Below, piece after piece: positions 1 to 64,000 of a DNA stretch of 64,000 bases. The translations under genes and the position numbers were made by a program. Source of the DNA: Chryseobacterium sp. G0186 (GTDB lineage Bacteria > Bacteroidota > Bacteroidia > Flavobacteriales > Weeksellaceae); the NCBI RefSeq assembly GCF_003815675.1, contig NZ_CP033918.1, positions 3,100,001 to 3,164,000 of the forward strand, read 5' to 3'. Position 1 is the first letter of the stretch. Each line of letters starts with the position of its first letter. The notes beneath the pieces are model-generated. The model was not told where the DNA came from and searched no databases. It worked only from the letters and a program-made list of their open reading frames with translations.

Positions 1-1
1 C

Positions 2-739
2 GGAAACGTTATGCTTCAGAATACTAAGGCTAAAAAGAAGTCTTATGCTTTGAAAACAATGGCAGACTACCACGGGAAACTATTGGAAGTTGATTTCAAC
101 GGAATGCTTGTAAATTTCAACGGAAAAGAATTCTGGACAACATTGACAGGAAAATTCAATGTCTACAATTTATTGTTGGTTTTCGGAATTGCAATCGAGC
201 TTGGATTTGAACAGGATGAAGTTCTTCAGGCTATCAGTAAGCTAAAAAGAGTTTCCGGAAGATTTGAAACGTTCAAGTCAGATGGCGGAATTTTCTTTAT
301 TGTAGATTATGCCCACACCCCGGATGCATTGGAAAACATCCTGGACAGCATCAACGATATCAGAACAAAAAATGAAAGATTAATCACTGTTTTCGGATGC
401 GGAGGAGACAGAGATCACTCCAAAAGACCTGAAATGGGAAATATTGCCTCTAAAAAATCAACATTGGCAATTATCACTTCAGATAACCCGAGAACAGAAG
501 ACCCGGGACAAATTATAAAGGAAATTGAAGCAGGAGTAGAACCTCAGAATTTCAGCAAATACACTTCAATTCCCGACAGAAAAGAAGCCATAAAAATGGC
601 AATAAAGTTCGCAGAACCTAGAGATATTGTTTTAGTAGCCGGAAAAGGCCACGAAAACTATCAGGAGATTAATGGTGTAAAACATCATTTTGATGACAAA
701 GAAGTAATCAATGAGCTTTGGAAGTTAATGTCTAAATAG
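2..739 (+). CDS. murE: UDP-N-acetylmuramoyl-tripeptide synthetase MurE, 3' part
   Basis: The reading frame is open to the left edge, so the N-terminus and the ATP-binding domain start lie outside the window. The visible 246 residues are the end of the central domain and the C-terminal Mur ligase domain. Recognisable blocks are the loop with VDYAHTPDAL, the FGCGGDRDHSKRP stretch, the TSDNPRTEDP motif (DNPR is the signature that accepts meso-diaminopimelate in MurE) and the VAGKGHENYQ motif. MurE adds the third amino acid to the UDP-MurNAc dipeptide in the cytoplasm. The DNPR motif suggests diaminopimelate as substrate. It is the first visible gene of the mur-fts operon, 45 bases ahead of mraY. 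Confidence 0.95.
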   Translation, partial: GNVMLQNTKAKKKSYALKTMADYHGKLLEVDFNGMLVNFNGKEFWTTLTGKFNVYNLLLVFGIAIELGFEQDEVLQAISKLKRVSGRFETFKSDGGIFFIVDYAHTPDALENILDSINDIRTKNERLITVFGCGGDRDHSKRPEMGNIASKKSTLAIITSDNPRTEDPGQIIKEIEAGVEPQNFSKYTSIPDRKEAIKMAIKFAEPRDIVLVAGKGHENYQEINGVKHHFDDKEVINELWKLMSK

Positions 740-784
740 ATTGAAAGATTGAATTTATTTAAATTTTTAAATTAAAAAAGAAAC

Positions 785-2026
785 ATGCTATACTATCTAT
801 ACGAATATCTAACTAACCATGGAATTCACGTTCCGGGATTGGGAATGTTAAAATACATCTCCTTTCGTGCCGGAATGGCTGTACTTTTTTCTTTGATTAT
901 CGCTTTGGTTTATGGTAAGAGAGTCATCAATTACCTGAGAACAAAGCAAATGGGAGAATTGGTACGTGACCTTGGATTAGACGGGCAGAAACAGAAAGAA
1001 GGAACTCCTACCATGGGAGGTCTTATCATTATTTTGGCAACCATTATTCCTGTACTACTCTTTACAAGAATCACCAATGTCTATATTGTATTGCTGTTGG
1101 TGTCAATGTTTTGGATGGGAGCCATTGGGTTTTTGGATGACTATCTAAAGAAAATAAAGAAAAATAAAGACGGCCTAAGCGGAAAGTTCAAAATAGTAGG
1201 ACAAGTTGGATTAGGGTTAATTGTCGGAATTACAATGTATTTCCACCCGGACATCACCGTAAAAAGAAAATATGCCGATGCAAAAGTGGTCAACAGGAAC
1301 AATGTAGAGCAGAACTTCATGCCTACAGAAAAAATTACCGTTTCCACCGTTCCGTTTGCAAAGAATAATGAGTTCGATTACAGCGGAATATTATTTTGGA
1401 TGAACGAAAAAGATGCCCACGAATGGGCATGGATTGTCTTTATACCTATCGTTATCTTCATCGTAACAGCAGTTTCCAATGGAGCTAATATCACCGACGG
1501 AATAGACGGCCTCGCGGCAGGAACCAGTGCAATCATATTGCTCACCCTTGCCCTTTTCGCCTATCTTTCCGGGAACATCATCTTTGCAGATTACCTCAAT
1601 ATCATGTTCCTCCCGAATATGGGGGAGACCACCATTTTTGCGGTGGCCATGGTAGGAGCTGTTATCGGGTTCTTCTGGTACAACACCTATCCTGCACAGG
1701 TATTCATGGGAGATACAGGAAGTTTGATGCTGGGAGGAGTAATTGCCGTTTTAGCAATTATATTAAGAAAAGAATTGTTGATTCCTGTTTTATGCGGAAT
1801 CTTCCTGATTGAAAACCTATCTGTAATGCTGCAGGTTATTGTTTTCAAATACAGAAAAAGAAAATACGGGTTGGAATATGCCCAAAACAATAGACTATTC
1901 AAAATGTCACCATTACACCATCATTATCAGAAAGATGGATTTCACGAAAGTAAAATCGTCAACAGAATGATTATCATTGGGGTAATATTGGCCATTGTTT
2001 GTCTGATCACACTGAAAATGAGATAA
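785..2026 (+). CDS. mraY: Phospho-N-acetylmuramoyl-pentapeptide transferase MraY
   Basis: Integral membrane enzyme that transfers phospho-MurNAc-pentapeptide to undecaprenyl phosphate, giving lipid I. The 413-residue protein has many hydrophobic segments, the [11 protein letters not shown] motif near residue 75, the [10 protein letters not shown] loop near 115, [12 protein letters not shown] near 235 and the [11 protein letters not shown] motif near 375; these carry the Asp and His residues of the active site. It is about 50 residues longer than the E. coli protein. The extra length is an insertion between roughly residues 155 and 205, which I believe is usual in Bacteroidota. It sits between murE and murD as in the standard dcw order. 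Confidence 0.97.
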
Positions 2027-2113
2027 TTTTTGTAAAAAGGAAACAGTATAGATGCTGCAGACACCAAACATGTTATACGTTTTACATTTTACATTTTACA
2101 AAAAAGATTAAAT
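2027..2113. repeat. Dyad-symmetric spacer, mraY-murD
   Basis: The 87-base spacer carries a perfect 11-base inverted repeat, TTTTTGTAAAA at 2027-2037 and TTTTACAAAAA at 2094-2104, and a run of ACATTTT words before the second arm. It is one of six spacers of this kind in the operon. Confidence 0.5.
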
Positions 2114-3439
2114 ATGAAAATAGTTGTTTTAGGAGGAGGAGAAAGCGGATGCGGAGCTGCTTATTTGGCTAAAAAGAAAGGTCTGGAAGTATTTCTTTCA
2201 GATAAAGGAGCCATTAAGGATACCTATAAGCAATTCCTTTCTGACAATGAAATTGAATTTGAAGAGGGAAACCACAACGAAGAAAGAATTTTAAATGCAG
2301 ACTGGATCGTAAAAAGTCCGGGAATTCCAAAAAAGGCCGAGATTATTCATAAAATTCATGAGAAAGGAATAAGACTTTCCTCAGAAATTGAATTTGCTTC
2401 TGAATTTACAGATGCAAAGATCATTGCCATTACAGGAAGCAACGGAAAAACAACCACAACTTCCCTAATCTACTATATCCTGAAGAATGACGGATTAAAT
2501 GTAGGCTTAGGAGGAAACATAGGATATAGCTTTGCTAAGCAGGTAGCTGATGAAAACCACGAATATTATGTATTGGAAGTAAGTTCTTTCCAACTAGATG
2601 ATATTCAGAACTTCAGACCTTATATTTCTCTATTGTTGAATCTGTCTCAGGATCACCTGGACCAGTATAACTACAATTATGAGGAATATGCTCTGGCGAA
2701 ATTCAGAATCACTGAAAATCAGGAAAATGATAATTTCTTTATCTACAACAAAGATGATGAAATGAGTAAAAACCTACTTGAAAAGCTTGAAATAAAGGCT
2801 AAAATGATTCCTTTCTCCACAAAGGAAAAACTGGATGAAGGAGGTTTTGTCAATAACGATCAAATTGTGGTAAAAGGAAAAGATGAGTTCTCAATGAAAC
2901 TTGAAGAACTATCCTTACTTGGGAACCACAATGTAGCCAATAGCCTTGCCGCTTCAATTGCAGGTAAGATATTAAAGATCAACAACGAAAGCATTAGACA
3001 TTCTCTAATGACCTTCCAGGCAGTAGAACACAGACTGGAATTCGTGACAGAAATAGATGGGGTAAAATACATCAACGACAGTAAGGCAACCAATGTAAAT
3101 GCAACTTACTATGCCCTGGAAAGCATGAAAACCCCAACGGTATGGATTGTGGGTGGATTAGACAAAGGAAATGACTATACTGAAATTCAGGATTTAGTTA
3201 AAAGAAAAGTAAAGGCAATTGTTTGCCTTGGAATTGACAACAAGAAGATTATAGATTTCTTTAAAGACAAAAAAGAGTTTATTTATGATACCTCAAGCAT
3301 GGAAGAAGCAGTGAAAATATCAAAATCACTGGCTAAAAACGGAGAAACCGTTCTATTATCACCATGCTGTGCAAGCTTTGATTTATTCAAAAGCTATGAA
3401 GACAGAGGACGTCAGTTTAAAGAACAAGTATTAAAATAA
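2114..3439 (+). CDS. murD: UDP-N-acetylmuramoylalanine-D-glutamate ligase MurD
   Basis: Cytoplasmic Mur ligase that adds D-glutamate to UDP-MurNAc-L-Ala. The 441-residue length is normal. Visible features are an N-terminal Rossmann-like UDP-binding part (VVLGGGESGCGAAYLAK), the ATP P-loop ITGSNGKTTTTSLI near residue 112, the central-domain block EVSSFQLDD, the NDSKATN motif near residue 320 and the C-terminal LLSPCCASFDLF block, all diagnostic of MurD rather than MurC, MurE or MurF. It lies between mraY and ftsW in the operon. Confidence 0.97.
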   Translation: MKIVVLGGGESGCGAAYLAKKKGLEVFLSDKGAIKDTYKQFLSDNEIEFEEGNHNEERILNADWIVKSPGIPKKAEIIHKIHEKGIRLSSEIEFASEFTDAKIIAITGSNGKTTTTSLIYYILKNDGLNVGLGGNIGYSFAKQVADENHEYYVLEVSSFQLDDIQNFRPYISLLLNLSQDHLDQYNYNYEEYALAKFRITENQENDNFFIYNKDDEMSKNLLEKLEIKAKMIPFSTKEKLDEGGFVNNDQIVVKGKDEFSMKLEELSLLGNHNVANSLAASIAGKILKINNESIRHSLMTFQAVEHRLEFVTEIDGVKYINDSKATNVNATYYALESMKTPTVWIVGGLDKGNDYTEIQDLVKRKVKAIVCLGIDNKKIIDFFKDKKEFIYDTSSMEEAVKISKSLAKNGETVLLSPCCASFDLFKSYEDRGRQFKEQVLK

Positions 3440-3503
3440 AAATGTAAAATGTGGATGTAAAAAGTACATTTTACTTTGTACATCACACATCAATACAAAC
3501 AAT
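3440..3503. repeat. Dyad-symmetric spacer, murD-ftsW
   Basis: The bases 3449-3490 can fold into one long imperfect hairpin. The inner arms are AAAGTA (3461-3466) and TACTTT (3472-3477) around CATTT, and the outer arms ATGTGGATGTA and TACATCACACAT pair with one bulge. There is no T-run after the stem, so it does not look like a terminator. Confidence 0.5.
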
Positions 3504-4742
3504 ATGGACGAGCAGAATACAGAAAGCAGATTTGAATTTCTAAAGGGCGATAAAGTACTTTGGATGGTCATTCTTGTGATCTCCATTTTCTCTATTTTCC
3601 CTGTTTACTCTGCAAGTTCAAACCTGGAATACATTGTTAATAACGGAACTACCACAGGCCATGTTATCAAGCATATGTTCTTTGTAGTCTTAGGGTTAGG
3701 AATCATGAGACTCGTAGGAACCGTAAAATATGAATACATTGGAAAGCTCAGCAGCATCCTGCTAGGACTGATGATCATTTTATTGGTTGTTACGATGTTT
3801 ACCGGCCAGACCATTGATGGAGCCAGTGCTTCCAGATGGCTGAAAATTCCGGGAACACCAATCTCATTCCAGCCCTCATCTTTTGCATTTCTAATGTTAA
3901 TCATCTATCTGTGTAGATATTTAACCAAGAAGATAACAAGAGAAAGACTTCCCATAGAGAATATCATGTATATTTTCGGGCCTATTCTTCTTGTATTTGT
4001 TCTTGTTGCAAAAGATAACGGATCTACGGCATTAATGATCTTAATGGTTTCCGTAATCGTCTTAGTGATAGGACAGCTTCACTGGAAATATATTGCAGGA
4101 TTTATTTCTGCATCATTTATAGCGATCGTATTATTTTTATTGATCGCACTGAATACCAACATGATTGGCGGTAACCGTGTTCATACATGGATGAGCCGTA
4201 TTGAGACATTTACTTCAAGCAAAGCAAAAACAGCAGATACCGATGATGAAAGCGTAAAAGCCAAAAACTATCAGGTAATGCAGGCCAAGGCAGCCATAGT
4301 ACACGGTGGAATTACCGGAATGGGGCCAGGAAAAAGTGCTTTAAAGCAAATGCTTCCACAATCTGCGTCCGATTTTATCTTCGCTGTGATCGTAGAAGAA
4401 TATGGAGTAATAGGAGCCGCATTTCTGATCTGTCTCTATCTGATTATGATGATACGGATCGTAATGATTGCCAGCAAGATGCCGGCATTCTTTGGATCGT
4501 TGCTCGTGCTCAGTCTCGGGGTAATGATTTTTATACAGCTTTCGGTAAATATCGCCGTTGCTGTTAATCTGATCCCGGTAACAGGGCAGCCATTACCATT
4601 GATCAGTTACGGAGGAACCTCCATGCTGGTCACTTATTTACAGTTAGGAATTATTTTAAATATAAGCTCAAGAATACAGATTTATGATGAAGAAGGAATG
4701 GGCAAAAAGCAAACAATAGCAGAAATAAACGATATCGCTTAA
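3504..4742 (+). CDS. ftsW: SEDS-family peptidoglycan polymerase FtsW
   Basis: Polytopic membrane protein of the SEDS family, the septal glycosyltransferase that works with a class B penicillin-binding protein. The 412 residues contain about ten hydrophobic segments, the ASRWLKIPG...FQPSSFA block near residues 109-128 and the C-terminal NLIPVTGQPLPLISYGG block near residues 356-372, which is the family signature. Between TM segments there is a polar loop around residues 225-265 (HTWMSRIETFT...). FtsW rather than RodA is chosen because the gene lies between murD and murG. The start codon is followed by a short charged N-terminus before the first membrane segment. Confidence 0.95.
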   Translation: MDEQNTESRFEFLKGDKVLWMVILVISIFSIFPVYSASSNLEYIVNNGTTTGHVIKHMFFVVLGLGIMRLVGTVKYEYIGKLSSILLGLMIILLVVTMFTGQTIDGASASRWLKIPGTPISFQPSSFAFLMLIIYLCRYLTKKITRERLPIENIMYIFGPILLVFVLVAKDNGSTALMILMVSVIVLVIGQLHWKYIAGFISASFIAIVLFLLIALNTNMIGGNRVHTWMSRIETFTSSKAKTADTDDESVKAKNYQVMQAKAAIVHGGITGMGPGKSALKQMLPQSASDFIFAVIVEEYGVIGAAFLICLYLIMMIRIVMIASKMPAFFGSLLVLSLGVMIFIQLSVNIAVAVNLIPVTGQPLPLISYGGTSMLVTYLQLGIILNISSRIQIYDEEGMGKKQTIAEINDIA

Positions 4743-4800
4743 GTTATAAATCACGAAGCAATCTCAGAACAAAAAAACTGGACAAAGTCCTATTTATTAG

Positions 4801-5898
4801 ATGAACAAAAAATTAAAAATATTACTATCAGGAGGAGGAACAGGAGGACATATCTTCCCTGCCATCGCCATTGCTGATGAAATCAAGAAAAGATTTCCTG
4901 AGGCAGAATTTTTGTTCATTGGAGCCAACGGAAAAATGGAAATGGAAAAGGTTCCTCAGGCTGGCTACAAAATAGAGGGAATTGATATCGCCGGAATCGA
5001 CAGAGGAAATCTATTATCCAACCTTGGATTACCTTTTAAGATTCTGAAAAGTTTATCCAGATCAAAGAAGATCATTAAAAACTTTGCTCCGGATTTTGCA
5101 GTGGGAACAGGAGGTTTTGCAAGCGGACCAGCTTTGTATGAAGCAAGTAGATTGGGTATTCCGATATTTATTCAGGAGCAAAATGCCCATGCAGGAGTAA
5201 CCAACAAGATCTTAAGCAAGAAAGCGAAAGCGGTCTTTACAGCCTATCCAAAAGTAGAAGGATTTCCGGCAGAAAAGATCAAATTTTTGGGGAATCCGAT
5301 TCGTGAGAATATTATTTCAGGAATGCAGGAAACGGCTCAGGCAAAAGAAAAAATGGGATTGAATAAAGATAAGCTTACCATCCTATCCGTTGGTGGATCT
5401 TTAGGTTCCAGAACTTTAAATAATGCCTGGAAGTCTCATTTAAAAGAAATCCTGGACAAAGATTATCAGTTGATCTGGCAAACAGGAAAGCTTGATTATA
5501 AAGATATTTTAGAAGAAACAAAAGATTCAGAAAGCAGAAAAATTCAGATCCTGGAATTTATCAAGGACATGGAACTGGCCTACTCTGCAGCCGATATTAT
5601 TGTTTCAAGAGCCGGAGCCATTGCCATTTCAGAGCTGGCAGTAGCACAAAAACCGGTATTATTGGTGCCTTTCCCTTTTGCAGCGGAAGACCATCAAACA
5701 AAAAATGCCATGAACCTGGTTGAAAAAAACGCAGCAAAAATGGTAAAAGACTCTGAAATGCAGGAAAAATTCTGGAATACATTATCAGAAATCTGCGAAA
5801 AAGAAAGTGTAAGAAAAGAAATGTCTGACAATCTGAAATACTTTGCAAAACCCAATGCTGCAAAAGAGATTGTGGATGAGATATTTAATAAACTGTAA
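4801..5898 (+). CDS. murG: UDP-GlcNAc:lipid I N-acetylglucosaminyltransferase MurG
   Basis: Peripheral membrane GT28-family enzyme that converts lipid I to lipid II on the inner face of the membrane. The 365 residues match the family length. The N-terminal LSGGGTGGHIFPA glycine loop (residues 9-21), the FAVGTGGFASGPAL block near 98, the IQEQNAHAGVTN motif near 122, the second glycine-rich loop LSVGGSLGSR near 197 and the SRAGAIAISEL nucleotide-sugar site near 265 are all present. Co-oriented with ftsW (58 bases) and murC (46 bases). Confidence 0.97.
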   Translation: MNKKLKILLSGGGTGGHIFPAIAIADEIKKRFPEAEFLFIGANGKMEMEKVPQAGYKIEGIDIAGIDRGNLLSNLGLPFKILKSLSRSKKIIKNFAPDFAVGTGGFASGPALYEASRLGIPIFIQEQNAHAGVTNKILSKKAKAVFTAYPKVEGFPAEKIKFLGNPIRENIISGMQETAQAKEKMGLNKDKLTILSVGGSLGSRTLNNAWKSHLKEILDKDYQLIWQTGKLDYKDILEETKDSESRKIQILEFIKDMELAYSAADIIVSRAGAIAISELAVAQKPVLLVPFPFAAEDHQTKNAMNLVEKNAAKMVKDSEMQEKFWNTLSEICEKESVRKEMSDNLKYFAKPNAAKEIVDEIFNKL

Positions 5899-5944
5899 AA
5901 GGTACAATCAAAAAATACATTGTACATAATACATTAAACAAAGA
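5899..5944. repeat. Dyad-symmetric spacer, murG-murC
   Basis: Short spacer with a perfect 7-base inverted repeat, GTACAAT at 5902-5908 and ATTGTAC at 5919-5925. It uses the same words as the murC-ftsQ spacer. Confidence 0.45.
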
Positions 5945-7315
5945 ATGAAGAATTTACAAACATATCAAACTTTTTACTTCGTTGGAATCGGAGGTATCGG
6001 AATGAGTGCTTTAGCACGTTATTTCAATGCATCCGGAAAAAAAGTGTTGGGCTATGATAAAACCAATACCAAGCTTACTCAAAACCTAATGAAAGAAGGG
6101 ATTGATATTGTTTTTGAAGATCTTATTGACGAAAAAATAACCTCTCTTCAGCAAGAAGATACACTGGTAATCTATACTCCTGCCATTAAAACACTTGGAA
6201 TTTTAGATTACTTCAATGAAAATCAGTTTGAGGTTTTAAAACGTGCTAAAGTTCTAGGGTTAATTACCGAAAATACAGACTGTATCGCTATAGCAGGAAC
6301 CCATGGAAAAACAACAACATCTACCTTGGTTTCTCATTTGTGTAAAGAAGTTGATTTACCTTTCTCATGCTTTTTAGGAGGTATTTCTGAGAACTTTAAA
6401 TCAAACTTTCTGTACAACGGCTCCACTTACTCTGTAGTAGAAGCAGATGAATATGACAGAAGCTTTCTAAACCTTTCTCCGGATTGGGCAGTGGTAACTT
6501 CCACCGATGCAGACCACCTGGATATTTATGGTGACAAAAGCCATATTGAAGAGGGATTCAGGCAATTTGCAGCACTTGTTCCGGAAGATAAAAAGTTATT
6601 TGTAAGAAAAGGAGTTGAAATTGGAAGAGCACACCAAACCTACGCTGTGAATGAGCAGGCAGATTACTTCTCAGACAATCTGCGTATGGATCATGATAAG
6701 ATTTATTTTGACTTCCATACCCCAACAGAAACCATAAAAGATTTTGTTTGGGATATCCCGGGAATTCATAATGTAGAAAATGCAACTGTAGCATTAGCTA
6801 TTCTTCACAATTTGGGCGCAGATTTTGATACGCTGAAAAAAGCAATTGCCAATTTTAAGGGAATTAAAAGAAGATACACCAAACATATTTACGAAAACGG
6901 TAAAATTTATATTGATGACTATGCCCATCATCCAACAGAAATTAATGCGGTAGTGGGTTCCATTAAAACATTTTATCCTGATAAAAAATTATTGGTTGTT
7001 TTTCAGCCTCACCTATTCAGCAGAACAAGGGATTTTGCAGACGGATTTGCAGAAAGCCTGAGCAATGTGAATGAATTGATCTTATTGGATATCTATCCTG
7101 CAAGAGAACTTCAGGAGAATTTTGAGGGAATTACGTCAAGCTGGTTATTGGACAAAGTAACATTAGATAAAAAAGAAGTATCCACATTATCCGATACTTT
7201 TAAAAAGATAAAAGAAAAAGATTTTGATATCCTCCTTACAGTAGGCGCAGGAAATATAGATACCCTGTATGACCCGATCTGTGAATGGATAAGTTCTGTA
7301 CCAAGTACAATGTAA
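5945..7315 (+). CDS. murC: UDP-N-acetylmuramate-L-alanine ligase MurC
   Basis: First amino-acid ligase of muropeptide synthesis, adding L-alanine to UDP-MurNAc. The 456-residue protein shows the N-terminal FVGIGGIGMSALAR loop, the ATP P-loop IAGTHGKTTTSTL near residue 117, EADEYDRSFL near residue 168, the STDADHLDIYG block, and the DDYAHHPTEI and FQPHLFSRTRDF motifs in the C-terminal domain. These are MurC rather than Mpl features. The last codons and the stop lie inside one arm of the inverted repeat that fills the following spacer. Confidence 0.97.
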   Translation: MKNLQTYQTFYFVGIGGIGMSALARYFNASGKKVLGYDKTNTKLTQNLMKEGIDIVFEDLIDEKITSLQQEDTLVIYTPAIKTLGILDYFNENQFEVLKRAKVLGLITENTDCIAIAGTHGKTTTSTLVSHLCKEVDLPFSCFLGGISENFKSNFLYNGSTYSVVEADEYDRSFLNLSPDWAVVTSTDADHLDIYGDKSHIEEGFRQFAALVPEDKKLFVRKGVEIGRAHQTYAVNEQADYFSDNLRMDHDKIYFDFHTPTETIKDFVWDIPGIHNVENATVALAILHNLGADFDTLKKAIANFKGIKRRYTKHIYENGKIYIDDYAHHPTEINAVVGSIKTFYPDKKLLVVFQPHLFSRTRDFADGFAESLSNVNELILLDIYPARELQENFEGITSSWLLDKVTLDKKEVSTLSDTFKKIKEKDFDILLTVGAGNIDTLYDPICEWISSVPSTM

Positions 7316-7394
7316 AGTGTACAATGCATAGAGCAATTGATAAAAAAGTTAATAAAAAAAATACTTAAGTACACTGTACTTTTTACATTGTACA
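7304..7394. repeat. Large inverted repeat at the murC-ftsQ junction
   Basis: A 20-base arm at 7304-7323 matches the reverse complement of the arm at 7375-7394 at 17 of 20 positions. The left arm includes the last codons and TAA stop of murC. Both arms are built of GTACAATGTA-type words, as in the other spacers of this operon. Confidence 0.55.
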
Positions 7395-7400
7395 TGAAAT

Positions 7401-8378
7401 ATGAAAAATAAATACAGAATATTAAAAATTGTTGTTACAGTAATCATCCTGGGATTGTTGCTGAGTTTCTCGTTGAAGAGATTCGGTCGTCAGCAGATTA
7501 CCGACAATAAGATTTCTGTAAAAATGAATGAAAAAACTCCGGTTTACTTCGTTGATGAAAAGGATATCAGAGAAATTGTAAAAAGGGAAAACCCATCAGG
7601 AAAAGTAGGAGATCTTAACATTCCTGCTTTAGAAAAAAAGATTAATGCTCTTCCCGCTGTTGATAGCGCCAATGTCTACTTGAACCTGAACGGAAAACTT
7701 AATCTGGATATCAAACAGAGAGTTCCTGTTTTTAGGCTCAATAAAGATGGAAAAGACTTCTACGTGGATGAAAAAGGAACTGAATTTCCTATTTCAAGAA
7801 CCTATTCACATCCATGCATGTTGGTCACAGGAAATGTAAAACCTGATGAATATGAGAAGCTGGCGGAATTGGTTGGAAAAATTGACAAAGATGATTTCAG
7901 TAAGAAATTCTTCATCGGAATTTCAAAATATAAAGATAGCTACAATCTTCTGACAAGTGAAGGCAACTACAGGGTGGAAATTGGAGATCTGGATAATATT
8001 GATTTTAAGGTAAAGGGATTTAAAACCTTTGTAGAAAAATATCTGGTCTATCAGGATCCTCAAAAGTATAGTATGGTTTCTGTAAAATATCAAAACCAAA
8101 TTGTAACTACCTTAAACCCTTATTTCAAGGAGAATGACAGTATCCTGAAAGCAGGAAAACAAGAACTCGCTAAAGTACCAACCCCAATGGCAGCGGTAAA
8201 AAAAGCAGAAGTGACACCCAAAGCTACAGAAGCTAAAAAAACGAGTTCAACTTCGGTAAAACCGAAAGAGAAAGCAAAACCAAAAACACAGCAAAAGGAA
8301 ACAAAAAAAACAGAGAAAAAAACAACGGTCCCGGCACAGTCCAAGCCAAAGCCGAAAGCAAAGGTGAAAATAGAATAA
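7401..8378 (+). CDS. ftsQ: Cell division protein FtsQ/DivIB
   Basis: Bitopic divisome protein with a short cytoplasmic N-terminus, one membrane segment (about residues 8-26, IVVTVIILGLLLSF) and an extracytoplasmic part with a POTRA-like region from about residue 35. Sequence similarity in this family is weak; the call rests on position between murC and ftsA, length and topology. The final 80 residues (about 245-325) are a low-complexity tail very rich in Lys, Thr, Pro and Ala, and so probably disordered. Confidence 0.85.
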   Translation: MKNKYRILKIVVTVIILGLLLSFSLKRFGRQQITDNKISVKMNEKTPVYFVDEKDIREIVKRENPSGKVGDLNIPALEKKINALPAVDSANVYLNLNGKLNLDIKQRVPVFRLNKDGKDFYVDEKGTEFPISRTYSHPCMLVTGNVKPDEYEKLAELVGKIDKDDFSKKFFIGISKYKDSYNLLTSEGNYRVEIGDLDNIDFKVKGFKTFVEKYLVYQDPQKYSMVSVKYQNQIVTTLNPYFKENDSILKAGKQELAKVPTPMAAVKKAEVTPKATEAKKTSSTSVKPKEKAKPKTQQKETKKTEKKTTVPAQSKPKPKAKVKIE

Positions 8379-8409
8379 AAAAGTTCCAAAGGGACGATGT
8401 AACACAAAA

Positions 8410-8424
8410 TAGGACACTGTCCTA
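8410..8424. repeat. Perfect 15-base palindrome between ftsQ and ftsA
   Basis: TAGGACACTGTCCTA is fully symmetric around its central base and lies 40 bases ahead of the ftsA start. It has no following T-run. It could be an operator or a small mRNA hairpin; nothing in the sequence decides between these. Confidence 0.4.
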
Positions 8425-8464
8425 AGCATAGAAAAAGTAGAAAAAAATCAAATCGATATAAAAA

Positions 8465-9847
8465 ATGGAAAATCAAGAGTATTCAGTAGGTCTGGACATC
8501 GGGACAACAAAGATAGTCGCGATTGTCGGAAGAAGGAATGCACACGGGAAAATAGAAGTTCTCGGTGTAGGAAAAGCTAAAAGTCTTGGTGTTCATAAAG
8601 GTATTGTGAATAATATTTCACAGACTATTAATTCAATCAAGGCTGCAGTATCCGAAGCACAATCCAGTGCGGGGGTTCCTATCCGCAAAGTTACGGTAGG
8701 TATTGCAGGAAAACACATTCGTTCTCTGCAGCACTCCGATTATATTATGCGTGAACATCCGGATAAGTTCATTACAGATGATGACATTGAAGCCTTAAAA
8801 GATCAGGTCAAGAAGCTGGTTATGCTTCCTGGAGAAGAAATTATCCATGTACTTCCTCAAGAATATAAAGTGGATTCTGAAGGTGAGATTCAAGAACCTG
8901 TCGGAATGCACGGTAAACGTTTAGAAGCTAACTTCCATGTTGTAGTTGGGCAGATGGGAAGCATCCGCAATATTGCAAGATGCGTTCGTGAAGCCGGATT
9001 AGAAATGGAGGCTCTTACTTTGGAGCCGTTAGCCTCTTCAGAAGCCGTTCTTACCAAAGAAGAAAAAGAAGCAGGAGTAGCCATTGTTGACATTGGTGGT
9101 GGGACTACAGATATTGCTATTTTTAAAGATAACATCATCCGTCATACGTGTGTTATTCCATACGGGGGCGGAATTATTACTGAAGATATCAAAGAAGGTT
9201 GTTCAATTATTGAAAAACATGCAGAACAATTGAAGGTAAAATTCGGTTCGGCTGTTCCAGAATTGGAAAAAGACAGTACTTTTGTAACAATTCCGGGGCT
9301 TCATGGGCGACCAGACAAGGAAATTTCTCTAAAAACCCTGGCACAGATCATCAATGCCAGAGTAGAAGAAGTTTTGGAAATGGTAAATACCGAACTGAAA
9401 GCATATGGAGCATTTGAACAAAAGAAAAAGCTTATTGCAGGAATCGTTTTGACAGGTGGTGGTTCAAACCTTAAACACCTTCGTCAGCTAGCCAATTATA
9501 CGACTGGTTTTGACAGCAGAATCGGTTTTGCGAATGAATATATTGCCAACGATAAAAATCAGTATCTGAAAGGCCCTGAATTTGCTACGTCTATTGGATT
9601 ACTGATGGAGAGTTTAAAGATCAGAGATAAGAAGCAGAACATTGATGAAGTAGAACCGGTTGTGACTGAACAACCTAAATCTGAAACAACATCCATACAG
9701 GCAGAAACTGTTCAGCCCATTCAGCAGGCAGCACCCGTTCAGGAGCACCCTATTGCTGATGACAAACAGGAAAGCAGAAGAGCGAAATTGACCTTTGGAC
9801 AGTCGCTTATGGAAAAAGTAAAAAAATTCTTTGAAGAAGTAGAATAA
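8465..9847 (+). CDS. ftsA: Cell division protein FtsA
   Basis: Actin-like ATPase that tethers FtsZ to the membrane. The 460 residues contain the phosphate-1 motif GLDIGTTKIVAIVG at residues 9-22, an SHS2-type insertion after about residue 85, phosphate-2 AIVDIGGGTTDIAIF near residue 205 and the adenosine motif GIVLTGGGSNL near 325. A variable linker rich in Gln, Pro and Glu leads to a C-terminal amphipathic helix (SLMEKVKKFFEEV), the expected membrane-targeting sequence. It is directly followed by ftsZ. Confidence 0.97.
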   Translation: MENQEYSVGLDIGTTKIVAIVGRRNAHGKIEVLGVGKAKSLGVHKGIVNNISQTINSIKAAVSEAQSSAGVPIRKVTVGIAGKHIRSLQHSDYIMREHPDKFITDDDIEALKDQVKKLVMLPGEEIIHVLPQEYKVDSEGEIQEPVGMHGKRLEANFHVVVGQMGSIRNIARCVREAGLEMEALTLEPLASSEAVLTKEEKEAGVAIVDIGGGTTDIAIFKDNIIRHTCVIPYGGGIITEDIKEGCSIIEKHAEQLKVKFGSAVPELEKDSTFVTIPGLHGRPDKEISLKTLAQIINARVEEVLEMVNTELKAYGAFEQKKKLIAGIVLTGGGSNLKHLRQLANYTTGFDSRIGFANEYIANDKNQYLKGPEFATSIGLLMESLKIRDKKQNIDEVEPVVTEQPKSETTSIQAETVQPIQQAAPVQEHPIADDKQESRRAKLTFGQSLMEKVKKFFEEVE

Positions 9848-9925
9848 ATTATAAATGATAGATGATAACTGATAATTGAATTATCAACCCTCACTCATCA
9901 TTCATCAATTATTAAAAGTATAGTT
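9848..9925. repeat. Dyad-symmetric spacer, ftsA-ftsZ
   Basis: Contains a perfect 17-base palindrome at 9870-9886 (TGATAATT-G-AATTATCA) flanked by TGATAGATGATAA on the left and TCATCATTCATCAATTATTA on the right, which together extend the dyad across most of the spacer. The words differ from the TACATT type but the architecture is the same. Confidence 0.5.
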
Positions 9926-11833
9926 ATGGAAAATATAGGTACACAAGGATTTTCATTTGATTTACCAAAAGGAAATTCATCCATCATAAAAGTAATCGGT
10001 GTAGGAGGCGGTGGAAACAACGCTCTAAAGCACATGTACGAAAAAGGTATTCACGGAGTTGACTTCGTGATCTGTAATACGGATGCTCAAACTCTAGATA
10101 ATAACCCTGTTGCCAATAAAGTTCAGTTGGGAACAACCATTACAGAAGGTCTCGGAGCTGGTGCCGACCCTGAAGTAGGAGAAAAATCTGCAATCGAAAG
10201 TATTGAAGATATCAAAGCAGCTATGGGACAGAACACGAAAATGGTGTTCATCACTGCCGGAATGGGTGGTGGTACAGGTACCGGAGCCGCTCCTGTCATT
10301 GCTAAAGTAGCAAAAGACATGGGGATTTTAACGGTAGGTATCGTTACCGTTCCTTTTAGCTTTGAAGGAAAAAGAAGATTAGACCAAGCCGAAAACGGTC
10401 TTGACAAATTAAAAAACAATGTTGATTCATTAATTGTAATCAACAATGATAAACTAAGACAACAGTTTGGAAACCTTGGATTCAAGCAGGGATTCTCCAA
10501 GGCTGATGAAGTTTTAGCCAATGCTGCAAAAGGTATGGCAGAGGTTATTACCGGTTATTTTGATGTAAACATTGACTTTAGAGATGCTAAATCTGTTCTT
10601 CAAAATTCCGGGACAGCCCTTATGTCTACAGGAACAGCTTCAGGTGAAAATAAAGCAGAAGAAGCCGTAAGAAAAGCGCTTGATTCTCCGTTATTAAATG
10701 ATAATAAGATTACAGGCGCTAAAAATGTACTGTTGTTGATCAGAAGTGGTGCAGAAGAGGTAACGATGGACGAAATCGGTATCATTATGGATCACATCCA
10801 GAAAGAAGCAGGAAATACGGCTGATATTATTTTCGGGGTAGGTGCTGATGAAGAGCTAGGAGATGCAGTAAGCGTGCTTGTTATTGCTACAGGATTCTCT
10901 AATGACAATAAAAAATTCTCTGGTCCTACAGAAAAGATCAGAATAAGCCTTAATGACAGCTTTGACGCTCAAAAATCATCTCCTTTTAAAACAAGAGAAG
11001 AAAGAGAGTCTGCTCCTGAAACAACTCATGATTTTGGTGGAAAAAACCATTTCAGACTGGATGACGAAGACCATGATACTCCACAGTTCAGTGTGAAGTC
11101 TACTGAAAAAAAAATGATTATTGAAGAAGAGGAAATCAGAACTGAAATAAAATTCTTTGATAAAGAAGAAGATACAGTAAACACTCCTGAGCAGGGATGG
11201 AGAAACGAAGACGATCAAAATGAGTTCAGCCTATTTTCAATTGATGAAGAAGAGGAAGATCCAAACGATTTGGAAATTCAGTCTTTCTCATTCGATTTTG
11301 AAAATAAAAAAGATGAGCCTCAGTCCGGGAATACATTCAATAACTCTTCTTCACAGGAAAAACCTGTTGAATTCAGCTTCTTTGTAAATGAGCCTGTAAG
11401 AAATGAACCTAAGAATGATTTTGGTCAGCCAAAAGCAGAATTTAATGCTCCTGCCAGTGCTGTAGCAGAACCTGCTCAGAAGATAGAGACATTCTATCAG
11501 AAAGAAGAGATCAAAACCGAGACAAAGCCGGCTTTTGAAAGCAGAACAGAAATTGAAACTCCCAAAACGGAAGAATCTGAATTTACTTTCGTGAATAAAA
11601 CGATTGATCAGGATAGAGTAATCGAAAGAAGAAATAAGTTAAAAGAATTCAATTCCCGTTATCAAAGCTTTGATAGCACAAGCGAATTTGAATCTATTCC
11701 TGCATTCAAAAGAAAAAATATTTCTATTGACGGAACTAATGCTTCAGATCAGAATATCAATACTTATATGTCTGACAACAATGGTTCTATGCAGATCAGA
11801 GAGAATAGATTTTTAAATAAGGACGTAGATTAA
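9926..11833 (+). CDS. ftsZ: Cell division GTPase FtsZ with long C-terminal extension
   Basis: Tubulin-like GTPase that forms the division ring. The core, about residues 17-325, has the GVGGGGNNA loop, the tubulin signature GGGTGTGAAP at 114-123 and the NIDFRDAK T7-loop that completes the neighbour's GTPase site. The protein is 635 residues, against about 380 in E. coli. The additional 250 or so residues form an acidic, Glu/Asp/Lys/Phe-rich linker with no visible fold, ending in a short conserved-looking tail. Long FtsZ linkers are common in Bacteroidota, so this is not a fusion. Confidence 0.97.
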   Translation: MENIGTQGFSFDLPKGNSSIIKVIGVGGGGNNALKHMYEKGIHGVDFVICNTDAQTLDNNPVANKVQLGTTITEGLGAGADPEVGEKSAIESIEDIKAAMGQNTKMVFITAGMGGGTGTGAAPVIAKVAKDMGILTVGIVTVPFSFEGKRRLDQAENGLDKLKNNVDSLIVINNDKLRQQFGNLGFKQGFSKADEVLANAAKGMAEVITGYFDVNIDFRDAKSVLQNSGTALMSTGTASGENKAEEAVRKALDSPLLNDNKITGAKNVLLLIRSGAEEVTMDEIGIIMDHIQKEAGNTADIIFGVGADEELGDAVSVLVIATGFSNDNKKFSGPTEKIRISLNDSFDAQKSSPFKTREERESAPETTHDFGGKNHFRLDDEDHDTPQFSVKSTEKKMIIEEEEIRTEIKFFDKEEDTVNTPEQGWRNEDDQNEFSLFSIDEEEEDPNDLEIQSFSFDFENKKDEPQSGNTFNNSSSQEKPVEFSFFVNEPVRNEPKNDFGQPKAEFNAPASAVAEPAQKIETFYQKEEIKTETKPAFESRTEIETPKTEESEFTFVNKTIDQDRVIERRNKLKEFNSRYQSFDSTSEFESIPAFKRKNISIDGTNASDQNINTYMSDNNGSMQIRENRFLNKDVD

Positions 11834-11927
11834 TTACGATAACAATGTAGAAATGTACCAATGTAACAATCTGTACTCATCAATTATTGGTAGGCTGTTA
11901 CATTGATACATTGTTAAATTTGCAACT
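11834..11927. repeat. Dyad-symmetric spacer, ftsZ-yqeY
   Basis: Perfect inner arms AATGTAACA (11860-11868) and TGTTACATT (11896-11904) sit inside a longer imperfect inverted repeat, 11841-11868 against 11896-11915. There is no U-run, so it is not an obvious terminator. Confidence 0.5.
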
Positions 11928-12374
11928 ATGAGTTTAGAAAATACAATAAGCGAAGCCATAAAAACAGCCATGAGAAAAAAGGACAGAGTTGCCTTGGATT
12001 CTCTACGTGCCGTAAAATCCCAAATTATTCTTCTACAAACAGAAGCAAGGGGAGTTGAAGTTTCCGCAGAACAGGAAATTGCTATTCTTCAGAGAATGAT
12101 TAAGCAGCGTAAAGACTCTTTTGATCAGTTTTCAGCTCAGGGCAGACAAGACCTTGCAGAAGTAGAAGAGGCTCAGATGAAAGTAATAGAGAAGTTTTTA
12201 CCACAACAACTTTCAGCTGAAGAATTGGAAACAGAAATTAAAAATATTATTTTAGAAACCGGAGCTGAATCCATTAAGGATTTAGGAAAGGTAATGGGAG
12301 CCGCTTCAAAAGCGTTAGCCGGAAAATCTGACGGAAAAAGTATTTCCGAGATGGCTAAAAAACTCCTTTCATAA
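11928..12374 (+). CDS. GatB/YqeY domain protein
   Basis: A 148-residue stand-alone GatB/YqeY-domain protein (YqeY family), related to the tail domain of the GatB subunit of tRNA amidotransferase. Typical features are the N-terminal helix ending in LDSLRAVKSQI, the MIKQRKDS segment, the VIEKFLPQQLSAEEL block and the KDLGKVMGAASKAL...DGK C-terminus. Its role is not firmly established; a tRNA-linked function is inferred from the domain. It follows ftsZ and is probably the last gene of the operon, with a terminator about 100 bases downstream. Confidence 0.9.
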   Translation: MSLENTISEAIKTAMRKKDRVALDSLRAVKSQIILLQTEARGVEVSAEQEIAILQRMIKQRKDSFDQFSAQGRQDLAEVEEAQMKVIEKFLPQQLSAEELETEIKNIILETGAESIKDLGKVMGAASKALAGKSDGKSISEMAKKLLS

Positions 12375-12470
12375 CGAAATTCGGTTGTAGATTTCAGGGC
12401 AATCCTGCAGCTTACAAAACGTATTTCAACCCTAACTAGGATATACAACCTTTGCATATCGATTTGATTA

Positions 12471-12510
12471 AAGAAGCCCGGGACTCTGAGTCTCGGGCTT
12501 CATTTTTTAG
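12471..12510 (+). terminator. Rho-independent terminator after the mur-fts operon
   Basis: GAAGCCCGGGACT and its complement around TCTCGGGCTTC form a GC-rich stem followed by ATTTTTT. It lies 100 bases after the YqeY gene and probably ends the whole operon. Confidence 0.85.
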
Positions 12511-12775
12511 TGTGGTGTTTAAGTCTCTTATTCTGTTTTGAATAAAATTGAAAAAAAGTTACCTTAATACCGTATTTGAGTAGATATTAAGTGGCTGATT
12601 GCTTGAGGGAAAGCCTTAAATGTTTTTTTCATGGTCGTTTGTTTTTCAGAATCATTTCAAATTTAACAAATATATTTTATTATTCCTAATTTTAATTCAC
12701 ATTTTTATGAATATTATTGTATTATTAATATTTAATTAATTTTATATTGACTAATCTACTGATAGTTATTATGTA

Positions 12776-12806
12776 TTGAACAAACGTAAAGAATTGTTTA
12801 ACTTTG
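12776..12806 (+). promoter_or_regulatory. Bacteroidota-type promoter of the bacilliredoxin gene
   Basis: TTG at 12776-12778 is followed after 20 bases by TAACTTTG at 12799-12806, an exact match to the TAnnTTTG -7 element. The start codon is 22 bases downstream. Confidence 0.75.
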
Positions 12807-12828
12807 TAGTGATAAAAAAACAAAATAT

Positions 12829-13239
12829 ATGTATCCAACAGATTTAGTACTGCCTATGAAGGCTGAACTTACAGATAAAGGTTTTCAAGATTTAACAACT
12901 CCTGCTCAGGTAGAAGATGCGTTAAAGCAATCGGGAACTACATTATTGGTCATCAACTCCGTATGTGGATGTGCTGCAGGAGCGGCAAGACCGGGAGTAG
13001 TATATTCTTTGACTGGTGATAAAAAACCTGATCACCTAACAACTGTATTCGCAGGATTTGATACAGAGGCTGTAGTTGAAGCAAGAAAACACCTTGCTCC
13101 ATTCCCTCCAAGCTCTCCTTGCGTAGCCCTTTTCAAGGATGGTGAATTGGTTCACATGCTGGAAAGACATCATATTGAAGGAAATCCTGCAGGAGCTATT
13201 GCAGCAAACCTTCAGGCTGCCTATGATGAGTACTGCTAA
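12829..13239 (+). CDS. BrxA/BrxB family bacilliredoxin-like protein
   Basis: 136-residue thioredoxin-fold protein of the YphP/YqiW (BrxA/BrxB) family. The CGC motif is at residues 46-48 (NSVCGCAAGAARPGV), the defining active site of this family; the FPPSSPCVALFKDG segment before the C-terminal helix is also conserved. In Bacillus these proteins remove bacillithiol from protein thiols. Whether this organism makes bacillithiol cannot be seen here. It is monocistronic, with its own promoter and terminator. Confidence 0.9.
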   Translation: MYPTDLVLPMKAELTDKGFQDLTTPAQVEDALKQSGTTLLVINSVCGCAAGAARPGVVYSLTGDKKPDHLTTVFAGFDTEAVVEARKHLAPFPPSSPCVALFKDGELVHMLERHHIEGNPAGAIAANLQAAYDEYC

Positions 13240-13258
13240 GAAACAATAAACTCAATAT

Positions 13259-13292
13259 GAAACCGTTACAAAATTTGTAACGGTTTTTTTAT
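13259..13292 (+). terminator. Terminator after the bacilliredoxin gene
   Basis: AAACCGTTACA-AAAT-TGTAACGGTTT hairpin followed by a T-run, 20 bases after the stop codon. Confidence 0.9.
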
Positions 13293-13332
13293 TTAACCTC
13301 AGAAAAAAATTCTCTAAACATTCAAATATCAT

Positions 13333-13340
13333 TATATTTG
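13333..13340 (+). promoter_or_regulatory. -7 element abutting the GH3-type start codon
   Basis: TATATTTG matches TAnnTTTG and ends only five bases before the ATG at 13346. Transcription from it would start at or within a few bases of the start codon, so the mRNA would be leaderless or nearly so. No convincing TTG lies about 20 bases upstream. Confidence 0.5.
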
Positions 13341-13345
13341 TTGGA

Positions 13346-14860
13346 ATGGCAACCAAGGCACTTTTCAATACTGTGGTCAACTGGTTCATCCGTCAAAGGA
13401 TAGACCAGATTCAAAATTTCATGGATCATCCCATTGAAACCCAGAAAGGTATATTGTTTTCTCAACTGTTTCATGCAGAGGATACAGAATATGGTAAACT
13501 GCATGGCTTCAACTCTATTTCAAGCTATCAGGATTTTAAAAATAAGGTTCCCATCGTTACCTATGAAGATTTTGAGCCTTATATTGAAAAAGCACGTCAG
13601 GGCCACAAGGACGTAAGCTGGCCGGGGTTAATTAAACATTTTGCCAAATCATCAGGAACAACCAATGCCAGAAGTAAGTTTATTCCTATTTCAGCGGAAA
13701 GTCTTGAATACTGCCACATGAAAGCTGGAAAAGACATGGTATCCATCTATGCGAATAACCACCCTGAAAATCAACTTTTCAATTATAAAAATTTACGTTT
13801 AGGGGGAAGCTCAGAATTATATGCAGACTTTAACACAAAATTTGGGGATTTATCTGCTATTTTAATTGACAATCTTCCCTTTTGGGTAGAAATTACCACA
13901 ACCCCGAGCAAGAAGGTTTCTTTGATGGGAGAATGGGAAAGCAAACTGAAAGCCATCACCTCAGAAGTAAAAAATGAGGATGTAGGAAGTATTTTGGGAG
14001 TACCCAGCTGGATGATGGTTCTTCTGCAGAGGGTCTTAAAGGAAACCAATGTAGGAAGTATTTCCGAGCTATGGCCTAATTTGGAGGTCTTTTTTCATGG
14101 CGGAATTAGTTTTAAGCCCTACAAGGAGCAATACCGCCAGATCATCGGAAAAAACATCAATTACTACGAAATTTATAATGCTTCAGAGGGATTCTTCGGA
14201 ATACAGGACAGGTCCAATAGTGATGAGATGCTTCTTATGCTTGATTATGGAATATTCTATGAGTTTATTCCAATGGATCAGTTCCATTTCTCCAACCCTA
14301 AGGTAGTAAGCCTGGAAGATGTTGAAATTGGAAAAAACTATGCTATGGTGATCACTACCAATGGTGGATTATGGAGATACCTGATTGGTGATACGGTTGT
14401 ATTTACTTCCATAAACCCATTCAGGATCAAAATAACGGGAAGAACGAAGCATTATATCAATGCTTTTGGAGAAGAGCTCATGATTACCAATGTAGAGTCT
14501 GCCCTATCAAGGGCTTGTGAGGCAACAGGTGCTCAAATTACAGACTTTACAGGTGCTCCGGTCTTTATGAAAGGTAATGAGGGAGGAGCTCACGAATGGA
14601 TCTTTGAATTCAGCCATTACCCGGACAATCTGGATCACTTTATTGATGCTTTTGATAAGCATTTGAAGACCATCAATTCAGATTATGAAGCTAAAAGATA
14701 CAACAACATAACTCTTAAAAGACCTATTGTACACATTGCCAAAGATAACCTGTTCTACCACTGGCTGGAATCCAGGGGAAAACTTGGTGGCCAGAACAAG
14801 GTACCAAGATTAAGTAATGACAGAGAGTATATAGATCCTCTGCTAGAACTTAATAAATAA
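13346..14860 (+). CDS. GH3 auxin-responsive promoter family protein
   Basis: 504-residue member of the GH3 family, ANL-type acyl-adenylating enzymes that join carboxylic acids to amines. Visible blocks are KSSGTTNARSKFIP near residue 110 (the ATP phosphate-binding loop, SSGTT), YNASEGFFGIQ near residue 276 and LIGDTVVFTS...ITGRTKHYINAFGEEL near residues 350-380. In plants these enzymes conjugate hormones to amino acids; the bacterial substrate is not known. It stands alone, with the IS element immediately downstream. Confidence 0.9.
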   Translation: MATKALFNTVVNWFIRQRIDQIQNFMDHPIETQKGILFSQLFHAEDTEYGKLHGFNSISSYQDFKNKVPIVTYEDFEPYIEKARQGHKDVSWPGLIKHFAKSSGTTNARSKFIPISAESLEYCHMKAGKDMVSIYANNHPENQLFNYKNLRLGGSSELYADFNTKFGDLSAILIDNLPFWVEITTTPSKKVSLMGEWESKLKAITSEVKNEDVGSILGVPSWMMVLLQRVLKETNVGSISELWPNLEVFFHGGISFKPYKEQYRQIIGKNINYYEIYNASEGFFGIQDRSNSDEMLLMLDYGIFYEFIPMDQFHFSNPKVVSLEDVEIGKNYAMVITTNGGLWRYLIGDTVVFTSINPFRIKITGRTKHYINAFGEELMITNVESALSRACEATGAQITDFTGAPVFMKGNEGGAHEWIFEFSHYPDNLDHFIDAFDKHLKTINSDYEAKRYNNITLKRPIVHIAKDNLFYHWLESRGKLGGQNKVPRLSNDREYIDPLLELNK

Positions 14861-14884
14861 AATTACACTTTATACTAAAAATAA

Positions 14885-16430
14885 AGAGGCTGTCTCAAAA
14901 GTGAGGCAGTCTTTTTTATTCAAAAAAAGGAAAGCGAAAGCTTTCCTAATTGTATCAAATTGATTAATTTGCTGTGTGTTAAGTACATCAAAAGTAGTCT
15001 TTAAAGATTACAATCCCAAAGAAAATTTGCTTTTTCCTCCCAATTTATCGGAGTTGATTGATGAAAAGCATCCTGTAAAAATAGTTTCGGACATCATTGA
15101 CGGGCTGGATATTAAAAGCTTAGTCAACACCTACAAACCTGGCGGAACTTCGTGCTATCATCCGAAAATGCTTTTGAAAGTTTTAATTTACGGTTATTTG
15201 AGTAATATCTATTCGAGCCGTAAAATAGAACAGGCCTTGAAGGAAAACATCCATTTTATGTGGGTTTCTGCAATGAGCCGTCCCGACCATAATACCATCA
15301 ACAGATTTCGCAGCCAGCGTTTGAAGGGCGAGATTAAAGCCATCTTCACACAAATCGTTCTTCTTTTAGAGAAAGAAGGTTTGGTAAGTCTGGAAACCAC
15401 TTTTGTAGACGGCACAAAGATAGAAGCCAATGCCAACCGCTATACTTTTGTCTGGGGAAAAGCCATCAAAAAACATAAAGCAAGAATTTCCCAGCAACTG
15501 GAAGAACTTTGGAATTATGCGGAAAAAGTGGCAAAAGATGAGCTTCAGGATACAGAGAATATTGATTTTAAAGAGGTAGATTCTGAAAAAGTAACTCAAA
15601 CCATCACAAAGATCAATGAGGTTCTGAGAGATAAAAAAGCACCTTCAAAAGTCCGTCAGAAGCTGAATTATGCCAAGAAAAACTGGGCTGCCAATTTAGA
15701 TAAATATAAGAAACAACAGGAAATATTAGGAAGCAGAAATTCTTATTCCAAGACGGATACCGATGCAACATTTATGCGGATGAAGGATGATCATATGCAA
15801 AACGGGCAGCTAAAACCGGCTTACAATCTGCAGATTTCCACCAACAGACAATTTATTTTACATTATTCCATACATCCCAACCCAACCGATACCAAAACAT
15901 TAGAATCTCATTTACAGGGTTTTGAAGAGAGCTATCAGAAAGTTCCAAAAGAGCTTGTAGCGGATGCAGGATATGGCTCGGAAGAAAACTATAACTTATT
16001 GAAATATAGAAAAATAAAGGCTTATGTAAAATACAATTACTTTACAAAAGACCAAAAGTCAGGACAGATAACCACTTCACAGAATAATCCTAAACTGGCA
16101 AAAATCAGGGAAAAGATTTTCAAACTTCTTAATACCCCAAAAGGCGTCAGGCTACGCAAACAGCGATGTCACGATGTTGAACCTGTTTTCGCCCAGCTCA
16201 AACACAACAAAAATTTTAAACGCTTCCTGCTTAGGGGAAAAATTAAGGCCGAGCTGGAAATCGGCATACTTGCCATTGCCCATAATCTCAAGAAAATGGC
16301 AAAAGCAGCCTGAAAAAGACTGCTTTTTTAAATTTCTATCTTCCTTTTTCAAAATTTTTTAAATACAACAACTGAAAAAGCTTTTTGTTAACATAAAACA
16401 AAAAGAGACTGTCCTTTTGAGACAGCCTCT
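14885..16430 (+). mobile_element. Insertion sequence, IS1182-like, intact
   Basis: The ends are perfect 17-base terminal inverted repeats, AGAGGCTGTCTCAAAAG at 14885-14901 and its complement at 16414-16430, giving an element of about 1.55 kb with one complete transposase gene. Each end also folds into its own hairpin: 14888-14911 with CTTTTTT behind it, and 16405-16429. Either can act as a transcription terminator for reading from outside. No clear target duplication is seen next to the repeats. The right end stops four bases from the stop codon of the lipoprotein gene on the other strand. Confidence 0.85.
14976..16313 (+). CDS. IS1182-family transposase (DDE)
   Basis: 445-residue transposase with the N-terminal DUF772-type domain (LFPPNLSELIDEKHPV...YHPKMLLKVLIYGYL) and a DDE nuclease domain. 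The likely catalytic residues are Asp in TTFVDGTKIEAN (near residue 149), Asp in VADAGYGSEENY (near 330) and Glu in CHDVEPVFAQLKHN (near 405); all are present and there is no frameshift, so the protein may be active. Translation starts at GTG; the frame is open only from 14964 and contains no ATG before it. A Lys-rich coiled-coil-like insert lies at about residues 160-260. Confidence 0.9.
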   Translation: MLSTSKVVFKDYNPKENLLFPPNLSELIDEKHPVKIVSDIIDGLDIKSLVNTYKPGGTSCYHPKMLLKVLIYGYLSNIYSSRKIEQALKENIHFMWVSAMSRPDHNTINRFRSQRLKGEIKAIFTQIVLLLEKEGLVSLETTFVDGTKIEANANRYTFVWGKAIKKHKARISQQLEELWNYAEKVAKDELQDTENIDFKEVDSEKVTQTITKINEVLRDKKAPSKVRQKLNYAKKNWAANLDKYKKQQEILGSRNSYSKTDTDATFMRMKDDHMQNGQLKPAYNLQISTNRQFILHYSIHPNPTDTKTLESHLQGFEESYQKVPKELVADAGYGSEENYNLLKYRKIKAYVKYNYFTKDQKSGQITTSQNNPKLAKIREKIFKLLNTPKGVRLRKQRCHDVEPVFAQLKHNKNFKRFLLRGKIKAELEIGILAIAHNLKKMAKAA

Positions 16431-16434
16431 TCTT

Positions 16435-16881
16435 TTATTTGCTTAAATCTTCTTTTAATTTTTTCGCGGCATCTTCCACTTTTGCGGCTCCTTTTCTTGC
16501 GGCGTCTTTTGCATCTTTTCCTGCTTCCTGAGCCCCGCTTTTAATATCTTTCCCTACTTTGTTAGCTTCTGACTTGATGTCCTGCCCTGCTTTGTTGAGA
16601 TCCTGTTTGGTTTTATCTGCAGTAGCATCAATCTTATCTTTAGCCTTTTTGGCTGCATTGTCAATCTTATTTCCGGCCTCATCTAATTTTTCATTTACAT
16701 TTTCCTTAGCCTGGCTAACTTTTGCCGAGTCAACAATGTGAGGAGATGTTTCTGAAATTGTTGTTGTAGTGGTAGTCACTGATCCATCAGCATTTTCTAC
16801 CTGTTCTTTTTTTGTTGTTGATTTTGTGCATGCAACAGTGAATACAGAGATCACTAATGCTGCTAGGATTTGTTTTTTCAT
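16435..16881 (-). CDS. Lipoprotein with amphipathic Lys/Asp/Ala repeats
   Basis: 148-residue predicted lipoprotein. The signal peptide ends in the lipobox FTVAC (Cys18). After a Thr-rich linker (VTTTTTTISET) the rest consists of repeated 11-residue-like amphipathic helices rich in Lys, Asp and Ala (KDAKDAARKGAAKVEDAAKK), similar in character to LEA and YtxH-type stress proteins. No enzyme motif is visible. The gene is followed on its own strand by the IS end hairpin, which would serve as its terminator. Function unknown; a stress role is only a guess from composition. Confidence 0.75.
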   Translation of the reverse strand: MKKQILAALVISVFTVACTKSTTKKEQVENADGSVTTTTTTISETSPHIVDSAKVSQAKENVNEKLDEAGNKIDNAAKKAKDKIDATADKTKQDLNKAGQDIKSEANKVGKDIKSGAQEAGKDAKDAARKGAAKVEDAAKKLKEDLSK

Positions 16882-16905
16882 ATTGTATATTTTTGGGGTA
16901 TGTTT

Positions 16906-17268
16906 TTATTCGGTTTTGGTTTCGCTGGCAGAAACTGTTTCTGAGGCTTTCTTTTTCTTTTCAGCATCAGTTTTTTTCTTTTCCTCTGCTTCTTTCAGCT
17001 TATTTTCTTTTTCTAGCTCTACTTTCAGCTTTTTCTCTTCCTCCATAGCTTTTTTAACCTGTTTTACAGAGTCAAGATATTGAGGGGATGACATTCTGAT
17101 CTTACGAGCGATATCCACCGATACAGCCCCTGTTGAAAAGGAATCAATAGCAGTGGTATCATAATGAACTTTGACTTCCTGCTCTTCATTAATATGGGGA
17201 GCCTCACCCTTGGAACATGCTGTAAAAAGAATGACAAAAATAAAAATAGCCGGCAGTAAATTTTTCAT
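16906..17268 (-). CDS. Small lipoprotein with a Lys/Glu coiled-coil tail
   Basis: 120-residue predicted lipoprotein with signal peptide and lipobox LFTAC (Cys18). A middle part (ARKIRMSSPQYLDSVKQ) precedes a tail from about residue 68 made almost only of Lys, Glu, Ala and Thr, probably a coiled coil. No known family is recognised. It lies 24 bases upstream of the other lipoprotein gene and four bases after the EEP gene, so the three are probably co-transcribed. Confidence 0.65.
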   Translation of the reverse strand: MKNLLPAIFIFVILFTACSKGEAPHINEEQEVKVHYDTTAIDSFSTGAVSVDIARKIRMSSPQYLDSVKQVKKAMEEEKKLKVELEKENKLKEAEEKKKTDAEKKKKASETVSASETKTE

Positions 17269-17272
17269 GGAA

Positions 17273-18244
17273 CTAATTTAGCAGAAATTCTGCAATTACA
17301 GGATAATGATCCGATAATTCCACAGATTGATCCACTTTATAGCTCAAAGGAATGATTGATTTTGAGCTGAAGATATAATCTATTCTTAAGGGAACCTTAT
17401 AATCATGAAAACTGCTTGCGCTCCCTTTTCCTGCAGTTAAAAATGCATCCTGAAGGTCTTTTCCTAAATTATAATATTCATAAGAATTGGGAACAGAATT
17501 AAAATCACCAGCAAGAATTACCGGATAGGGTGAAAAATCAACAGCTTTTCTGATCTTTTTAATCTGATCTTCATGCGCCTGAAAAGTAGGAATCATTCGG
17601 GATAGAAGAGTAGAAACATTTCCTATTCCTAAGCCATCCAGCTTTGTAAACATCGTTTTGTGAAGTCGGAACGGTTCCAGATAAACATTCACAATTCTTA
17701 TAATCTTTCCATTGATGTCTACATCTGCATAGAAAGAGTTTCCTCTTGAATTGTCCTCAATAATCTCAGCCTGTCTTACAATTTTATGCTTTGTTTTAAG
17801 AATTACTGAGGGATATTTTACCATATCCTGTCTTAAAGCGCGGTTAGTATCCTTTTCCTGAACTAAAATAATATCAGGGTCTTGTTCCTTGATGTAATTT
17901 TTAACCTTATCCCACCCGTAGTCTCCATATTTTACATTAAAGGTTAAAACCTTAATATCACGTATTGTTTTTATATTCTCTGTTTTGGGAGAGAAATTGA
18001 CCCATCTTCTTATTGGATTATAAAAAAGCAATGTACTCAAAGCAAAGACTATAGCAATTTTTTGTTTTTTAAAAATCCATATGAATGTAAGAATGATATG
18101 CGCCACTATCAAATAGGGGAAACCAAGAGAAAGCAAGTTAAGGTTCCCCAAAATATTAGGTGGAATCCATGCATTTCCCAATGTGCACAATAGTAAAACA
18201 CCAACAGCGATATGTATAAATAGTAATATCTGATTCGACTTCAT
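17273..18244 (-). CDS. Endonuclease/exonuclease/phosphatase family protein, membrane-anchored
   Basis: 323 residues from the ATG at 18244 (a GTG seven codons upstream is possible but gives a less typical start). Three hydrophobic segments occupy about residues 1-85. They are followed by an EEP domain with VLTFNVKYG near residue 100, VQEKDTNRAL, AGDFNSVPNSYEY near residue 245 and a C-terminal SDHYPVIAEF, holding the Asp, Asn and His of the DNase I/phosphodiesterase fold. The substrate is unknown; the domain is probably outside the cytoplasm. It is a close tandem paralogue of the upstream gene. Confidence 0.85.
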   Translation of the reverse strand: MKSNQILLFIHIAVGVLLLCTLGNAWIPPNILGNLNLLSLGFPYLIVAHIILTFIWIFKKQKIAIVFALSTLLFYNPIRRWVNFSPKTENIKTIRDIKVLTFNVKYGDYGWDKVKNYIKEQDPDIILVQEKDTNRALRQDMVKYPSVILKTKHKIVRQAEIIEDNSRGNSFYADVDINGKIIRIVNVYLEPFRLHKTMFTKLDGLGIGNVSTLLSRMIPTFQAHEDQIKKIRKAVDFSPYPVILAGDFNSVPNSYEYYNLGKDLQDAFLTAGKGSASSFHDYKVPLRIDYIFSSKSIIPLSYKVDQSVELSDHYPVIAEFLLN

Positions 18245-18318
18245 GAAAAAACGGTCTTGGTACACTTTTTTTTAAGCAAAAATCCTACCAAGCAGCTAAA
18301 CTTTAACTCTTTTTGTGA

Positions 18319-19320
18319 TTATTTGTCGCTTACAGCAAACCTTGAAATGACTGGATAATGATCTGAAAGACTGACAGAACGGTCTACTACATAGGAAACA
18401 GCTTTTAATGATTTCGAAGAAAAAACGTAATCGATTCTGATCGGAAATTTATAGTCATGAAAGCTCGTTGCACTTCCTCTTCCTGCTGTTAAAAATGCAT
18501 CTTCAAGCCCCTCTGACAAATGATAATATTCATAAGAATTGGGAACTGAATTAAAATCACCGGCAACAATAACCGGATATGGGGAACTTTCAATTGCCTG
18601 CTTGATCAAGTCTACCTGATCCTGATGTTTTTTAAAGGTTGGAATAAGTCTTTTAACAATATCCTTTACTTTTTCCTCGTTGGAGTCTGAGGTTCCATCC
18701 AGTTTAATCATTTTCTTTTCAAACTTAAACGGATAAAGATATACGTCAATAAATCTATAGACCTTCCCTTTTATTTCTACATCAGCTAGAATTCCACAGG
18801 GTAAATCTATACTTTTATCATCGGAGTATATTAAGTTACTATTTAAAATCTTATGTTTTGTCAGGATTGTTAGATTTCCATTTGTAGTAGTTCTATTATA
18901 ATTTTTTAATAACGGATATCCCACTCCTGAATCTTCCTGCAAAAGAATAACATCAGCATTTTGAGGTTTGAGATAACTTTGTATTGCATCTATACCCATA
19001 GTTGCACCCTTAATATTGAAAGAGACAATATTTAGATTGATAGAGCTTTCTTTTTTATCAGAAGAATAATTTACCCACCGTTTTACGGGATTTATAAAAG
19101 CTAATCCTGCAAACATGAATACAAAGGCTCTTTTTTTCCAACTGAAAACCCAGAAAATTATCAATATAATGTAAGAAACAATCAGAATGGGGAAACCCAG
19201 TGAAAGCAGATTAAACCATGGAAATATCTTAGGTGGAACGTATGCGTTCAGTAAAGTACCCAGCAATAAAAACAGGATTCCCAAATGCAGAATCAATAGG
19301 ACAAGTCGGAAAATCTTCAC
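18319..19320 (-). CDS. Endonuclease/exonuclease/phosphatase family protein, tandem paralogue
   Basis: 333 residues starting at GTG. The architecture is the same as in the downstream gene: three N-terminal hydrophobic segments and an EEP domain with IVSFNIKGA, LQEDSG, AGDFNSVPNSYEYYHL near residue 250 and SLSDHYPVISRF at the end. The SVPNSYEYY and SFHDYK blocks are almost identical in the two proteins, indicating gene duplication. It starts nine bases after the rhomboid gene's stop codon, so the two are likely co-transcribed. Confidence 0.85.
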   Translation of the reverse strand: MKIFRLVLLILHLGILFLLLGTLLNAYVPPKIFPWFNLLSLGFPILIVSYIILIIFWVFSWKKRAFVFMFAGLAFINPVKRWVNYSSDKKESSINLNIVSFNIKGATMGIDAIQSYLKPQNADVILLQEDSGVGYPLLKNYNRTTTNGNLTILTKHKILNSNLIYSDDKSIDLPCGILADVEIKGKVYRFIDVYLYPFKFEKKMIKLDGTSDSNEEKVKDIVKRLIPTFKKHQDQVDLIKQAIESSPYPVIVAGDFNSVPNSYEYYHLSEGLEDAFLTAGRGSATSFHDYKFPIRIDYVFSSKSLKAVSYVVDRSVSLSDHYPVISRFAVSDK

Positions 19321-19329
19321 AGAAATAGG

Positions 19330-20058
19330 TTAATTGAATCTATATAAATGTTTTTTCCAGCTTCTTGCTAACAGCCACCCCACCAAGGCTCCTCCTACAT
19401 GGGCCAAGTGAGCAATTCCGCCTCCATTTCCGGAAACTCCAAGATATACAGAAATCACAATAACAATTGGTAACAGATATTTTACTTTTATCGGAACCGG
19501 AATAAACATAATTCCAATTTTTGAATCTGGATATAGCGTTGCAAAAGCTGCTACAACTCCAAAAATAGCCCCGGAAGCACCTACCATAGGAGTAGTTACA
19601 ATATCTTTCAAACTTCCCAACAATTCTTTCTGTTTAAGAACAGCAGCTGCATTTCCACTAAATTCCACACTTGCTCCAGACATATAGGCTCCCACATTAA
19701 ATCCTAACTGTTGTAATTCATTAGAAAGCTGCTGGGCCTCCACAAAATTCCACAAATTAAATAAGAAGAATGCACCCAGACCACTTAAGAAGTATAAAAT
19801 TAAATACTTTTTATCCCCTAATGTTTGTTCCAAAATAGGTCCAAAGCTAAACAGTGTCATCATATTAAATAAAATATGCATAATACTTCCATGCATAAAC
19901 ATATGGGTAATGATCTGCCACGAATGGAAAAAGGGAGAAAAGGGATAGAATCCGGCAAGATAGCCAATAATCTGATTCCCCATTAAAGAGGTAACAATAA
20001 ATACAATAACATTGATAATGATAATATTTCTTGTAATGGGTGGTATATTGTTAAACAT
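19330..20058 (-). CDS. Rhomboid-family intramembrane serine protease
   Basis: 242-residue membrane protein with about six hydrophobic segments. The catalytic serine is in VGASGAIFGVVAAF (near residue 161) and the histidine in HLAHVGGALVGW (near residue 220); HMFMHGSIMHILFNM near residue 50 is the conserved first block. Rhomboids cut transmembrane segments of other proteins. The loop around residues 107-145 (between the second block and the serine) is longer than usual. It lies five bases after mutL and is probably in one operon with it. Confidence 0.92.
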   Translation of the reverse strand: MFNNIPPITRNIIIINVIVFIVTSLMGNQIIGYLAGFYPFSPFFHSWQIITHMFMHGSIMHILFNMMTLFSFGPILEQTLGDKKYLILYFLSGLGAFFLFNLWNFVEAQQLSNELQQLGFNVGAYMSGASVEFSGNAAAVLKQKELLGSLKDIVTTPMVGASGAIFGVVAAFATLYPDSKIGIMFIPVPIKVKYLLPIVIVISVYLGVSGNGGGIAHLAHVGGALVGWLLARSWKKHLYRFN

Positions 20059-20063
20059 ATTTT

Positions 20064-21851
20064 TTAAAATTTGTTTTTAAAATCATTAAACGGAACCTCA
20101 TAGAAACATCGCTTGCCGTCCGGTAAAAACTCCGGAAAGCCTAATGCTGTAAAATCTTTAATGACCTGCTCCGCATCTTTCTTATAAATAAAGTCAAATC
20201 GTGACTTAGACTGCATTTTATTCCATTGGTTATGGTAATACTCCATAAACTCTTTTTCAGTTTTGTATTCCAGAATTTCAAAAAGGTTTTCCAGAAACTT
20301 CATTGCCTGGGTTTCCTTTAACCCTTCAGGAAGAGAATCTATTCTCAAAACACTTTCATGAGCAATTTTCATGTCAAACCCTAGCTCCGGAAGATATTTT
20401 TTAATAGACTGGTATTTTGTTTTCTCTATTTCGTTCATGTGATACTCCAGGGAAAACAGAAGGGCGTGACTGTTTGTATTTGATTTTCTGGTGGATTTGT
20501 TATTTTCAGAAACCAGTAATCTGTGCATTCTTCCAAGATCCAACATTAAGGTCACATCGCCTTTATTGAAAAGCCAATATCCATTAGGAAGCCTCATCAG
20601 GTCTTCATCAAAATCCTCATCTTCAAATAAATTAATTTTTGAGGGCTCTGCAGTAATATTCTGATGATACATTTCTGTAAGGTTCTGAATTTCTTCAGGA
20701 CGCACATTTTGCTCTTCCAAAAATGGGTTATAATCTCTGTCTACAATAATTTCAGGCATTTTAATAATACCACTTCCCCCGCCGTTTCCTTTACTTGGAA
20801 TGGGTTTATTCATCATTTCATACAATTCCGGATCTCTGTCGAAATCAAGGCTTGGAGAAACATTATAAATTCCTAAGGATCTTTTGATTGTAGATCTAAG
20901 GAGGGCAAAGATAAGGTGTTCATCCTCAAATTTCACTTCTGTTTTCTGCGGATGAATATTTACATCTATTTTCTCAGGATCAAGCTCCAGAAAAAGGAAA
21001 AATGAAGGAACATAACTCGGTAAAAGCAGCCCTTCAAAGGCTTCCTGTACTGCTTTATTGAAATAGGGACTCTTGAAATATCTTCCGTTGACAAAAAGGA
21101 ACTGCTCTCCTCTGGATTTTTTGGCTCCTTCAGGTTTAGCAACAAACCCATGAAGCTTACACCAAATAATATCTTCTTTGATAGGAATCAGAAGCGGCTG
21201 TAGTTTTCTGCCGAAAATATCTACGATACGCTGCATCTGGCTTCCCTTTCTCAGCCTAAAAACAGCTTCATCATCATGAAATAGGGAAAACTCAAGCCCT
21301 TCATGTGCTAATGCCACACGTTGAAACTCATCAATGACATGTCTGAATTCAATATTATTATTTTTCAGGAATTTTCTTCTCGCAGGAACGTTATAGAAAA
21401 GGTTTTTTACCAAAAAGTTTGACCCCTCCGCTGTCTGAACGGGATCCTGAAACTGGAAAACTCCTCCTTCAATATAAATGTTGGTGCCAATAGAGGCATC
21501 TGTCTGTTTTGTTCTCAGCTCGACCTGTGAAACTGCTGCAATGGAAGCTAATGCCTCTCCACGGAATCCCTTGGTTGCAATTTTAAAGATATCTTCTGTT
21601 CCTCGAATCTTGGACGTTGCATGTCTTTCAAACGCCAGCCTGGCATCTGTTTCAGACATTCCTTTTCCGTCGTCCACTACCTGTATGAGGTTTTTTCCGG
21701 CATCCCTAACAATCAATTCAATTTTTGTTGCATCTGCATCTATAGCATTTTCCAAAAGTTCCTTCACGATGGATGCAGGTCTCTGCACCACCTCTCCTGC
21801 CGCTATTTGGTTGGCTACATGATCCGGTAAAAGCTGAATAATATCTGACAT
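20064..21851 (-). CDS. mutL: DNA mismatch repair protein MutL
   Basis: 595 residues from the ATG at 21851; a TTG five codons upstream is less likely because family members begin MSDIIQLLP. The N-terminal GHKL ATPase has IAAGEVVQRPASIVKEL...NAIDA, DDGKGM, RHATSK and GFRGEALASIAAV. The C-terminal endonuclease motif DQHA(x2)E(x4)E is degraded: the aligned stretch from Asp438 reads DLGRMHRLLVSE, keeping the first Asp and last Glu but losing the His and first Glu. The C-terminal CPHGRP-type motif is also not recognisable. It may lack nicking activity, like the E. coli protein, or use other residues. Confidence 0.93.
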   Translation of the reverse strand: MSDIIQLLPDHVANQIAAGEVVQRPASIVKELLENAIDADATKIELIVRDAGKNLIQVVDDGKGMSETDARLAFERHATSKIRGTEDIFKIATKGFRGEALASIAAVSQVELRTKQTDASIGTNIYIEGGVFQFQDPVQTAEGSNFLVKNLFYNVPARRKFLKNNNIEFRHVIDEFQRVALAHEGLEFSLFHDDEAVFRLRKGSQMQRIVDIFGRKLQPLLIPIKEDIIWCKLHGFVAKPEGAKKSRGEQFLFVNGRYFKSPYFNKAVQEAFEGLLLPSYVPSFFLFLELDPEKIDVNIHPQKTEVKFEDEHLIFALLRSTIKRSLGIYNVSPSLDFDRDPELYEMMNKPIPSKGNGGGSGIIKMPEIIVDRDYNPFLEEQNVRPEEIQNLTEMYHQNITAEPSKINLFEDEDFDEDLMRLPNGYWLFNKGDVTLMLDLGRMHRLLVSENNKSTRKSNTNSHALLFSLEYHMNEIEKTKYQSIKKYLPELGFDMKIAHESVLRIDSLPEGLKETQAMKFLENLFEILEYKTEKEFMEYYHNQWNKMQSKSRFDFIYKKDAEQVIKDFTALGFPEFLPDGKRCFYEVPFNDFKNKF

Positions 21852-22000
21852 AAAAACGTAAATCAACTTACAAAAATAGTCAATGAAAATGGGAATTAAA
21901 ACATTAAAAACGGGAATTAATATTTAATTATCAACATTTCAACAATGCAGCTTTTTACAAATTCTGTTCCAAACCAATTATTACTGCAGTTTTTAAAAAA

Positions 22001-22040
22001 AATCAACCCCCTATTGTTTTATACTAATAGAGGATTGATT
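22001..22040 (-). terminator. Terminator after the DUF1275 gene
   Basis: Read on the minus strand, a 15-base stem with two G-U pairs (AATCAATCCTCTATT against AATAGGGGGTTGATT) is followed by eight T. It is 50 bases beyond the DUF1275 stop codon. Confidence 0.85.
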
Positions 22041-22091
22041 AACAGCTAGTTTATACAAAAAATAATAGTGAAATTTATCTTCACTCGATAT

Positions 22092-22919
22092 TTAGTCTTC
22101 AAAAACAAGTTTTCTCTTGTTCTCTTTTTTAGGGATTCCATGGATTTTTTCATACAGATAGGCCACAAGGGTGGGCTTTTTGTAAATCCTGCTATACCTA
22201 TATTTTGTGTTAAAATGTCGTACATGAATTTTATAGGCATCATACCCGATAACAATCAGAAGACATATACTTATGACGTAGAATACTCTAAATTCCAAAT
22301 AATAGTAGGTTAATCCTGAGAAAACAGCACCCAAAACATAGGCAACCATAATACTCAGCAATAGTTTAGCTCTTCCTATCAATTCTGCGTTTTTTCTATA
22401 TTTTTTTTGAGTAAACATAGAAACAAGGATCCCCAGGTCGGTCGTGGTTCCGGTAAGGTGGGTTGTTTTAACAGAGAAGTTTGAGATACTGGCCGTTAAG
22501 CCATTCTGCAACCCCGTAGCAAACAGCATTAGAGCTACCAAATATTCTGTTTCTTCCAATGTTTTCTGGTAGTAAAACTGTCCATATACTCCCACAAAGA
22601 GCAGACATATTATTTCCAGAACAATCGGCATGGAGTGGGCAAAATATTTACTTTTCTTATTAAAATTGATGACAATAAAATTGGATAGAAAGCTTCCGAA
22701 GAAGAACAAAAATATCCACCCTCCAACTACAGCCACCTGTGTCCAGTTCCCTTTACTGATTTCTGCTGCTAAAATAGCGTAGTGACCAGTTACATTGGAC
22801 GTAAAAGAGAGAAAAATAAGTAGGGATGCTATATTTATAGTACCTGCCGTAAAAGCAGTCAGCGTCCCCAATCTGATATTATCCCCCAGTGTCCTGCTGT
22901 TACTATAATTTCTTAACAT
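22092..22919 (-). CDS. DUF1275 (YoaK-like) membrane protein
   Basis: 275-residue membrane protein of the DUF1275/YoaK family, with about six hydrophobic segments. The family hallmark is the AGTINIASLLIF...TSNVTGHYAILA block in the first 50 residues and LQNGLTASISNFSVKTTHLTGTTTDLG near residue 138. The function is not known. The last 40 residues form a basic cytoplasmic tail. It lies 31 bases downstream of the Usp-like gene and is probably co-transcribed with it. Confidence 0.85.
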   Translation of the reverse strand: MLRNYSNSRTLGDNIRLGTLTAFTAGTINIASLLIFLSFTSNVTGHYAILAAEISKGNWTQVAVVGGWIFLFFFGSFLSNFIVINFNKKSKYFAHSMPIVLEIICLLFVGVYGQFYYQKTLEETEYLVALMLFATGLQNGLTASISNFSVKTTHLTGTTTDLGILVSMFTQKKYRKNAELIGRAKLLLSIMVAYVLGAVFSGLTYYYLEFRVFYVISICLLIVIGYDAYKIHVRHFNTKYRYSRIYKKPTLVAYLYEKIHGIPKKENKRKLVFED

Positions 22920-22950
22920 TTTTTGTTTCTTTAAATTGTGTTAGTGTTTT

Positions 22951-23445
22951 TTAGGCCTCAACAAAGATCTCAGCCAGTCTTCCTCTTTCCGGAAGTCTTT
23001 CTCTGATCTCAACAGCTATTTCCTGAGATTGCAGATCTTTGCATTTTTTGATGTATGGAGTAAGATCAAACTTACCCTTACCTTTACTTTTAATGGATGA
23101 AGAATAGTAAGCCTCCTCAATATTTTCAGCTTTCACATACTGGTTGAATGTTCTCTGGAAATTTCCTGTGAAGACATCACAAATGATTTTATTAACCAGA
23201 TGAGGATATTTATTCTTGATAATTCCATAGGCGTCGCAGAATTCTTCGGGTCTTATCTTGTTAAAAACCGTTGTCTTGGTATTGAACAAAAGGTCTCTGA
23301 TAGAATCTCCTGAATCATATCCTGACGTCAAAAGAATATTGTATTGGTTTGGATCTTCAGATCTATCTTTTTCCTTTAATACTTTTTTCAATATGTTTAA
23401 TGACTCAAGAGAGTAATCTGTAGCAATTAAAATTGTTTTAGCCAT
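22951..23445 (-). CDS. Hypothetical protein with Usp-like N-terminus
   Basis: 164 residues. The start, KTILIATDYSLESLNILKKVL, looks like the first strand and helix of universal stress (UspA) proteins. The ATP-binding G-x2-G-x9-G motif of that family is not visible further on, so the match is only partial. No other domain is recognised. A TAGTTTTG -7 element is present on the minus strand at 23487-23494, about 40 bases ahead of the start. Confidence 0.6.
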   Translation of the reverse strand: MAKTILIATDYSLESLNILKKVLKEKDRSEDPNQYNILLTSGYDSGDSIRDLLFNTKTTVFNKIRPEEFCDAYGIIKNKYPHLVNKIICDVFTGNFQRTFNQYVKAENIEEAYYSSSIKSKGKGKFDLTPYIKKCKDLQSQEIAVEIRERLPERGRLAEIFVEA

Positions 23446-23798
23446 GTTCTTATTATTTTGTTTTGTGTTGATCTTTTTTGATGATACAAAACTATAGTGG
23501 CCAAATTAGAAGATCTTTGGAATGGAATTAAAATGTGATTAACGAGATTAAAATGAGATTAGAAAATTGTTAAAGCAAGTTAATATGAAAGAAGAAAAGA
23601 TGAGTAAAACAGCAAATTGGAGCAATGTGAAATGAATCGATTTTCCTTGTGAAAGCCGATCTATACATATTCTACGGTGAATTTATTCTTTAGATTTGAA
23701 GATTAAAACGAGACTCTTACATACAAAAAGAGAAAGAAAACTGAATAATCGACCTCAACAAACTATTTGCAAAATCGTTTTACCAATATCCTTTGCCT
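23446..23798. other. 353-base intergenic region
   Basis: Lies between the histidine kinase stop codon and the Usp-like start. It holds the -7 element TAGTTTTG of the Usp-like gene (minus strand, 23487-23494) near its left end. The rest is AT-rich without a long frame or a recognisable terminator. Confidence 0.5.
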
Positions 23799-25202
23799 TT
23801 AAGCGTTTTCTCTCTGTGTACTATAGAAGTTGGGAAAACGCATCTGTACAGTGGTTCCCTGATTTTCATGTGAACTTACGATCAATTCTCCATGGTGCAT
23901 CCTTACGATATTTCTTGCCAATGGAAGCCCAATTCCATAACCTTCGTAATTTTTTGTATTGGAAGCCCTAAAGAACGGGTCATAGATTTTATTCATTTCC
24001 TCTTGAGGAATTCCGATTCCGTTGTCTTTTACAATAATGTAAACATCAGTATCTGTTGCACCCAGGGAAACTTTTACCTGCTGGAAATTAGAATATTTAC
24101 AGCCATTACTAATAATATTGGCTACGGCAAGGTGTAAAAGCTGTTCATTCCCTTGCACTTTCAGTTTTTTAGGATTGTCTGGAAGCATGCTGATATCCAG
24201 ATAAATATTATTTCTGGAATCAATTCTTCTCAGGGTTTCAATAACATCCCAAAGTAACTGATCAATCCTTACCTTATCCATTTTCTGGATCTTCCCATCA
24301 AACCCGGTTTGGGCAATCATTAATAAGGCTTTGATTTTCTTGTCAAGTTTTTCTGCTTCATCCAGAATGATTTCCAGGGTTTCCTTATACTCTTCAGGTG
24401 TTCTGCTTATTGAAAGAGCAACATCAGCCTCTCCCATGATGGAAGTTAATGGCGTTCTCAGCTCATGAGAAACATTTCCAATCAGATGGTTTTGCGTTTC
24501 AAAAGAGGTCTCTATTCGGTTAAGCATTCCATTAAAGGTATCCACAAGCTCGTTCAGTTCTCTGTTATCCGGTTGTGGTTCTAATCGGAGGTGAAGATTT
24601 TCCGAACTAATTTCCTTTACCTTTCCGGTAATTTTTAAAATAGGTCTGAAAAGAGTCTTTGATAGATAAAAAGAGAATATCATACTGAAGAACAGCGAAA
24701 GAACAATACAGGTAAGTAACGTTCTTTTTAAAAACCCAAGATAATAGATTACATAATGGTTTTTGGCGGAAGCAATGGCAATATAATCTTTATCATCATA
24801 CTTAAAACTCTGTCCAATATAATAGAATTCTTTATCGTTGTAGTTATCTTCTCCTTTTTTAATGATGTTTTTGAAAAAATAATCCGGGATATGAACCTCC
24901 TGGGATATTTTCTTGAAATTGGAATCTGTAGGAACCGCAAAGACATAATCTTTTTCCATGGGAAGCTCCTCATCATTCAGGCTATTCAAAATATAATTTT
25001 CAGGAAGATCAAGATGGTCTTTACTCTTTTCGATCTGAACAATGGTCGTGGTACGAATCTTTAATAACTCATAAAACCTCTGATGTGAAAAATTAACGAT
25101 TGAAAAATAAACCAACCCACTGAACAACAGAATAATGGCGGTAAAAACCAACATTAAAAGCACCATCGTCTTGGTCTGATTTGTAATCACTCTATTAAAC
25201 AT
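23799..25202 (-). CDS. Sensor histidine kinase
   Basis: 467-residue membrane kinase. An N-terminal membrane segment (about residues 12-33), a periplasmic part of about 125 residues and a second segment near 165-185 lead to a HAMP linker. Then come the dimerisation domain with VSHELRTPLTSIMGE (phospho-acceptor His near residue 250) and the ATPase domain with IISNGCKYS (N box), VKDNGIGIPQEEM (G1) and GYGIGLPLARNI (G2). It overlaps no gene and lies three bases after its partner response regulator. The signal is unknown. Confidence 0.93.
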   Translation of the reverse strand: MFNRVITNQTKTMVLLMLVFTAIILLFSGLVYFSIVNFSHQRFYELLKIRTTTIVQIEKSKDHLDLPENYILNSLNDEELPMEKDYVFAVPTDSNFKKISQEVHIPDYFFKNIIKKGEDNYNDKEFYYIGQSFKYDDKDYIAIASAKNHYVIYYLGFLKRTLLTCIVLSLFFSMIFSFYLSKTLFRPILKITGKVKEISSENLHLRLEPQPDNRELNELVDTFNGMLNRIETSFETQNHLIGNVSHELRTPLTSIMGEADVALSISRTPEEYKETLEIILDEAEKLDKKIKALLMIAQTGFDGKIQKMDKVRIDQLLWDVIETLRRIDSRNNIYLDISMLPDNPKKLKVQGNEQLLHLAVANIISNGCKYSNFQQVKVSLGATDTDVYIIVKDNGIGIPQEEMNKIYDPFFRASNTKNYEGYGIGLPLARNIVRMHHGELIVSSHENQGTTVQMRFPNFYSTQRENA

Positions 25203-25205
25203 CTA

Positions 25206-25913
25206 TTAATTTTTTTTAAGAACGTAACCCATTCCTATTACAGTATGAATCAATTTATTATCGTCCTGGCTATCCAGTTTTTTCCTCAAATAATTCACAT
25301 AAACATCAACCACATTGGTTCCCAGTTCATAGTTCACTCCCCAAACAGCATCCAGAATCTCTGCTCTGGAAATCACTTTTTCAGGATTATTGAGAAAGTA
25401 CAGCAAAAGTTTATATTCCGTAGAGGTAAGGGTAATATCCTCTCCACCACGGGTGACTTTTTTAGTATAGTCATTTACTCTTAGATCAGAAAACTGAAAT
25501 ACATATTCATTATCCGGCTCTGGTTCAATGGTTTCCTGTGGTGCATTATTGTGACTTCGCCTCAAAAGAGACTTTACACGGGCTACCAATTCAATAAATT
25601 TGAAAGGTTTTACCAGGTAATCATCTCCTCCACTTTCCAATCCGAGAACAATATTTTCAGAAGTTCCCAATGCCGTTAAAAATAAGATGGGAACACTTGT
25701 ATTGGTTTTCCTGATCTCCTTACAGACATCCAACCCATTCATTTCAGGAAGCATAATGTCTAAAATTACCAAATCGAAGTCGTTGGCCTGTACCAATTGT
25801 ACACCGGTACGCCCATCAAACGCAACAGAAATTTCATATCCGTTTTCCTGAAGCCCTTTTTTAATAAAAGAAACTACACTGGTTTCGTCTTCAATAAGAA
25901 TAATTTTTTTCAT
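25206..25913 (-). CDS. OmpR/PhoB-family response regulator
   Basis: 235 residues: a receiver domain with the phospho-acceptor in LVILDIMLPEMNGLD (Asp near residue 53), Thr in LFLTALG and Lys in YLVKPFKF, then a winged-helix DNA-binding domain (LTSTEYKLLLYFLNN...VDVYVNYLRKKL). Cognate partner of the adjacent histidine kinase. A TATTTTTG -7 element lies on the minus strand at 25935-25942, about 20 bases before the start. Confidence 0.95.
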   Translation of the reverse strand: MKKIILIEDETSVVSFIKKGLQENGYEISVAFDGRTGVQLVQANDFDLVILDIMLPEMNGLDVCKEIRKTNTSVPILFLTALGTSENIVLGLESGGDDYLVKPFKFIELVARVKSLLRRSHNNAPQETIEPEPDNEYVFQFSDLRVNDYTKKVTRGGEDITLTSTEYKLLLYFLNNPEKVISRAEILDAVWGVNYELGTNVVDVYVNYLRKKLDSQDDNKLIHTVIGMGYVLKKN

Positions 25914-26130
25914 GAATTGAAATAAGGAGTTTTACAAAAATAAGGAAATTTTATGGGGGAAAAAAGGTAAAGGAAACTGAGGGTATAGAGGAAGCTGAGA
26001 AAACGAATAAATGAAAAGCTACAATTGCTTATTTGTTCTTTTGCATTATTTGTATTTCTAATAATTTAACTCCAACAATAATTTTCAATGAATTGATTCC
26101 CTCCATCATACAACCTATATAGAATAATAC

Positions 26131-26138
26131 TACCTTTG
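26131..26138 (+). promoter_or_regulatory. -7 element of the XRE-cupin gene
   Basis: TACCTTTG matches TAnnTTTG, 46 bases before the start codon; no clear -33 TTG at the right distance. Confidence 0.45.
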
Positions 26139-26184
26139 TCTTTCATATAATGATGACAATAATTTAGGTTAAATTGAATACGGC

Positions 26185-26754
26185 ATGAATGATTTTTTAA
26201 TAGGTATCGGAAAGAGATTAAAGGATATTAGAAAAAAGAATAATTTAACCATTAATGACCTGGCCTTCAAGGCCAATGTAAGCAACGGACTTGTTTCCCG
26301 GATAGAGAACGGAAGAACCATTCCTTCTCTTCCTGTATTACTTGATCTTATTCAATCTCTGGAAATTGATGCCAGCTATTTCTTTGAAGGCGTGGAAAAA
26401 AAATCCAATGCAAAGTTTATTTATGTTCCTAAGGAAAGCCAGCAGGTTATAGAAAAGGAAGTGGAAGCTGAAGGGTTTAAATACATGCACATCTTCAGCA
26501 AAAGTCTTCATTCGCTAGGATTTGAAGCAGTATTGCTTACCCTTGAACCCAATTCCAAAAGAGAAAAGGTAATCACGGATGCCTGGGAATTTAAATACAT
26601 TCTTAAAGGTGAGGTAAAATACATCATTGATAATGAGGAAATTATATTAAAAGAGGGAGATTCTTTATATTTTAACGGAAAGTTTCCGCACGTTCCTGTG
26701 AGTATAAGCAATGAAAGCTGTGTAATGCTTGTCCTTTATTTCTATACTGCATAG
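26185..26754 (+). CDS. XRE-family transcriptional regulator with cupin domain
   Basis: 189 residues: a helix-turn-helix of the XRE type at residues 9-65 (LKDIRKKNNLTINDLAFKANVSNGLVSRIENGR) and a C-terminal cupin-2 barrel from about 110 (FEAVLLTLEPNSKREK...FKYILKGEVKYII...LKEGDSLYFNGKFPHVPVS). XRE-cupin proteins usually control small-molecule catabolism and bind the effector in the cupin. It precedes the aminophosphonate operon in the same orientation, and a 21-base palindrome lies 67 bases after its stop codon, so it is the best candidate regulator of that locus. This last step is inference. Confidence 0.9.
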   Translation: MNDFLIGIGKRLKDIRKKNNLTINDLAFKANVSNGLVSRIENGRTIPSLPVLLDLIQSLEIDASYFFEGVEKKSNAKFIYVPKESQQVIEKEVEAEGFKYMHIFSKSLHSLGFEAVLLTLEPNSKREKVITDAWEFKYILKGEVKYIIDNEEIILKEGDSLYFNGKFPHVPVSISNESCVMLVLYFYTA

Positions 26755-27125
26755 ATTTTATATAAAAATCCATTTATTTTTCAACGCAAAAGGGATAATT
26801 TTTATTCCATATCTTTCAAAAAAGTTTACTATTTGTAAACTTATGCTTTTTGAATTAGAAGTAAAATGAACGCTATGTTAATTGAAAACGTCTCTTTTAC
26901 AGAAAAGATCTAATAAAGAGCATCTTATTAATACATGTCTATAAATCCCTTAAATAAAGGGTTTCTTGATAGCAAACTTCTTTTTCTTTTTACTTTTTTA
27001 ATGAATTTAAGAGTAAGATATGAGTAACAAATCACCAGGATTTGTTAAACAATACTTAATACAAAATATTTATATATATTAAAATTATTAGCGTGATTTG
27101 CATAAAAAATTTAATATATGTAAAA
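26755..27125. other. 371-base regulatory region before the TonB receptor gene
   Basis: Contains the perfect palindrome at 26822-26842. A weak hairpin (CCCTT-AAATA-AAGGG) lies around 26946-26960. Nothing else is recognisable; if transcription starts near the palindrome the leader would be about 280 bases long. Confidence 0.5.
26822..26842. promoter_or_regulatory. Operator-like palindrome, copy 1
   Basis: Perfect 8-base inverted repeat AAGTTTAC-TATTT-GTAAACTT. The same core occurs twice in front of the secreted phosphatase gene at 33345. It lies between the XRE-cupin gene and the TonB-receptor operon. Confidence 0.7.
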
Positions 27126-29951
27126 ATGAAAACAAATTTAGAGAAATTACTTACCCTTGTTTTTGTCTGTTTTATCATTTTTGTTTCAGCGCAAAAGCAA
27201 TTCATTATAGGAACTGTTCTTGACGACAGCCAGCCGCTTCCGGGCGCAACAGTTAAAATAAAAGGTTTATCCAAAAGTCTAACCACAGATATTGACGGGA
27301 AATTTACAGTCAATGATATTAAGGAAGGACAATATAGCTTACAGATCAGCTATATCGGCTACGAATCCTCTGAGGTAAACGTTGATTTAAAACCCGGGGA
27401 AACCATAGATCTGGGAACAATAAAGCTATCACAACAAAGAAAAAATATTGATGAAGTTGTAGTAACCGGAACATTAAAAAATACCGAGGCAAGAGCCTTA
27501 AGCATACAGAAAAATGCTATTAATATTACCAATGTCATCGCATCAGACGGAATCGGAAAGCTTCCGGACAGAAATGCAGCAGAAACTGTACAACGTGTAC
27601 AGGGTGTGTCCATCGAAAGAGACCAGGGAGAAGGAAGGTTTGTTTCATTAAGAGGACTTCCTCCGTTCTGGGCATCCACTACCATCAATGGAAACAGGCT
27701 GCCAACGGCCGAGGAGGAAACTACATCCAGAGCCACAGCTTTTGACTTCTTCCCCACTGAATTGATTTCCTATGTTCATGTCAATAAATCCTTTACCCCT
27801 GATATTGAATCAGATGGAATTGGAGGCGGTGTCAACTTTATTACCAAAACCCCACCGATGAAAACAGAGTTTAAAGCCACATTAGGAAGCGGTTACAATG
27901 CCAAAGCGGATAAAGGCGTTTATAATCTTGGATTATTGTATGGAGGAAGAACAAAGGATAAAAAATTCGGATACTTGTTTAATTTCGCTCACTTTATAAG
28001 AAACTGGTCTACTGATAACTTTGAAGCGAGAAGAAGTGGTGATGAAGGGGTCTTCAGAATGGAGCTTCGCGATTATAATGGAGTCAGAAAAACCACCGGG
28101 ATCAATGCAGCCTTTGAATATGTACTGTCTCCGAAAAACACATTCTACATCAAGGGAATGTACGGAACTCTTTCTGATGATGAAACGCATTACAAACACA
28201 GAATCAGATTTGATAAGTTCAGTTCTGCCAACGGGACAGCAAGAGTGGAGCTTCAGAATATTCACAATTTACTGATTACAGAGCTTACTTCAGTTTCATT
28301 AGGAGGTATTCATCGTTTAGGTAAGGGAAAAATAGACTGGGATCTCTCCTACTATGACAACCAATTCAAGTATGGAAATATTCCTGACAAGCAAAATAAT
28401 TCCTATTATGTAATCAAGTACACCCAATCGGGAGTCGGAATTAATCCTGAATATATTTCTGATCGCGGAAATGGCCCAAGAGCATATTGGAAAGCCGATG
28501 GTGGAAAGCTAGATTATAAAAATCCGGATGCTTTGTTTGGATTCTACAGTGATCCGAACTTTAAGATGGATGCTTCCAGAATGAGATTTACAGATCTGGA
28601 ATTCTACAAAGTTTTTGTGGAGGAAAAAGATAAGATTGTGGCAGCATTTAACCACGAGATCAATACTTCTGATAAACTTACCTTAAAATATGGTTTTAAG
28701 TATAGAGACAAGGAAAGAAATGCAAAATTTTCTGATATATTCTATAACTGGAGCAATGGAACAGCCCCTCTTTTATCGGATTATTCTCAATACATCACCA
28801 CCCAGCCGAACGGGCAAAAGTATTTAAGTGAAATGAACGCCCACATCGGGAATTCCTTTGGACCGGTACTTTCTACTTCCGGAATGAATCAGTTCTGGTA
28901 TCAGAACCAGGGAAATCTAAAGATCAACACTGCTGATTCTGAAGCTCTGGAATACAATAAAGCCCTGGGAAGAAACTTCGATGTCTTTGAAAAACATGCT
29001 GACGCCTATGGAATGGCCACCTATAAACTGAATGATAAGATCATCCTTTTAGGGGGAATCAGATTATCCAATACCCATACAAAGGTGCAGGGTTATAATG
29101 TAGCAGACAATATTCTTACTCCGGTTGAACACACCAAAAATTATCTTGCTGTATTGCCTATGCTTCATTTAAAATATACCTTAAACGATAAAACGAACTT
29201 TCGTTTTGCTGCTACAAGAACTTTTTCAAGGCCAAATTTCGGAGACCTTACACCGGGAGGAACCTATAGTGAAGCGGATAATGAATTTAAGGGCGGTAAC
29301 CCAGACCTTAATCCAACTTATTCTTTAAATTTTGACCTGATGGGAGAATATTACTTCTCGAATGTAGGGATCCTGAGCGGTGGTATTTTCTACAAATCCA
29401 TTACAGATCCTATCTTCCAGGATTCATTCATTGGAAATTATAATGGAATGAATGGCGTACAGTTTTCTGCTCCCAATAACGGAAAAGCAGCATGGCTAGG
29501 AGGAATTGAATTGGGAATTAACAAAAGGTTTGACTTTTTACCAGGTTTCCTGCAATATTTCGGGGCTCAGGTGAACGCCACCTTTATGACTTCAGAAATG
29601 GAAAAACCAAGTGGAAGAAAAGTAGCTCTTCCCTATCAGGCTAAGGAACTCTATAATGTACAGCTATTCTTTGAGAAGAAAGGGTTCAATGCAAGACTTG
29701 CCTACAACTATAAAGGAAAATACGCCGTAGAGTATGCTGAGGATGACATTAATGATTCTTATTACGGAAAATACAGCAATCTGGACTTCGGAACCTCTTA
29801 TCAGTTTACGAAATTCTTAACGCTATATGCTGATGTAAACAACATTCTGAACAAACCCCTGATCTATCATTTCGGTAAAAATGAAGACCGTCCTGAACAG
29901 GTGGAATACTATGGAGTACGATTCAATCTTGGAATAAAACTGAACTTCTAA
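27126..29951 (+). CDS. TonB-dependent receptor
   Basis: Outer-membrane active transporter, 941 residues from the ATG at 27126 (an upstream in-frame ATG at 27093 would spoil the signal peptide). It has a signal peptide ending at about FVSAQ, a carboxypeptidase-regulatory-like domain at residues 25-105, a plug with NIDEVVVTGTLKNTEARAL (TonB-box-like start) and RVQGVSIERDQGEGRFVSLRG, then a beta-barrel to the terminal aromatic strand. The plug resembles the TIGR01782 group rather than SusC, and no SusD gene is nearby. As first gene of the operon with a phosphonate-type oxidase and HAD enzyme, it may import an aminophosphonate or a phosphonolipid fragment (inference). Confidence 0.93.
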   Translation: MKTNLEKLLTLVFVCFIIFVSAQKQFIIGTVLDDSQPLPGATVKIKGLSKSLTTDIDGKFTVNDIKEGQYSLQISYIGYESSEVNVDLKPGETIDLGTIKLSQQRKNIDEVVVTGTLKNTEARALSIQKNAINITNVIASDGIGKLPDRNAAETVQRVQGVSIERDQGEGRFVSLRGLPPFWASTTINGNRLPTAEEETTSRATAFDFFPTELISYVHVNKSFTPDIESDGIGGGVNFITKTPPMKTEFKATLGSGYNAKADKGVYNLGLLYGGRTKDKKFGYLFNFAHFIRNWSTDNFEARRSGDEGVFRMELRDYNGVRKTTGINAAFEYVLSPKNTFYIKGMYGTLSDDETHYKHRIRFDKFSSANGTARVELQNIHNLLITELTSVSLGGIHRLGKGKIDWDLSYYDNQFKYGNIPDKQNNSYYVIKYTQSGVGINPEYISDRGNGPRAYWKADGGKLDYKNPDALFGFYSDPNFKMDASRMRFTDLEFYKVFVEEKDKIVAAFNHEINTSDKLTLKYGFKYRDKERNAKFSDIFYNWSNGTAPLLSDYSQYITTQPNGQKYLSEMNAHIGNSFGPVLSTSGMNQFWYQNQGNLKINTADSEALEYNKALGRNFDVFEKHADAYGMATYKLNDKIILLGGIRLSNTHTKVQGYNVADNILTPVEHTKNYLAVLPMLHLKYTLNDKTNFRFAATRTFSRPNFGDLTPGGTYSEADNEFKGGNPDLNPTYSLNFDLMGEYYFSNVGILSGGIFYKSITDPIFQDSFIGNYNGMNGVQFSAPNNGKAAWLGGIELGINKRFDFLPGFLQYFGAQVNATFMTSEMEKPSGRKVALPYQAKELYNVQLFFEKKGFNARLAYNYKGKYAVEYAEDDINDSYYGKYSNLDFGTSYQFTKFLTLYADVNNILNKPLIYHFGKNEDRPEQVEYYGVRFNLGIKLNF

Positions 29952-29960
29952 TCCAGAACA

Positions 29961-31280
29961 ATGGCCAGAACCATCGACAAAAAAACAATAGTAACCCTAA
30001 AGGCAGCTTTTGCCGCCTTTGGTATTTACTTCTGCATGTATGGGTTTAGAAAACCTTTTACAGTTGCATCTTTTGAGGGAATCTCCTATTTCGGCGTTGA
30101 TTACAAAATATTAATCATTATTGCCCAGGCTATAGGGTATTTTATCTCTAAATTCATCGGGATCAAATTCATTTCCGAATTAAAGCCCCAGAAAAGAATT
30201 GGGTATTTATTTACGTTCATCGCAATCGCTGAGTTGGCATTATTAGGATTTGCAGTCGTTCCGGCTCCCTACAACATTCTGTTTATGTTCATCAACGGTA
30301 TTCCACTGGGAATGATCTGGGGAATTGTCTTTTCTTATATTGAGGGCCGCAAAACAACAGAAATTATCGGGTTATTTTTATGCTCAAGCTTCGTTGTCTC
30401 TTCAGGATTTACCAAGTCCGTAGGAAAGTTTTTGATGGATACTTTTTCTGTTTCGGAATTTTGGATGCCTTTCTCTGCCGGATTGATCTTTATAATCCCG
30501 CTACTTATTTTTGGATTGCTTTTGGAAAAAATCCCGCAGCCTACGGAAGAAGATATTTTGCTTAAAAGTAAAAGAAAACCATTGAACGGAAAAGAAAGGA
30601 AAAAGCTTATTCAACAGTTTTTTGTTCCGGTGGTATGTATTATTTTCCTTTATATCTGCCTTACCGTTTTAAGAGACTTCAGAGATAATTTCAACAGGGA
30701 GATCTGGGAAGGGTTGCATTTTACTTTTGACAGTTCCATCTTCACTTTAACAGAGATTCCTATTGCAGTAATGGTATTGGTTATCCTTAGCTTTATGGTA
30801 AAGGTTAAAAACAATAAAAAAGCCTTTGCCTATTATCACTACATTCTTTTTGCAGGAATTCTGATCGTAGGTCTTTCTACTTACCTATTTCAAAACAACG
30901 GATTATCTCCTTTTCTATGGATGACAATTTCCGGTTTTGGAATGTACATCTGCTATATTCCTTTTAACGGAATTTACTTTGACAGAATGATTGCTGCCTT
31001 TAATATTAAAGGAAATGTAGGCTTTCTGATCTATACGGTAGACTCTTTTGGATATCTGGGGAGTGTTTTGGTTCTGCTGTATAAGAACTTCGGGTCAGCG
31101 CAGACTTCATGGCTTCATTTTTATATCAGCCTGAATTATATCATTACCATCTCTGTTTTAATTCTTTCGGTGATTGCTTTTTTGGCGTTCAGAAAAAAAT
31201 CAAAACCAAAATCAAACTCTAATCAATTTCGATACTTCGAAAATCTTATAAATTATAGTAAAAATGACAACAAAATTTGA
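29961..31280 (+). CDS. DUF5690-family MFS-like transporter
   Basis: 439 residues with about twelve hydrophobic segments. The first segment FAAFGIYFCMYGFRKPFTVA and the loop GIPLGMIWGIVFSYIEGRKTTE recall major facilitator carriers of the organophosphate:phosphate antiporter type (GlpT, UhpT), which fits a phosphonate substrate. I take it as the DUF5690 family, whose substrate is not established. It starts nine bases after the receptor gene and overlaps the next gene by 17 bases, so it is translationally linked with it. Confidence 0.85.
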   Translation: MARTIDKKTIVTLKAAFAAFGIYFCMYGFRKPFTVASFEGISYFGVDYKILIIIAQAIGYFISKFIGIKFISELKPQKRIGYLFTFIAIAELALLGFAVVPAPYNILFMFINGIPLGMIWGIVFSYIEGRKTTEIIGLFLCSSFVVSSGFTKSVGKFLMDTFSVSEFWMPFSAGLIFIIPLLIFGLLLEKIPQPTEEDILLKSKRKPLNGKERKKLIQQFFVPVVCIIFLYICLTVLRDFRDNFNREIWEGLHFTFDSSIFTLTEIPIAVMVLVILSFMVKVKNNKKAFAYYHYILFAGILIVGLSTYLFQNNGLSPFLWMTISGFGMYICYIPFNGIYFDRMIAAFNIKGNVGFLIYTVDSFGYLGSVLVLLYKNFGSAQTSWLHFYISLNYIITISVLILSVIAFLAFRKKSKPKSNSNQFRYFENLINYSKNDNKI

Positions 31281-32418
31281 TTTACTCATTGTGGGAGGTG
31301 GAATTCTTGGAACATTCCATGCTTACCATGCCCTGAAGAGAAATCTTAAGGTAGCGATACTGGAAAGAAATTCTGTACCTCAGGGGGCCACTGTAAGAAA
31401 TTTCGGACAGGTAGTGCCCTCCGGAATGGATCTTAAATGGCAAAATTTTGGAAAAGAAAGCCTTAGCATATATCATGAACTTCATAATCAGGCAGACCTT
31501 ACCATCAGAAAAAACGGATCTGTATACATTGCTTCCAATGACGAGGAGCTTCAGCTGATCGAAGAACTCTACGAAATCAACAGAAACAGTGATTATGAAT
31601 CTGTTTTATTATCCAGAAATGACTGCATCAAGAAGTTTGATGGTCTCCGTTCAGATTATTGTAAAGGTGGATTATTTTTTCCACAGGAGATTTCTGTAGA
31701 TTCTGCAGAGATGATTGTAAAACTTCACAAGCTTCTGCAGGAAAAAATGGGATTACACATCTTCTATAATACCACCATTGCTGAAACCCATGAAGATGAC
31801 CAGAAATGTATCGCTACTGCAACAGATGGGGTTGAGTTTACCGCTTCAAAAATCATTATCTGTGGCGGTCATGAGTTCAAAACATTATACCCTAATGTAT
31901 TCAATGAAAGTGATCTGGAGGTAAGTAAGCTTCAAATGCTTCAAACAAAACCACAGGGGATTTATTCTCTTCAGGGGAATATTCTGACCGGTCTTTCTAT
32001 CAGAAGATATGAATCGTTTGGAGAGTGTCCGTCTTTTAAAAAGATCAAGGCTTTGGAAGACCCCAACTCGTTTGAAAAGAAATACGGTGTTCATATTTTA
32101 TTCAAGCAGGCCCTTGACGGATCTGTAATTCTTGGAGACTCTCATGAATATGCTGATGCTAAAAATGCTGATGATCTTGGATATGATCTGAATATGGAAA
32201 TCGACGAATTCATGATCCATGAGGCAAAAAAAATCATTGATTTACCTACCTACGAAATTCAGAGAAGATGGTTCGGGGTGTATTCCCAGTGCAAGACGAA
32301 AGACATCTTTGAACATAACCCTTCTCCGAATATTCATATTGTGACAGGGATCGGAGGAAAAGGTATGACAGGAAGCGGAGGCTTCTCCAAATTTAATATT
32401 GAAAAAATATACGCATAA
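31264..32418 (+). CDS. FAD-dependent oxidoreductase, TIGR03364-like
   Basis: 384-residue protein of the DAO (glycine/D-amino-acid oxidase) superfamily. The dinucleotide-binding loop is LLIVGGGILGTFHAYHAL (Gly11-Gly16), followed by VAILERNSVPQGATVRNFGQV, a typical DAO FAD site; the C-terminal GIGGKGMTGSGGFS contacts FAD too. It resembles the TIGR03364 group, which is found beside phosphonatase-like enzymes and is thought to deaminate oxidatively an aminophosphonate such as N-methyl- or 1-hydroxy-2-aminoethylphosphonate to the aldehyde. The next gene is exactly such a phosphonatase-like enzyme. Confidence 0.88.
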   Translation: MTTKFDLLIVGGGILGTFHAYHALKRNLKVAILERNSVPQGATVRNFGQVVPSGMDLKWQNFGKESLSIYHELHNQADLTIRKNGSVYIASNDEELQLIEELYEINRNSDYESVLLSRNDCIKKFDGLRSDYCKGGLFFPQEISVDSAEMIVKLHKLLQEKMGLHIFYNTTIAETHEDDQKCIATATDGVEFTASKIIICGGHEFKTLYPNVFNESDLEVSKLQMLQTKPQGIYSLQGNILTGLSIRRYESFGECPSFKKIKALEDPNSFEKKYGVHILFKQALDGSVILGDSHEYADAKNADDLGYDLNMEIDEFMIHEAKKIIDLPTYEIQRRWFGVYSQCKTKDIFEHNPSPNIHIVTGIGGKGMTGSGGFSKFNIEKIYA

Positions 32419-32424
32419 ATTTAA

Positions 32425-33093
32425 ATGAAAAATATAGAATTATTGGTTCTGGATATGGCCGGAACAACGATTGACGAGGATAATGTAGTATACAAAACCC
32501 TTACAAATGCCGTAAACGATTATGGGTATGAAGTAAGTTTAAGTAAGGTATTATCTACCTGTGCCGGAATGGAAAAACTGGAGGCGATTACAAGCCTGCT
32601 AAGGGAAATTAAAGGAAATGAAGAAGATGCTCATGCTATTTTTGAAAACTTTTCAGACCAGTTAAAGGAATCCTATCAGAACCTGGAAGTAAGACCCATC
32701 AACGGCACAGAAGGTTTTCTCCTTACCATGAAAGCTCAAAATAAAAAGATTGTATTAAATACAGGGTATACTTCTGAAATTGCCCATCAGCTTTTAAACA
32801 AACTAAACTGGAAAGAAAATGTTCATTTCGATGCTCTTATCACCGCTGATGATGTTTCGGAAAGCCGTCCAAGCCCGGAAATGATTCATCTTGCCATGAA
32901 AAAGTTCAATATTACGGAGGCGGATAGGGTTTTAAAGGCCGGAGATTCAGTAATTGATGTAGAAGAAGGCAAAAATGCAGGATGCGGACTAACCATTGCA
33001 GTTCTTTCCGGGGCACAAAAGAGGTCGGAACTGGAAAAAGCAGGCCCTGATTATATTTTAAATACGATTTCTGAGGCTGAAGGTATTCTTTAA
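32425..33093 (+). CDS. Phosphonatase-like HAD hydrolase, TIGR03351-like
   Basis: 222-residue HAD-superfamily protein close to phosphonoacetaldehyde hydrolase (PhnX). The N-terminal nucleophile motif is DMAGTTID (Asp10, Ala12), the DxAGT form typical of phosphonatases rather than DxDxT. A lysine (Lys51, in CAGMEKLEAI) is in place to form the Schiff base with the substrate aldehyde. ESRPSPEMI and AGDSVIDVEEGKNAG complete the HAD site. It would cleave the C-P bond of the aldehyde made by the preceding oxidase. Six bases separate it from that gene. Confidence 0.9.
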   Translation: MKNIELLVLDMAGTTIDEDNVVYKTLTNAVNDYGYEVSLSKVLSTCAGMEKLEAITSLLREIKGNEEDAHAIFENFSDQLKESYQNLEVRPINGTEGFLLTMKAQNKKIVLNTGYTSEIAHQLLNKLNWKENVHFDALITADDVSESRPSPEMIHLAMKKFNITEADRVLKAGDSVIDVEEGKNAGCGLTIAVLSGAQKRSELEKAGPDYILNTISEAEGIL

Positions 33094-33109
33094 TGACTTC
33101 TTTTTCACC

Positions 33110-33133
33110 CTGAATTATTGATTCAGCCTTTTT
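33110..33133 (+). terminator. Terminator of the aminophosphonate operon
   Basis: CTGAAT-TATTG-ATTCAG hairpin followed by CCTTTTTG, 16 bases after the HAD gene. Confidence 0.6.
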
Positions 33134-33258
33134 GAATACTTGATGACACCCTTGTTTTCACAGATCACTTTTTGTTTTTTGGAAAATCATGGGTGTTATT
33201 TTTTGATCTTCTTTTGGGGAACTTTTTAATTATCAATTAATTAATTTTCAGTTCACAC

Positions 33259-33279
33259 ATGTTTACAAATAGTAAATTA
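33259..33279. promoter_or_regulatory. Operator-like palindrome, copy 2 (inverted)
   Basis: ATGTTTAC-AAATA-GTAAATTA. Its reverse complement shares the 16-base core TTTACTATTTGTAAAC with copy 1. It lies 66 bases before the phosphatase start codon. Confidence 0.65.
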
Positions 33280-33298
33280 ATTTTACAATTATTAAAAA

Positions 33299-33319
33299 TA
33301 AATTACTATTTGTAAACTT
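33299..33319. promoter_or_regulatory. Operator-like palindrome, copy 3
   Basis: The right 17 bases, TTACTATTTGTAAACTT, are identical to copy 1; the left arm is degenerate. It ends 25 bases before the start codon, so it probably overlaps the promoter. Confidence 0.65.
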
Positions 33320-33344
33320 TTATATTCTCAAAATTCTTTATCCT

Positions 33345-35198
33345 ATGAAAACAAAACTATTCTCAATGGCTGTTGTAATGAGCTGTTTCGTTGGAGCTCA
33401 AACCAAGAAAGTCCTTTTTATTGGTATTGACGGATGCCGTGCGGACGTTATGATGTCTACAAGCACTCCCAACATCCAAAACCTCATCAATCAGTCCATT
33501 TATTCTCTTGATGGCCTCTGTGCTGCCACCACCTGGAGCGGAAACGGCTGGAGTACGATGCTTACAGGGGTATGGCATACCAAGCATAATGTTCAGGACA
33601 ATAATTTTACCAATCCTAATTATGCCAATTATCCGGATTTTCTGACAAGAGCAGAAGCCTATAATCCTAACCTCAGAACAATTTCTTTGGCCCATTGGGC
33701 GCCTATTAATGATAAAATTATAAAAAACGCTGATGTAAAGACCAATCTGGCAACAGATCTTGCCGTAAAAAACGCTGCTGTAAGTGCCTTACAGAATGAT
33801 AATCCTGATATTCTCTTTGTAGACTTTGATGATGTAGACCATGCAGGGCATTCTTATGGGTTTTCGTCATCGGTTCCGCAGTATGTATCTTCTATTCAGA
33901 CTACGGATTCTTTTATTGGCGAGATCGTAAATGCCATGAAGAGCAGATCAACCTATCAGAATGAGGATTGGCTGGTTGTCTTAACAACGGATCATGGAGC
34001 AGTTGAAAGTTCTCATGGTGGTGGAAATCTTTCTGAACGAAATATTTTCACGGTTTACTCCAATCCGGGATTTGTTCCTCAGCAGATCAGTAAAACAGTG
34101 TTAGAATCCAATAAAACCTTTAACCAATTAAACTTTCCTGCAGGAACGTATGCAAAGCCCACTAACCAGACTCCATTTAACTTTGGAGCCAACCAGGATT
34201 TTACTATTGAATTTTGGGTAAAACCAAATGCAGCCTACTCTAGCGACCCTGTAATGATAGGTAATAAAAGCTGGGCCAATGGAAAAAATAAAGGAATTAT
34301 TTTCTCCGGGTACAGTGGACAAACTTTTAAAATGAATATTGGCGATGGCACCAACAGAATTGATCTGATAGGCGGGAAAGCGGAAACCAATAAATGGAAA
34401 CATATTGCAGCCAGCTTTGACAGGGACGGGCTTGTTACTTTATACGAGGATGGGGTTCCTGTAACTTTTGCCAAGATGAATACCATCGGAAATATTGATT
34501 CCGGGCTTCCATTGACTTTAAACCAGGACGGAACGAATACCTACAATCTTAATCTCGCAGCCTCTTATAAAGACATCAGAATATGGAAATCAGCTCTTCC
34601 TGCTAGTGTAATTGCGAACTGGGCGCATCAGGATATAACACCTTCCCACCCTTATTATTCTCAATTGCTGGCTAACTGGAAATGTAATGAAACATCCGGA
34701 AGCAGCTTGACAGACGCCAGCCCGAATGCCAATAACATGACCATAACAGGATCTCCTGCCTATAATGCCAATACAACCGCCAATTTTAAGATATATGACT
34801 ATAGCTCAACAACCAGAGAAACAGATCATTTCCCGACCGTTTTGAACTGGCTTTGTATTCCGGTACCCACTTCATGGGGAATTGATGGGGTAAACAGAAT
34901 TCCTGAATGTTCCAACGGAAGTTTAACCACAAAAGAAATCAAGGAAAAAACGGATGATTTTAAGATTTATCCCAATCCCGCGTCTTCAAGCATAAGCATC
35001 ACTTACCAATCTGGAGATAAGACAATTAAGTCTGAAATCATTGATGCTAAAGGAGCTCTTGTTTCTACAAAAAGTTTACAATCTTCCAACGGTTATTTTG
35101 AAGAGAAAATAAATATTGAAAATCTTCCGGCTGGTATCTATTTTATTAAGCTAAGCGGAAGCAAAAAGTCTATGACAAAGGCTTTTATAAAGAAATAA
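33345..35198 (+). CDS. Secreted alkaline-phosphatase-superfamily phosphodiesterase with LamG insertion and T9SS tail
   Basis: 617 residues. Order: signal peptide to about residue 19; phosphodiesterase/NPP-type domain with GIDGCRADVM (metal Asp29), the nucleophile Thr in AATTWSGNGWSTMLTG, DVDHAGHSYG and TTDHGA (Asp216-His217); a LamG/concanavalin-like domain at about 255-430; a return to the enzyme fold (TDHFPTVLNWLCI...SWGIDG, about 490-515); and a type IX sorting domain at about 537-617 (IYPNPASSSISIT...AGIYFIKL). It is therefore exported and surface-attached or released. The shared palindrome ties it to the aminophosphonate operon; it may free a phospho- or phosphono-headgroup. The true substrate is unknown. 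Confidence 0.88.
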   Translation: MKTKLFSMAVVMSCFVGAQTKKVLFIGIDGCRADVMMSTSTPNIQNLINQSIYSLDGLCAATTWSGNGWSTMLTGVWHTKHNVQDNNFTNPNYANYPDFLTRAEAYNPNLRTISLAHWAPINDKIIKNADVKTNLATDLAVKNAAVSALQNDNPDILFVDFDDVDHAGHSYGFSSSVPQYVSSIQTTDSFIGEIVNAMKSRSTYQNEDWLVVLTTDHGAVESSHGGGNLSERNIFTVYSNPGFVPQQISKTVLESNKTFNQLNFPAGTYAKPTNQTPFNFGANQDFTIEFWVKPNAAYSSDPVMIGNKSWANGKNKGIIFSGYSGQTFKMNIGDGTNRIDLIGGKAETNKWKHIAASFDRDGLVTLYEDGVPVTFAKMNTIGNIDSGLPLTLNQDGTNTYNLNLAASYKDIRIWKSALPASVIANWAHQDITPSHPYYSQLLANWKCNETSGSSLTDASPNANNMTITGSPAYNANTTANFKIYDYSSTTRETDHFPTVLNWLCIPVPTSWGIDGVNRIPECSNGSLTTKEIKEKTDDFKIYPNPASSSISITYQSGDKTIKSEIIDAKGALVSTKSLQSSNGYFEEKINIENLPAGIYFIKLSGSKKSMTKAFIKK

Positions 35199-35226
35199 AA
35201 CAGTAAAGTAATTAGATTAATTTTTG

Positions 35227-35271
35227 ATATTAGAACTCGGATAGTAATATCCTTGTTCTAATATTTTTTTT
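35227..35271. terminator. Bidirectional terminator between convergent genes
   Basis: Ten-base arms ATATTAGAAC and GTTCTAATAT with an inner GGATA/TATCC stem and a T-run at the right edge. It serves the phosphatase gene and overlaps the stop codon of the GNAT gene. Confidence 0.9.
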
Positions 35272-35752
35272 AGCTAAGATCTAATTTCATTTGTACATCT
35301 ACACGGTCATATCCGGCATTGGTTACAGGCATATGCTGAAATCCTAATTTCTCATACAGTTTGATGGCAGGAACCAAAATGGAATTGGTCTCCAGAAATA
35401 TACTTTCTGCTTTTAATTCCTTGGCTTTCTCTACCAAGGCATTTCCCAGCAGATATCCAATTTTCTTTCCCTGTGCCTTAGGACTTACCGCCATCTTCGA
35501 TAACTCAAATGTAAGGGGTTCATCTTTAGCTTTTACCAAGGCGCATGTTCCCACTGCTTCCCCATTCAGTAAAGCAAACGCAATGTGTCCGCCTTTATTT
35601 ATAATTTGTTCTTCAGGATGATCCAGCAGCTTATAATCACTGGTTTCCATGACAAAGAAGGTCTTGATCCATTCTTCATTTAATATTTTAAAAGCCTCTT
35701 TATACTGAGGGTCATACGCTATAATTTGTACTTCATTATTGATATCGTTCAT
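35270..35752 (-). CDS. GNAT-family N-acetyltransferase
   Basis: 160-residue acetyltransferase fold. The acetyl-CoA motif A is LSKMAVSPKAQGKKIGYLLGNALVEKA (Q/R-x-x-G-x-G/A-like QGKKIG near residue 95), and the C-terminal IKLYEKLGFQHMP is the usual motif B. The acceptor is unknown. It lies 13 bases downstream of the MocR-type gene and is probably in one transcript with it. Confidence 0.88.
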   Translation of the reverse strand: MNDINNEVQIIAYDPQYKEAFKILNEEWIKTFFVMETSDYKLLDHPEEQIINKGGHIAFALLNGEAVGTCALVKAKDEPLTFELSKMAVSPKAQGKKIGYLLGNALVEKAKELKAESIFLETNSILVPAIKLYEKLGFQHMPVTNAGYDRVDVQMKLDLS

Positions 35753-35765
35753 CGCTATAGATTTA

Positions 35766-37181
35766 TTATATTCTGTTTTTTATCATTTTTCCCAGTTTTT
35801 CTAGATCGCTTTCTACTCGGTCCGTCCATTCCAGGGCATAATTTAATCGCATACAGTTTTGATACTGATTATATTGTGAAAACATTCTTCCGGGGGCAAA
35901 GTTTACTTTTTGGCTGCATGCTTCATCGTAAAGGTCTTCTGTACAAATTCTTTTATCCAGTTCCAGCCAGAGCATAAAACCACCTTTTGGTTCGGAAATC
36001 TTAGTATTGTCAGGAAAATACAGGGTAACCGATTTCTGTATTTGAAGATAGTTGGCATATAGCTTTTTCCGGAACATTCTTAAATGATGATCATAGCGAC
36101 CATGTTCCAGAAAATCCGCAATCACATCTGAAAATAAGGATGGGCTGGAAACTGTTTGCACCAGCTTCTGGCGGATAATTTTTTCCTTGAATTTCCCGGG
36201 GGCTACCCAACCTACCCGATATCCGGGGGCTAATGTTTTAGACACAGAACCCACCCACATAACAATACCGGCTTCATCATAAAATTTGCATGGCTTTGGC
36301 CTTCCAGCTCCAAAATAGATATTTCCATATACATCATCTTCTACTAAGGGAACATTATATTCAGTAAGCATTCTTACCAGTTCTTTCTTGTTCTCATCAG
36401 GCATCTGAAAGCCCAACGGATTATTATAATTAACAACAAAACAGCAAGCAGAAAGCTTTGGAAGCACTTTTTTTAAGGCATCAAGATCCACCCCTGTAAT
36501 GGGATGGGTAGGAATCTCTACCGCTTTTAATCCCAGTAGCTGAATAGCCTGAAGTATTCCAAAATAGACAGGACTTTCAACGGCTACACAATCTCCCGGT
36601 TGGGTAACAGCCATCAGACAATTGTATACCCCATTCATCGCTCCCGAAGTAATTACAATGTCATCTTCTTTTATTTTCCCTTCCATTACAATTGACCATT
36701 TTGCAATCTCTCTACGAAGCTGCTCACTCCCCTGTACAGGTTCATAATTGGTCCCACTATCGCTTTTACGCTTTATAACATCAATCATGCATTTCTTCAT
36801 CTTGGCGACCGGAAGAAGACTTTTCCCAGGAATACCCAATGCAAACTGGGTAACATCTGTACCTGCGATCGTTCCGAATACTTTACCAATAAGATCTTCC
36901 GGGGAGTTTTCTACCCCATAAATCTTCATTTTAGCCACAGAAGGCAATGCCAGCTTACGTTGAGAAGTCTGGCTTACATAATAGCCATATTTTGGACGTG
37001 ACTCAACCAGGGAACGGCTTTCCAGTTCCATATAAGCCTGTTTTACAGTATTTAAACTTACATTATATAACTTTTGGGCACTCCTCAATGAGGGCAACCT
37101 GTCGCCAAACTGCAGCGTTTCGCTTTTGATCTGCTCGGTGACAGAGTTGGCTATTTTAAGATAAAGAACATCCTTGGGCAT
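35766..37181 (-). CDS. MocR-type regulator (GntR helix-turn-helix fused to aminotransferase domain)
   Basis: 471 residues. The N-terminal winged helix (residues 1-70, FGDRLPSLRSAQKLYNVSLNTVKQAYMELESRSLVES) is of the GntR family; from about residue 110 the protein is a class I aminotransferase-like domain with the PLP lysine in VGSVSKTLAPGYRVGWV (near residue 300) and NYNNPLGFQMP. Such proteins (PdxR, GabR, TauR) use PLP as a sensor and usually control vitamin B6 or amine metabolism. The target here is not evident. Co-directional with the GNAT gene rather than divergent from a pdx gene. Confidence 0.92.
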   Translation of the reverse strand: MPKDVLYLKIANSVTEQIKSETLQFGDRLPSLRSAQKLYNVSLNTVKQAYMELESRSLVESRPKYGYYVSQTSQRKLALPSVAKMKIYGVENSPEDLIGKVFGTIAGTDVTQFALGIPGKSLLPVAKMKKCMIDVIKRKSDSGTNYEPVQGSEQLRREIAKWSIVMEGKIKEDDIVITSGAMNGVYNCLMAVTQPGDCVAVESPVYFGILQAIQLLGLKAVEIPTHPITGVDLDALKKVLPKLSACCFVVNYNNPLGFQMPDENKKELVRMLTEYNVPLVEDDVYGNIYFGAGRPKPCKFYDEAGIVMWVGSVSKTLAPGYRVGWVAPGKFKEKIIRQKLVQTVSSPSLFSDVIADFLEHGRYDHHLRMFRKKLYANYLQIQKSVTLYFPDNTKISEPKGGFMLWLELDKRICTEDLYDEACSQKVNFAPGRMFSQYNQYQNCMRLNYALEWTDRVESDLEKLGKMIKNRI

Positions 37182-37223
37182 GAATCACAGTTTTAAGTAA
37201 ATGTACAATTTTATCGTTGTTTC

Positions 37224-37589
37224 CTACGGATTCAACCAGTTTATCATTTCATTGATACTGCTTTTTAACTGTTTGGGATTTCGAAAATTAGGGGTATTGT
37301 TCTTTTTAAAATAACATTCAGCTTTACGTATAAAATTGTTCTTTTCTGATTCTTTTATTCCCTTTTTATCATAGATTTTAAAGTCTATTTCTTCTTTTTC
37401 ATTGATGATAAGGCTCGCAAACGAAGTAATCTTATTTTCCTTTTTTACCAATAGAAAAGGAACCCCAAAATCCTGGTTTATTTCTTTAGTATTCAGGGTT
37501 TGTAGAAATATATTTTTTAGGTCAGACATGTCTGAAATATAGACTTCAGCATATTGAACTGGTTCCTGGTATTGAACATTCGTTTCCAT
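37224..37589 (-). CDS. Hypothetical protein, 121 residues
   Basis: No family is recognised. The protein is rich in Lys, Glu, Asn and Ile, without signal peptide or membrane segment. A TAATTTTG -7 element lies on the minus strand at 37610-37617, about 20 bases ahead of its ATG, which supports it as a real gene. It is followed by the MocR-type gene after 42 bases. Confidence 0.55.
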   Translation of the reverse strand: METNVQYQEPVQYAEVYISDMSDLKNIFLQTLNTKEINQDFGVPFLLVKKENKITSFASLIINEKEEIDFKIYDKKGIKESEKNNFIRKAECYFKKNNTPNFRNPKQLKSSINEMINWLNP

Positions 37590-37707
37590 AGTATTCTGCT
37601 TTACTCAAACAAAATTATGGAGTATTGAACTTTGGATACAGATACAGAAGAATAGAATATTATGGGTACAGATTAAATTAAAAACAACGCTTCAGAATGC
37701 AAATATT

Positions 37708-37738
37708 TTGAGCAATTCTCTTTCATTCTCTATCTTTG
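37708..37738 (+). promoter_or_regulatory. Promoter of the XRE gene at 37758
   Basis: TTG at 37708-37710, 20 bases, then TATCTTTG at 37731-37738: a full match to the Bacteroidota consensus. The start codon follows 19 bases later. Confidence 0.75.
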
Positions 37739-37757
37739 CAAAAAATTTTAGTCAAAA

Positions 37758-38360
37758 ATGAGTTTCTTTGGAACTAACATCAAGAGAATAAGACAGGTTA
37801 AAGGATTGAGTCAGAAAGCATTTGCTGATTTATTTGATCTGAACAGAGGAGTCATCAGCTCATATGAAGAGGGACGAGCAGAACCAAAGATTGAAACCAT
37901 ACTCAAGGTAGCCAGCCATTTCAACCTTGATCTTGATAAATTACTTTCTGAGACACTTCAATCTAATCAGTTAAATAAGGTTTCAGATACAGATCAGCTA
38001 CTACTATTTCCAGAATTTGCTCCACCTAAAGAAATAAAAACTTTATCAGGAGATCATTCTTCAAACAACAGTATTTTGCAAAAAATATTAGCATCTGTGG
38101 ATCTGATATTTGAATTTACTGAAGAAAAACAACTTCTTCCTCAATACCATTATGGGGATGTATTATTTCTGAATAAGGCAGATCTAAAAAAAGACCCTAT
38201 CCACAGCCTCTTGATCTATGTTGACGAGAATTTAGAGTATGCTTCAAACACAACAGACGGAGAACATTGTTATAAAATTGTAGGACATATTTCAACTTCT
38301 GAGAAGAATATCTTCACAGAGATCTTTGAAAGACTAGAAAGGCTGGAAAAAACCAGATAA
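37758..38360 (+). CDS. XRE-family transcriptional regulator
   Basis: 200 residues. Helix-turn-helix at about residues 8-62 (IKRIRQVKGLSQKAFADLFDLNRGVISSYEEGRAEP). The C-terminal half (LLPQYHYGDVLFLNKADL...IHSLLIYV...CYKIVGHI) has the pattern of a degenerate LexA/S24-like sensor domain, but no Ser-Lys catalytic pair can be named. It may be a phage-repressor-like or general regulator. It has its own promoter and lies at the left edge of the restriction island. Confidence 0.85.
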   Translation: MSFFGTNIKRIRQVKGLSQKAFADLFDLNRGVISSYEEGRAEPKIETILKVASHFNLDLDKLLSETLQSNQLNKVSDTDQLLLFPEFAPPKEIKTLSGDHSSNNSILQKILASVDLIFEFTEEKQLLPQYHYGDVLFLNKADLKKDPIHSLLIYVDENLEYASNTTDGEHCYKIVGHISTSEKNIFTEIFERLERLEKTR

Positions 38361-38396
38361 AATTATTTTAATTCATAATTCTGGTTTTTAAAAAAG

Positions 38397-38828
38397 TTAT
38401 AAATTCACTCCCTTGTCGAAGTCAGCTAAATATTGTTGGGGAATTGTACTCCTTATAAGTGCTGTACTCTGAACACTTCCCATTACAAACCCATGATTAG
38501 CTACAAGGTCCTCTACAAATTCATTACAATTAATCCTGTGAATAATTTTATCTCTTCCCTCTGTAAATTTTCTTACTAATGGCGCAGTAAAACTTGCAAT
38601 ATTAGAAAGACAATGAATGCGCCCCTCACTTCCCTAGGCTCCTTGATCCTCATTATTCTCCCATACAATAGCTATAGATCCATCTGACTTTGCTAGAAAG
38701 CCTAATGTTTCATAATATTCTTCCGGAGAGTCAAATCTCATCTTGTTTACTTTGCCAAAAAATTGTTGATACATGGTTATAAGTTTTTTTAGTTCATATA
38801 TAATTTCTTTTTCAGTTTTTTGATCCAT
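38397..38828 (-). pseudogene. Gene interrupted by an in-frame amber codon
   Basis: A 64-codon reading frame starts at 38828 (MDQKTEKEIIYELKKLI...) and meets TAG at 38634-38636. The same frame then stays open for 78 more codons (GSEGRIHCLSNIASF...YLADFDKGVNL) to a TAA at 38397-38399. The second part has normal codon use and composition but no good start codon near its beginning. It is most simply one gene of about 143 codons broken by a single nonsense mutation. No family is recognised. A sequencing error or stop-codon readthrough are alternatives. Confidence 0.6.
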
Positions 38829-38895
38829 AAATCTTGTATTCCTTGCTTCCTGGCATCAAAATCAAAGGAAGCCAAAAAAATCAGTCAATAATTTA

Positions 38896-39456
38896 TCATG
38901 TTAATAAATCTGAAAAGGGTTTTAGTAATGAAGTAGGAACAGGAGAAGCAGGAAACGGGTATTTGCCTCCATATGGACGATTATAAGTGGGAAGGTATTG
39001 ATCGGTTATTATTTTAGTCTCCAAATATCCCAAAGGATACCAAAAATCAGAAGAGTCCCTAATGCATAAACCGAAAATAACCAAGTCATATTTTGTGAGT
39101 AAATCAAACTGTCCCTTATTAATGAGACGCCTGCCATAGGGCCTATTATCATCAATTTCTCTTGATAGAATCTTACGGGCAAAATCTACTGGAACAGTTT
39201 CCGTTTTTATATCTGCCCGTTTACCGTTCACAATAATATCATAGCTGTCTATGGTCAGGTAATCTTCCCTTATATTCTTTTTCCAGTCTTGCCCTAAGGC
39301 TGTGGAGCATGCAAATTCGCCCCAAAATCCCAATTCATCTCTCTGTTCAGAACTCAGATGTCCTACCTCAAAATGGTGCCTTATATGGGCATTCCTTTTT
39401 TGAGCTTCAATTTTAGCCTGAGCCTTCATTTCATCTGAGATCTGTATTTTGATCAT
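38896..39456 (-). CDS. Probable PD-(D/E)XK restriction endonuclease
   Basis: 186 residues, no close family named from memory. An acidic residue in LGFWGEFACS (Glu47) is followed by SYDIIVNGKRADIKTE, giving Asp73, Asp82 and Lys84 as a plausible D-x(8)-DxK nuclease core. The gene is directly downstream of the methyltransferase and overlaps it by four bases (ATGA type), the usual layout of a type II restriction gene translated with its methylase. The call as a nuclease is inference from motif and context. Confidence 0.65.
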   Translation of the reverse strand: MIKIQISDEMKAQAKIEAQKRNAHIRHHFEVGHLSSEQRDELGFWGEFACSTALGQDWKKNIREDYLTIDSYDIIVNGKRADIKTETVPVDFARKILSREIDDNRPYGRRLINKGQFDLLTKYDLVIFGLCIRDSSDFWYPLGYLETKIITDQYLPTYNRPYGGKYPFPASPVPTSLLKPFSDLLT

Positions 39457-41960
39457 TCCATGGTTTTTAAAAGACCAAAGAAAAATACGGAATTGTTGTC
39501 AATATTCAATGAACGGGTCCCATAATTTCGGGCCACTCTGTAAAATTTTTCAAATTCCTTTGAGCCATAATATTCCAGATCAGTCTCCGTTGGCATTCGG
39601 CTTCCGTTTTTCAAGGTTAGCAGCGCCACAGAACCGTCTGCAATCGTATTTTTAGGCAGAAAACTAGCTCTTGGGTAATAGGTTAGGTTGGGAACCATAA
39701 CCACTCCCTCCTTATTTAGGTATTTGGATACCGCCAGCTTCTCTGTTTCGTCAATATAGCTATCATAGTTATCAATCTCAATGATTTGATTGGTCCCAAC
39801 GTTTCTAGACTTTAAAACCCTGTATTTACCGGAATCTTTTGTCAATTGCTTGGTGATTTGTCTGTCCCTGAAGCTCTGAAAGATATCAAACTTCATCTTA
39901 TCAAAGGTCTGATCAAACTCGTCATTTCTATACAACAGCCAATAAGGGAACTGAGCAGAAAATAAATAGTCCTTTTTACTCTCTTTTACAGTCTCCGTGA
40001 TATAGCTTTCAATTAAAATAGTATCAAATGCTTTTTTTGCAGATGTTTCAAGCAAGAAACTGATGGTCTCTATTTTGACTCCCTTAAAGCCTTTTTCACC
40101 ATAATCACAGATCTTCAAGAGATTTTGTTCCTTTAAAATCTCGCGGGTACCATTAAATTCCGGAGCATTAATAAGGCTTTTAGGCACTATTAACGATACA
40201 TATTTTCCAATTGAAATTGCTTTTTCAATAAAGAATGAAAATAGGTTATTGGTTTCCTTGTTTTGTGCCTGTCCTTTATAGGCCGCCAGTAATTCCTGAT
40301 TATTGGTAAGCTTTTTATAGGGTGGATTTCCTACGACAAGATCATATTTCACATCAAACTGATGGGTCAGAAAATCTGCATTGATGCAATTAAACTTAAA
40401 CTTCTTTGATAGCTTTAAGTGGTTCAGTATTTCCCGTAAAACAACAAATGAATTCCCATCAATATCTACAAGATCAAAAATAACCTCGTCTTTGTCTTCA
40501 TATTTTTCAACAAGCAGCGGAATGAAGTTCCCAATTCCTACAGAGGGTTCCAGTATTCTTATTTTTTTCTTCCCTTTAAAGTCCGGAAGATCCTTTACTA
40601 CAGTAAAAGCAATATCTTTTCTTGTGAAAAACGCAGCATTTTCCTGACGGCTTGAGTTGGCATATTCAGCAATCTGATAGATATTTTCAAGACCAAATTT
40701 TTTGAAATCTGACCGTATCAAAGAAATAAGATTCTCTGTTATATGCAGTTCTTCCTTTTTAATCAGCACATTGAGCTCTGATGCGGAAAGAAATTTTTGG
40801 CTGACAACTTCTTTAATTCTTTTGGCAATATTAGCAAAAACCCCTGTAGGAACAGCCTCCCCAATACAATGTCTGATATTGAGTTCTTCTTTTTTCAAAA
40901 ACTTTTTCTGCTCCTCAGGCTCTAATGCATTCAATTTTTCAGCAGCTACATTTGTCCATGCAAAGTTCTCCGGAATACTCATCATCAACATCAATTCTCT
41001 GATACTGAAAACCCTGTTCTCAGAAGGATGAACTGTGTTCTGACTGGCTAAAATATCATTTCTGGTATGAACACATGGTCCCTCCCTATCCCAGTACCAA
41101 CGGGCATATTTATCTCCATTCTTGCTTTTATTGAAAACAATTTCGCCGTCCTTTATCTGATGAGGAATTCTTTCCTTTTCTTCGTTTTGAAAGGCAGACT
41201 GTCCTTCTTTTAATTTTTCAATCCAGGGAAGCATTTTTACATCATATTCTCTGAATGAATGGAAAATATCATTTTTAGAAATTGTTCCCATTTCATTAAG
41301 CTTTTCCAGATCGGTAAAGAGCTCTCTTAATGTTTTAGGCTTCTGCTTTTGTGGAAAAATATCAAAAGGACTTACATTTTGTAAATCTTTCCTTACTCCG
41401 ATCACCAAGGTTCTGGTTCTGCTTGAATGAGCACCATAATCCTTGAAGTTGATCACTTTAGATAAGATATTATAATGTCCGCCAAGGTTTTGTACAATAG
41501 CATCCCCTATGGTTTTCTCTAATCCGTCAGTATCTGTACAGGTTGTTGTTAAAAATGCTCTTACATTTTCAAATACAAAAAACCTGGGATTAACCTTTTT
41601 TGTAATTTTTATGGATTCTACGACCAATGAATTTCGGCCTAATTCATCATTCTTTTTATGATTGGCAACCGACATCCCCTGGCATGGTGGTGTTGCGATA
41701 ATAATATCGGGCTCAGAAACATGGTGTTTCTTCTTCCACATTTCTATTTCTGTAAATAACTGATTCTGGACCTCCAGACTGGTAATATCACCATCAAGAT
41801 ATCCTGTTTCATATCTGCATTTCTGGTTATGCTCCTGAATCTTTAAACGTTTTGAAAGCAGCTCGTTGGTTGCAATACACTCAAATCCATTTTCTTTAAA
41901 CCCAAAACAACCTACTCCTGCACTGCTGAATAAACTAATATAAGTTAGTGGCTTTTTCAT
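39453..41960 (-). CDS. Fused DNA methyltransferase: m5C domain plus N6-adenine domain
   Basis: 835 residues with two complete methyltransferase modules. Residues 1 to about 390 are a cytosine-C5 enzyme: motif I ISLFSSAGVGCFGF, motif IV TPPCQGMS with catalytic Cys93, motif VI ENVRAF, motif VIII RTRTLVIGV and the late motif GEAVPTGVFANIAKRI. Residues from about 430 form a class I N6-adenine enzyme: AAFFTRKDIA, AdoMet motif RILEPSVGIGNF and catalytic NPPY at 545-548, with a likely target-recognition tail. One protein could thus methylate C on one strand and A on the other strand of an asymmetric site. It lies three bases after the controller gene. Confidence 0.9.
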   Translation of the reverse strand: MKKPLTYISLFSSAGVGCFGFKENGFECIATNELLSKRLKIQEHNQKCRYETGYLDGDITSLEVQNQLFTEIEMWKKKHHVSEPDIIIATPPCQGMSVANHKKNDELGRNSLVVESIKITKKVNPRFFVFENVRAFLTTTCTDTDGLEKTIGDAIVQNLGGHYNILSKVINFKDYGAHSSRTRTLVIGVRKDLQNVSPFDIFPQKQKPKTLRELFTDLEKLNEMGTISKNDIFHSFREYDVKMLPWIEKLKEGQSAFQNEEKERIPHQIKDGEIVFNKSKNGDKYARWYWDREGPCVHTRNDILASQNTVHPSENRVFSIRELMLMMSIPENFAWTNVAAEKLNALEPEEQKKFLKKEELNIRHCIGEAVPTGVFANIAKRIKEVVSQKFLSASELNVLIKKEELHITENLISLIRSDFKKFGLENIYQIAEYANSSRQENAAFFTRKDIAFTVVKDLPDFKGKKKIRILEPSVGIGNFIPLLVEKYEDKDEVIFDLVDIDGNSFVVLREILNHLKLSKKFKFNCINADFLTHQFDVKYDLVVGNPPYKKLTNNQELLAAYKGQAQNKETNNLFSFFIEKAISIGKYVSLIVPKSLINAPEFNGTREILKEQNLLKICDYGEKGFKGVKIETISFLLETSAKKAFDTILIESYITETVKESKKDYLFSAQFPYWLLYRNDEFDQTFDKMKFDIFQSFRDRQITKQLTKDSGKYRVLKSRNVGTNQIIEIDNYDSYIDETEKLAVSKYLNKEGVVMVPNLTYYPRASFLPKNTIADGSVALLTLKNGSRMPTETDLEYYGSKEFEKFYRVARNYGTRSLNIDNNSVFFFGLLKTME

Positions 41961-41963
41961 TGG

Positions 41964-42290
41964 TTAGAATTCTATTTCGGTTTGTTTTACGTTCATATTC
42001 CTCATGTAATTAATCTTTTCCTTAGCTACATTCAAAGCTTCAGGTAAGCAATTGTATTTAAACATTTTTTTTGCAAATTGATCGCCAAAATACTCCACCT
42101 TTAATTTTTCAATGTCAAGATTAAAGACATCAGCCAGCTTTTCCAACCGTCTCTCGTCAAAATCTCTTTTCCCATTTTCTATTTTACTGAGGTTTGCAGA
42201 ATCAAGCTCAAGTCTTGCTGCAAGCTGTGTTAAGGTCAAATGATTATTCGTCCTTAACTCTCTGATATATTCGCCGAACATTGCTTTCAT
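41964..42290 (-). CDS. XRE-family controller (C) protein
   Basis: 108 residues with a helix-turn-helix at about 7-62 (IRELRTNNHLTLTQLAARLELDSANLSKIENGKRDFDERRLEKLADVF). The small size and position as first gene before methylase and nuclease are those of restriction-modification controller proteins. A half-site array and a -7 element lie just upstream of its start, consistent with autoregulation. The remainder of the protein (about 65-108) has no recognisable fold. Confidence 0.82.
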   Translation of the reverse strand: MKAMFGEYIRELRTNNHLTLTQLAARLELDSANLSKIENGKRDFDERRLEKLADVFNLDIEKLKVEYFGDQFAKKMFKYNCLPEALNVAKEKINYMRNMNVKQTEIEF

Positions 42291-42292
42291 AG

Positions 42293-42330
42293 ACTTGTCA
42301 GTTTTAACTTGTCAATTATTGACAAATGTA
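42293..42330 (-). promoter_or_regulatory. Controller-protein operator and promoter
   Basis: A perfect 17-base palindrome TTGTCAAT-T-ATTGACAA at 42309-42325 plus an upstream half-site; the octamer ACTTGTCA is repeated at 42293-42300 and 42307-42314. On the minus strand TACATTTG (42323-42330), a perfect TAnnTTTG, overlaps the palindrome. The array thus covers the promoter of the controller-methylase-nuclease operon. Confidence 0.75.
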
Positions 42331-42415
42331 ATGATTTTACACTGAAAAGATCTATTTTTTATGTTCTATTTTGTATCAAAAAAAAATAAAGATTTTGATT
42401 AAAAACCAGGATTTT

Positions 42416-42850
42416 TTAAAGTGAAGTATTTAATGAATTGATAATCTCGATGTACAATTCTTCTAGCGTTTGTTCCCTGCAATTATTTCCTAGCGAGCAT
42501 TCCCAAACCACGATGGTTTTTATTTTTTGAGATAAAAGTATGATTTCATTCTTGTAATCTCTTTCCTTGGTTTGCTTTATCTTTTTAGCCCACCAGGCTC
42601 TGTTGGTTTTAGGAAGAATAAAGAGACTGCAATTTTCATGACCATGCCAAAAGCAACCTCTTACTTCTACTACAACACCATATTTGCTCAGATAAATATT
42701 AGGCTTTCCGGCGAGTTTTTTCGGATGTAGTCTATACCTCAATCCTTTTGCATGCAGAAATTTTCGAACCAGCAGTTCCGGCCTTGTATTTCTTCCCTTA
42801 ATCATACTCATGATATAGCTTCTTGAATTATGTTTATTGGGATTTGTCAT
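42416..42850 (-). CDS. Vsr-family very-short-patch endonuclease homologue with altered active site
   Basis: 144 residues, alignable by eye without gaps to E. coli Vsr from the start to the region after residue 100: SYIMSMIKGRNTRPELL, GLRYRLHPKKLAGKP, GCFWHGHENC and VVWECSLG. Glu25 and His69 are kept, but residue 51 is Asn (GKPN) where Vsr has the metal-binding Asp51, and residue 64 is Arg (VRGCFWH) where Vsr has His64. Vsr enzymes nick T:G mismatches made by deamination of 5-methylcytosine and travel with cytosine methylases, as here. This copy may be inactive or act only in binding. Confidence 0.85.
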   Translation of the reverse strand: MTNPNKHNSRSYIMSMIKGRNTRPELLVRKFLHAKGLRYRLHPKKLAGKPNIYLSKYGVVVEVRGCFWHGHENCSLFILPKTNRAWWAKKIKQTKERDYKNEIILLSQKIKTIVVWECSLGNNCREQTLEELYIEIINSLNTSL

Positions 42851-42948
42851 GATTTGAAATTATTATAGCGTATACAACAAGAAAGCGGCCATAGCATACC
42901 GTTCGTCAAAATATTAAAAAAAGACTTACTTTTATAAAAAAGACAAAC

Positions 42949-44808
42949 TTGGACCAGAAACTATCAGATTTCATTACACAACATACAGTTATTTCTACTG
43001 AGGGCATGAAAGGCGATGAGCGAGAAGCACTTAAACTATTTTATGTTTCCAATCATGGAATTGGATATCCAACAATACTCAAGAAGCTTGAGGCAAGAGA
43101 TGACTCACGCACACTGGCAACAGCAAGACTTTTGGGCATTGTAGACAACAATCTTACCCCTACCGAAATTGGAAAAATATTTCTTTCAAAATGTTCTGAT
43201 AAAAAAAGAATTTGGTATAATCAATATAAAAAATGGCATTTTCCTAATTCTGTGAACTATAAAGGCGATGCTAATCTATTCAGCATATATCCTTATTGGA
43301 TTATTCTTGAGTTTTTAGTGCTTGCCAGAAAAAAAGGAATCCATTCCATATCTGCTAAGGAATTCATTGTTCTTATAGCAACAATACGAAAACGTGAAAA
43401 TATTCAGCAGCATTTGGATATTGTAGCCTTTTTGAGAGAGAATGAGGATCAGCGGGAAGAATTTTACAGTGCATTACCCGATCGTGAAAATCTATTTCAG
43501 CGTTTCTCAAAAAGCACATTTCACGAATTACTTTCAGACTGTTTAGAATTTATCAGCTATGATACTACTAGCGGACTAATTACCCTAAGCAATACTGACA
43601 CCGAATTTCTTATTAATCAGGTAAATTATTTCTATCAAAAGTATGATACTTTTACAGATTTTGGATACCATTCTTCATATTTTTCATTTTTAAGTTCAAA
43701 CATAATTGACAATACATTAAATATTTTTCCTATGCCCAATACTTTTTCAAGCACATCATATACAACAGTTGCAGCACTTATTAAAAATGATTATCCATTC
43801 AGAAACATCTTGCTTAAAGGTGTTCCGGGTACAGGAAAAAGCAGATGTCTGGAGGAAATTATCAATACCAGTCTTTTTGGCTTAAAGGATGGAGTACAAG
43901 AAGATGAATGTCTTTCAACAAGTGTACTAAAAAATAAAAATGTAATAAGGGTAAATATACATTCAGGGTTATCTAATTCTGAGCTTATGCAGGGAATTGG
44001 TGTGATGACAACGGATACAAACGAAATAAAATATTATGAGAAAAGGGGGATTATATTAAAGCATATTGCCAAGGCTATTATCAATCCTAGTCTTCCTTAT
44101 GTTGTTATCTTGGAAGAAGTTCAGGAAAATAATCTTAACAAGCTAATTGGAGATTTAATTTTTTTAATAGAAAATGACAGAAGAATAGAGTTTTCCGACG
44201 ATTTTACAGAACAATTGGATAGTGAAATTGATTTCTCATTGGTCTCTCAAAAAGTATTAGAAAAAGCGGATCACAACAAGGTCTTACTACCAAGTTTAAT
44301 TGAAGATAGCCAGGAGATATTCTTATGCATCCCCAGAAATTTATATTTTTTCTGTACCTCCAACTACAGGGATGATAAAAAAATTATGGAAGACAATATG
44401 CTTCGTAGGTTTGAGATCATTGACTTATATCCTGATAAAACAGCGATTGTCAATAAAAATGTTGGAAACTTCTTTGAAAAACTCAATGAAGCCATTTTAA
44501 AAGAGTTTACTGAAAAATTTGAAATTCATCCTGACAGATTTCAAGTTGGTCATGCCATCTGGATTAATGTAAATGATGGCAAAAGCTTTTGCCAGGCCTT
44601 AAACAAGGTTGCCATAGACTTCAAGGATCTAAAGGAAATTGAATGGGAAACCTTTAAAGATATTTTAAAAAATGCAGGTTTAAACTTAGCCGGTGTTGAT
44701 TCCTACAAAATGCTATTAGGAGATTTACAAAGTGCCTTCTTTTTAGGCAAGTCTATGGCTATTCAAGAACTTGATGCATTTATAAATGAAATTTTTACTG
44801 AGCAATGA
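42949..44808 (+). CDS. McrB-like AAA+ NTPase (LlaJI R1-type restriction subunit)
   Basis: 619 residues from a TTG start; the next in-frame ATG is at 43006 and could also be used. The C-terminal half is a McrB-type AAA+ module: Walker A GVPGTGKS at 291-298, Walker B VVILEEVQE near 385, sensor CTSNYRDDKK and MLRRFE near 475. The first 250 residues have no recognised domain and probably determine target recognition. With the next gene it forms a McrBC-like pair. In LlaJI, McrB- and McrC-like subunits form an NTP-dependent restriction enzyme paired with methylases, the closest model known to me. Confidence 0.85.
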   Translation: MDQKLSDFITQHTVISTEGMKGDEREALKLFYVSNHGIGYPTILKKLEARDDSRTLATARLLGIVDNNLTPTEIGKIFLSKCSDKKRIWYNQYKKWHFPNSVNYKGDANLFSIYPYWIILEFLVLARKKGIHSISAKEFIVLIATIRKRENIQQHLDIVAFLRENEDQREEFYSALPDRENLFQRFSKSTFHELLSDCLEFISYDTTSGLITLSNTDTEFLINQVNYFYQKYDTFTDFGYHSSYFSFLSSNIIDNTLNIFPMPNTFSSTSYTTVAALIKNDYPFRNILLKGVPGTGKSRCLEEIINTSLFGLKDGVQEDECLSTSVLKNKNVIRVNIHSGLSNSELMQGIGVMTTDTNEIKYYEKRGIILKHIAKAIINPSLPYVVILEEVQENNLNKLIGDLIFLIENDRRIEFSDDFTEQLDSEIDFSLVSQKVLEKADHNKVLLPSLIEDSQEIFLCIPRNLYFFCTSNYRDDKKIMEDNMLRRFEIIDLYPDKTAIVNKNVGNFFEKLNEAILKEFTEKFEIHPDRFQVGHAIWINVNDGKSFCQALNKVAIDFKDLKEIEWETFKDILKNAGLNLAGVDSYKMLLGDLQSAFFLGKSMAIQELDAFINEIFTEQ

Positions 44809-46154
44809 AAACCTTTAGTGAAATGACTTCCATATTTGGAAAAACTCAATACACCGAATATTATTTCTTCGGTGAAAATGAGAATATCACTGATTTTTAT
44901 TATCATTTTAAAAATCTTGAGGAAAGGCAGATCCTGGAGCTCATTACAAAAAATCAATACAATAACCGTATTGGCTATTACCAATTTACAAAAGACGACG
45001 ATTCTTTTATTAAAATCTTTATTATTCCTAAAACAGAAAATATTTACAATGATGCTACCAAAGAGGAACTTATAGGTATCTTCACCCGATATTTTCAGGA
45101 GTTTCTCCGTCTTAGAAAAGATTTCGGCAAAGAGGTAGGCTATAAGCTAGTAAGTGATAATATTCTTGATATTGGATATGAGACACCCAATACAATTGAG
45201 GATTTCCTTTTATATAAATACCGCAGATCCATCCTTGAACTTATCAGTTTTTTCAAAAAATATGGCCACCTCGTTTCAATCAGAAAAGATTTTGTTTCAC
45301 AGTCTGTGATCGGTAATATTGATGTCTCAAGAAATGTAAGAGAAATAAATAACAGCTCTATTCATCAATATGAAGAAATCCAAATAAACCAGTCAGATTT
45401 AGCCAATGTAACCACAAGTATCTTAAAGTATTTTTCAAATAGAAAATCTTCATTCATCACCAGAGATCAAGACTTACATAAGCAGATCATGATGCTGAAA
45501 AACAGGCTTAAGACTATTTTACACGGAAATTTTTTTGAAGCAAAAAAAAACATATCCACCTCCAAGATCATCAAGTTTCTGGAACAGAATAAAATATTTC
45601 AAAAGAATCAGCATTATAGAAAGCTCAAGGAAAACCTACAGGTTTTATTGGGTTGGGAAACAGATTCAGGGCATATTAAAATTTCAGAATATGATTCAAT
45701 ATGGTTTTCAACCGATTATATGTTTGAACTAAAGGTTTATGAATGGCTGAAAAAAAATAAGGATAATGGGAATATCCTTAGTATCCATATAAAGCAATCT
45801 AAGCCGTTTATTCTAAAATCTGCAGACAATATTCTTGCTCATAAAAAAAGCGCCCCAGATTTTGTTATTGAAACGAAAAACAGAAAGATTGTAATAGATG
45901 CCAAGTGGAAAATCATTCACTCATTTGATTCCATTAATGACAGTGATGTTTTAAAGGTATCCAGAGACGCAAAGATTCAATCTCATAATGGAGAAGTTTA
46001 TAGTGCGGCTCTGTTCTATCCTAAAATATACATCCCCCACAGCAGTTATTTAAAAAAACAGCTTGTCTATGACTATCCTGACGGCCCAACCTTTGAAATA
46101 TTAGAAATCAATTTTCTTGGAGATAATACATGCCCTGATCATCATTATTTCTAA
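44805..46154 (+). CDS. McrC-like restriction nuclease subunit
   Basis: 449 residues, overlapping the McrB-like gene by four bases (ATGA). The N-terminal 250 or so residues are of the McrC/DUF2357-like type; the C-terminal nuclease has Asp352 in SAPDFVIET and Asp365-x-Lys367 in KIVIDAKWKI, the PD-(D/E)XK pattern of McrC. The McrB-like partner is expected to translocate or load it. The gene ends 59 bases before the 3' end of the first tRNA-Leu gene, with a terminator between. Confidence 0.85.
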   Translation: MKTFSEMTSIFGKTQYTEYYFFGENENITDFYYHFKNLEERQILELITKNQYNNRIGYYQFTKDDDSFIKIFIIPKTENIYNDATKEELIGIFTRYFQEFLRLRKDFGKEVGYKLVSDNILDIGYETPNTIEDFLLYKYRRSILELISFFKKYGHLVSIRKDFVSQSVIGNIDVSRNVREINNSSIHQYEEIQINQSDLANVTTSILKYFSNRKSSFITRDQDLHKQIMMLKNRLKTILHGNFFEAKKNISTSKIIKFLEQNKIFQKNQHYRKLKENLQVLLGWETDSGHIKISEYDSIWFSTDYMFELKVYEWLKKNKDNGNILSIHIKQSKPFILKSADNILAHKKSAPDFVIETKNRKIVIDAKWKIIHSFDSINDSDVLKVSRDAKIQSHNGEVYSAALFYPKIYIPHSSYLKKQLVYDYPDGPTFEILEINFLGDNTCPDHHYF

Positions 46155-46177
46155 TCTTCTATTTATATATTGAAAAC

Positions 46178-46212
46178 AAAAAACCCTCCGTATCCAAATA
46201 CAGAGGGTTTTG
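46178..46212 (-). terminator. Terminator of the left tRNA unit
   Basis: CCCTCTGTA and TACGGAGGG arms followed on the minus strand by TTTTTTG. It directly follows the tRNA-Leu(TAA) gene and may also stop McrC transcription from the other side. Confidence 0.8.
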
Positions 46213-46296
46213 TACCCCGGGCGGGACTTGAACCCGCACGTTCTTACGAACACAGGATTTTAAGTCCTGCGTGTCTACCAGTTCCACCACCAGGGC
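46213..46296 (-). tRNA. tRNA-Leu(TAA), copy 1
   Basis: 84 bases, class II tRNA with a long variable arm. The anticodon loop CTTAAAA carries anticodon TAA, and GGGTTCAAGTCCC is the T arm. The acceptor stem is GCCCTGG against CCGGGGT with two G-U pairs, discriminator A, CCA not encoded. Confidence 0.95.
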
Positions 46297-46311
46297 TGGT
46301 GTGTGGGCAAA

Positions 46312-46343
46312 AAAAGTAGGATCTGAATGCAAATCCTACTTTT
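46312..46343 (-). terminator. Hairpin terminator between tRNA-Leu(TAG) copy 1 and tRNA-Leu(TAA) copy 1
   Basis: Perfect 11-base arms AAAAGTAGGAT and ATCCTACTTTT around a ten-base loop; on the minus strand it ends in seven T. It would stop at least part of the transcripts coming from tRNA-Leu(TAG) copy 1. Confidence 0.8.
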
Positions 46344-46349
46344 CGCTTG

Positions 46350-46431
46350 TGCGGATGAAGGGACTCGAACCCCCACGCCTCACGGCACCAGATCCTAAGT
46401 CTGGCGTGGCTACCAATTACACCACATCCGC
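46350..46431 (-). tRNA. tRNA-Leu(TAG), copy 1
   Basis: 82 bases, class II. The acceptor stem GCGGATG/CATCCGC is perfect; anticodon loop CTTAGGA gives anticodon TAG; discriminator A; CCA not encoded. The D stem is GTG/CAC. Confidence 0.95.
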
Positions 46432-46519
46432 TAATTATTTTGACCTGCTTTCACAGATACAATCCGTAATTCTTACAAATATAAGAAATTTTATTTAAAG
46501 AACACTCTCTATAAAAACA

Positions 46520-46553
46520 AAAAACCCTCCGTAACGAAATACAGAGGGTCTTG
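46520..46553 (-). terminator. Terminator of the right tRNA unit
   Basis: CCCTCTGTA and TACGGAGGG arms with a T-run on the minus strand, the duplicate of the one at 46178. Confidence 0.75.
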
Positions 46554-46637
46554 TACCCCGGGCGGGACTTGAACCCGCACGTTCTTACGAACACAGGATT
46601 TTAAGTCCTGCGTGTCTACCAGTTCCACCACCAGGGC
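46554..46637 (-). tRNA. tRNA-Leu(TAA), copy 2
   Basis: 84 bases, identical to the copy at 46213-46296, anticodon TAA in loop CTTAAAA. Confidence 0.95.
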
Positions 46638-46645
46638 TGGTGTGG

Positions 46646-46718
46646 AGCGAAAAACGGGATTCGAACCCGCGACCCCAACCTTGGCAAGGTTGTGCTCTAC
46701 CAGCTGAGCTATTTTCGC
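46646..46718 (-). tRNA. tRNA-Gly(GCC)
   Basis: 73 bases. Acceptor GCGAAAA/TTTTCGC, anticodon loop TTGCCAA with anticodon GCC in a CAACC/GGTTG stem, T arm GGGTTCGAATCCC, discriminator T. Eight bases from the flanking tRNA-Leu(TAA). Confidence 0.95.
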
Positions 46719-46722
46719 ATAG

Positions 46723-46804
46723 TGCGGATGAAGGGACTCGAACCCCCACGCCTCACGGCACCAGATCCTAAGTCTGGCATGGCTACCAATTACACCACAT
46801 CCGC
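46723..46804 (-). tRNA. tRNA-Leu(TAG), copy 2
   Basis: 82 bases, identical to copy 1 except for one base: D-stem position 25 is T instead of C, turning a G-C pair into G-U. First gene of the array on the minus strand. Confidence 0.95.
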
Positions 46805-46855
46805 TGGTTTTTTATATTCTAAAGTTTTAAAGAGCTTGCTTCGTTTTTGTGAGTG

Positions 46856-46885
46856 CAAATATAGGACAATTTCCTTTACCTCCAA
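46856..46885 (-). promoter_or_regulatory. Promoter of the tRNA array
   Basis: On the minus strand TTG (46885-46883), 19 bases, TATATTTG (46863-46856): full consensus. It lies about 50 bases ahead of the first tRNA. Confidence 0.75.
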
Positions 46886-46983
46886 ACTTTTCTAGAAAAA
46901 AAATTAAAATTTCTACATTTTTTTCCCTTGGCACTTATTATTACATTTCATTTTCTTACTTTTACCCCGTTAATAATTACGAT

Positions 46984-47361
46984 ATGGAATTACAAGGAAC
47001 GGTAAAGAAACTTTCTGAAACTCAAACATTTGCTAGCGGGTTTCAAAAAAGAGAATTGGTTATTTTAACCCAAGAACAGTATCCACAGCCGATAAACATA
47101 GAATTTTTGTCTGATAAGATCAGCTTATTGGATAATATTAAGGAAGGTGAGAACGTAAAGATAGGAATCAATATCAGAGGAAGAGAATGGGTTTCTCCAC
47201 AAGGTGAAACAAAGTACTTCAATTCTATTACCGGATGGAAAATAGAGAAAGTGTTTGATAACGGATCTGAACCTACTCAGGCAATGCCTCAGCAGTCAGC
47301 TTCTCCTGTTTCCAATGAAAATCCTTTTGCCGGAGACGACGACGACGATTTACCTTTTTAA
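46984..47361 (+). CDS. DUF3127 protein with SSB-like acidic C-terminal tip
   Basis: 125 residues starting MELQGTVKKLSETQTF; the frame runs further upstream, but the upstream part is non-coding and overlaps the tRNA promoter region. It belongs to DUF3127, predicted to have an OB fold. After a short Gln/Pro/Ser linker it ends in NPFAGDDDDDLPF, closely like the DDDIPF tip with which single-stranded-DNA-binding protein recruits replication and repair proteins. This suggests a role in ssDNA binding or in genome maintenance (inference). Confidence 0.85.
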   Translation: MELQGTVKKLSETQTFASGFQKRELVILTQEQYPQPINIEFLSDKISLLDNIKEGENVKIGINIRGREWVSPQGETKYFNSITGWKIEKVFDNGSEPTQAMPQQSASPVSNENPFAGDDDDDLPF

Positions 47362-47383
47362 TTGAAGAATAAAGATCAAATAT

Positions 47384-47413
47384 AAATCCTGCTTTATGAA
47401 GTGGGATTTTTTT
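47384..47413 (+). terminator. Terminator after the DUF3127 gene
   Basis: AATCCTGCTT-TATG-AAGTGGGATT with two mismatched or G-U positions, followed by a T-run; it ends nine bases before the aat start. Confidence 0.75.
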
Positions 47414-47421
47414 GCTAAAAA

Positions 47422-48075
47422 ATGGTCCGACTAGACGAAAACGAGATTTCATTTCCTGATCCGGAGCTTTATGACAGCCATGATGGGCTTATTGCCTATG
47501 GAGGAGATCTGTCTTTAGAGCGCATCTGGTTTGCTTATCAATTGGGAATTTTTCCTTGGTATAATCCTGGAGAAGAGATTCTATGGTGGTGCCCGGATCC
47601 AAGATTTATTTTACGACCTGAGGAACTCAGGGTTTCAAAATCGATGAAAAAAATCCTGAACAGGAATATTTTTACCTTTTCAGAGAACCAAAACTTCAGG
47701 GAAGTTATCAAAAACTGCCAGCAGGCTCACCGAAAGGGGCAATCCGGAACGTGGCTTTCTGATGAGTTGATGAATTCTTTCATTAAACTTCATGAATATG
47801 GCTTGGCCAAAAGTATTGAAGTGTGGCAAGACGGAGAATTAGTTGGGGGATTTTATGGCTTGCAAATTGGAAATATTTTTTGCGGCGAAAGCATGTTTGC
47901 GAAGGTAAGCAATGCATCAAAAGCAGGATTTATTCATTTTGTAGAAAGCAACAAGGATCATATCGAATTGATTGATTGTCAATCTCATACTGAACACTTA
48001 GAAAGCTTGGGGGCCAAAATGATCCCGAAAAAAGAATTTTTAAAAATCCTACACGAAAACAATGAACGCGGATAA
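47422..48075 (+). CDS. aat: Leucyl/phenylalanyl-tRNA-protein transferase
   Basis: 217 residues. N-end-rule enzyme that adds Leu or Phe to N-terminal basic residues. Diagnostic blocks are FPDPELYDSHDGLIAYGGDLS, LGIFPWYNPGEEILWWCPDPRFIL, GQSGTWLSDELMNSFIKLHEYGLAKSIEVW (seen in parts) and IFCGESMFAKVSNASKAGF. Full length for the family. It overlaps the next gene by 14 bases. Confidence 0.95.
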   Translation: MVRLDENEISFPDPELYDSHDGLIAYGGDLSLERIWFAYQLGIFPWYNPGEEILWWCPDPRFILRPEELRVSKSMKKILNRNIFTFSENQNFREVIKNCQQAHRKGQSGTWLSDELMNSFIKLHEYGLAKSIEVWQDGELVGGFYGLQIGNIFCGESMFAKVSNASKAGFIHFVESNKDHIELIDCQSHTEHLESLGAKMIPKKEFLKILHENNERG

Positions 48076-48940
48076 AGAAAAATGGCTACTTTTAGCTATC
48101 TTAAGCATTATTTGGGGATCTTCCTTTATTTTGATCAAGAAATCACTGGAACATTTTAATCCGTTTCAGGTAGGATCATTACGTGTACTTATTGCCGGCA
48201 TTATCTTACTTCCCATAGCCATTTCCAATTACAAGCTTTTCCCGAAAAAACACATAAAGTGGCTTATTTTGGCGGCGTTTACAGGAAACTTCATTCCAAT
48301 GTTTCTATTTCCTATTGCAGAAACGGAGATCAGCAGCAGCATTGCCGGGATTATCAACTCCATGATGCCTATTTTTGTGATTATAGTTGGAGCTTTAATC
48401 TGGAAGTTTGAAACGACTAAGAAGCAAATTATAGGAACATTCATAAGCTTCGCAGGGGTCTGTATTCTTGCTTTTGGTGGCGGTGACAGCGGAGAGCTTA
48501 AAATAATCCCTATTCTACTGCTTTTATTGGCAACATTCTGTTATGCACTCAGCACCACAACAGTAAAATCAAAACTCATGGATCTCTCATCCACGGTTTT
48601 ATCTGCATTTATATTTTCCTTTGTCCTAATTTTCCCTTCTATTATTGCGCTCACCAGCACTGGTTTCTTCTCGGAATTCAGCTTTTCAAGGGACAATCTT
48701 ATGGGCTTACTATTTGTCAGCTTGCTATCTGTTTTTGGAACCGGATTAGCCATGATGATGAATTATCGTTTATTAAAGGTTTCCACACCACTTTTTGCCT
48801 CAACCGTTACTTTGGTTATGCCAATCGTAGCTATTATCTGGGGAATTATTGATGGAGAAAAACTGACCTACATACAGTTTCTAGGTGCCGGAATTATCAT
48901 CGCGGGATTAATATTTTTAAGAGAAAATCAAAAAAAATAG
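48062..48940 (+). CDS. EamA/DMT-family transporter
   Basis: 292 residues with ten hydrophobic segments in two EamA repeats (IIWGSSFILIKKSL...SLRVLIAGIILLPIA and the second half near 150-290). Such carriers export amino acids or metabolites; the substrate is not predictable. Overlap with aat suggests translational coupling. Confidence 0.9.
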   Translation: MNADKEKWLLLAILSIIWGSSFILIKKSLEHFNPFQVGSLRVLIAGIILLPIAISNYKLFPKKHIKWLILAAFTGNFIPMFLFPIAETEISSSIAGIINSMMPIFVIIVGALIWKFETTKKQIIGTFISFAGVCILAFGGGDSGELKIIPILLLLLATFCYALSTTTVKSKLMDLSSTVLSAFIFSFVLIFPSIIALTSTGFFSEFSFSRDNLMGLLFVSLLSVFGTGLAMMMNYRLLKVSTPLFASTVTLVMPIVAIIWGIIDGEKLTYIQFLGAGIIIAGLIFLRENQKK

Positions 48941-49120
48941 TCTTGATACTTCCCTCAACACTTTTTCTGAAACGGTACCGGAACTAAAACCAATTCCCAT
49001 ATACAGCACCGTTTAACACCGCAGGTTTTCTATTGAAAGAACAGTACATCCTGGATATTAATGGTGACTTAGCTAAGTCCCCCTCTGGATAGGTTCATCC
49101 AGTAGTAATACTATCTTCAA

Positions 49121-49150
49121 TAAAAAAGCCTACATTTCTGCAAGCTTTTC
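49121..49150 (-). terminator. Probable terminator of the TPR gene
   Basis: Read on the minus strand, AAGCTTGCA and its partner TGTAGGCTT form an imperfect stem followed by TTTTT. It lies 18 bases beyond the TPR stop codon. Confidence 0.55.
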
Positions 49151-49167
49151 ATTATTTAAGATTAAAT

Positions 49168-50550
49168 CTAGTTCTTTTTCTTCACTTTAGAAGTCTTTAC
49201 TTTTTTCACCTCATCTTTGATAAACGGATATTTTTTCTGCATATCCTTAACTAAAGACGGATCCAATTCCAAGGCTTTCTGAAGTGATTCTATTCCTTTA
49301 TCCTGTTGTCTCAGGTTGAAAAAACAATTACTTAGCTGATAAAACAGCTCTGCTCTGTAATGCTTTTTGATCGCATTATTCAAAATGGTTACGGCTTCTT
49401 CATATTCACCCACAAGCATCAATACTTCTGAATAGGCATACCAATTGTAAAATCTTGACGGCTCTGCATCTACCAATTTTTTAAGACAGGAAAGACTTTC
49501 TTCAAATTTCCCTGAATCAATGAATAAAAATGCCAATCTTTTTTGATAATCAAGATTATTTTCATTCAATTGGGTTGCTTCCTTGGCAAAGTGCAACGCC
49601 TCGGTCATCCCGCCCATTTCCTCATACAGATAGGATTGTTCCATCATTGCAAGATAAAACTGAGGGTCTTCTCTCAATGATTTCTGAAACGCATTTAAAG
49701 CTATAATAGGTTGTTTTAATGCTTTATTGCACAATCCGATTTTATAGAAGGTAAATGCCTTGGTATATTCAAGTTCAAGCATTTCCTCATAGGTCTCGAT
49801 TGCCTTTTGATATTGTCCTAACGCTTCGTAGCAAGCTGCTTTATTGGCATACACTCCAACAGAACTTGAATTGATGGCTAATAAATAGTCATATCCTTTT
49901 ATAGATTCTTCAAAATTCTTTCTGTTGAAATAGAATTGCCCGTATTCAAACCATGCTGTTTCAGAATAAGGAAAATCATCTAAATATTCATTAAGAAAGG
50001 CTATAGCCTCCTCACTCTTATTCAAGTCACTGAAGCACACCATACAGTTTTCCATCGCATACTCGTCAGACGGATCTTCCTTAAGTGCTTTTCTGTAATG
50101 TTTAAGAGCGTTAAAGGGATCTCCGAGATTCACATATTCATCTGCAATAAAGTTGTGAAGGAAGTTTTCCTCCTCCTCCAGAGTCAGTGCTTTTTTACAA
50201 ATTTCAATGGATTTTCTAGGATTACCCAGGTTCGAATAATACTTGGCGTAGCAAACCAAAAAGTCTGTGTTTTCCATGGAAGAACCTTTCAGCTCGTTGA
50301 TAAGCCCTTTAGCGGTATTATATTCTTCCCATTCCAAAAGAATTTCAAGTTTTTTAATCTTGATATCCAATGAATTGGGATGAAGCTTCAGTCCATAATT
50401 AACAGCCATATCAGCGTAATTAAAATCACCAAGCTCCAAATAATAAACAATGATATCTTCCAATTCTTCGGTATCGAAGTAGAATTCGTCATTGTTTTCC
50501 ATCATTTCCTCGAACTTTTTTACAAGTTCATTTCCAAAATACTCTTCCAA
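49168..50550 (-). CDS. Tetratricopeptide-repeat protein
   Basis: 460 residues consisting of about eleven TPR-type helix pairs (for example DPFNALKHYRKALKEDPSDEYAMENC and YQKAIETYEEMLELEYTKAF, seen in short pieces) and a Lys-rich C-terminal end. No signal peptide. Such proteins act as scaffolds for protein complexes; no partner is evident here. Confidence 0.88.
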   Translation of the reverse strand: MEEYFGNELVKKFEEMMENNDEFYFDTEELEDIIVYYLELGDFNYADMAVNYGLKLHPNSLDIKIKKLEILLEWEEYNTAKGLINELKGSSMENTDFLVCYAKYYSNLGNPRKSIEICKKALTLEEEENFLHNFIADEYVNLGDPFNALKHYRKALKEDPSDEYAMENCMVCFSDLNKSEEAIAFLNEYLDDFPYSETAWFEYGQFYFNRKNFEESIKGYDYLLAINSSSVGVYANKAACYEALGQYQKAIETYEEMLELEYTKAFTFYKIGLCNKALKQPIIALNAFQKSLREDPQFYLAMMEQSYLYEEMGGMTEALHFAKEATQLNENNLDYQKRLAFLFIDSGKFEESLSCLKKLVDAEPSRFYNWYAYSEVLMLVGEYEEAVTILNNAIKKHYRAELFYQLSNCFFNLRQQDKGIESLQKALELDPSLVKDMQKKYPFIKDEVKKVKTSKVKKKN

Positions 50551-50757
50551 TAGTGTCCTCTTTGTCGGCCCGATGTCTGAATTTGCTTACAGCTTCCGGC
50601 AAACTTTTAATTATTAATACATCTGAAACTGATATTCAAATATTTATGCAAAGTTGCAACTTTTTTTTGAAATTACCATTTCATAAATTTCTATTATAAA
50701 AATAGTAAAAAAAGAAAACCAATAAAAGGATTGTGGATAAAAAAATGGAAATTGGGG

Positions 50758-51729
50758 TTAAATTCTTACTACAAGCCTTTTTCCTGTTTGTATCTCAGCG
50801 TCCCATACAGCTTCGATATTTTTAATATCAACCGTTTCTGTGTCAATTTTAATTTTTCCCTCCAGAGCTGCCTGAAACATTTCCGGAATGATTTCTGAAA
50901 ATAAAAGGGCTGATTCTTCTTTTGTCCAACTTCCCAACCCTGACCCTGAAATCTGAATATCTGTTCCTCTAAGAATCTGTGACGATAACTGGATGGTGTC
51001 TCCGCTCATTCCACCTACCGTAATCAGTCTTGTTTTATGGGAAAATGTCCCGTCACCTTTGAGTGCTGATAAAATTATCTCTACGGAATGCCCCCAGATA
51101 TAATCCAGTACAATATCTATCGGCGTTTCTGTGTGAATTTTCTTTATGTTCTCTTTAATTGCTTCATCGCTTAGTTGCAACGAAATAACCTCATCGGCTC
51201 CCAATTCGCGAAGAGCCTGTAAAGAGTTTTCATTTCTTCCGGTAACAATAATTTTTTGAGCTCCATACAGCTTTGCGATCTGAACCGCTATTCTTCCTGT
51301 GGTTCCTGTTGCTCCATTCACCAGCACTGTATTTCCCGGTTGTATCCCTCCCTTGAATTTTAAAGCCATTGCTGATCCCATAACAGCGTTTGGCAAAGCT
51401 GCAGCTATGGAAAAATCAAGCTCTTCAGGGATGGGAGCCATCATTTTCTTATCAGCAACTGCCTTTTCTGCGAAGGTTCCTTTTTTACTGAAAAAATAAA
51501 CCTTTGACCCATTTTCCAGGTAACCTACTCCGTCTGATCCTACAATTGTTGGCTGATGTACTTTGTTTTCTGTGGAATAGTGTTTTCCGCTAGCCCTTGC
51601 CTTATCAAGATTTTTAATGGATGCTGCCTTTACGGATACCAAGACTTCGTTTTCCTGTATAGCTTCAGGTTCTGGAAAATCTGCATATTGAGGGGTTTGT
51701 CCTTTTTCAAATACGACTGCTGCTTTCAT
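50758..51729 (-). CDS. Zinc-free alcohol dehydrogenase/quinone oxidoreductase-like protein
   Basis: 323 residues of the medium-chain dehydrogenase superfamily, quinone-oxidoreductase branch: an N-terminal GroES-like domain (ENEVLVSVKAASIKNLDKARASG) and an NADPH-binding Rossmann domain with VLVNGATGTTGRIAVQIAKLYG near residue 140. The zinc ligands of alcohol dehydrogenases are missing. A TAATTTTG -7 element with a TTG 21 bases ahead of it lies on the minus strand (51777-51746). The substrate is unknown. Confidence 0.88.
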   Translation of the reverse strand: MKAAVVFEKGQTPQYADFPEPEAIQENEVLVSVKAASIKNLDKARASGKHYSTENKVHQPTIVGSDGVGYLENGSKVYFFSKKGTFAEKAVADKKMMAPIPEELDFSIAAALPNAVMGSAMALKFKGGIQPGNTVLVNGATGTTGRIAVQIAKLYGAQKIIVTGRNENSLQALRELGADEVISLQLSDEAIKENIKKIHTETPIDIVLDYIWGHSVEIILSALKGDGTFSHKTRLITVGGMSGDTIQLSSQILRGTDIQISGSGLGSWTKEESALLFSEIIPEMFQAALEGKIKIDTETVDIKNIEAVWDAEIQTGKRLVVRI

Positions 51730-51745
51730 TGTTTTAAATTTTTTA

Positions 51746-51777
51746 CAAAATTATAAGGAGTGGAGTCCGCAGTGCAA
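51746..51777 (-). promoter_or_regulatory. Promoter of the quinone-oxidoreductase-like gene
   Basis: TTG (51777-51775) and TAATTTTG (51753-51746) on the minus strand, 21 bases apart, with the ATG 16 bases beyond. Confidence 0.6.
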
Positions 51778-51942
51778 TAACATTTGTTATCGGTTTAGGA
51801 TTTTTGATTGGAATGATTTCATGAAGAAATAGGATGTGTTTTTTATTTCACAGAGGACTTCGTCCTGCTAAGAATATATATTGTGGCGTGAAATATCTTA
51901 CTGGTTTTTTTGTAATTGTTTTTGAAAAAATAATACGTTTCC

Positions 51943-52524
51943 CTACATCAGTTTTTCTTTCAGAATTTTGCTTTTGATTCTGCTGAGATGCACCGTTGTT
52001 ACTCCCAGATAGGAAGCTATGTAATGCTGAGGAACTCTTTTGATGATCTCCGGCTTTGTCTTGACAAGATTAATATACCGTTGCTGCGGAGTATCTTTTA
52101 TAAATGAAAAGAAATGCTTCATATAGTCGAAAACTCTTTCAAAAAGAGCATCCATAAATAAGGTTCTCAGCTCAGGGTTTTCATATACCTCTTCCAAAAA
52201 AGCTTCTACATCCGGCTTTTTAATTTTATATAAAATACAAGGTTCTATTGTTTCAAAAGAGACCATACTTGGCAATCCCTTTTTGAAGCTTTCAAGGGAA
52301 GAAAACATTGTATTTTCCAGAAAGAACTGAAAGGTAACATCTTTTCCGTCATTATTATACCAGGCTCTTACCATTCCTTTTTCGATGTAAAAGGCATTAT
52401 ACGATATTTCTCCCTCCAGTAAAAGGACCGTTTTGGCGGGAACTTCCAGGCGTTCAAAACCGCTTACAAGCTTCCTCCATTTTTCTTTAGGGAAAGGGAA
52501 TTTATTTTTAATATGCTCAAACAT
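51943..52524 (-). CDS. Crp/Fnr-family transcriptional regulator
   Basis: 193 residues. A cyclic-nucleotide-binding-type barrel (VPAKTVLLLEGEISYNAFYIEKGMVRAWY...FFLENTMFSSLESF) is followed by a winged-helix region (IIKRVPQHYIASYLGVTTVHLSRIKSKIL) in which the recognition helix is recognisable. No Cys cluster for an Fe-S centre is seen, so it is not an Fnr-type oxygen sensor. It follows glmM after a strong terminator and probably has its own promoter. Confidence 0.88.
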   Translation of the reverse strand: MFEHIKNKFPFPKEKWRKLVSGFERLEVPAKTVLLLEGEISYNAFYIEKGMVRAWYNNDGKDVTFQFFLENTMFSSLESFKKGLPSMVSFETIEPCILYKIKKPDVEAFLEEVYENPELRTLFMDALFERVFDYMKHFFSFIKDTPQQRYINLVKTKPEIIKRVPQHYIASYLGVTTVHLSRIKSKILKEKLM

Positions 52525-52536
52525 TCCGGTATAAAA

Positions 52537-52562
52537 AAAGAACGGAGCAATGTCCGTTCTTT
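52537..52562 (-). terminator. Terminator between glmM and the Crp-like gene
   Basis: Perfect ten-base arms AAAGAACGGA and TCCGTTCTTT around GCAATG; on the minus strand a run of seven T follows. It is 10 bases past the glmM stop codon. Confidence 0.9.
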
Positions 52563-52571
52563 ATGGTTTAT

Positions 52572-53954
52572 TTAGATTAAACTCTTAATTTTAGCGATGA
52601 TATCATCTCCTAATTTATCTGCTTCTTCCTGAGATTTAGCTTCTGTATAAATTCTGATGATTGGTTCTGTATTTGATTTTCTAAGGTGAACCCAGTTATT
52701 TTCAAAATCAATTTTCACTCCATCTATCGTAGAAACTTGTTCATTTTGGTATTCCTGCTCCATTTTACTTAAAATAGCATCTACATCAATTTCCGGCGTC
52801 AGTTCTATTTTCTTTTTACCCATAAAGTAGCTTGGATATCCCGCTCTTAGCTCAGAAACCGTTTTGTTTTCTTTTGCTAAATGGGTTAAAAATAGTGCTA
52901 CTCCTACTAAAGAGTCTCTTCCGTAGTGAAGCTCAGGATAAATAATTCCTCCGTTTCCTTCTCCTCCAATTACAGCATTCTTTTCCTTCATTAAAGTAAC
53001 CACATTCACTTCTCCTACAGCACTTGCAAAGTATTCTGAATTATGGGAATGGGCTACGTCTCTCAGGGCACGGCTAGAAGAAAGGTTAGAGATTGCGGCA
53101 CCATTTTTATGTTTTAATAAGTAGTCTGCAACGGCAACTAAAGTATATTCTTCACCGAACATTTCTCCTTTTTCATCAATTAAGGCTAGTCTGTCTACGT
53201 CCGGATCGACCACAACTCCAAGGTCTGCGTTTTCTTTTTTTACCAATTCACAGATGTCTCCAAGGTGTTCTTTTAAAGGTTCCGGATTGTGTGGGAAATG
53301 ACCTGTGGGATCGCAGTATAATTTAACTGTTTCACAGCCCAGTTTATCTAATAACATTGGGATTGCGATTCCTCCTGTAGAGTTTACGGCATCCAATGCT
53401 ACCTTGAAGTTCTTTGCTTTAATTGCTTCAGCATCTACCATCGGTAAATCAAGGATCTGCTGAATATGAATATCAAAGGCATCTTCTCTTGTTTCATATT
53501 TTCCAAGATCATCTACTTCTGCATAGTTGAAGTCTTCACTTTCTGCCAAGGCAAGTACTTCTGCTCCGTTTTCACCGGTAATGAACTCTCCTTTTTCGTT
53601 TAAAAGCTTAAGGGCATTCCATTGTTTTGGGTTATGAGATGCTGTAAGGATGATCCCTCCGTCAGCTTTCAATTCAGGGACCATTATTTCAACAGTAGGG
53701 GTTGTAGAAAGGCCTAAATCAACCACATTAATCCCCAATCCCTGTAGTGTTGCAGTTACTAGGGAAGAAACCATTTGACCGGAGATTCTGGCATCTCTTC
53801 CGATGATAAGGGTAAGATCTTTTTTATTTTTATTGTTCTGAAGCCAGGTTCCAAATGCGGAGGCAAACTTCACCACATCAAGAGGGGTAAGGTTATCATT
53901 AACTTTTCCGCCTATTGTTCCGCGAATTCCTGAAATAGATTTTATTAACGACAT
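52572..53954 (-). CDS. glmM: Phosphoglucosamine mutase
   Basis: 460 residues of the phosphohexomutase superfamily. It has the ISGIRGTIGGKVNDNLTP N-terminus, the phosphoserine loop TASHNPKQWNALKLL near residue 101, the metal-binding DPDVDRLALID near residue 240, the sugar-binding GEGNGGIIYP near residue 324 and the phosphate-binding RKSNTEPIIRIYTEA at the end. It makes glucosamine-1-phosphate for UDP-GlcNAc, the precursor used by the mur enzymes. The serine loop (ASHNP rather than GSHNP-type phosphomannomutase variants) and family pattern favour GlmM. Confidence 0.88.
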   Translation of the reverse strand: MSLIKSISGIRGTIGGKVNDNLTPLDVVKFASAFGTWLQNNKNKKDLTLIIGRDARISGQMVSSLVTATLQGLGINVVDLGLSTTPTVEIMVPELKADGGIILTASHNPKQWNALKLLNEKGEFITGENGAEVLALAESEDFNYAEVDDLGKYETREDAFDIHIQQILDLPMVDAEAIKAKNFKVALDAVNSTGGIAIPMLLDKLGCETVKLYCDPTGHFPHNPEPLKEHLGDICELVKKENADLGVVVDPDVDRLALIDEKGEMFGEEYTLVAVADYLLKHKNGAAISNLSSSRALRDVAHSHNSEYFASAVGEVNVVTLMKEKNAVIGGEGNGGIIYPELHYGRDSLVGVALFLTHLAKENKTVSELRAGYPSYFMGKKKIELTPEIDVDAILSKMEQEYQNEQVSTIDGVKIDFENNWVHLRKSNTEPIIRIYTEAKSQEEADKLGDDIIAKIKSLI

Positions 53955-54024
53955 TATGTTTTTTATTTCTTATTGTTAGTATAATAATTTGTCCGAAACA
54001 AAGATACTTAAAAAGATTTTCAAC

Positions 54025-55038
54025 TTATAAAACCGGAATCTTTTTTTGAATTTTGTCATAGGTATTTTTTACAACTCTCGGAGGTGCAAAACGATAGCCT
54101 ATGTATAGCAAACCATACAGATTGTTGTTTTGTACCGCCTGGTTTTTAGTCTGATTATAGGCGTAAGCATTGAAATTCATTTTGCCGCCAAATAAAAACC
54201 GGTCCGTATTATATCCTACATGCAGACCGCCTTCCATTCTTAAGGTTAAATATTGTGCATTCATCCTTGCTCCGTCTTCCTGAACATTTCTATAGGTTGA
54301 AAATTTCCCACCCAGTCCAAGGGCAAAGTAAGGGGCTATATTTACATTTTTTCCAATGACCCAGTTGTAGAAATAACCCATGTTGGCTCCTATTTTATAT
54401 TGTGTTTCTTTATATTTCTGATCCTCAACCTTATTTCTGAAAACTGTAAGGTCATAGTCTAAAAACGGCACCCAGCTTCCCATGCTCTTACTTTGCCATT
54501 CTCCCTGGGTATAAATACTTTTTGCAGAAAAATTTTGGTTAAGAATATAGGATGTAGACCCTCCAAAGCTTTGCACTCTCAGATCCGGAAACTGGATATA
54601 AGGATCTCCCTCTTTCCAATTGGGAAAAAGATCTTTTGTATTTTCAATATAAAATCCTTTTACGTTCTTGTAGTAAAGAGTCTGAATAAATCTTTTGGGA
54701 AATAATCTGAAACTGAAGTCTGTATAGGAACTATTCCCTTTCAGTTCATTGTCTTTATTTTCTGAAAAAAATTGGGGAGCAAATGATAAGGTTGCGCTTA
54801 TAATTTTATAGTCAATAGATAAGGAAACCTTTGTCTTATTGTTGATTGAGAATATCTGCTCAGTCTGATTTCCCTCTTCTCCCTCCGAAAAAACATAGCT
54901 TTCGATATTGGTATCCAGGTTAGCACGGATCATTACCTGATCTGCGTAGGACTTGATATCTGTGGTATCTTTTTGTGCATTTACCGGGATGCCCAATAAA
55001 AACACGAATACAATAAATACGAGTCTTGGAAGATTCAA
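54025..55038 (-). CDS. DUF4421 outer-membrane protein
   Basis: 337 residues with a signal peptide ending near residue 21 (FVFLLGIPVNAQ). The remainder alternates like beta strands with many Tyr and Phe, compatible with an outer-membrane barrel. It belongs to DUF4421, of unknown function. It is read toward glmM and separated from the feo genes by about 65 bases; no operon partner is obvious. Confidence 0.78.
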   Translation of the reverse strand: MNLPRLVFIVFVFLLGIPVNAQKDTTDIKSYADQVMIRANLDTNIESYVFSEGEEGNQTEQIFSINNKTKVSLSIDYKIISATLSFAPQFFSENKDNELKGNSSYTDFSFRLFPKRFIQTLYYKNVKGFYIENTKDLFPNWKEGDPYIQFPDLRVQSFGGSTSYILNQNFSAKSIYTQGEWQSKSMGSWVPFLDYDLTVFRNKVEDQKYKETQYKIGANMGYFYNWVIGKNVNIAPYFALGLGGKFSTYRNVQEDGARMNAQYLTLRMEGGLHVGYNTDRFLFGGKMNFNAYAYNQTKNQAVQNNNLYGLLYIGYRFAPPRVVKNTYDKIQKKIPVL

Positions 55039-55104
55039 ACTGGATATTTTAAATTAAAAAAATGAAATTACTACATTTTTTTCAATTTCCTGTTTAAATC
55101 TAAG

Positions 55105-55257
55105 TTAAGAACAGCCGCAGTCTTTATCGCAATTTGTCCTTTTGGAACTGAATTTTTTAGGAGCAAAATTCTTTTTAAGCACCTTGAATAGAGAGTAACA
55201 TGCGAATGCTACAATTAATGCAATAAGGATGTACTGAAAAATTAATGAGGAATCCAT
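55105..55257 (-). CDS. FeoB-associated Cys-rich membrane protein
   Basis: 50-residue protein, start chosen at the ATG at 55257 that overlaps the feoB stop codon by one base (TAATG). It has one membrane segment (FQYILIALIVAFACYSLF) and a basic Cys-rich tail ending CDKDCGCS. Such small proteins are regularly found behind feoB in Bacteroidota and probably assist ferrous-iron uptake; the mechanism is not known. A longer upstream reading frame overlaps feoB and is discounted. Confidence 0.85.
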   Translation of the reverse strand: MDSSLIFQYILIALIVAFACYSLFKVLKKNFAPKKFSSKRTNCDKDCGCS

Positions 55258-57290
55258 TACTTTAAAATTTGATATACTATCATCGACACAAAATATGCCA
55301 AACCTGTCATCATAGCTACCTGAAAGCCGGTCCATTTCCAACTTTTGGTTTCTCTGTAGACTACTGCCAGTGTAGAGATACACTGCATTGCAAATGCATA
55401 GAATAGAAGAACTGAGATTCCGGTTGCAAAACTGAAGACTTTTTCTCCATTAGGCTTTACATCTCTTCTCATCTTATCAATTACTTTTACTTCGGGAGCA
55501 TCGTCTTCAAGACTGTAAAGGGTTGACATTGTTCCAACGAACACCTCTCTTGCCACGAAACTGGTAAGAATTCCCACTCCCATTTTCCAGTCGTATCCTA
55601 AAGGAGCAATTAAAGGTTCTATTCCTTTCCCAATTTTGGCAAGGTAGGAATGATCAAGTTCCACATTGGTAGCTACTACCTCATTTGGGTTCTGCTTAGG
55701 CCCGAAATAGCTTAAAAACCAGATAATAATACTTACAATGAAGATAATTTTTCCGGCTCCGGTGATGAAGTCCCACACTTTACCCAATACCATTTTAAGG
55801 TCATACCCGAAAAGTGGTTTTTTGTAAGCAGGAAGGTCCATTACCAAATAGGTTTTCCCTTTATCTTTAATAAATCCTTTAAGAATTGCTGCGGAAAGCA
55901 ATGCCACTAAAAAGCCAAGCAAATACATTCCCATCAAAACCAATGCCTTATATTTTATTCCCAGGAATGTTCCCTCAGAAATAATCAATCCGATAATGAT
56001 ACTGTATACGGGAAGTCTTGCCGAGCATGTCATGAATGGTGTTACCAATATGGTCAGCAATCTTTCTTTAACGTTCTCAATATTTCTTGTGGAAATTACC
56101 GCCGGAATAGCACAGGCTGTTCCTGAAACCAGGGGAACAATACTTTTTCCGTTAAGACCAAATGGACGAAGAAGTCTATCCATAAGGAAAACAACCCTCG
56201 CCATATATCCTGAATCCTCTAGTAAATAAAGGAAATATAATAAAATTCCGATTTGTGGTGCAAAAACTACAATTCCTCCGATTCCTGGAACAATTCCGTT
56301 GGAGATTAATGAATTGACAGGTCCTTCCGGAAGATGTTCAGCCGTAAAAGCAGCCAACCATGAGAAAGACTCTTCAATCCAGTTCATTGGATATTCTGCA
56401 AGGAAAAAAACGCTCTGGAAAATCACCAATAGAATAAGTAGGAAGACTACATATCCCCAGAATTTATGCACTAAAACCTTATCCAGCTTTTCAGTTAACA
56501 ATTCTTTGAACTGTGGTTTCTTGGAAATTACGTTATCCAGTATTTTATCAACATTTTGATATCTTCTTACCGTTTCCTGAACCTGTAGTCTTTTAGGAAC
56601 CAAGCTCTTAGAATCTGATTCATTAATCTGATCCATTACGGATTCCAGTTTTCCCAGATCTGTACCCAATGAAAGGCTCATCCAGGCCTTATATTCATTA
56701 TCAATACCTTTATGAGACACTAACTTCTGTATAAAATCTCTATGTTCAGCCGGGGTTTCAAAAGAAAGTTTATCTGTCTTTACAAACTCATTGTTGTAAA
56801 CAGCCTCCCTTACTTCATTGATCCCAATCTGTTCTTTGGCATTGGTCTCAATAATCTTAATTCCCAATGCTTCGGAAAATTGTTGAATATCAATAGTAAC
56901 TCCTCTTCGTTCTGCCTGGTCAATCTGATTAACAATCAAAATGATAGGAATACCAAGATCCTGAATCTGTTGAAATAAAAGAAGACCTCTTTTTAAGCTT
57001 AATGCTTCAAGAATATAAACAACACCTGCGTAGTTTTTCTGTTCATCGATAAGGTATTTTGAAAAAATAGCCTCATCTTCTGAACTTGGATACACACTGT
57101 AAGAGCCCGGAAGGTCAATAACCTCAACGTCCTCATTTTTATATGCGTAGTTTCCCGAATGGCTTGCAACGGTAACACCTGCATAGTTTCCGGTTTTTTG
57201 CTTTTTGTTACAAAGTGCATTAAAAACCGTTGATTTTCCTACGTTTGGATTTCCAACTAAAAGTATTTGTTTTTTCTTGTTTGCCTGCAT
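55257..57290 (-). CDS. feoB: Ferrous iron transporter FeoB
   Basis: 677 residues. N-terminal G-protein domain: LVGNPNVGKSTVFNAL (G1), GNYAGVTVASHSG (G2), DLPGSYSVYP (G3) and VNQIDQAE (G4). A helical linker and spacer precede the permease with gate motifs: IVPGIGGIVVF, the VSGTACAIPAV block with the Cys, and a second gate near residues 425-440 (TPFMTCSARLP). Imports Fe(II) through the inner membrane. It starts one base after the feoA stop overlap, so feoA, feoB and the Cys-rich gene form a tight operon. Confidence 0.96.
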   Translation of the reverse strand: MQANKKKQILLVGNPNVGKSTVFNALCNKKQKTGNYAGVTVASHSGNYAYKNEDVEVIDLPGSYSVYPSSEDEAIFSKYLIDEQKNYAGVVYILEALSLKRGLLLFQQIQDLGIPIILIVNQIDQAERRGVTIDIQQFSEALGIKIIETNAKEQIGINEVREAVYNNEFVKTDKLSFETPAEHRDFIQKLVSHKGIDNEYKAWMSLSLGTDLGKLESVMDQINESDSKSLVPKRLQVQETVRRYQNVDKILDNVISKKPQFKELLTEKLDKVLVHKFWGYVVFLLILLVIFQSVFFLAEYPMNWIEESFSWLAAFTAEHLPEGPVNSLISNGIVPGIGGIVVFAPQIGILLYFLYLLEDSGYMARVVFLMDRLLRPFGLNGKSIVPLVSGTACAIPAVISTRNIENVKERLLTILVTPFMTCSARLPVYSIIIGLIISEGTFLGIKYKALVLMGMYLLGFLVALLSAAILKGFIKDKGKTYLVMDLPAYKKPLFGYDLKMVLGKVWDFITGAGKIIFIVSIIIWFLSYFGPKQNPNEVVATNVELDHSYLAKIGKGIEPLIAPLGYDWKMGVGILTSFVAREVFVGTMSTLYSLEDDAPEVKVIDKMRRDVKPNGEKVFSFATGISVLLFYAFAMQCISTLAVVYRETKSWKWTGFQVAMMTGLAYFVSMIVYQILK

Positions 57291-57544
57291 TAATTCAATT
57301 CTTCAACAATGATATAATCTCCTTCTTCCTCACGAAGAGCAATTCGGCTTTTTTCTGCTCCAAATTCTACATACATTGGTCCATTGAATGGAGCCTGGTA
57401 CAAAACCCTGAATACGGTCTCCGGAAGGAGCCCCATTTCAATGATTTTATTGGGCATCTTCAGATGATCGTTATCATACCCCAATATCTTTCCTATTTTA
57501 TTTTTAGGAAATCCACTTAATTTATGTAATCCTTTATCTTTCAA
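57290..57544 (-). CDS. feoA: FeoA domain protein
   Basis: 84 residues with the SH3-like FeoA fold: LSGFPKNKIGKILGY, LKMPNKIIEMGLLPETVFRVL, MYVEFGAEKSRIALREEE. Small partner of FeoB, thought to modulate its transport. Its stop overlaps feoB by one base. First gene of the feo operon, with an operator-like palindrome upstream. Confidence 0.93.
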   Translation of the reverse strand: MKDKGLHKLSGFPKNKIGKILGYDNDHLKMPNKIIEMGLLPETVFRVLYQAPFNGPMYVEFGAEKSRIALREEEGDYIIVEELN

Positions 57545-57563
57545 AGCCTAAATTTTTGTATTG

Positions 57564-57571
57564 CAAATATA
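57564..57571 (-). promoter_or_regulatory. -7 element of the feoA operon
   Basis: TATATTTG on the minus strand, 20 bases ahead of the feoA start. The palindrome lies directly upstream of it. Confidence 0.65.
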
Positions 57572-57574
57572 CGC

Positions 57575-57595
57575 TATTTAAATTTAATCTAAATA
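57575..57595. promoter_or_regulatory. Palindromic operator-like site before feoA
   Basis: Twenty-one bases with 18 symmetric positions: TATTTA-AATTTAATC-TAAATA. It covers the -33/-7 spacer of the feoA promoter. The 17-base run AATTTAATCTAAATAAC (57581-57597) recurs with one change upstream of the cupin-8 gene at 62586-62602. The shape and iron gene context suggest a Fur- or DtxR-type repressor site (inference). Confidence 0.65.
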
Positions 57596-57611
57596 ACGAT
57601 ACTCCATAAAA

Positions 57612-57649
57612 AAATCAACCCAAATACATTACTGCACCTGGGTTGATTT
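57612..57649 (-). terminator. Terminator after the GLPGLI gene
   Basis: Perfect 11-base arms AAATCAACCCA and TGGGTTGATTT, with seven T following on the minus strand. It is 30 bases beyond the stop codon. Confidence 0.9.
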
Positions 57650-57679
57650 GGAATATAATTTAGTTGATATGAATCTTTT

Positions 57680-58603
57680 TTATTTTCCTACTTTTTCGAC
57701 TGTTCCAACACTTAATTTAGTGTAAGGCGGTTCTATAGGATTATCATTTGCGTCATAAAATTCTTTGTACTGTTTTTCCTGCTTCTTCATCATGTCTCCC
57801 ACGGTTCCATCCATACCCGGAATTGTTTTAGACATCATCTCCTGTGTAATCATTGGTCTTACAGAAGCAAAAGGGTCCTTTTTAAAGTCACTGAATGCCT
57901 TTTCAAATTTCTCTCTTGATAAATCTTTTACCTTTCCTCCTGAAGCTTGCATAAGATTTTCGATATAAGAAAACTCTGTATAGTCTTTCACTTTTTTATT
58001 CCCCTGCAATACCCATGAATAATTTTTGTCAGCATCTTCAATTTTTACAATTAAACCCGGAAGTCCATAAAATTTGTAAGGTCCATCCTGGAAAGGTATA
58101 TCTGTGGTAAACCATGCTGTCCATTTTTTATCACCGAATTCTGTAGTGGCTTTCTGAGTATTGTATTCTCCTATTTTCTGTTTATCTCCAAGAATTTTCC
58201 AGTTGAACTTTAAGTTTTCACTATATCCAATATTGGTAGGAGTAAAGCCATTGGCAATTTTGTCAACATACTGAACTTGCATTCCCGGATACGTTTTATA
58301 GACCCTTGCTGAAATCTTTGGCATTTTCAGAGATTTTGAAAGGTCCTTCATAATTCCGGCTTTCTTCATTGCTTCTATCTCAACTTTCATGATAGAGTCT
58401 TGTGCAATTACTGTATAATCCTGGTACACTGACCTGTTTTTATCTGTAATATCCAAAATTGTAATTACCTTGTCTAGCTTTGCAGAGTCTTTTTTAGGCT
58501 TAAAGGTCAGTTCATAAAAGAATCGGTTGGCCGTTTCCTTAGTATCCTGAGCACTGGTAAAAGCAAAAAAAGCGATAAGAAATACTGAAAACAACTTTTT
58601 CAT
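57680..58603 (-). CDS. GLPGLI family protein
   Basis: 307 residues with a signal peptide to about residue 18 (FLIAFFAFTSAQ). The family name motif is visible as YKFYGLPGLIVKIED near residue 185, in an otherwise beta-rich exported protein. GLPGLI proteins occur next to TonB-dependent-receptor-like outer-membrane proteins in Flavobacteriia; one is encoded about 700 bases away in the same orientation. The function is unknown. Confidence 0.9.
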   Translation of the reverse strand: MKKLFSVFLIAFFAFTSAQDTKETANRFFYELTFKPKKDSAKLDKVITILDITDKNRSVYQDYTVIAQDSIMKVEIEAMKKAGIMKDLSKSLKMPKISARVYKTYPGMQVQYVDKIANGFTPTNIGYSENLKFNWKILGDKQKIGEYNTQKATTEFGDKKWTAWFTTDIPFQDGPYKFYGLPGLIVKIEDADKNYSWVLQGNKKVKDYTEFSYIENLMQASGGKVKDLSREKFEKAFSDFKKDPFASVRPMITQEMMSKTIPGMDGTVGDMMKKQEKQYKEFYDANDNPIEPPYTKLSVGTVEKVGK

Positions 58604-58783
58604 TTTTCAAGTTTATTAATTAGTAATCAGTTATACAATTTTGTTACAGGTTTATACAATTTTATTTATTTTTTAATCTTTTCACTTCTCTAAACCGGTA
58701 TCAAAATCACAAAAATTATGATTCTGTTAAAACATTTTCAGCTTTAAAAGTTTTATCTTTAATCTTCTCAAAAACAAAATATT

Positions 58784-59281
58784 ATGGACACTTTATCACA
58801 ATTTAAAAATGAGCTGGAAGCAGAATATCAAACAACCAGAAAGTTTTTTGAAACCTACCCTCATGAAAAAAATGATTATGCTCCCCATGAAAAAAGCATG
58901 AAGCTGATGCCACTTGCCACTCATATTGCAGAAATCTTTGAATGGCCCCATACAATGCTCAAAACTTCTGAGCTTGATTTTGGAAGTGGTGATTATCAAC
59001 CCAAGCAACTTTCAACCAAAGAAGATCTTTTACAGGCTCTTGACCAAAATTTTAAGTCAGGAAAAGAAGCTCTTGAAAATGCCAACGAAAGTGACCTTAA
59101 TGCAAGCTGGGCATTGAAAAACAATGGACAGGAACTGGCAAAATGGACTAAGTATGAATCAATCCGTCATGCTTTGAATCAAATTACCCATCATAGGGCA
59201 CAACTGGGTGTTTATTACAGATTAAATGACATTCCTCTTCCGGGAAGTTATGGTCCCTCTGCAGATTATCAAAGTTTTTAA
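58784..59281 (+). CDS. DinB-family protein
   Basis: 165 residues, four-helix bundle of the DinB/YfiT type. Metal-binding histidines are plausible at PLATHIAEIFEWPH (near residue 48) and at HALNQITHHRAQLGVYYR (near 130). Such proteins are often thiol-dependent transferases (for bacillithiol in some lineages). It lies on the opposite strand between the GLPGLI and the TonB-receptor-like genes. Confidence 0.88.
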   Translation: MDTLSQFKNELEAEYQTTRKFFETYPHEKNDYAPHEKSMKLMPLATHIAEIFEWPHTMLKTSELDFGSGDYQPKQLSTKEDLLQALDQNFKSGKEALENANESDLNASWALKNNGQELAKWTKYESIRHALNQITHHRAQLGVYYRLNDIPLPGSYGPSADYQSF

Positions 59282-59300
59282 CTGATCATATATCTCAATA

Positions 59301-59330
59301 AAAAAACCAATCCCAGCGGATTGGTTTTTT
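59301..59330. terminator. Bidirectional terminator between convergent genes
   Basis: Perfect 13-base arms, AAAAAACCAATCC and GGATTGGTTTTTT, around CAGC. It ends both the DinB gene and the TonB-receptor-like gene. Confidence 0.95.
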
Positions 59331-59332
59331 AT

Positions 59333-62044
59333 TTATTTAAAGTTGAACTTTACAGAGAACATCACCTGACTAGGGCGAAGCTGCATTGCGGTATTGGTTA
59401 TCACTGCATTATTGATATCAATTTTTTCAAATACCTTTCTGTTGGCAATATTCATCCATTTCAACTCGAAATCCACTTTCTTTTTAGCCCAGGAAAACTG
59501 GTAAGATAAGTCAAAAAATGCATTGTTATATTTCAGGTCTCTTGTTTTTGAGTTGATCTGATCCCAGTAAAATCCAATGGTATGATTTTCCAGCGGATAA
59601 AAGAAAACATTCAAGTTATGGGTATAGCTTTCACTTTTCCCTAAGTTTCCTTTCATGAAAATATTAGACTGCTTATTCCATGTTTTAGAGGCATTAAAAT
59701 CTACACTCATCCATGAAAAGTAGGTGTTATTAAATTTAAATCCTAGTGTATTCGCATCATTCTTATTATCTATAAAATCTGTATTTCTGATGAGCTGTGA
59801 TTTTGAAACCGTATTGTTATAGGTAAATGAAGCATTGGTTTTAAATTTTGGAAAATATTTTCCAATTTCTGCATAATAGCTATTGTTGGTTCTCTTATTC
59901 TCTCTTTCAAGGTATTCGGTAACACTGAATCCATATGCATTTACAGAAACTGAAGAAATCAGGTTATTTTTAGTGTCTCCGAGTCTGCTTCCTACATTGA
60001 AGAAAAGGTTATTCAATGGATTTCTGTATTCCAGTCTTGCTCCAATATTTTTGCTATTCGACTGTGGAATCGGGTTGGAAGGGTTCATTACACTAAAGCT
60101 TCCCGGATTTGTCATAATATAACCACCGTAGGCCGTCTGTATATCTCCGAAGTTATTGCTTATGTTCCCACTTATACTGGCTTTAAAGAATGAAGCAAAT
60201 GAGTACTGTACAAAGGCATTTGGGGTAAATGTTGTTCTGTTCAGCGTTTTTGAGACATTTCTGATGACATCATCTGCTTTAATATTATTGAAGTTCACCG
60301 GAAAGTTTGCAAATACACTCCATGCTTCTGACTTATAGTTGACTCCAAGGGATGCTGATGGTGTAATTTCTGTAAATTTTAAACTGTTTTCATAAGCCGG
60401 ACTATTGAAATTAGGGTTTCCTGAAGTGGTAATTCCATCAAAATTGGTATCCAGTTTATTGGTTGTATAGTCAAATCCCACCTGCGGAGTAAAAGTCCAG
60501 CCTTTTTTGGTAAAACTTATGTTAGCAGAATGTGATGTATCTAATGTTCTTATTCTAAAACGCTGCCACGCTAAGCTTCCGGGAACGAAGTCTATTGTAC
60601 CCAAAGGATCCGTATTGGATGCTCTGTAGGGAATTTTCATATAATTCGCCGGAGAAATCTCCAGAGTCTGTCTATCGTCCTGATAATTGATATAGGATTT
60701 GAGATTAACCATTTTTTCCTTCCATGGAATAATGGTGCTTAAAGAGTTCTGAAAAGAAGAGGTGGGAGATTCTACGGCTTCCATTCCGTTTCTTGTAGAA
60801 GCGCTGTCTCTTCGATAAGCGTTGGTTCGATCTCCGTTCCAATATTGTGAGAAAGTAGTTGTATTTTTAAAAAATCCTTTCTTGGCGTTTTTAGTAAAAA
60901 TAAGTTCTCCCTTTAATTTATCTGTATAAAAATTATTAAGGAACCTGGTATCATATTGCGTGTTCTGCTGGAAGTCATTGGTTGTACTTGATGATTCTCT
61001 TTCTACCGCATTATTGGTATAGTTGGCATTGGCTTTAAATTCCCATTCTTTTTTCTTATCAATATTGGTAAGGTAGTTTGCAGACAAATAATGTACACTG
61101 TTCAGCAGGTATCTTTTTACGGGAAGATTAGGAACATCAGCTTTTTCCACGCTTAACCAGTTATTTTGAGAAACATTGGTTCTCTTTCCTTCCCATCCGT
61201 TTCCAAAAGCAAGAATATTTCCTTCATTTTCCACCTGCTCTCCCATGTTATTGGTTTTATAGTTGACCACCCATTGGCTTTTTTGTCCGAAAAACATGGG
61301 TGTCAATTTCACATTCCAAAGCCATGGATCTCCAAAACCGGTTCCCACTTCTCCTCTACCTGTCATGGTCACGGAGTTCTTAAGCTTTATATTAATAGCC
61401 GCCTGATCTGAGGGCACTTTATCCTGAAGAATCTTTACCGGTTGGTGGTTTTCAAGAACTTCCACCTTTTGTACAGCATCTTTTGGAAGTGAGTTGTTAA
61501 TTGTGCCATAACCTCCTTCCATAAGGTCTTTCCCATTAACATAGAATTTATTGATGGCATTTCCCTGGTAAAGAATAGTCCCGTCTGTATTCACTTCAAT
61601 TCCGGGAATTTTTTTCATTACATCTGCCAGAGTCCTGTCATTTTTGCTGTTGAAGGCCTTAAGATCGTAGGAAATAGTGTCTCCTCTCGCTGTAATCATT
61701 TTGGTTTTCAGCTGTACTTCCTTTATTTCTGTTGCTTCAGACTGCATTTTAAAATTCAGAACCTGATCACTATTTCCAATCTGCTTTGTAAGCGGCTTTT
61801 GATTAAATGCTTTCACCTTAAGATCCACGTTGGATTCGGCAGAAGTAAATGTCACCTTGTATTCTCCTTTAGAATTGGTAATTCCATAGGCGAGGATAGC
61901 ATCTTTTCCTGGCTCTTCTATAGTTACACTGGCACTAGGGATAGCTACCCCGTCATCATCCGTGATCTTTCCTGAAACTGTTTTCTGTGCAAAGGTGAGC
62001 ACCGTAAAAAAGAGCATCAGAAATAAGGAAACATTTTTTTTCAT
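59333..62044 (-). CDS. Outer-membrane beta-barrel protein, TonB-receptor-like
   Basis: 903 residues: a signal peptide to about residue 19, a carboxypeptidase-regulatory-like domain (about 20-115, VSGKITDDDGVAIPSASVTIEEPG), a plug-like region (MKKIPGIEVNTDGTILYQGNAINKFYVNGKDL) and a large barrel ending with an aromatic strand (QVMFSVKFNF). There is no clear TonB box, so it may be a receptor-like channel. It is oriented with the GLPGLI gene, with which such proteins usually pair. The substrate is unknown. Confidence 0.88.
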   Translation of the reverse strand: MKKNVSLFLMLFFTVLTFAQKTVSGKITDDDGVAIPSASVTIEEPGKDAILAYGITNSKGEYKVTFTSAESNVDLKVKAFNQKPLTKQIGNSDQVLNFKMQSEATEIKEVQLKTKMITARGDTISYDLKAFNSKNDRTLADVMKKIPGIEVNTDGTILYQGNAINKFYVNGKDLMEGGYGTINNSLPKDAVQKVEVLENHQPVKILQDKVPSDQAAINIKLKNSVTMTGRGEVGTGFGDPWLWNVKLTPMFFGQKSQWVVNYKTNNMGEQVENEGNILAFGNGWEGKRTNVSQNNWLSVEKADVPNLPVKRYLLNSVHYLSANYLTNIDKKKEWEFKANANYTNNAVERESSSTTNDFQQNTQYDTRFLNNFYTDKLKGELIFTKNAKKGFFKNTTTFSQYWNGDRTNAYRRDSASTRNGMEAVESPTSSFQNSLSTIIPWKEKMVNLKSYINYQDDRQTLEISPANYMKIPYRASNTDPLGTIDFVPGSLAWQRFRIRTLDTSHSANISFTKKGWTFTPQVGFDYTTNKLDTNFDGITTSGNPNFNSPAYENSLKFTEITPSASLGVNYKSEAWSVFANFPVNFNNIKADDVIRNVSKTLNRTTFTPNAFVQYSFASFFKASISGNISNNFGDIQTAYGGYIMTNPGSFSVMNPSNPIPQSNSKNIGARLEYRNPLNNLFFNVGSRLGDTKNNLISSVSVNAYGFSVTEYLERENKRTNNSYYAEIGKYFPKFKTNASFTYNNTVSKSQLIRNTDFIDNKNDANTLGFKFNNTYFSWMSVDFNASKTWNKQSNIFMKGNLGKSESYTHNLNVFFYPLENHTIGFYWDQINSKTRDLKYNNAFFDLSYQFSWAKKKVDFELKWMNIANRKVFEKIDINNAVITNTAMQLRPSQVMFSVKFNFK

Positions 62045-62586
62045 ATTTACTATTTGAATAATTAGTTAATCATTCTAGCTTTTCGTTACACTTTTTTAAA
62101 GATCTGTTTTATCTTCAAAAGTTAAATCTTATCTTAATCAACCCTCTTATAATCTGTCTTTAATTACGAAGAAAGAACTTAAACCACAGAAAATTTGAGA
62201 GAAGAATTCAGGTCTTTTTCACTCAAATCACCTCATGTTGAAAAACAAAACACGTAAAATACACATTATCATAATATTGAATAAAAATTAAAAAATATTG
62301 ATTTTTATTTTCAAATTAAAAAAATTTCACATAATTACAATAATCAAAATTTAATTTAAAATTATTTCCCTATTTATTGAATTGAAATCATAAAACAAGC
62401 AATCTAACTTTATTTTATCAACCTTGAACTTCGATTATTTATCAATCAAAAGCTTTATATTGGTCCCAGAATGGATTTTTTTCCTCAATTTGTGTTTTTA
62501 CCCTGTAAATCTTTTGCAGGGTATTTTTTGTTATTTGTGCAATAAAACATAAATTTTAGCTCAAAAAGAATAATATTTATGTTTTA

Positions 62587-62599
62587 ATTTAGTCTAAAT
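62587..62599. promoter_or_regulatory. Palindromic site similar to the feoA operator
   Basis: ATTTAG-T-CTAAAT is a perfect 13-base palindrome. The 17-base stretch 62586-62602 differs from 57581-57597 before feoA at one base only. It lies 91 bases before the cupin-8 start codon. Confidence 0.6.
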
Positions 62600-62664
62600 A
62601 ACTAAACAAGATTAAAGTATACCTTAAAAAAAAATTAAAAACAGATTCGTACCCATTTATTTAA

Positions 62665-62672
62665 TAATTTTG
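62665..62672 (+). promoter_or_regulatory. -7 element of the cupin-8 gene
   Basis: TAATTTTG matches TAnnTTTG, 18 bases before the ATG. Confidence 0.5.
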
Positions 62673-62690
62673 TAACATAAAATTTACAAA

Positions 62691-63572
62691 ATGGGAATTA
62701 TTTTAAAGCCTATAGATATTGTAGAGGATATTTCTAAAGAAGAATTCTACGAAAAATATCTAAAGCCAAGAAGGCCCGTTGTCATCAGGAATATGGCAAA
62801 AAACTGGCCTGCTTACAAAAAATGGACGATGGAATACATGAAGGAGGTTGTAGGAGATGTGGAGGTCCCGTTATATGACAGTTCAAAAGCAGACCCCTCT
62901 GCACCCATCAATTCTTCTGCAGCCAAAATGAAATTCGGTGATTATATAGACCTTATCCAAAAGGAACCTACTGATCTGAGAATTTTCCTTTTTGATCCCA
63001 TAAAGTTTGCTCCAAAATTACTTGAAGACTATATTTCGCCAAAGAAATTAATGGGAGGTTTCCTTGATAAGTATCCTAATATGTTCTTTGGAGGAAAGGG
63101 ATCTGTAACGTTTTTGCATTTTGATATTGATATGGCTCATATCTTCCATACTCACTTCAACGGAAGAAAGCATGTTCTTCTTTTTGACTATAAGTGGAGG
63201 GAAAGACTGTATCAGATCCCGTATGCAACCTACGCACTGGAGGATTATGATATTGAAAATCCTGATTTCACAAAGTTTCCTGCGCTGGACGGTGTGGAAG
63301 GGATTGAATGTTACCTTGAGCATGGAGATACATTATTTATGCCTACCGGATGGTGGCATTGGATGAAATATCTGGATGGATCTTTCTCCATCTCGCTAAG
63401 GGCATGGGACAAATCGTGGGCAGTAAAGGCGCATTCTTTATGGAACCTAACTGTACAACGTAAATTTGATGACATCATGAAGTCCAATTTCAAAAAGAAG
63501 TATATGGACTGGAAAGAAAAGGTCGCCATTAAAAGAGCTGAGATTGCATTAAAAAGAGGTCTCCCTAAATAA
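62691..63572 (+). CDS. Cupin-8 (JmjC-like) Fe(II)-dependent oxygenase domain protein
   Basis: 293 residues. A double-stranded beta-helix with iron ligands HFD at 143-145 (His143, Asp145) and His223 in PTGWWHWM, the HxD...H triad of Fe(II)/2-oxoglutarate oxygenases. FEEFYEKYLKPRRPVVIRN-type start (residues 14-33, seen as KEEFYEKYLKPRRPVVIRN) is typical of the cupin-8 group. The substrate is unknown. An iron-type operator upstream fits an iron enzyme. Confidence 0.88.
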   Translation: MGIILKPIDIVEDISKEEFYEKYLKPRRPVVIRNMAKNWPAYKKWTMEYMKEVVGDVEVPLYDSSKADPSAPINSSAAKMKFGDYIDLIQKEPTDLRIFLFDPIKFAPKLLEDYISPKKLMGGFLDKYPNMFFGGKGSVTFLHFDIDMAHIFHTHFNGRKHVLLFDYKWRERLYQIPYATYALEDYDIENPDFTKFPALDGVEGIECYLEHGDTLFMPTGWWHWMKYLDGSFSISLRAWDKSWAVKAHSLWNLTVQRKFDDIMKSNFKKKYMDWKEKVAIKRAEIALKRGLPK

Positions 63573-63605
63573 AAAAAAGACGTTTCAAATGAAACGTCTT
63601 TTTTT
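63573..63605. terminator. Bidirectional terminator
   Basis: Arms GACGTTTC and GAAACGTC around AAAT, extended by A and T runs, between the cupin-8 gene and the convergent M14 peptidase gene. Confidence 0.95.
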
Positions 63606-63630
63606 AGTTTAAAAACTGTTTATCAACACA

Positions 63631-64000
63631 TTACAACACTCTATACACAGGATACTGTCTGAAAGTTTTTTCCTCAAAATAGGGAGAGTGTCTGTAGATC
63701 CAATCCAGCTGTACTTCACCGTCTTCAGCCAGTTTTTTATCTGATTTTTTAGCCGCTTCAAAGTTTTCCTTTAGCTTTTTGTCATTTTTCAACAGTTCTG
63801 CAGCTGTATCTTCAAAAATATAGGCTGAATAATATTCTTTCTGGGCCAGAATTCCATCAAAAAAATTCCAGTTAAAAAAGGAGTCTAATGCCTCAGGCTC
63901 AAGTGTTTCAACAATATATTTTACGCCATGCTGACTGGTAGAAACCATATAATCTCCTGCATTGGCAACAATGTTTCTTTTTGTAGGGGCTACCGTAGTT
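63631..64000 (-). CDS. M14-family metallopeptidase, 3' part
   Basis: The frame is open to the right edge of the window, so the N-terminus and the zinc-binding domain are outside it. The visible 122 residues start TTVAPTKRNIVANAGDYMVSTSQHG and contain VETLEPEALDSFFNWNFFDGILAQKE, which I recognise from the C-terminal domain of flavobacterial zinc carboxypeptidase-type (M14) proteins. The ATG at 63948 is an internal Met, not the start. Confidence 0.75.
   Translation of the reverse strand, partial: TTVAPTKRNIVANAGDYMVSTSQHGVKYIVETLEPEALDSFFNWNFFDGILAQKEYYSAYIFEDTAAELLKNDKKLKENFEAAKKSDKKLAEDGEVQLDWIYRHSPYFEEKTFRQYPVYRVL

Follow-up and report, generated by a model that had tools for sequence, protein, structure and literature searches.

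A probable aminophosphonate utilization operon in Chryseobacterium sp. G0186, with DUF5690 as a candidate inner-membrane carrier

Phosphonates make up a notable share of dissolved organic phosphorus, and the Bacteroidota are major polymer degraders. In the literature searched, accounts of phosphonate uptake in this phylum consist, within the accessible parts of the sources, of the permease AepP in one named Bacteroidetes species, Kriegella aquimaris (PMC8316502), and an outline statement on the PusCD clusters of Flavobacterium (PMC8115612). AepP of Pseudomonas putida BIRD-1 is a GlpT-related MFS carrier that is encoded next to phosphonate catabolism genes and is required for the use of AEP as a nitrogen source (PMC8316502, accessible part), while the Flavobacterium PUS/PusCD systems couple outer-membrane TonB or SusCD uptake to phosphoesterases (PMC8115612, in outline). 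On the catabolic side, the PbfD2-PhnX system of Mariniblastus fucicola joins a TIGR03364-related FAD oxidase to a phosphonatase, has no PhnW, and takes AEP and N-methyl-AEP as substrates (accessible text of PMC10590968). A TIGR03364 oxidase 33% identical to the one described here also lies in a plasmid-borne phosphonate cluster of Acinetobacter sp. SAAs474, whose other members include PhnW, a protein annotated as a phosphonoacetaldehyde hydrolase, and an ABC transporter putatively for 2-AEP.

The locus considered here lies in a window of 64,000 nucleotides (the whole stretch that was analyzed) from the Chryseobacterium genome. Where the Acinetobacter cluster has its ABC transporter, PhnW and hydrolase, the window has a receptor, a DUF5690 protein and a PhnX-like HAD enzyme. 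Compared with Mariniblastus, as far as that system is laid out in the source, the HAD enzyme is TIGR03351-like and a TonB receptor, DUF5690, an XRE-cupin protein and a phosphodiesterase secreted by the type IX system (T9SS) are added; compared with the PUS clusters, as outlined in theirs, there is a lone TonB receptor without SusD (ORF and profile scan) and a regulator of the substrate-responsive type. All six ORFs are on the + strand, where the original prediction of a six-gene locus had placed them, and profile scans assigned each to a family (Table 1). The carrier and oxidase genes overlap by 17 bp and 6 bp separate the oxidase gene from the HAD gene. The order XRE-receptor-DUF5690-oxidase-HAD, regulator included, recurs in 22/22 other loci of the genus, drawn from 90 further genomes of the genus that match TIGR03364; in other families the module is rearranged and often adjoins a SusC/SusD pair (SusC and SusD labels in 16/31 PbfD loci of other genera). 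The gene set probably captures, imports and degrades aminophosphonates for phosphate and nitrogen, and we consider it likely that the locus as a whole is a Bacteroidota-type aminophosphonate utilization operon working in the six steps set out below. The catalytic core is of a known kind with known enzymology, and uptake and regulation, above all the DUF5690 step, would be the new elements.

Table 1. Positions of the genes and candidate regulatory sites of the locus within the window.
Feature	Position	Strand	Basis
XRE-cupin regulator	26185..26754	+	HTH_3 + Cupin_2
Candidate operator, 21-bp palindrome AAGTTTAC-TATTT-GTAAACTT	26822..26842	.	motif search
TonB-dependent receptor	27126..29951	+	TIGR01782 type; CarbopepD_reg_2 + Plug + barrel
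DUF5690 (PF18943) MFS-fold carrier	29961..31280	+	Pfam profile
PbfD-type FAD amine oxidase	31264..32418	+	TIGR03364
PhnX-like HAD hydrolase	32425..33093	+	profile + active-site residues
Degenerate operator-like copies	33259..33319	.	mismatch count vs palindrome
Secreted alkaline-phosphatase-superfamily phosphodiesterase (predicted)	33345..35198	+	PF01663, LamG, DUF4983, type IX secretion tail

The oxidase scores 396 bits against TIGR03364, well over the curated cut-off of 285, in agreement with its prediction as a FAD amine oxidase of that type. Of the two substrates that had been named as proposed for the family, N-methyl-AEP has since been shown, in that PbfD1 and PbfD2 (TIGR03364) oxidize N-methyl-AEP and AEP to phosphonoacetaldehyde (accessible text of PMC10590968), whereas hydroxy-AEP goes back to an older family note, and R-hydroxy-AEP is described as the substrate of a different enzyme, PbfA (accessible text of PMC12366243). 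Hydroxy-AEP was set aside as the main substrate, because the published TIGR03364 members take N-methyl-AEP and AEP and PbfA is absent from the window cluster. By analogy with family members elsewhere, the oxidase would use O2 to yield phosphonoacetaldehyde and methylamine or ammonia (step 4). A partner for C-P cleavage, labeled HAD, PhnX or PhnA, adjoins the oxidase gene in 26/31 PbfD loci of other genera, where, as in the other neighborhood counts, labels stand for phmmer score thresholds against single representatives; verification by curated models covered these representatives and a few more proteins.

TIGR03351, the family predicted for the HAD enzyme, is its best match by far, but at 209.8 bits the score falls 9 bits short of the cut-off of 218.9, as do those of the five relatives scanned (165-204 bits), and the match to the PhnX model TIGR01422 (106 bits) lies far under its cut-off of 220. 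The predicted Asp10 (in DMAGT) and Lys51 are both in place and, with Thr14 and Arg148, are kept in 92/92 aligned relatives (HAD-labeled proteins of 180-300 aa, many of them close relatives); within the DxAGT motif D, G and T occur in 92/92 and A in 91. We take Asp10 to be the nucleophile and Lys51 to form the Schiff base, and we likewise assume PhnX-like roles for Thr14 and Arg148 and for Asp174 and Asp178, which are also present in the window protein. Position 56, presumably the cap-domain His of PhnX, is Ala in 82/92 of these proteins and His in 3/4 aligned PhnX sequences. Judged by these residues and the gene context, the enzyme would use Asp10 and a Schiff base on Lys51 to split the C-P bond, with phosphate and acetaldehyde as the products (step 5). 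It is highly unlikely that the locus serves ordinary phosphate esters instead (phosphoethanolamine or glycerophospho-compounds from lipids), with the HAD enzyme as a phosphatase and the oxidase acting on a phosphorylated amine: the HAD enzyme does match PpaX and phosphoglycolate phosphatase models weakly, the fold neighbor of DUF5690 carries sugar phosphates, and PF01663 enzymes, to which the secreted protein belongs, usually cleave phosphodiesters, but this is set against the conserved D, G and T, Lys51 and Arg148 and against the phosphonate enzymes PhnW, PhnA, PhnY and PbfA that are encoded next to DUF5690. It is opposed as well by the Pbf oxidases tested, which gave no reaction with the named non-phosphonate analogues sarcosine, taurine and beta-alanine (accessible text of PMC10590968). 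On the side of phosphate esters, phosphoethanolamine was among the compounds of that assay panel.

The aminophosphonate reading, to which we return, was also set against the rest of the genome. PhnW had been predicted to be absent, and the genome gave no match at E ≤ 1e-60. A true PhnX elsewhere was rejected, as no protein passed the cut-off of 220 in a genome search in which the HAD enzyme itself scored 98 bits, and so were a C-P lyase route, PhnJ being found in the E. coli control and not in this genome, and the recycling of self-made phosphonates, as the genome has no match to PEP mutase. Within the original prediction of aminophosphonate acquisition and cleavage, the catabolic part has good support from the protein families, their partners and the gene context; corrections concern the role of hydroxy-AEP and the replacement of the ABC step by outer-membrane uptake.

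The carrier, predicted as an MFS-type protein, does have an MFS fold and can be specified as DUF5690, matching PF18943 at 550.6 bits (gathering score 25) over profile positions 1-382 of 382; the literature search found no paper on this family. Among 395 genomes of the phylum, DUF5690 is present in 30/33 with TIGR03364 and in 12/362 without it, and 34/47 copies lie ≤9 kb from a phosphonate-catabolism gene while the other 13 do not (copies in loci drawn by DUF5690 itself were left out of the DUF5690 counts in the locus comparison). Fold comparison placed G6PT first in both runs, with unrelated MFS carriers within about 2 Z units. Helix 1 ends in an Arg-Lys pair (R30 in 153/153 and K31 in 143/153 aligned copies) that aligns, at low score, with the RK of the three over-cut-off OPA proteins, a position we take to be that of the phosphate-binding Arg45 of GlpT. 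The profile comparison with OPA carriers gave no significant link (hhalign E 0.028, probability 1.8%; four OPA proteins, three over cut-off, with four Bcr/CflA-type proteins, one over its cut-off, and five other MFS proteins as controls), and a PDB sequence search with the window protein and two other copies gave no match. In this respect DUF5690, which matches only PF18943 in Pfam, differs from AepP, which is 27.75% identical to GlpT (PMC8316502, accessible part).

The predicted lack of an ABC transporter holds for the nine proteins scanned from the cluster and its flanks, but outer-membrane uptake alone would not replace one. The step across the inner membrane, for which other bacteria have an ABC transporter, is most likely performed by DUF5690, with aminophosphonate transport as its candidate role; its apparent nearest solved folds are organophosphate:phosphate exchangers, and the substrate may cross against phosphate (step 3). 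OPA relatives are exchangers, in whose cycle phosphate efflux is the expected half, and DUF5690 might accordingly be read as an exporter of a product (phosphate or methylamine) or other cargo, with the substrate entering otherwise. Such a role, with which the weak sequence link to OPA carriers, the 29/80 named copies without phosphonate genes and the confinement of the ABC search to nine proteins would agree, is nonetheless unlikely given that none of these nine is an ABC transporter and that DUF5690 accompanies several different chemistries with aminophosphonate entry in common. On balance, we lean slightly toward DUF5690 being the main inner-membrane aminophosphonate carrier of the Bacteroidota, a divergent organophosphate/phosphate exchanger that does the work done in other phyla by ABC phosphonate transporters. 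It would then be the shared element of PUL-like phosphonate utilization loci that combine TonB or SusCD import with a secreted alkaline-phosphatase-superfamily headgroup hydrolase and XRE-cupin control and take interchangeable C-P modules: PbfD + PhnX-like, PhnW + PhnX, PhnW + PhnY + PhnA, PbfA, and Phn-HD. With the carrier family, the operator and the secreted hydrolase defined, phosphonate-using Bacteroidota could be found from sequence, the breakdown of phosphonolipids and phosphonoglycans would be connected to PUL-like uptake, and a domain of unknown function could be tested directly.

The XRE-cupin protein is a probable substrate-responsive regulator of the operon, and its best NCBIfam match is the amine-related regulator PuuR, far under cut-off (49 bits against 211). 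This resemblance, and the need for AepP in growth on AEP nitrogen, would fit a pathway mainly for nitrogen, or for detoxification, with phosphate as a by-product; we regard this as a possibility of some weight, somewhat on the doubtful side, and phosphorus use stays compatible with all the evidence here. The palindrome between the regulator and receptor genes occurs once in the 5.04-Mb genome at ≤1 mismatch, and is found with 0-3 mismatches before the receptor gene in 23/23 genus loci (window included), 238-284 bp upstream of the receptor start; among 690 mononucleotide shuffles 6 reached three mismatches and none fewer. We infer that the XRE-cupin protein binds this candidate operator of the receptor operon.

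The receptor is of the TIGR01782 type (484 bits, cut-off 310), with an alternative GTG start at 27093, and may move the released product, or a fragment bearing it, to the periplasm (step 2). Upstream of this step, the secreted enzyme, as predicted, combines an alkaline-phosphatase-superfamily domain (PF01663, 71.2 bits, cut-off 23) with a type IX sorting tail (TIGR04183, 44 bits, cut-off 23), and also carries Laminin_G_3 and DUF4983. Asp29, Ser65, Asp165, His169, Asp216, His217 and His224 are nearly invariant in 16 aligned relatives and presumably act as the metal ligands and nucleophile of the NPP family; the structure model is poor (mean pLDDT 62). Headgroup release is the candidate function, in which the cutting of a lipid-, glycan- or glycoprotein-borne phosphonate ester would yield N-methyl-AEP or AEP (step 1).

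That the secreted enzyme is an unrelated neighbor might be argued from the 251-bp gap downstream of the HAD gene in the window and from its absence in 2/22 genus loci (it is present in the other 20) and 5/5 sister-genus loci. We give this a low probability, as the gene begins 82-84 bp after the HAD gene in 8/20 genus gaps (the survey omitted the two loci without the enzyme and one failing the gap filter), and it is tied to the system by the operator-like sites before it and by the alkaline-phosphatase-superfamily label in 20/31 PbfD loci of other genera. Such sites, with 2-3 mismatches to the palindrome, occur in 11/12 genus gaps >150 bp, window included, whereas 3/800 shuffles reach ≤3. In the window, copies at 33259-33279 and 33299-33319 have three mismatches each, with a weaker one (four mismatches) between them, at 20-bp spacing. 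A promoter scan upstream of the gene found 3 against a shuffle mean of 2.0, nothing above shuffle level; the TTTAC/GTAAA repeats here are better read as operator copies. Because degenerate copies of the palindrome also precede the secreted phosphodiesterase, the receptor operon and this enzyme are suggested to form one regulon, in which the XRE-cupin protein would sense the substrate or an amine and control both through the shared palindrome (step 6).

The aminophosphonate acquisition and cleavage locus described in the original prediction is real and its reading is mostly correct. All six genes are present where they had been placed, and family scans either agreed with the assignments or defined them more sharply; the carrier gene that had been called MFS-type stands, with its family now specified as DUF5690. 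Packing is tight from the receptor gene through those of the carrier and oxidase to the HAD gene (a 9-bp gap, a 17-bp overlap and a 6-bp gap, in that order), and the secreted enzyme gene lies 251 bp after the HAD gene, all in a genome of 5.04 Mb.

Positions of the features discussed (window positions unless another sequence is named)
Feature	Sequence	Position	Strand	Location
Six-gene locus	window	26185..35198	+	
Perfect 21-bp palindrome, candidate operator	window	26822-26842		between regulator and receptor gene
Type II restriction-modification-like gene group	window	38896-42290	-	
AP-superfamily-like protein, ~360 aa	L070 (comparison locus)	16456-17550		

The degradative core follows an already known type of pathway. 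Against TIGR03364 (cut-off 285) the oxidase reaches 396 bits; this group includes the characterised PbfD1 and PbfD2, which are reported to oxidize N-methyl-AEP and, less efficiently, 2-aminoethylphosphonate (AEP), to pass the electrons to oxygen and to yield phosphonoacetaldehyde, and the authors of that work propose that PbfD2 replaces an absent transaminase, PhnW (PMC10590968). PhnW, predicted to be missing here, indeed has no match in the genome at E <= 1e-60; PhnX has none over cut-off, its best match being the operon's own HAD (98 bits), and searches of the genome for PhnJ and PEP mutase found neither. Hence, among the families searched, the operon is the sole hydrolytic phosphonate route of this genome; its substrates probably come from outside the cell and are not phosphonates of its own making.

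The nearest family of the HAD protein is TIGR03351 (209.8, cut-off 218.9). Asp10, Thr14, Lys51, Arg148, Asp174 and Asp178 are invariant across 92 aligned relatives, 82 of which have Ala at the position of PhnX His56. Pathway logic speaks for phosphonoacetaldehyde as the likely substrate, since HADs of this type adjoin PhnW in three comparison loci, two of them (L168, L175) without PbfD or any other PhnX label and the third (L096) with PhnW, PbfD and PbfA together. Counting against this reading, the seven named loci with PhnW contain a true PhnX in three cases, a HAD of the window type in two and neither in two.

In 22 of 22 genus loci compared, the operon is headed by a single TonB receptor, and a frequent order in other genera is XRE, HAD, DUF5690 and PbfD adjoining a SusC-like and a SusD-like protein. 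Among 31 PbfD loci from other genera, SusC and SusD labels occur together in 16 and any TonB-type uptake label in 20, with XRE in 15, HAD and DUF5690 in 23 each, and AP-superfamily enzymes in 20, the scanned examples of which represent several subfamilies with differing add-on domains (PA14, hemopexin). Neither receptor nor secreted enzyme is labelled in the five sister-genus loci. The predicted PUL-like arrangement of outer-membrane import plus secreted hydrolase is a new element. The window's secreted enzyme keeps the residues expected for metal binding and the nucleophile, carries a T9SS tail, and would release AEP from lipid or glycan esters. A further AP-superfamily-like protein of ~360 aa (L070 and relatives), for which no family name better than weak PF01663/PF00884 matches was found, is labelled in 12 of the 31 loci and, in phosphonate clusters, frequently follows SusD. 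In L142 and L222 the secreted phosphodiesterase is broken into two frames, and L138 has two copies of it.

The assignment of DUF5690 as a candidate carrier is a second new element; the name was not found in the literature searched, and further literature searching gave nothing more specific on a Bacteroidota phosphonate carrier. In one common set of 395 phylum-level genomes, TIGR03364 is present in 33 and DUF5690 in 42, with 30 genomes having the two together (Fisher p 6e-32 by genome), and by genus DUF5690 is found in 21 of 24 with TIGR03364 versus 9 of 146 without (p 6.5e-17), relatedness above genus being uncorrected in both tests. PhnW exceeds its cut-off in 13 of the 395, and DUF5690 occurs in 35 of 39 genomes with PbfD or PhnW versus 7 of 356 others. 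At least one phosphonate gene lies within 9 kb of 34 of 47 DUF5690 copies, at a median gap of 54 bp (33 measured copies, the window's own left out), and the partners, representatives of which were checked for family label, span different chemistries (PbfD, PhnX-like, Phn-HD oxygenase, PhnW, PbfA, PhnY, PhnA, PhnX). The named DUF5690 loci, the best 80 of 582 confirmed, include phosphonate genes in 51 and lack them in 29; the three from Chryseobacterium (L210, L215, L222) have copies 84-91% identical to that of the window, which points to a Chryseobacterium as its probable source. A 126-kb plasmid of Hymenobacter sp. NBH84 carries a cluster of phosphonate type, made up of SusC, SusD, two AP-superfamily enzymes, HAD, XRE and TIGR03364; DUF5690 is absent from the 17 kb annotated there, the plasmid annotation being incomplete.

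Part of the DUF5690 family likely has a second role, as 7 of the 13 partnerless copies in the phylum (L097, L098, L099, L103, L109, L110, L111) group together in the tree. A weak Omp85-family match that stays below its cut-off adjoins the copy of L110. DUF5690 also appears outside or at the edge of Bacteroidota, in MAGs labelled Lysobacterales, Myxococcales and Ignavibacteria (L154, L211, L150, L152), and the control genome of Caulobacter vibrioides was matched as well.

The candidate operator is a third new element. With up to 1 mismatch allowed, its palindrome matches the genome at one position alone. All 23 of the genus gaps compared, the window's among them, have it with 0-3 mismatches and similarly spaced from the receptor start; in 690 mononucleotide shuffles, a match with 3 mismatches arose 6 times and a better one never. 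Outside the genus, L078 has a one-mismatch copy beside its XRE gene, and 19 of 24 XRE flanks have 4 or more mismatches, which suggests a mostly genus-level site. The window has only two other matches with no more than 3 mismatches, and both immediately precede the secreted enzyme; 1 of 100 shuffles likewise gave 3 or more matches. A weaker copy lies between the two at 20-bp spacing. Of 20 genus gaps at this position, 12 exceed 150 bp, and 11 of these contain sites with 2-3 mismatches (a match with 3 or fewer arose in 3 of 800 shuffles); the eight of 82-84 bp have no operator-like sites. These sites putatively tie the secreted enzyme to the receptor-operon regulon, and a putative substrate-sensing regulator would fit with use independent of phosphate starvation.

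Elsewhere in the window, the restriction-modification-like group contains a fused methyltransferase of 835 aa, which PADLOC matches to MTase_II at 738 bits, and a small XRE protein of control-like type. Its third member, of 186 aa, matches nothing in PADLOC and may be the nuclease.
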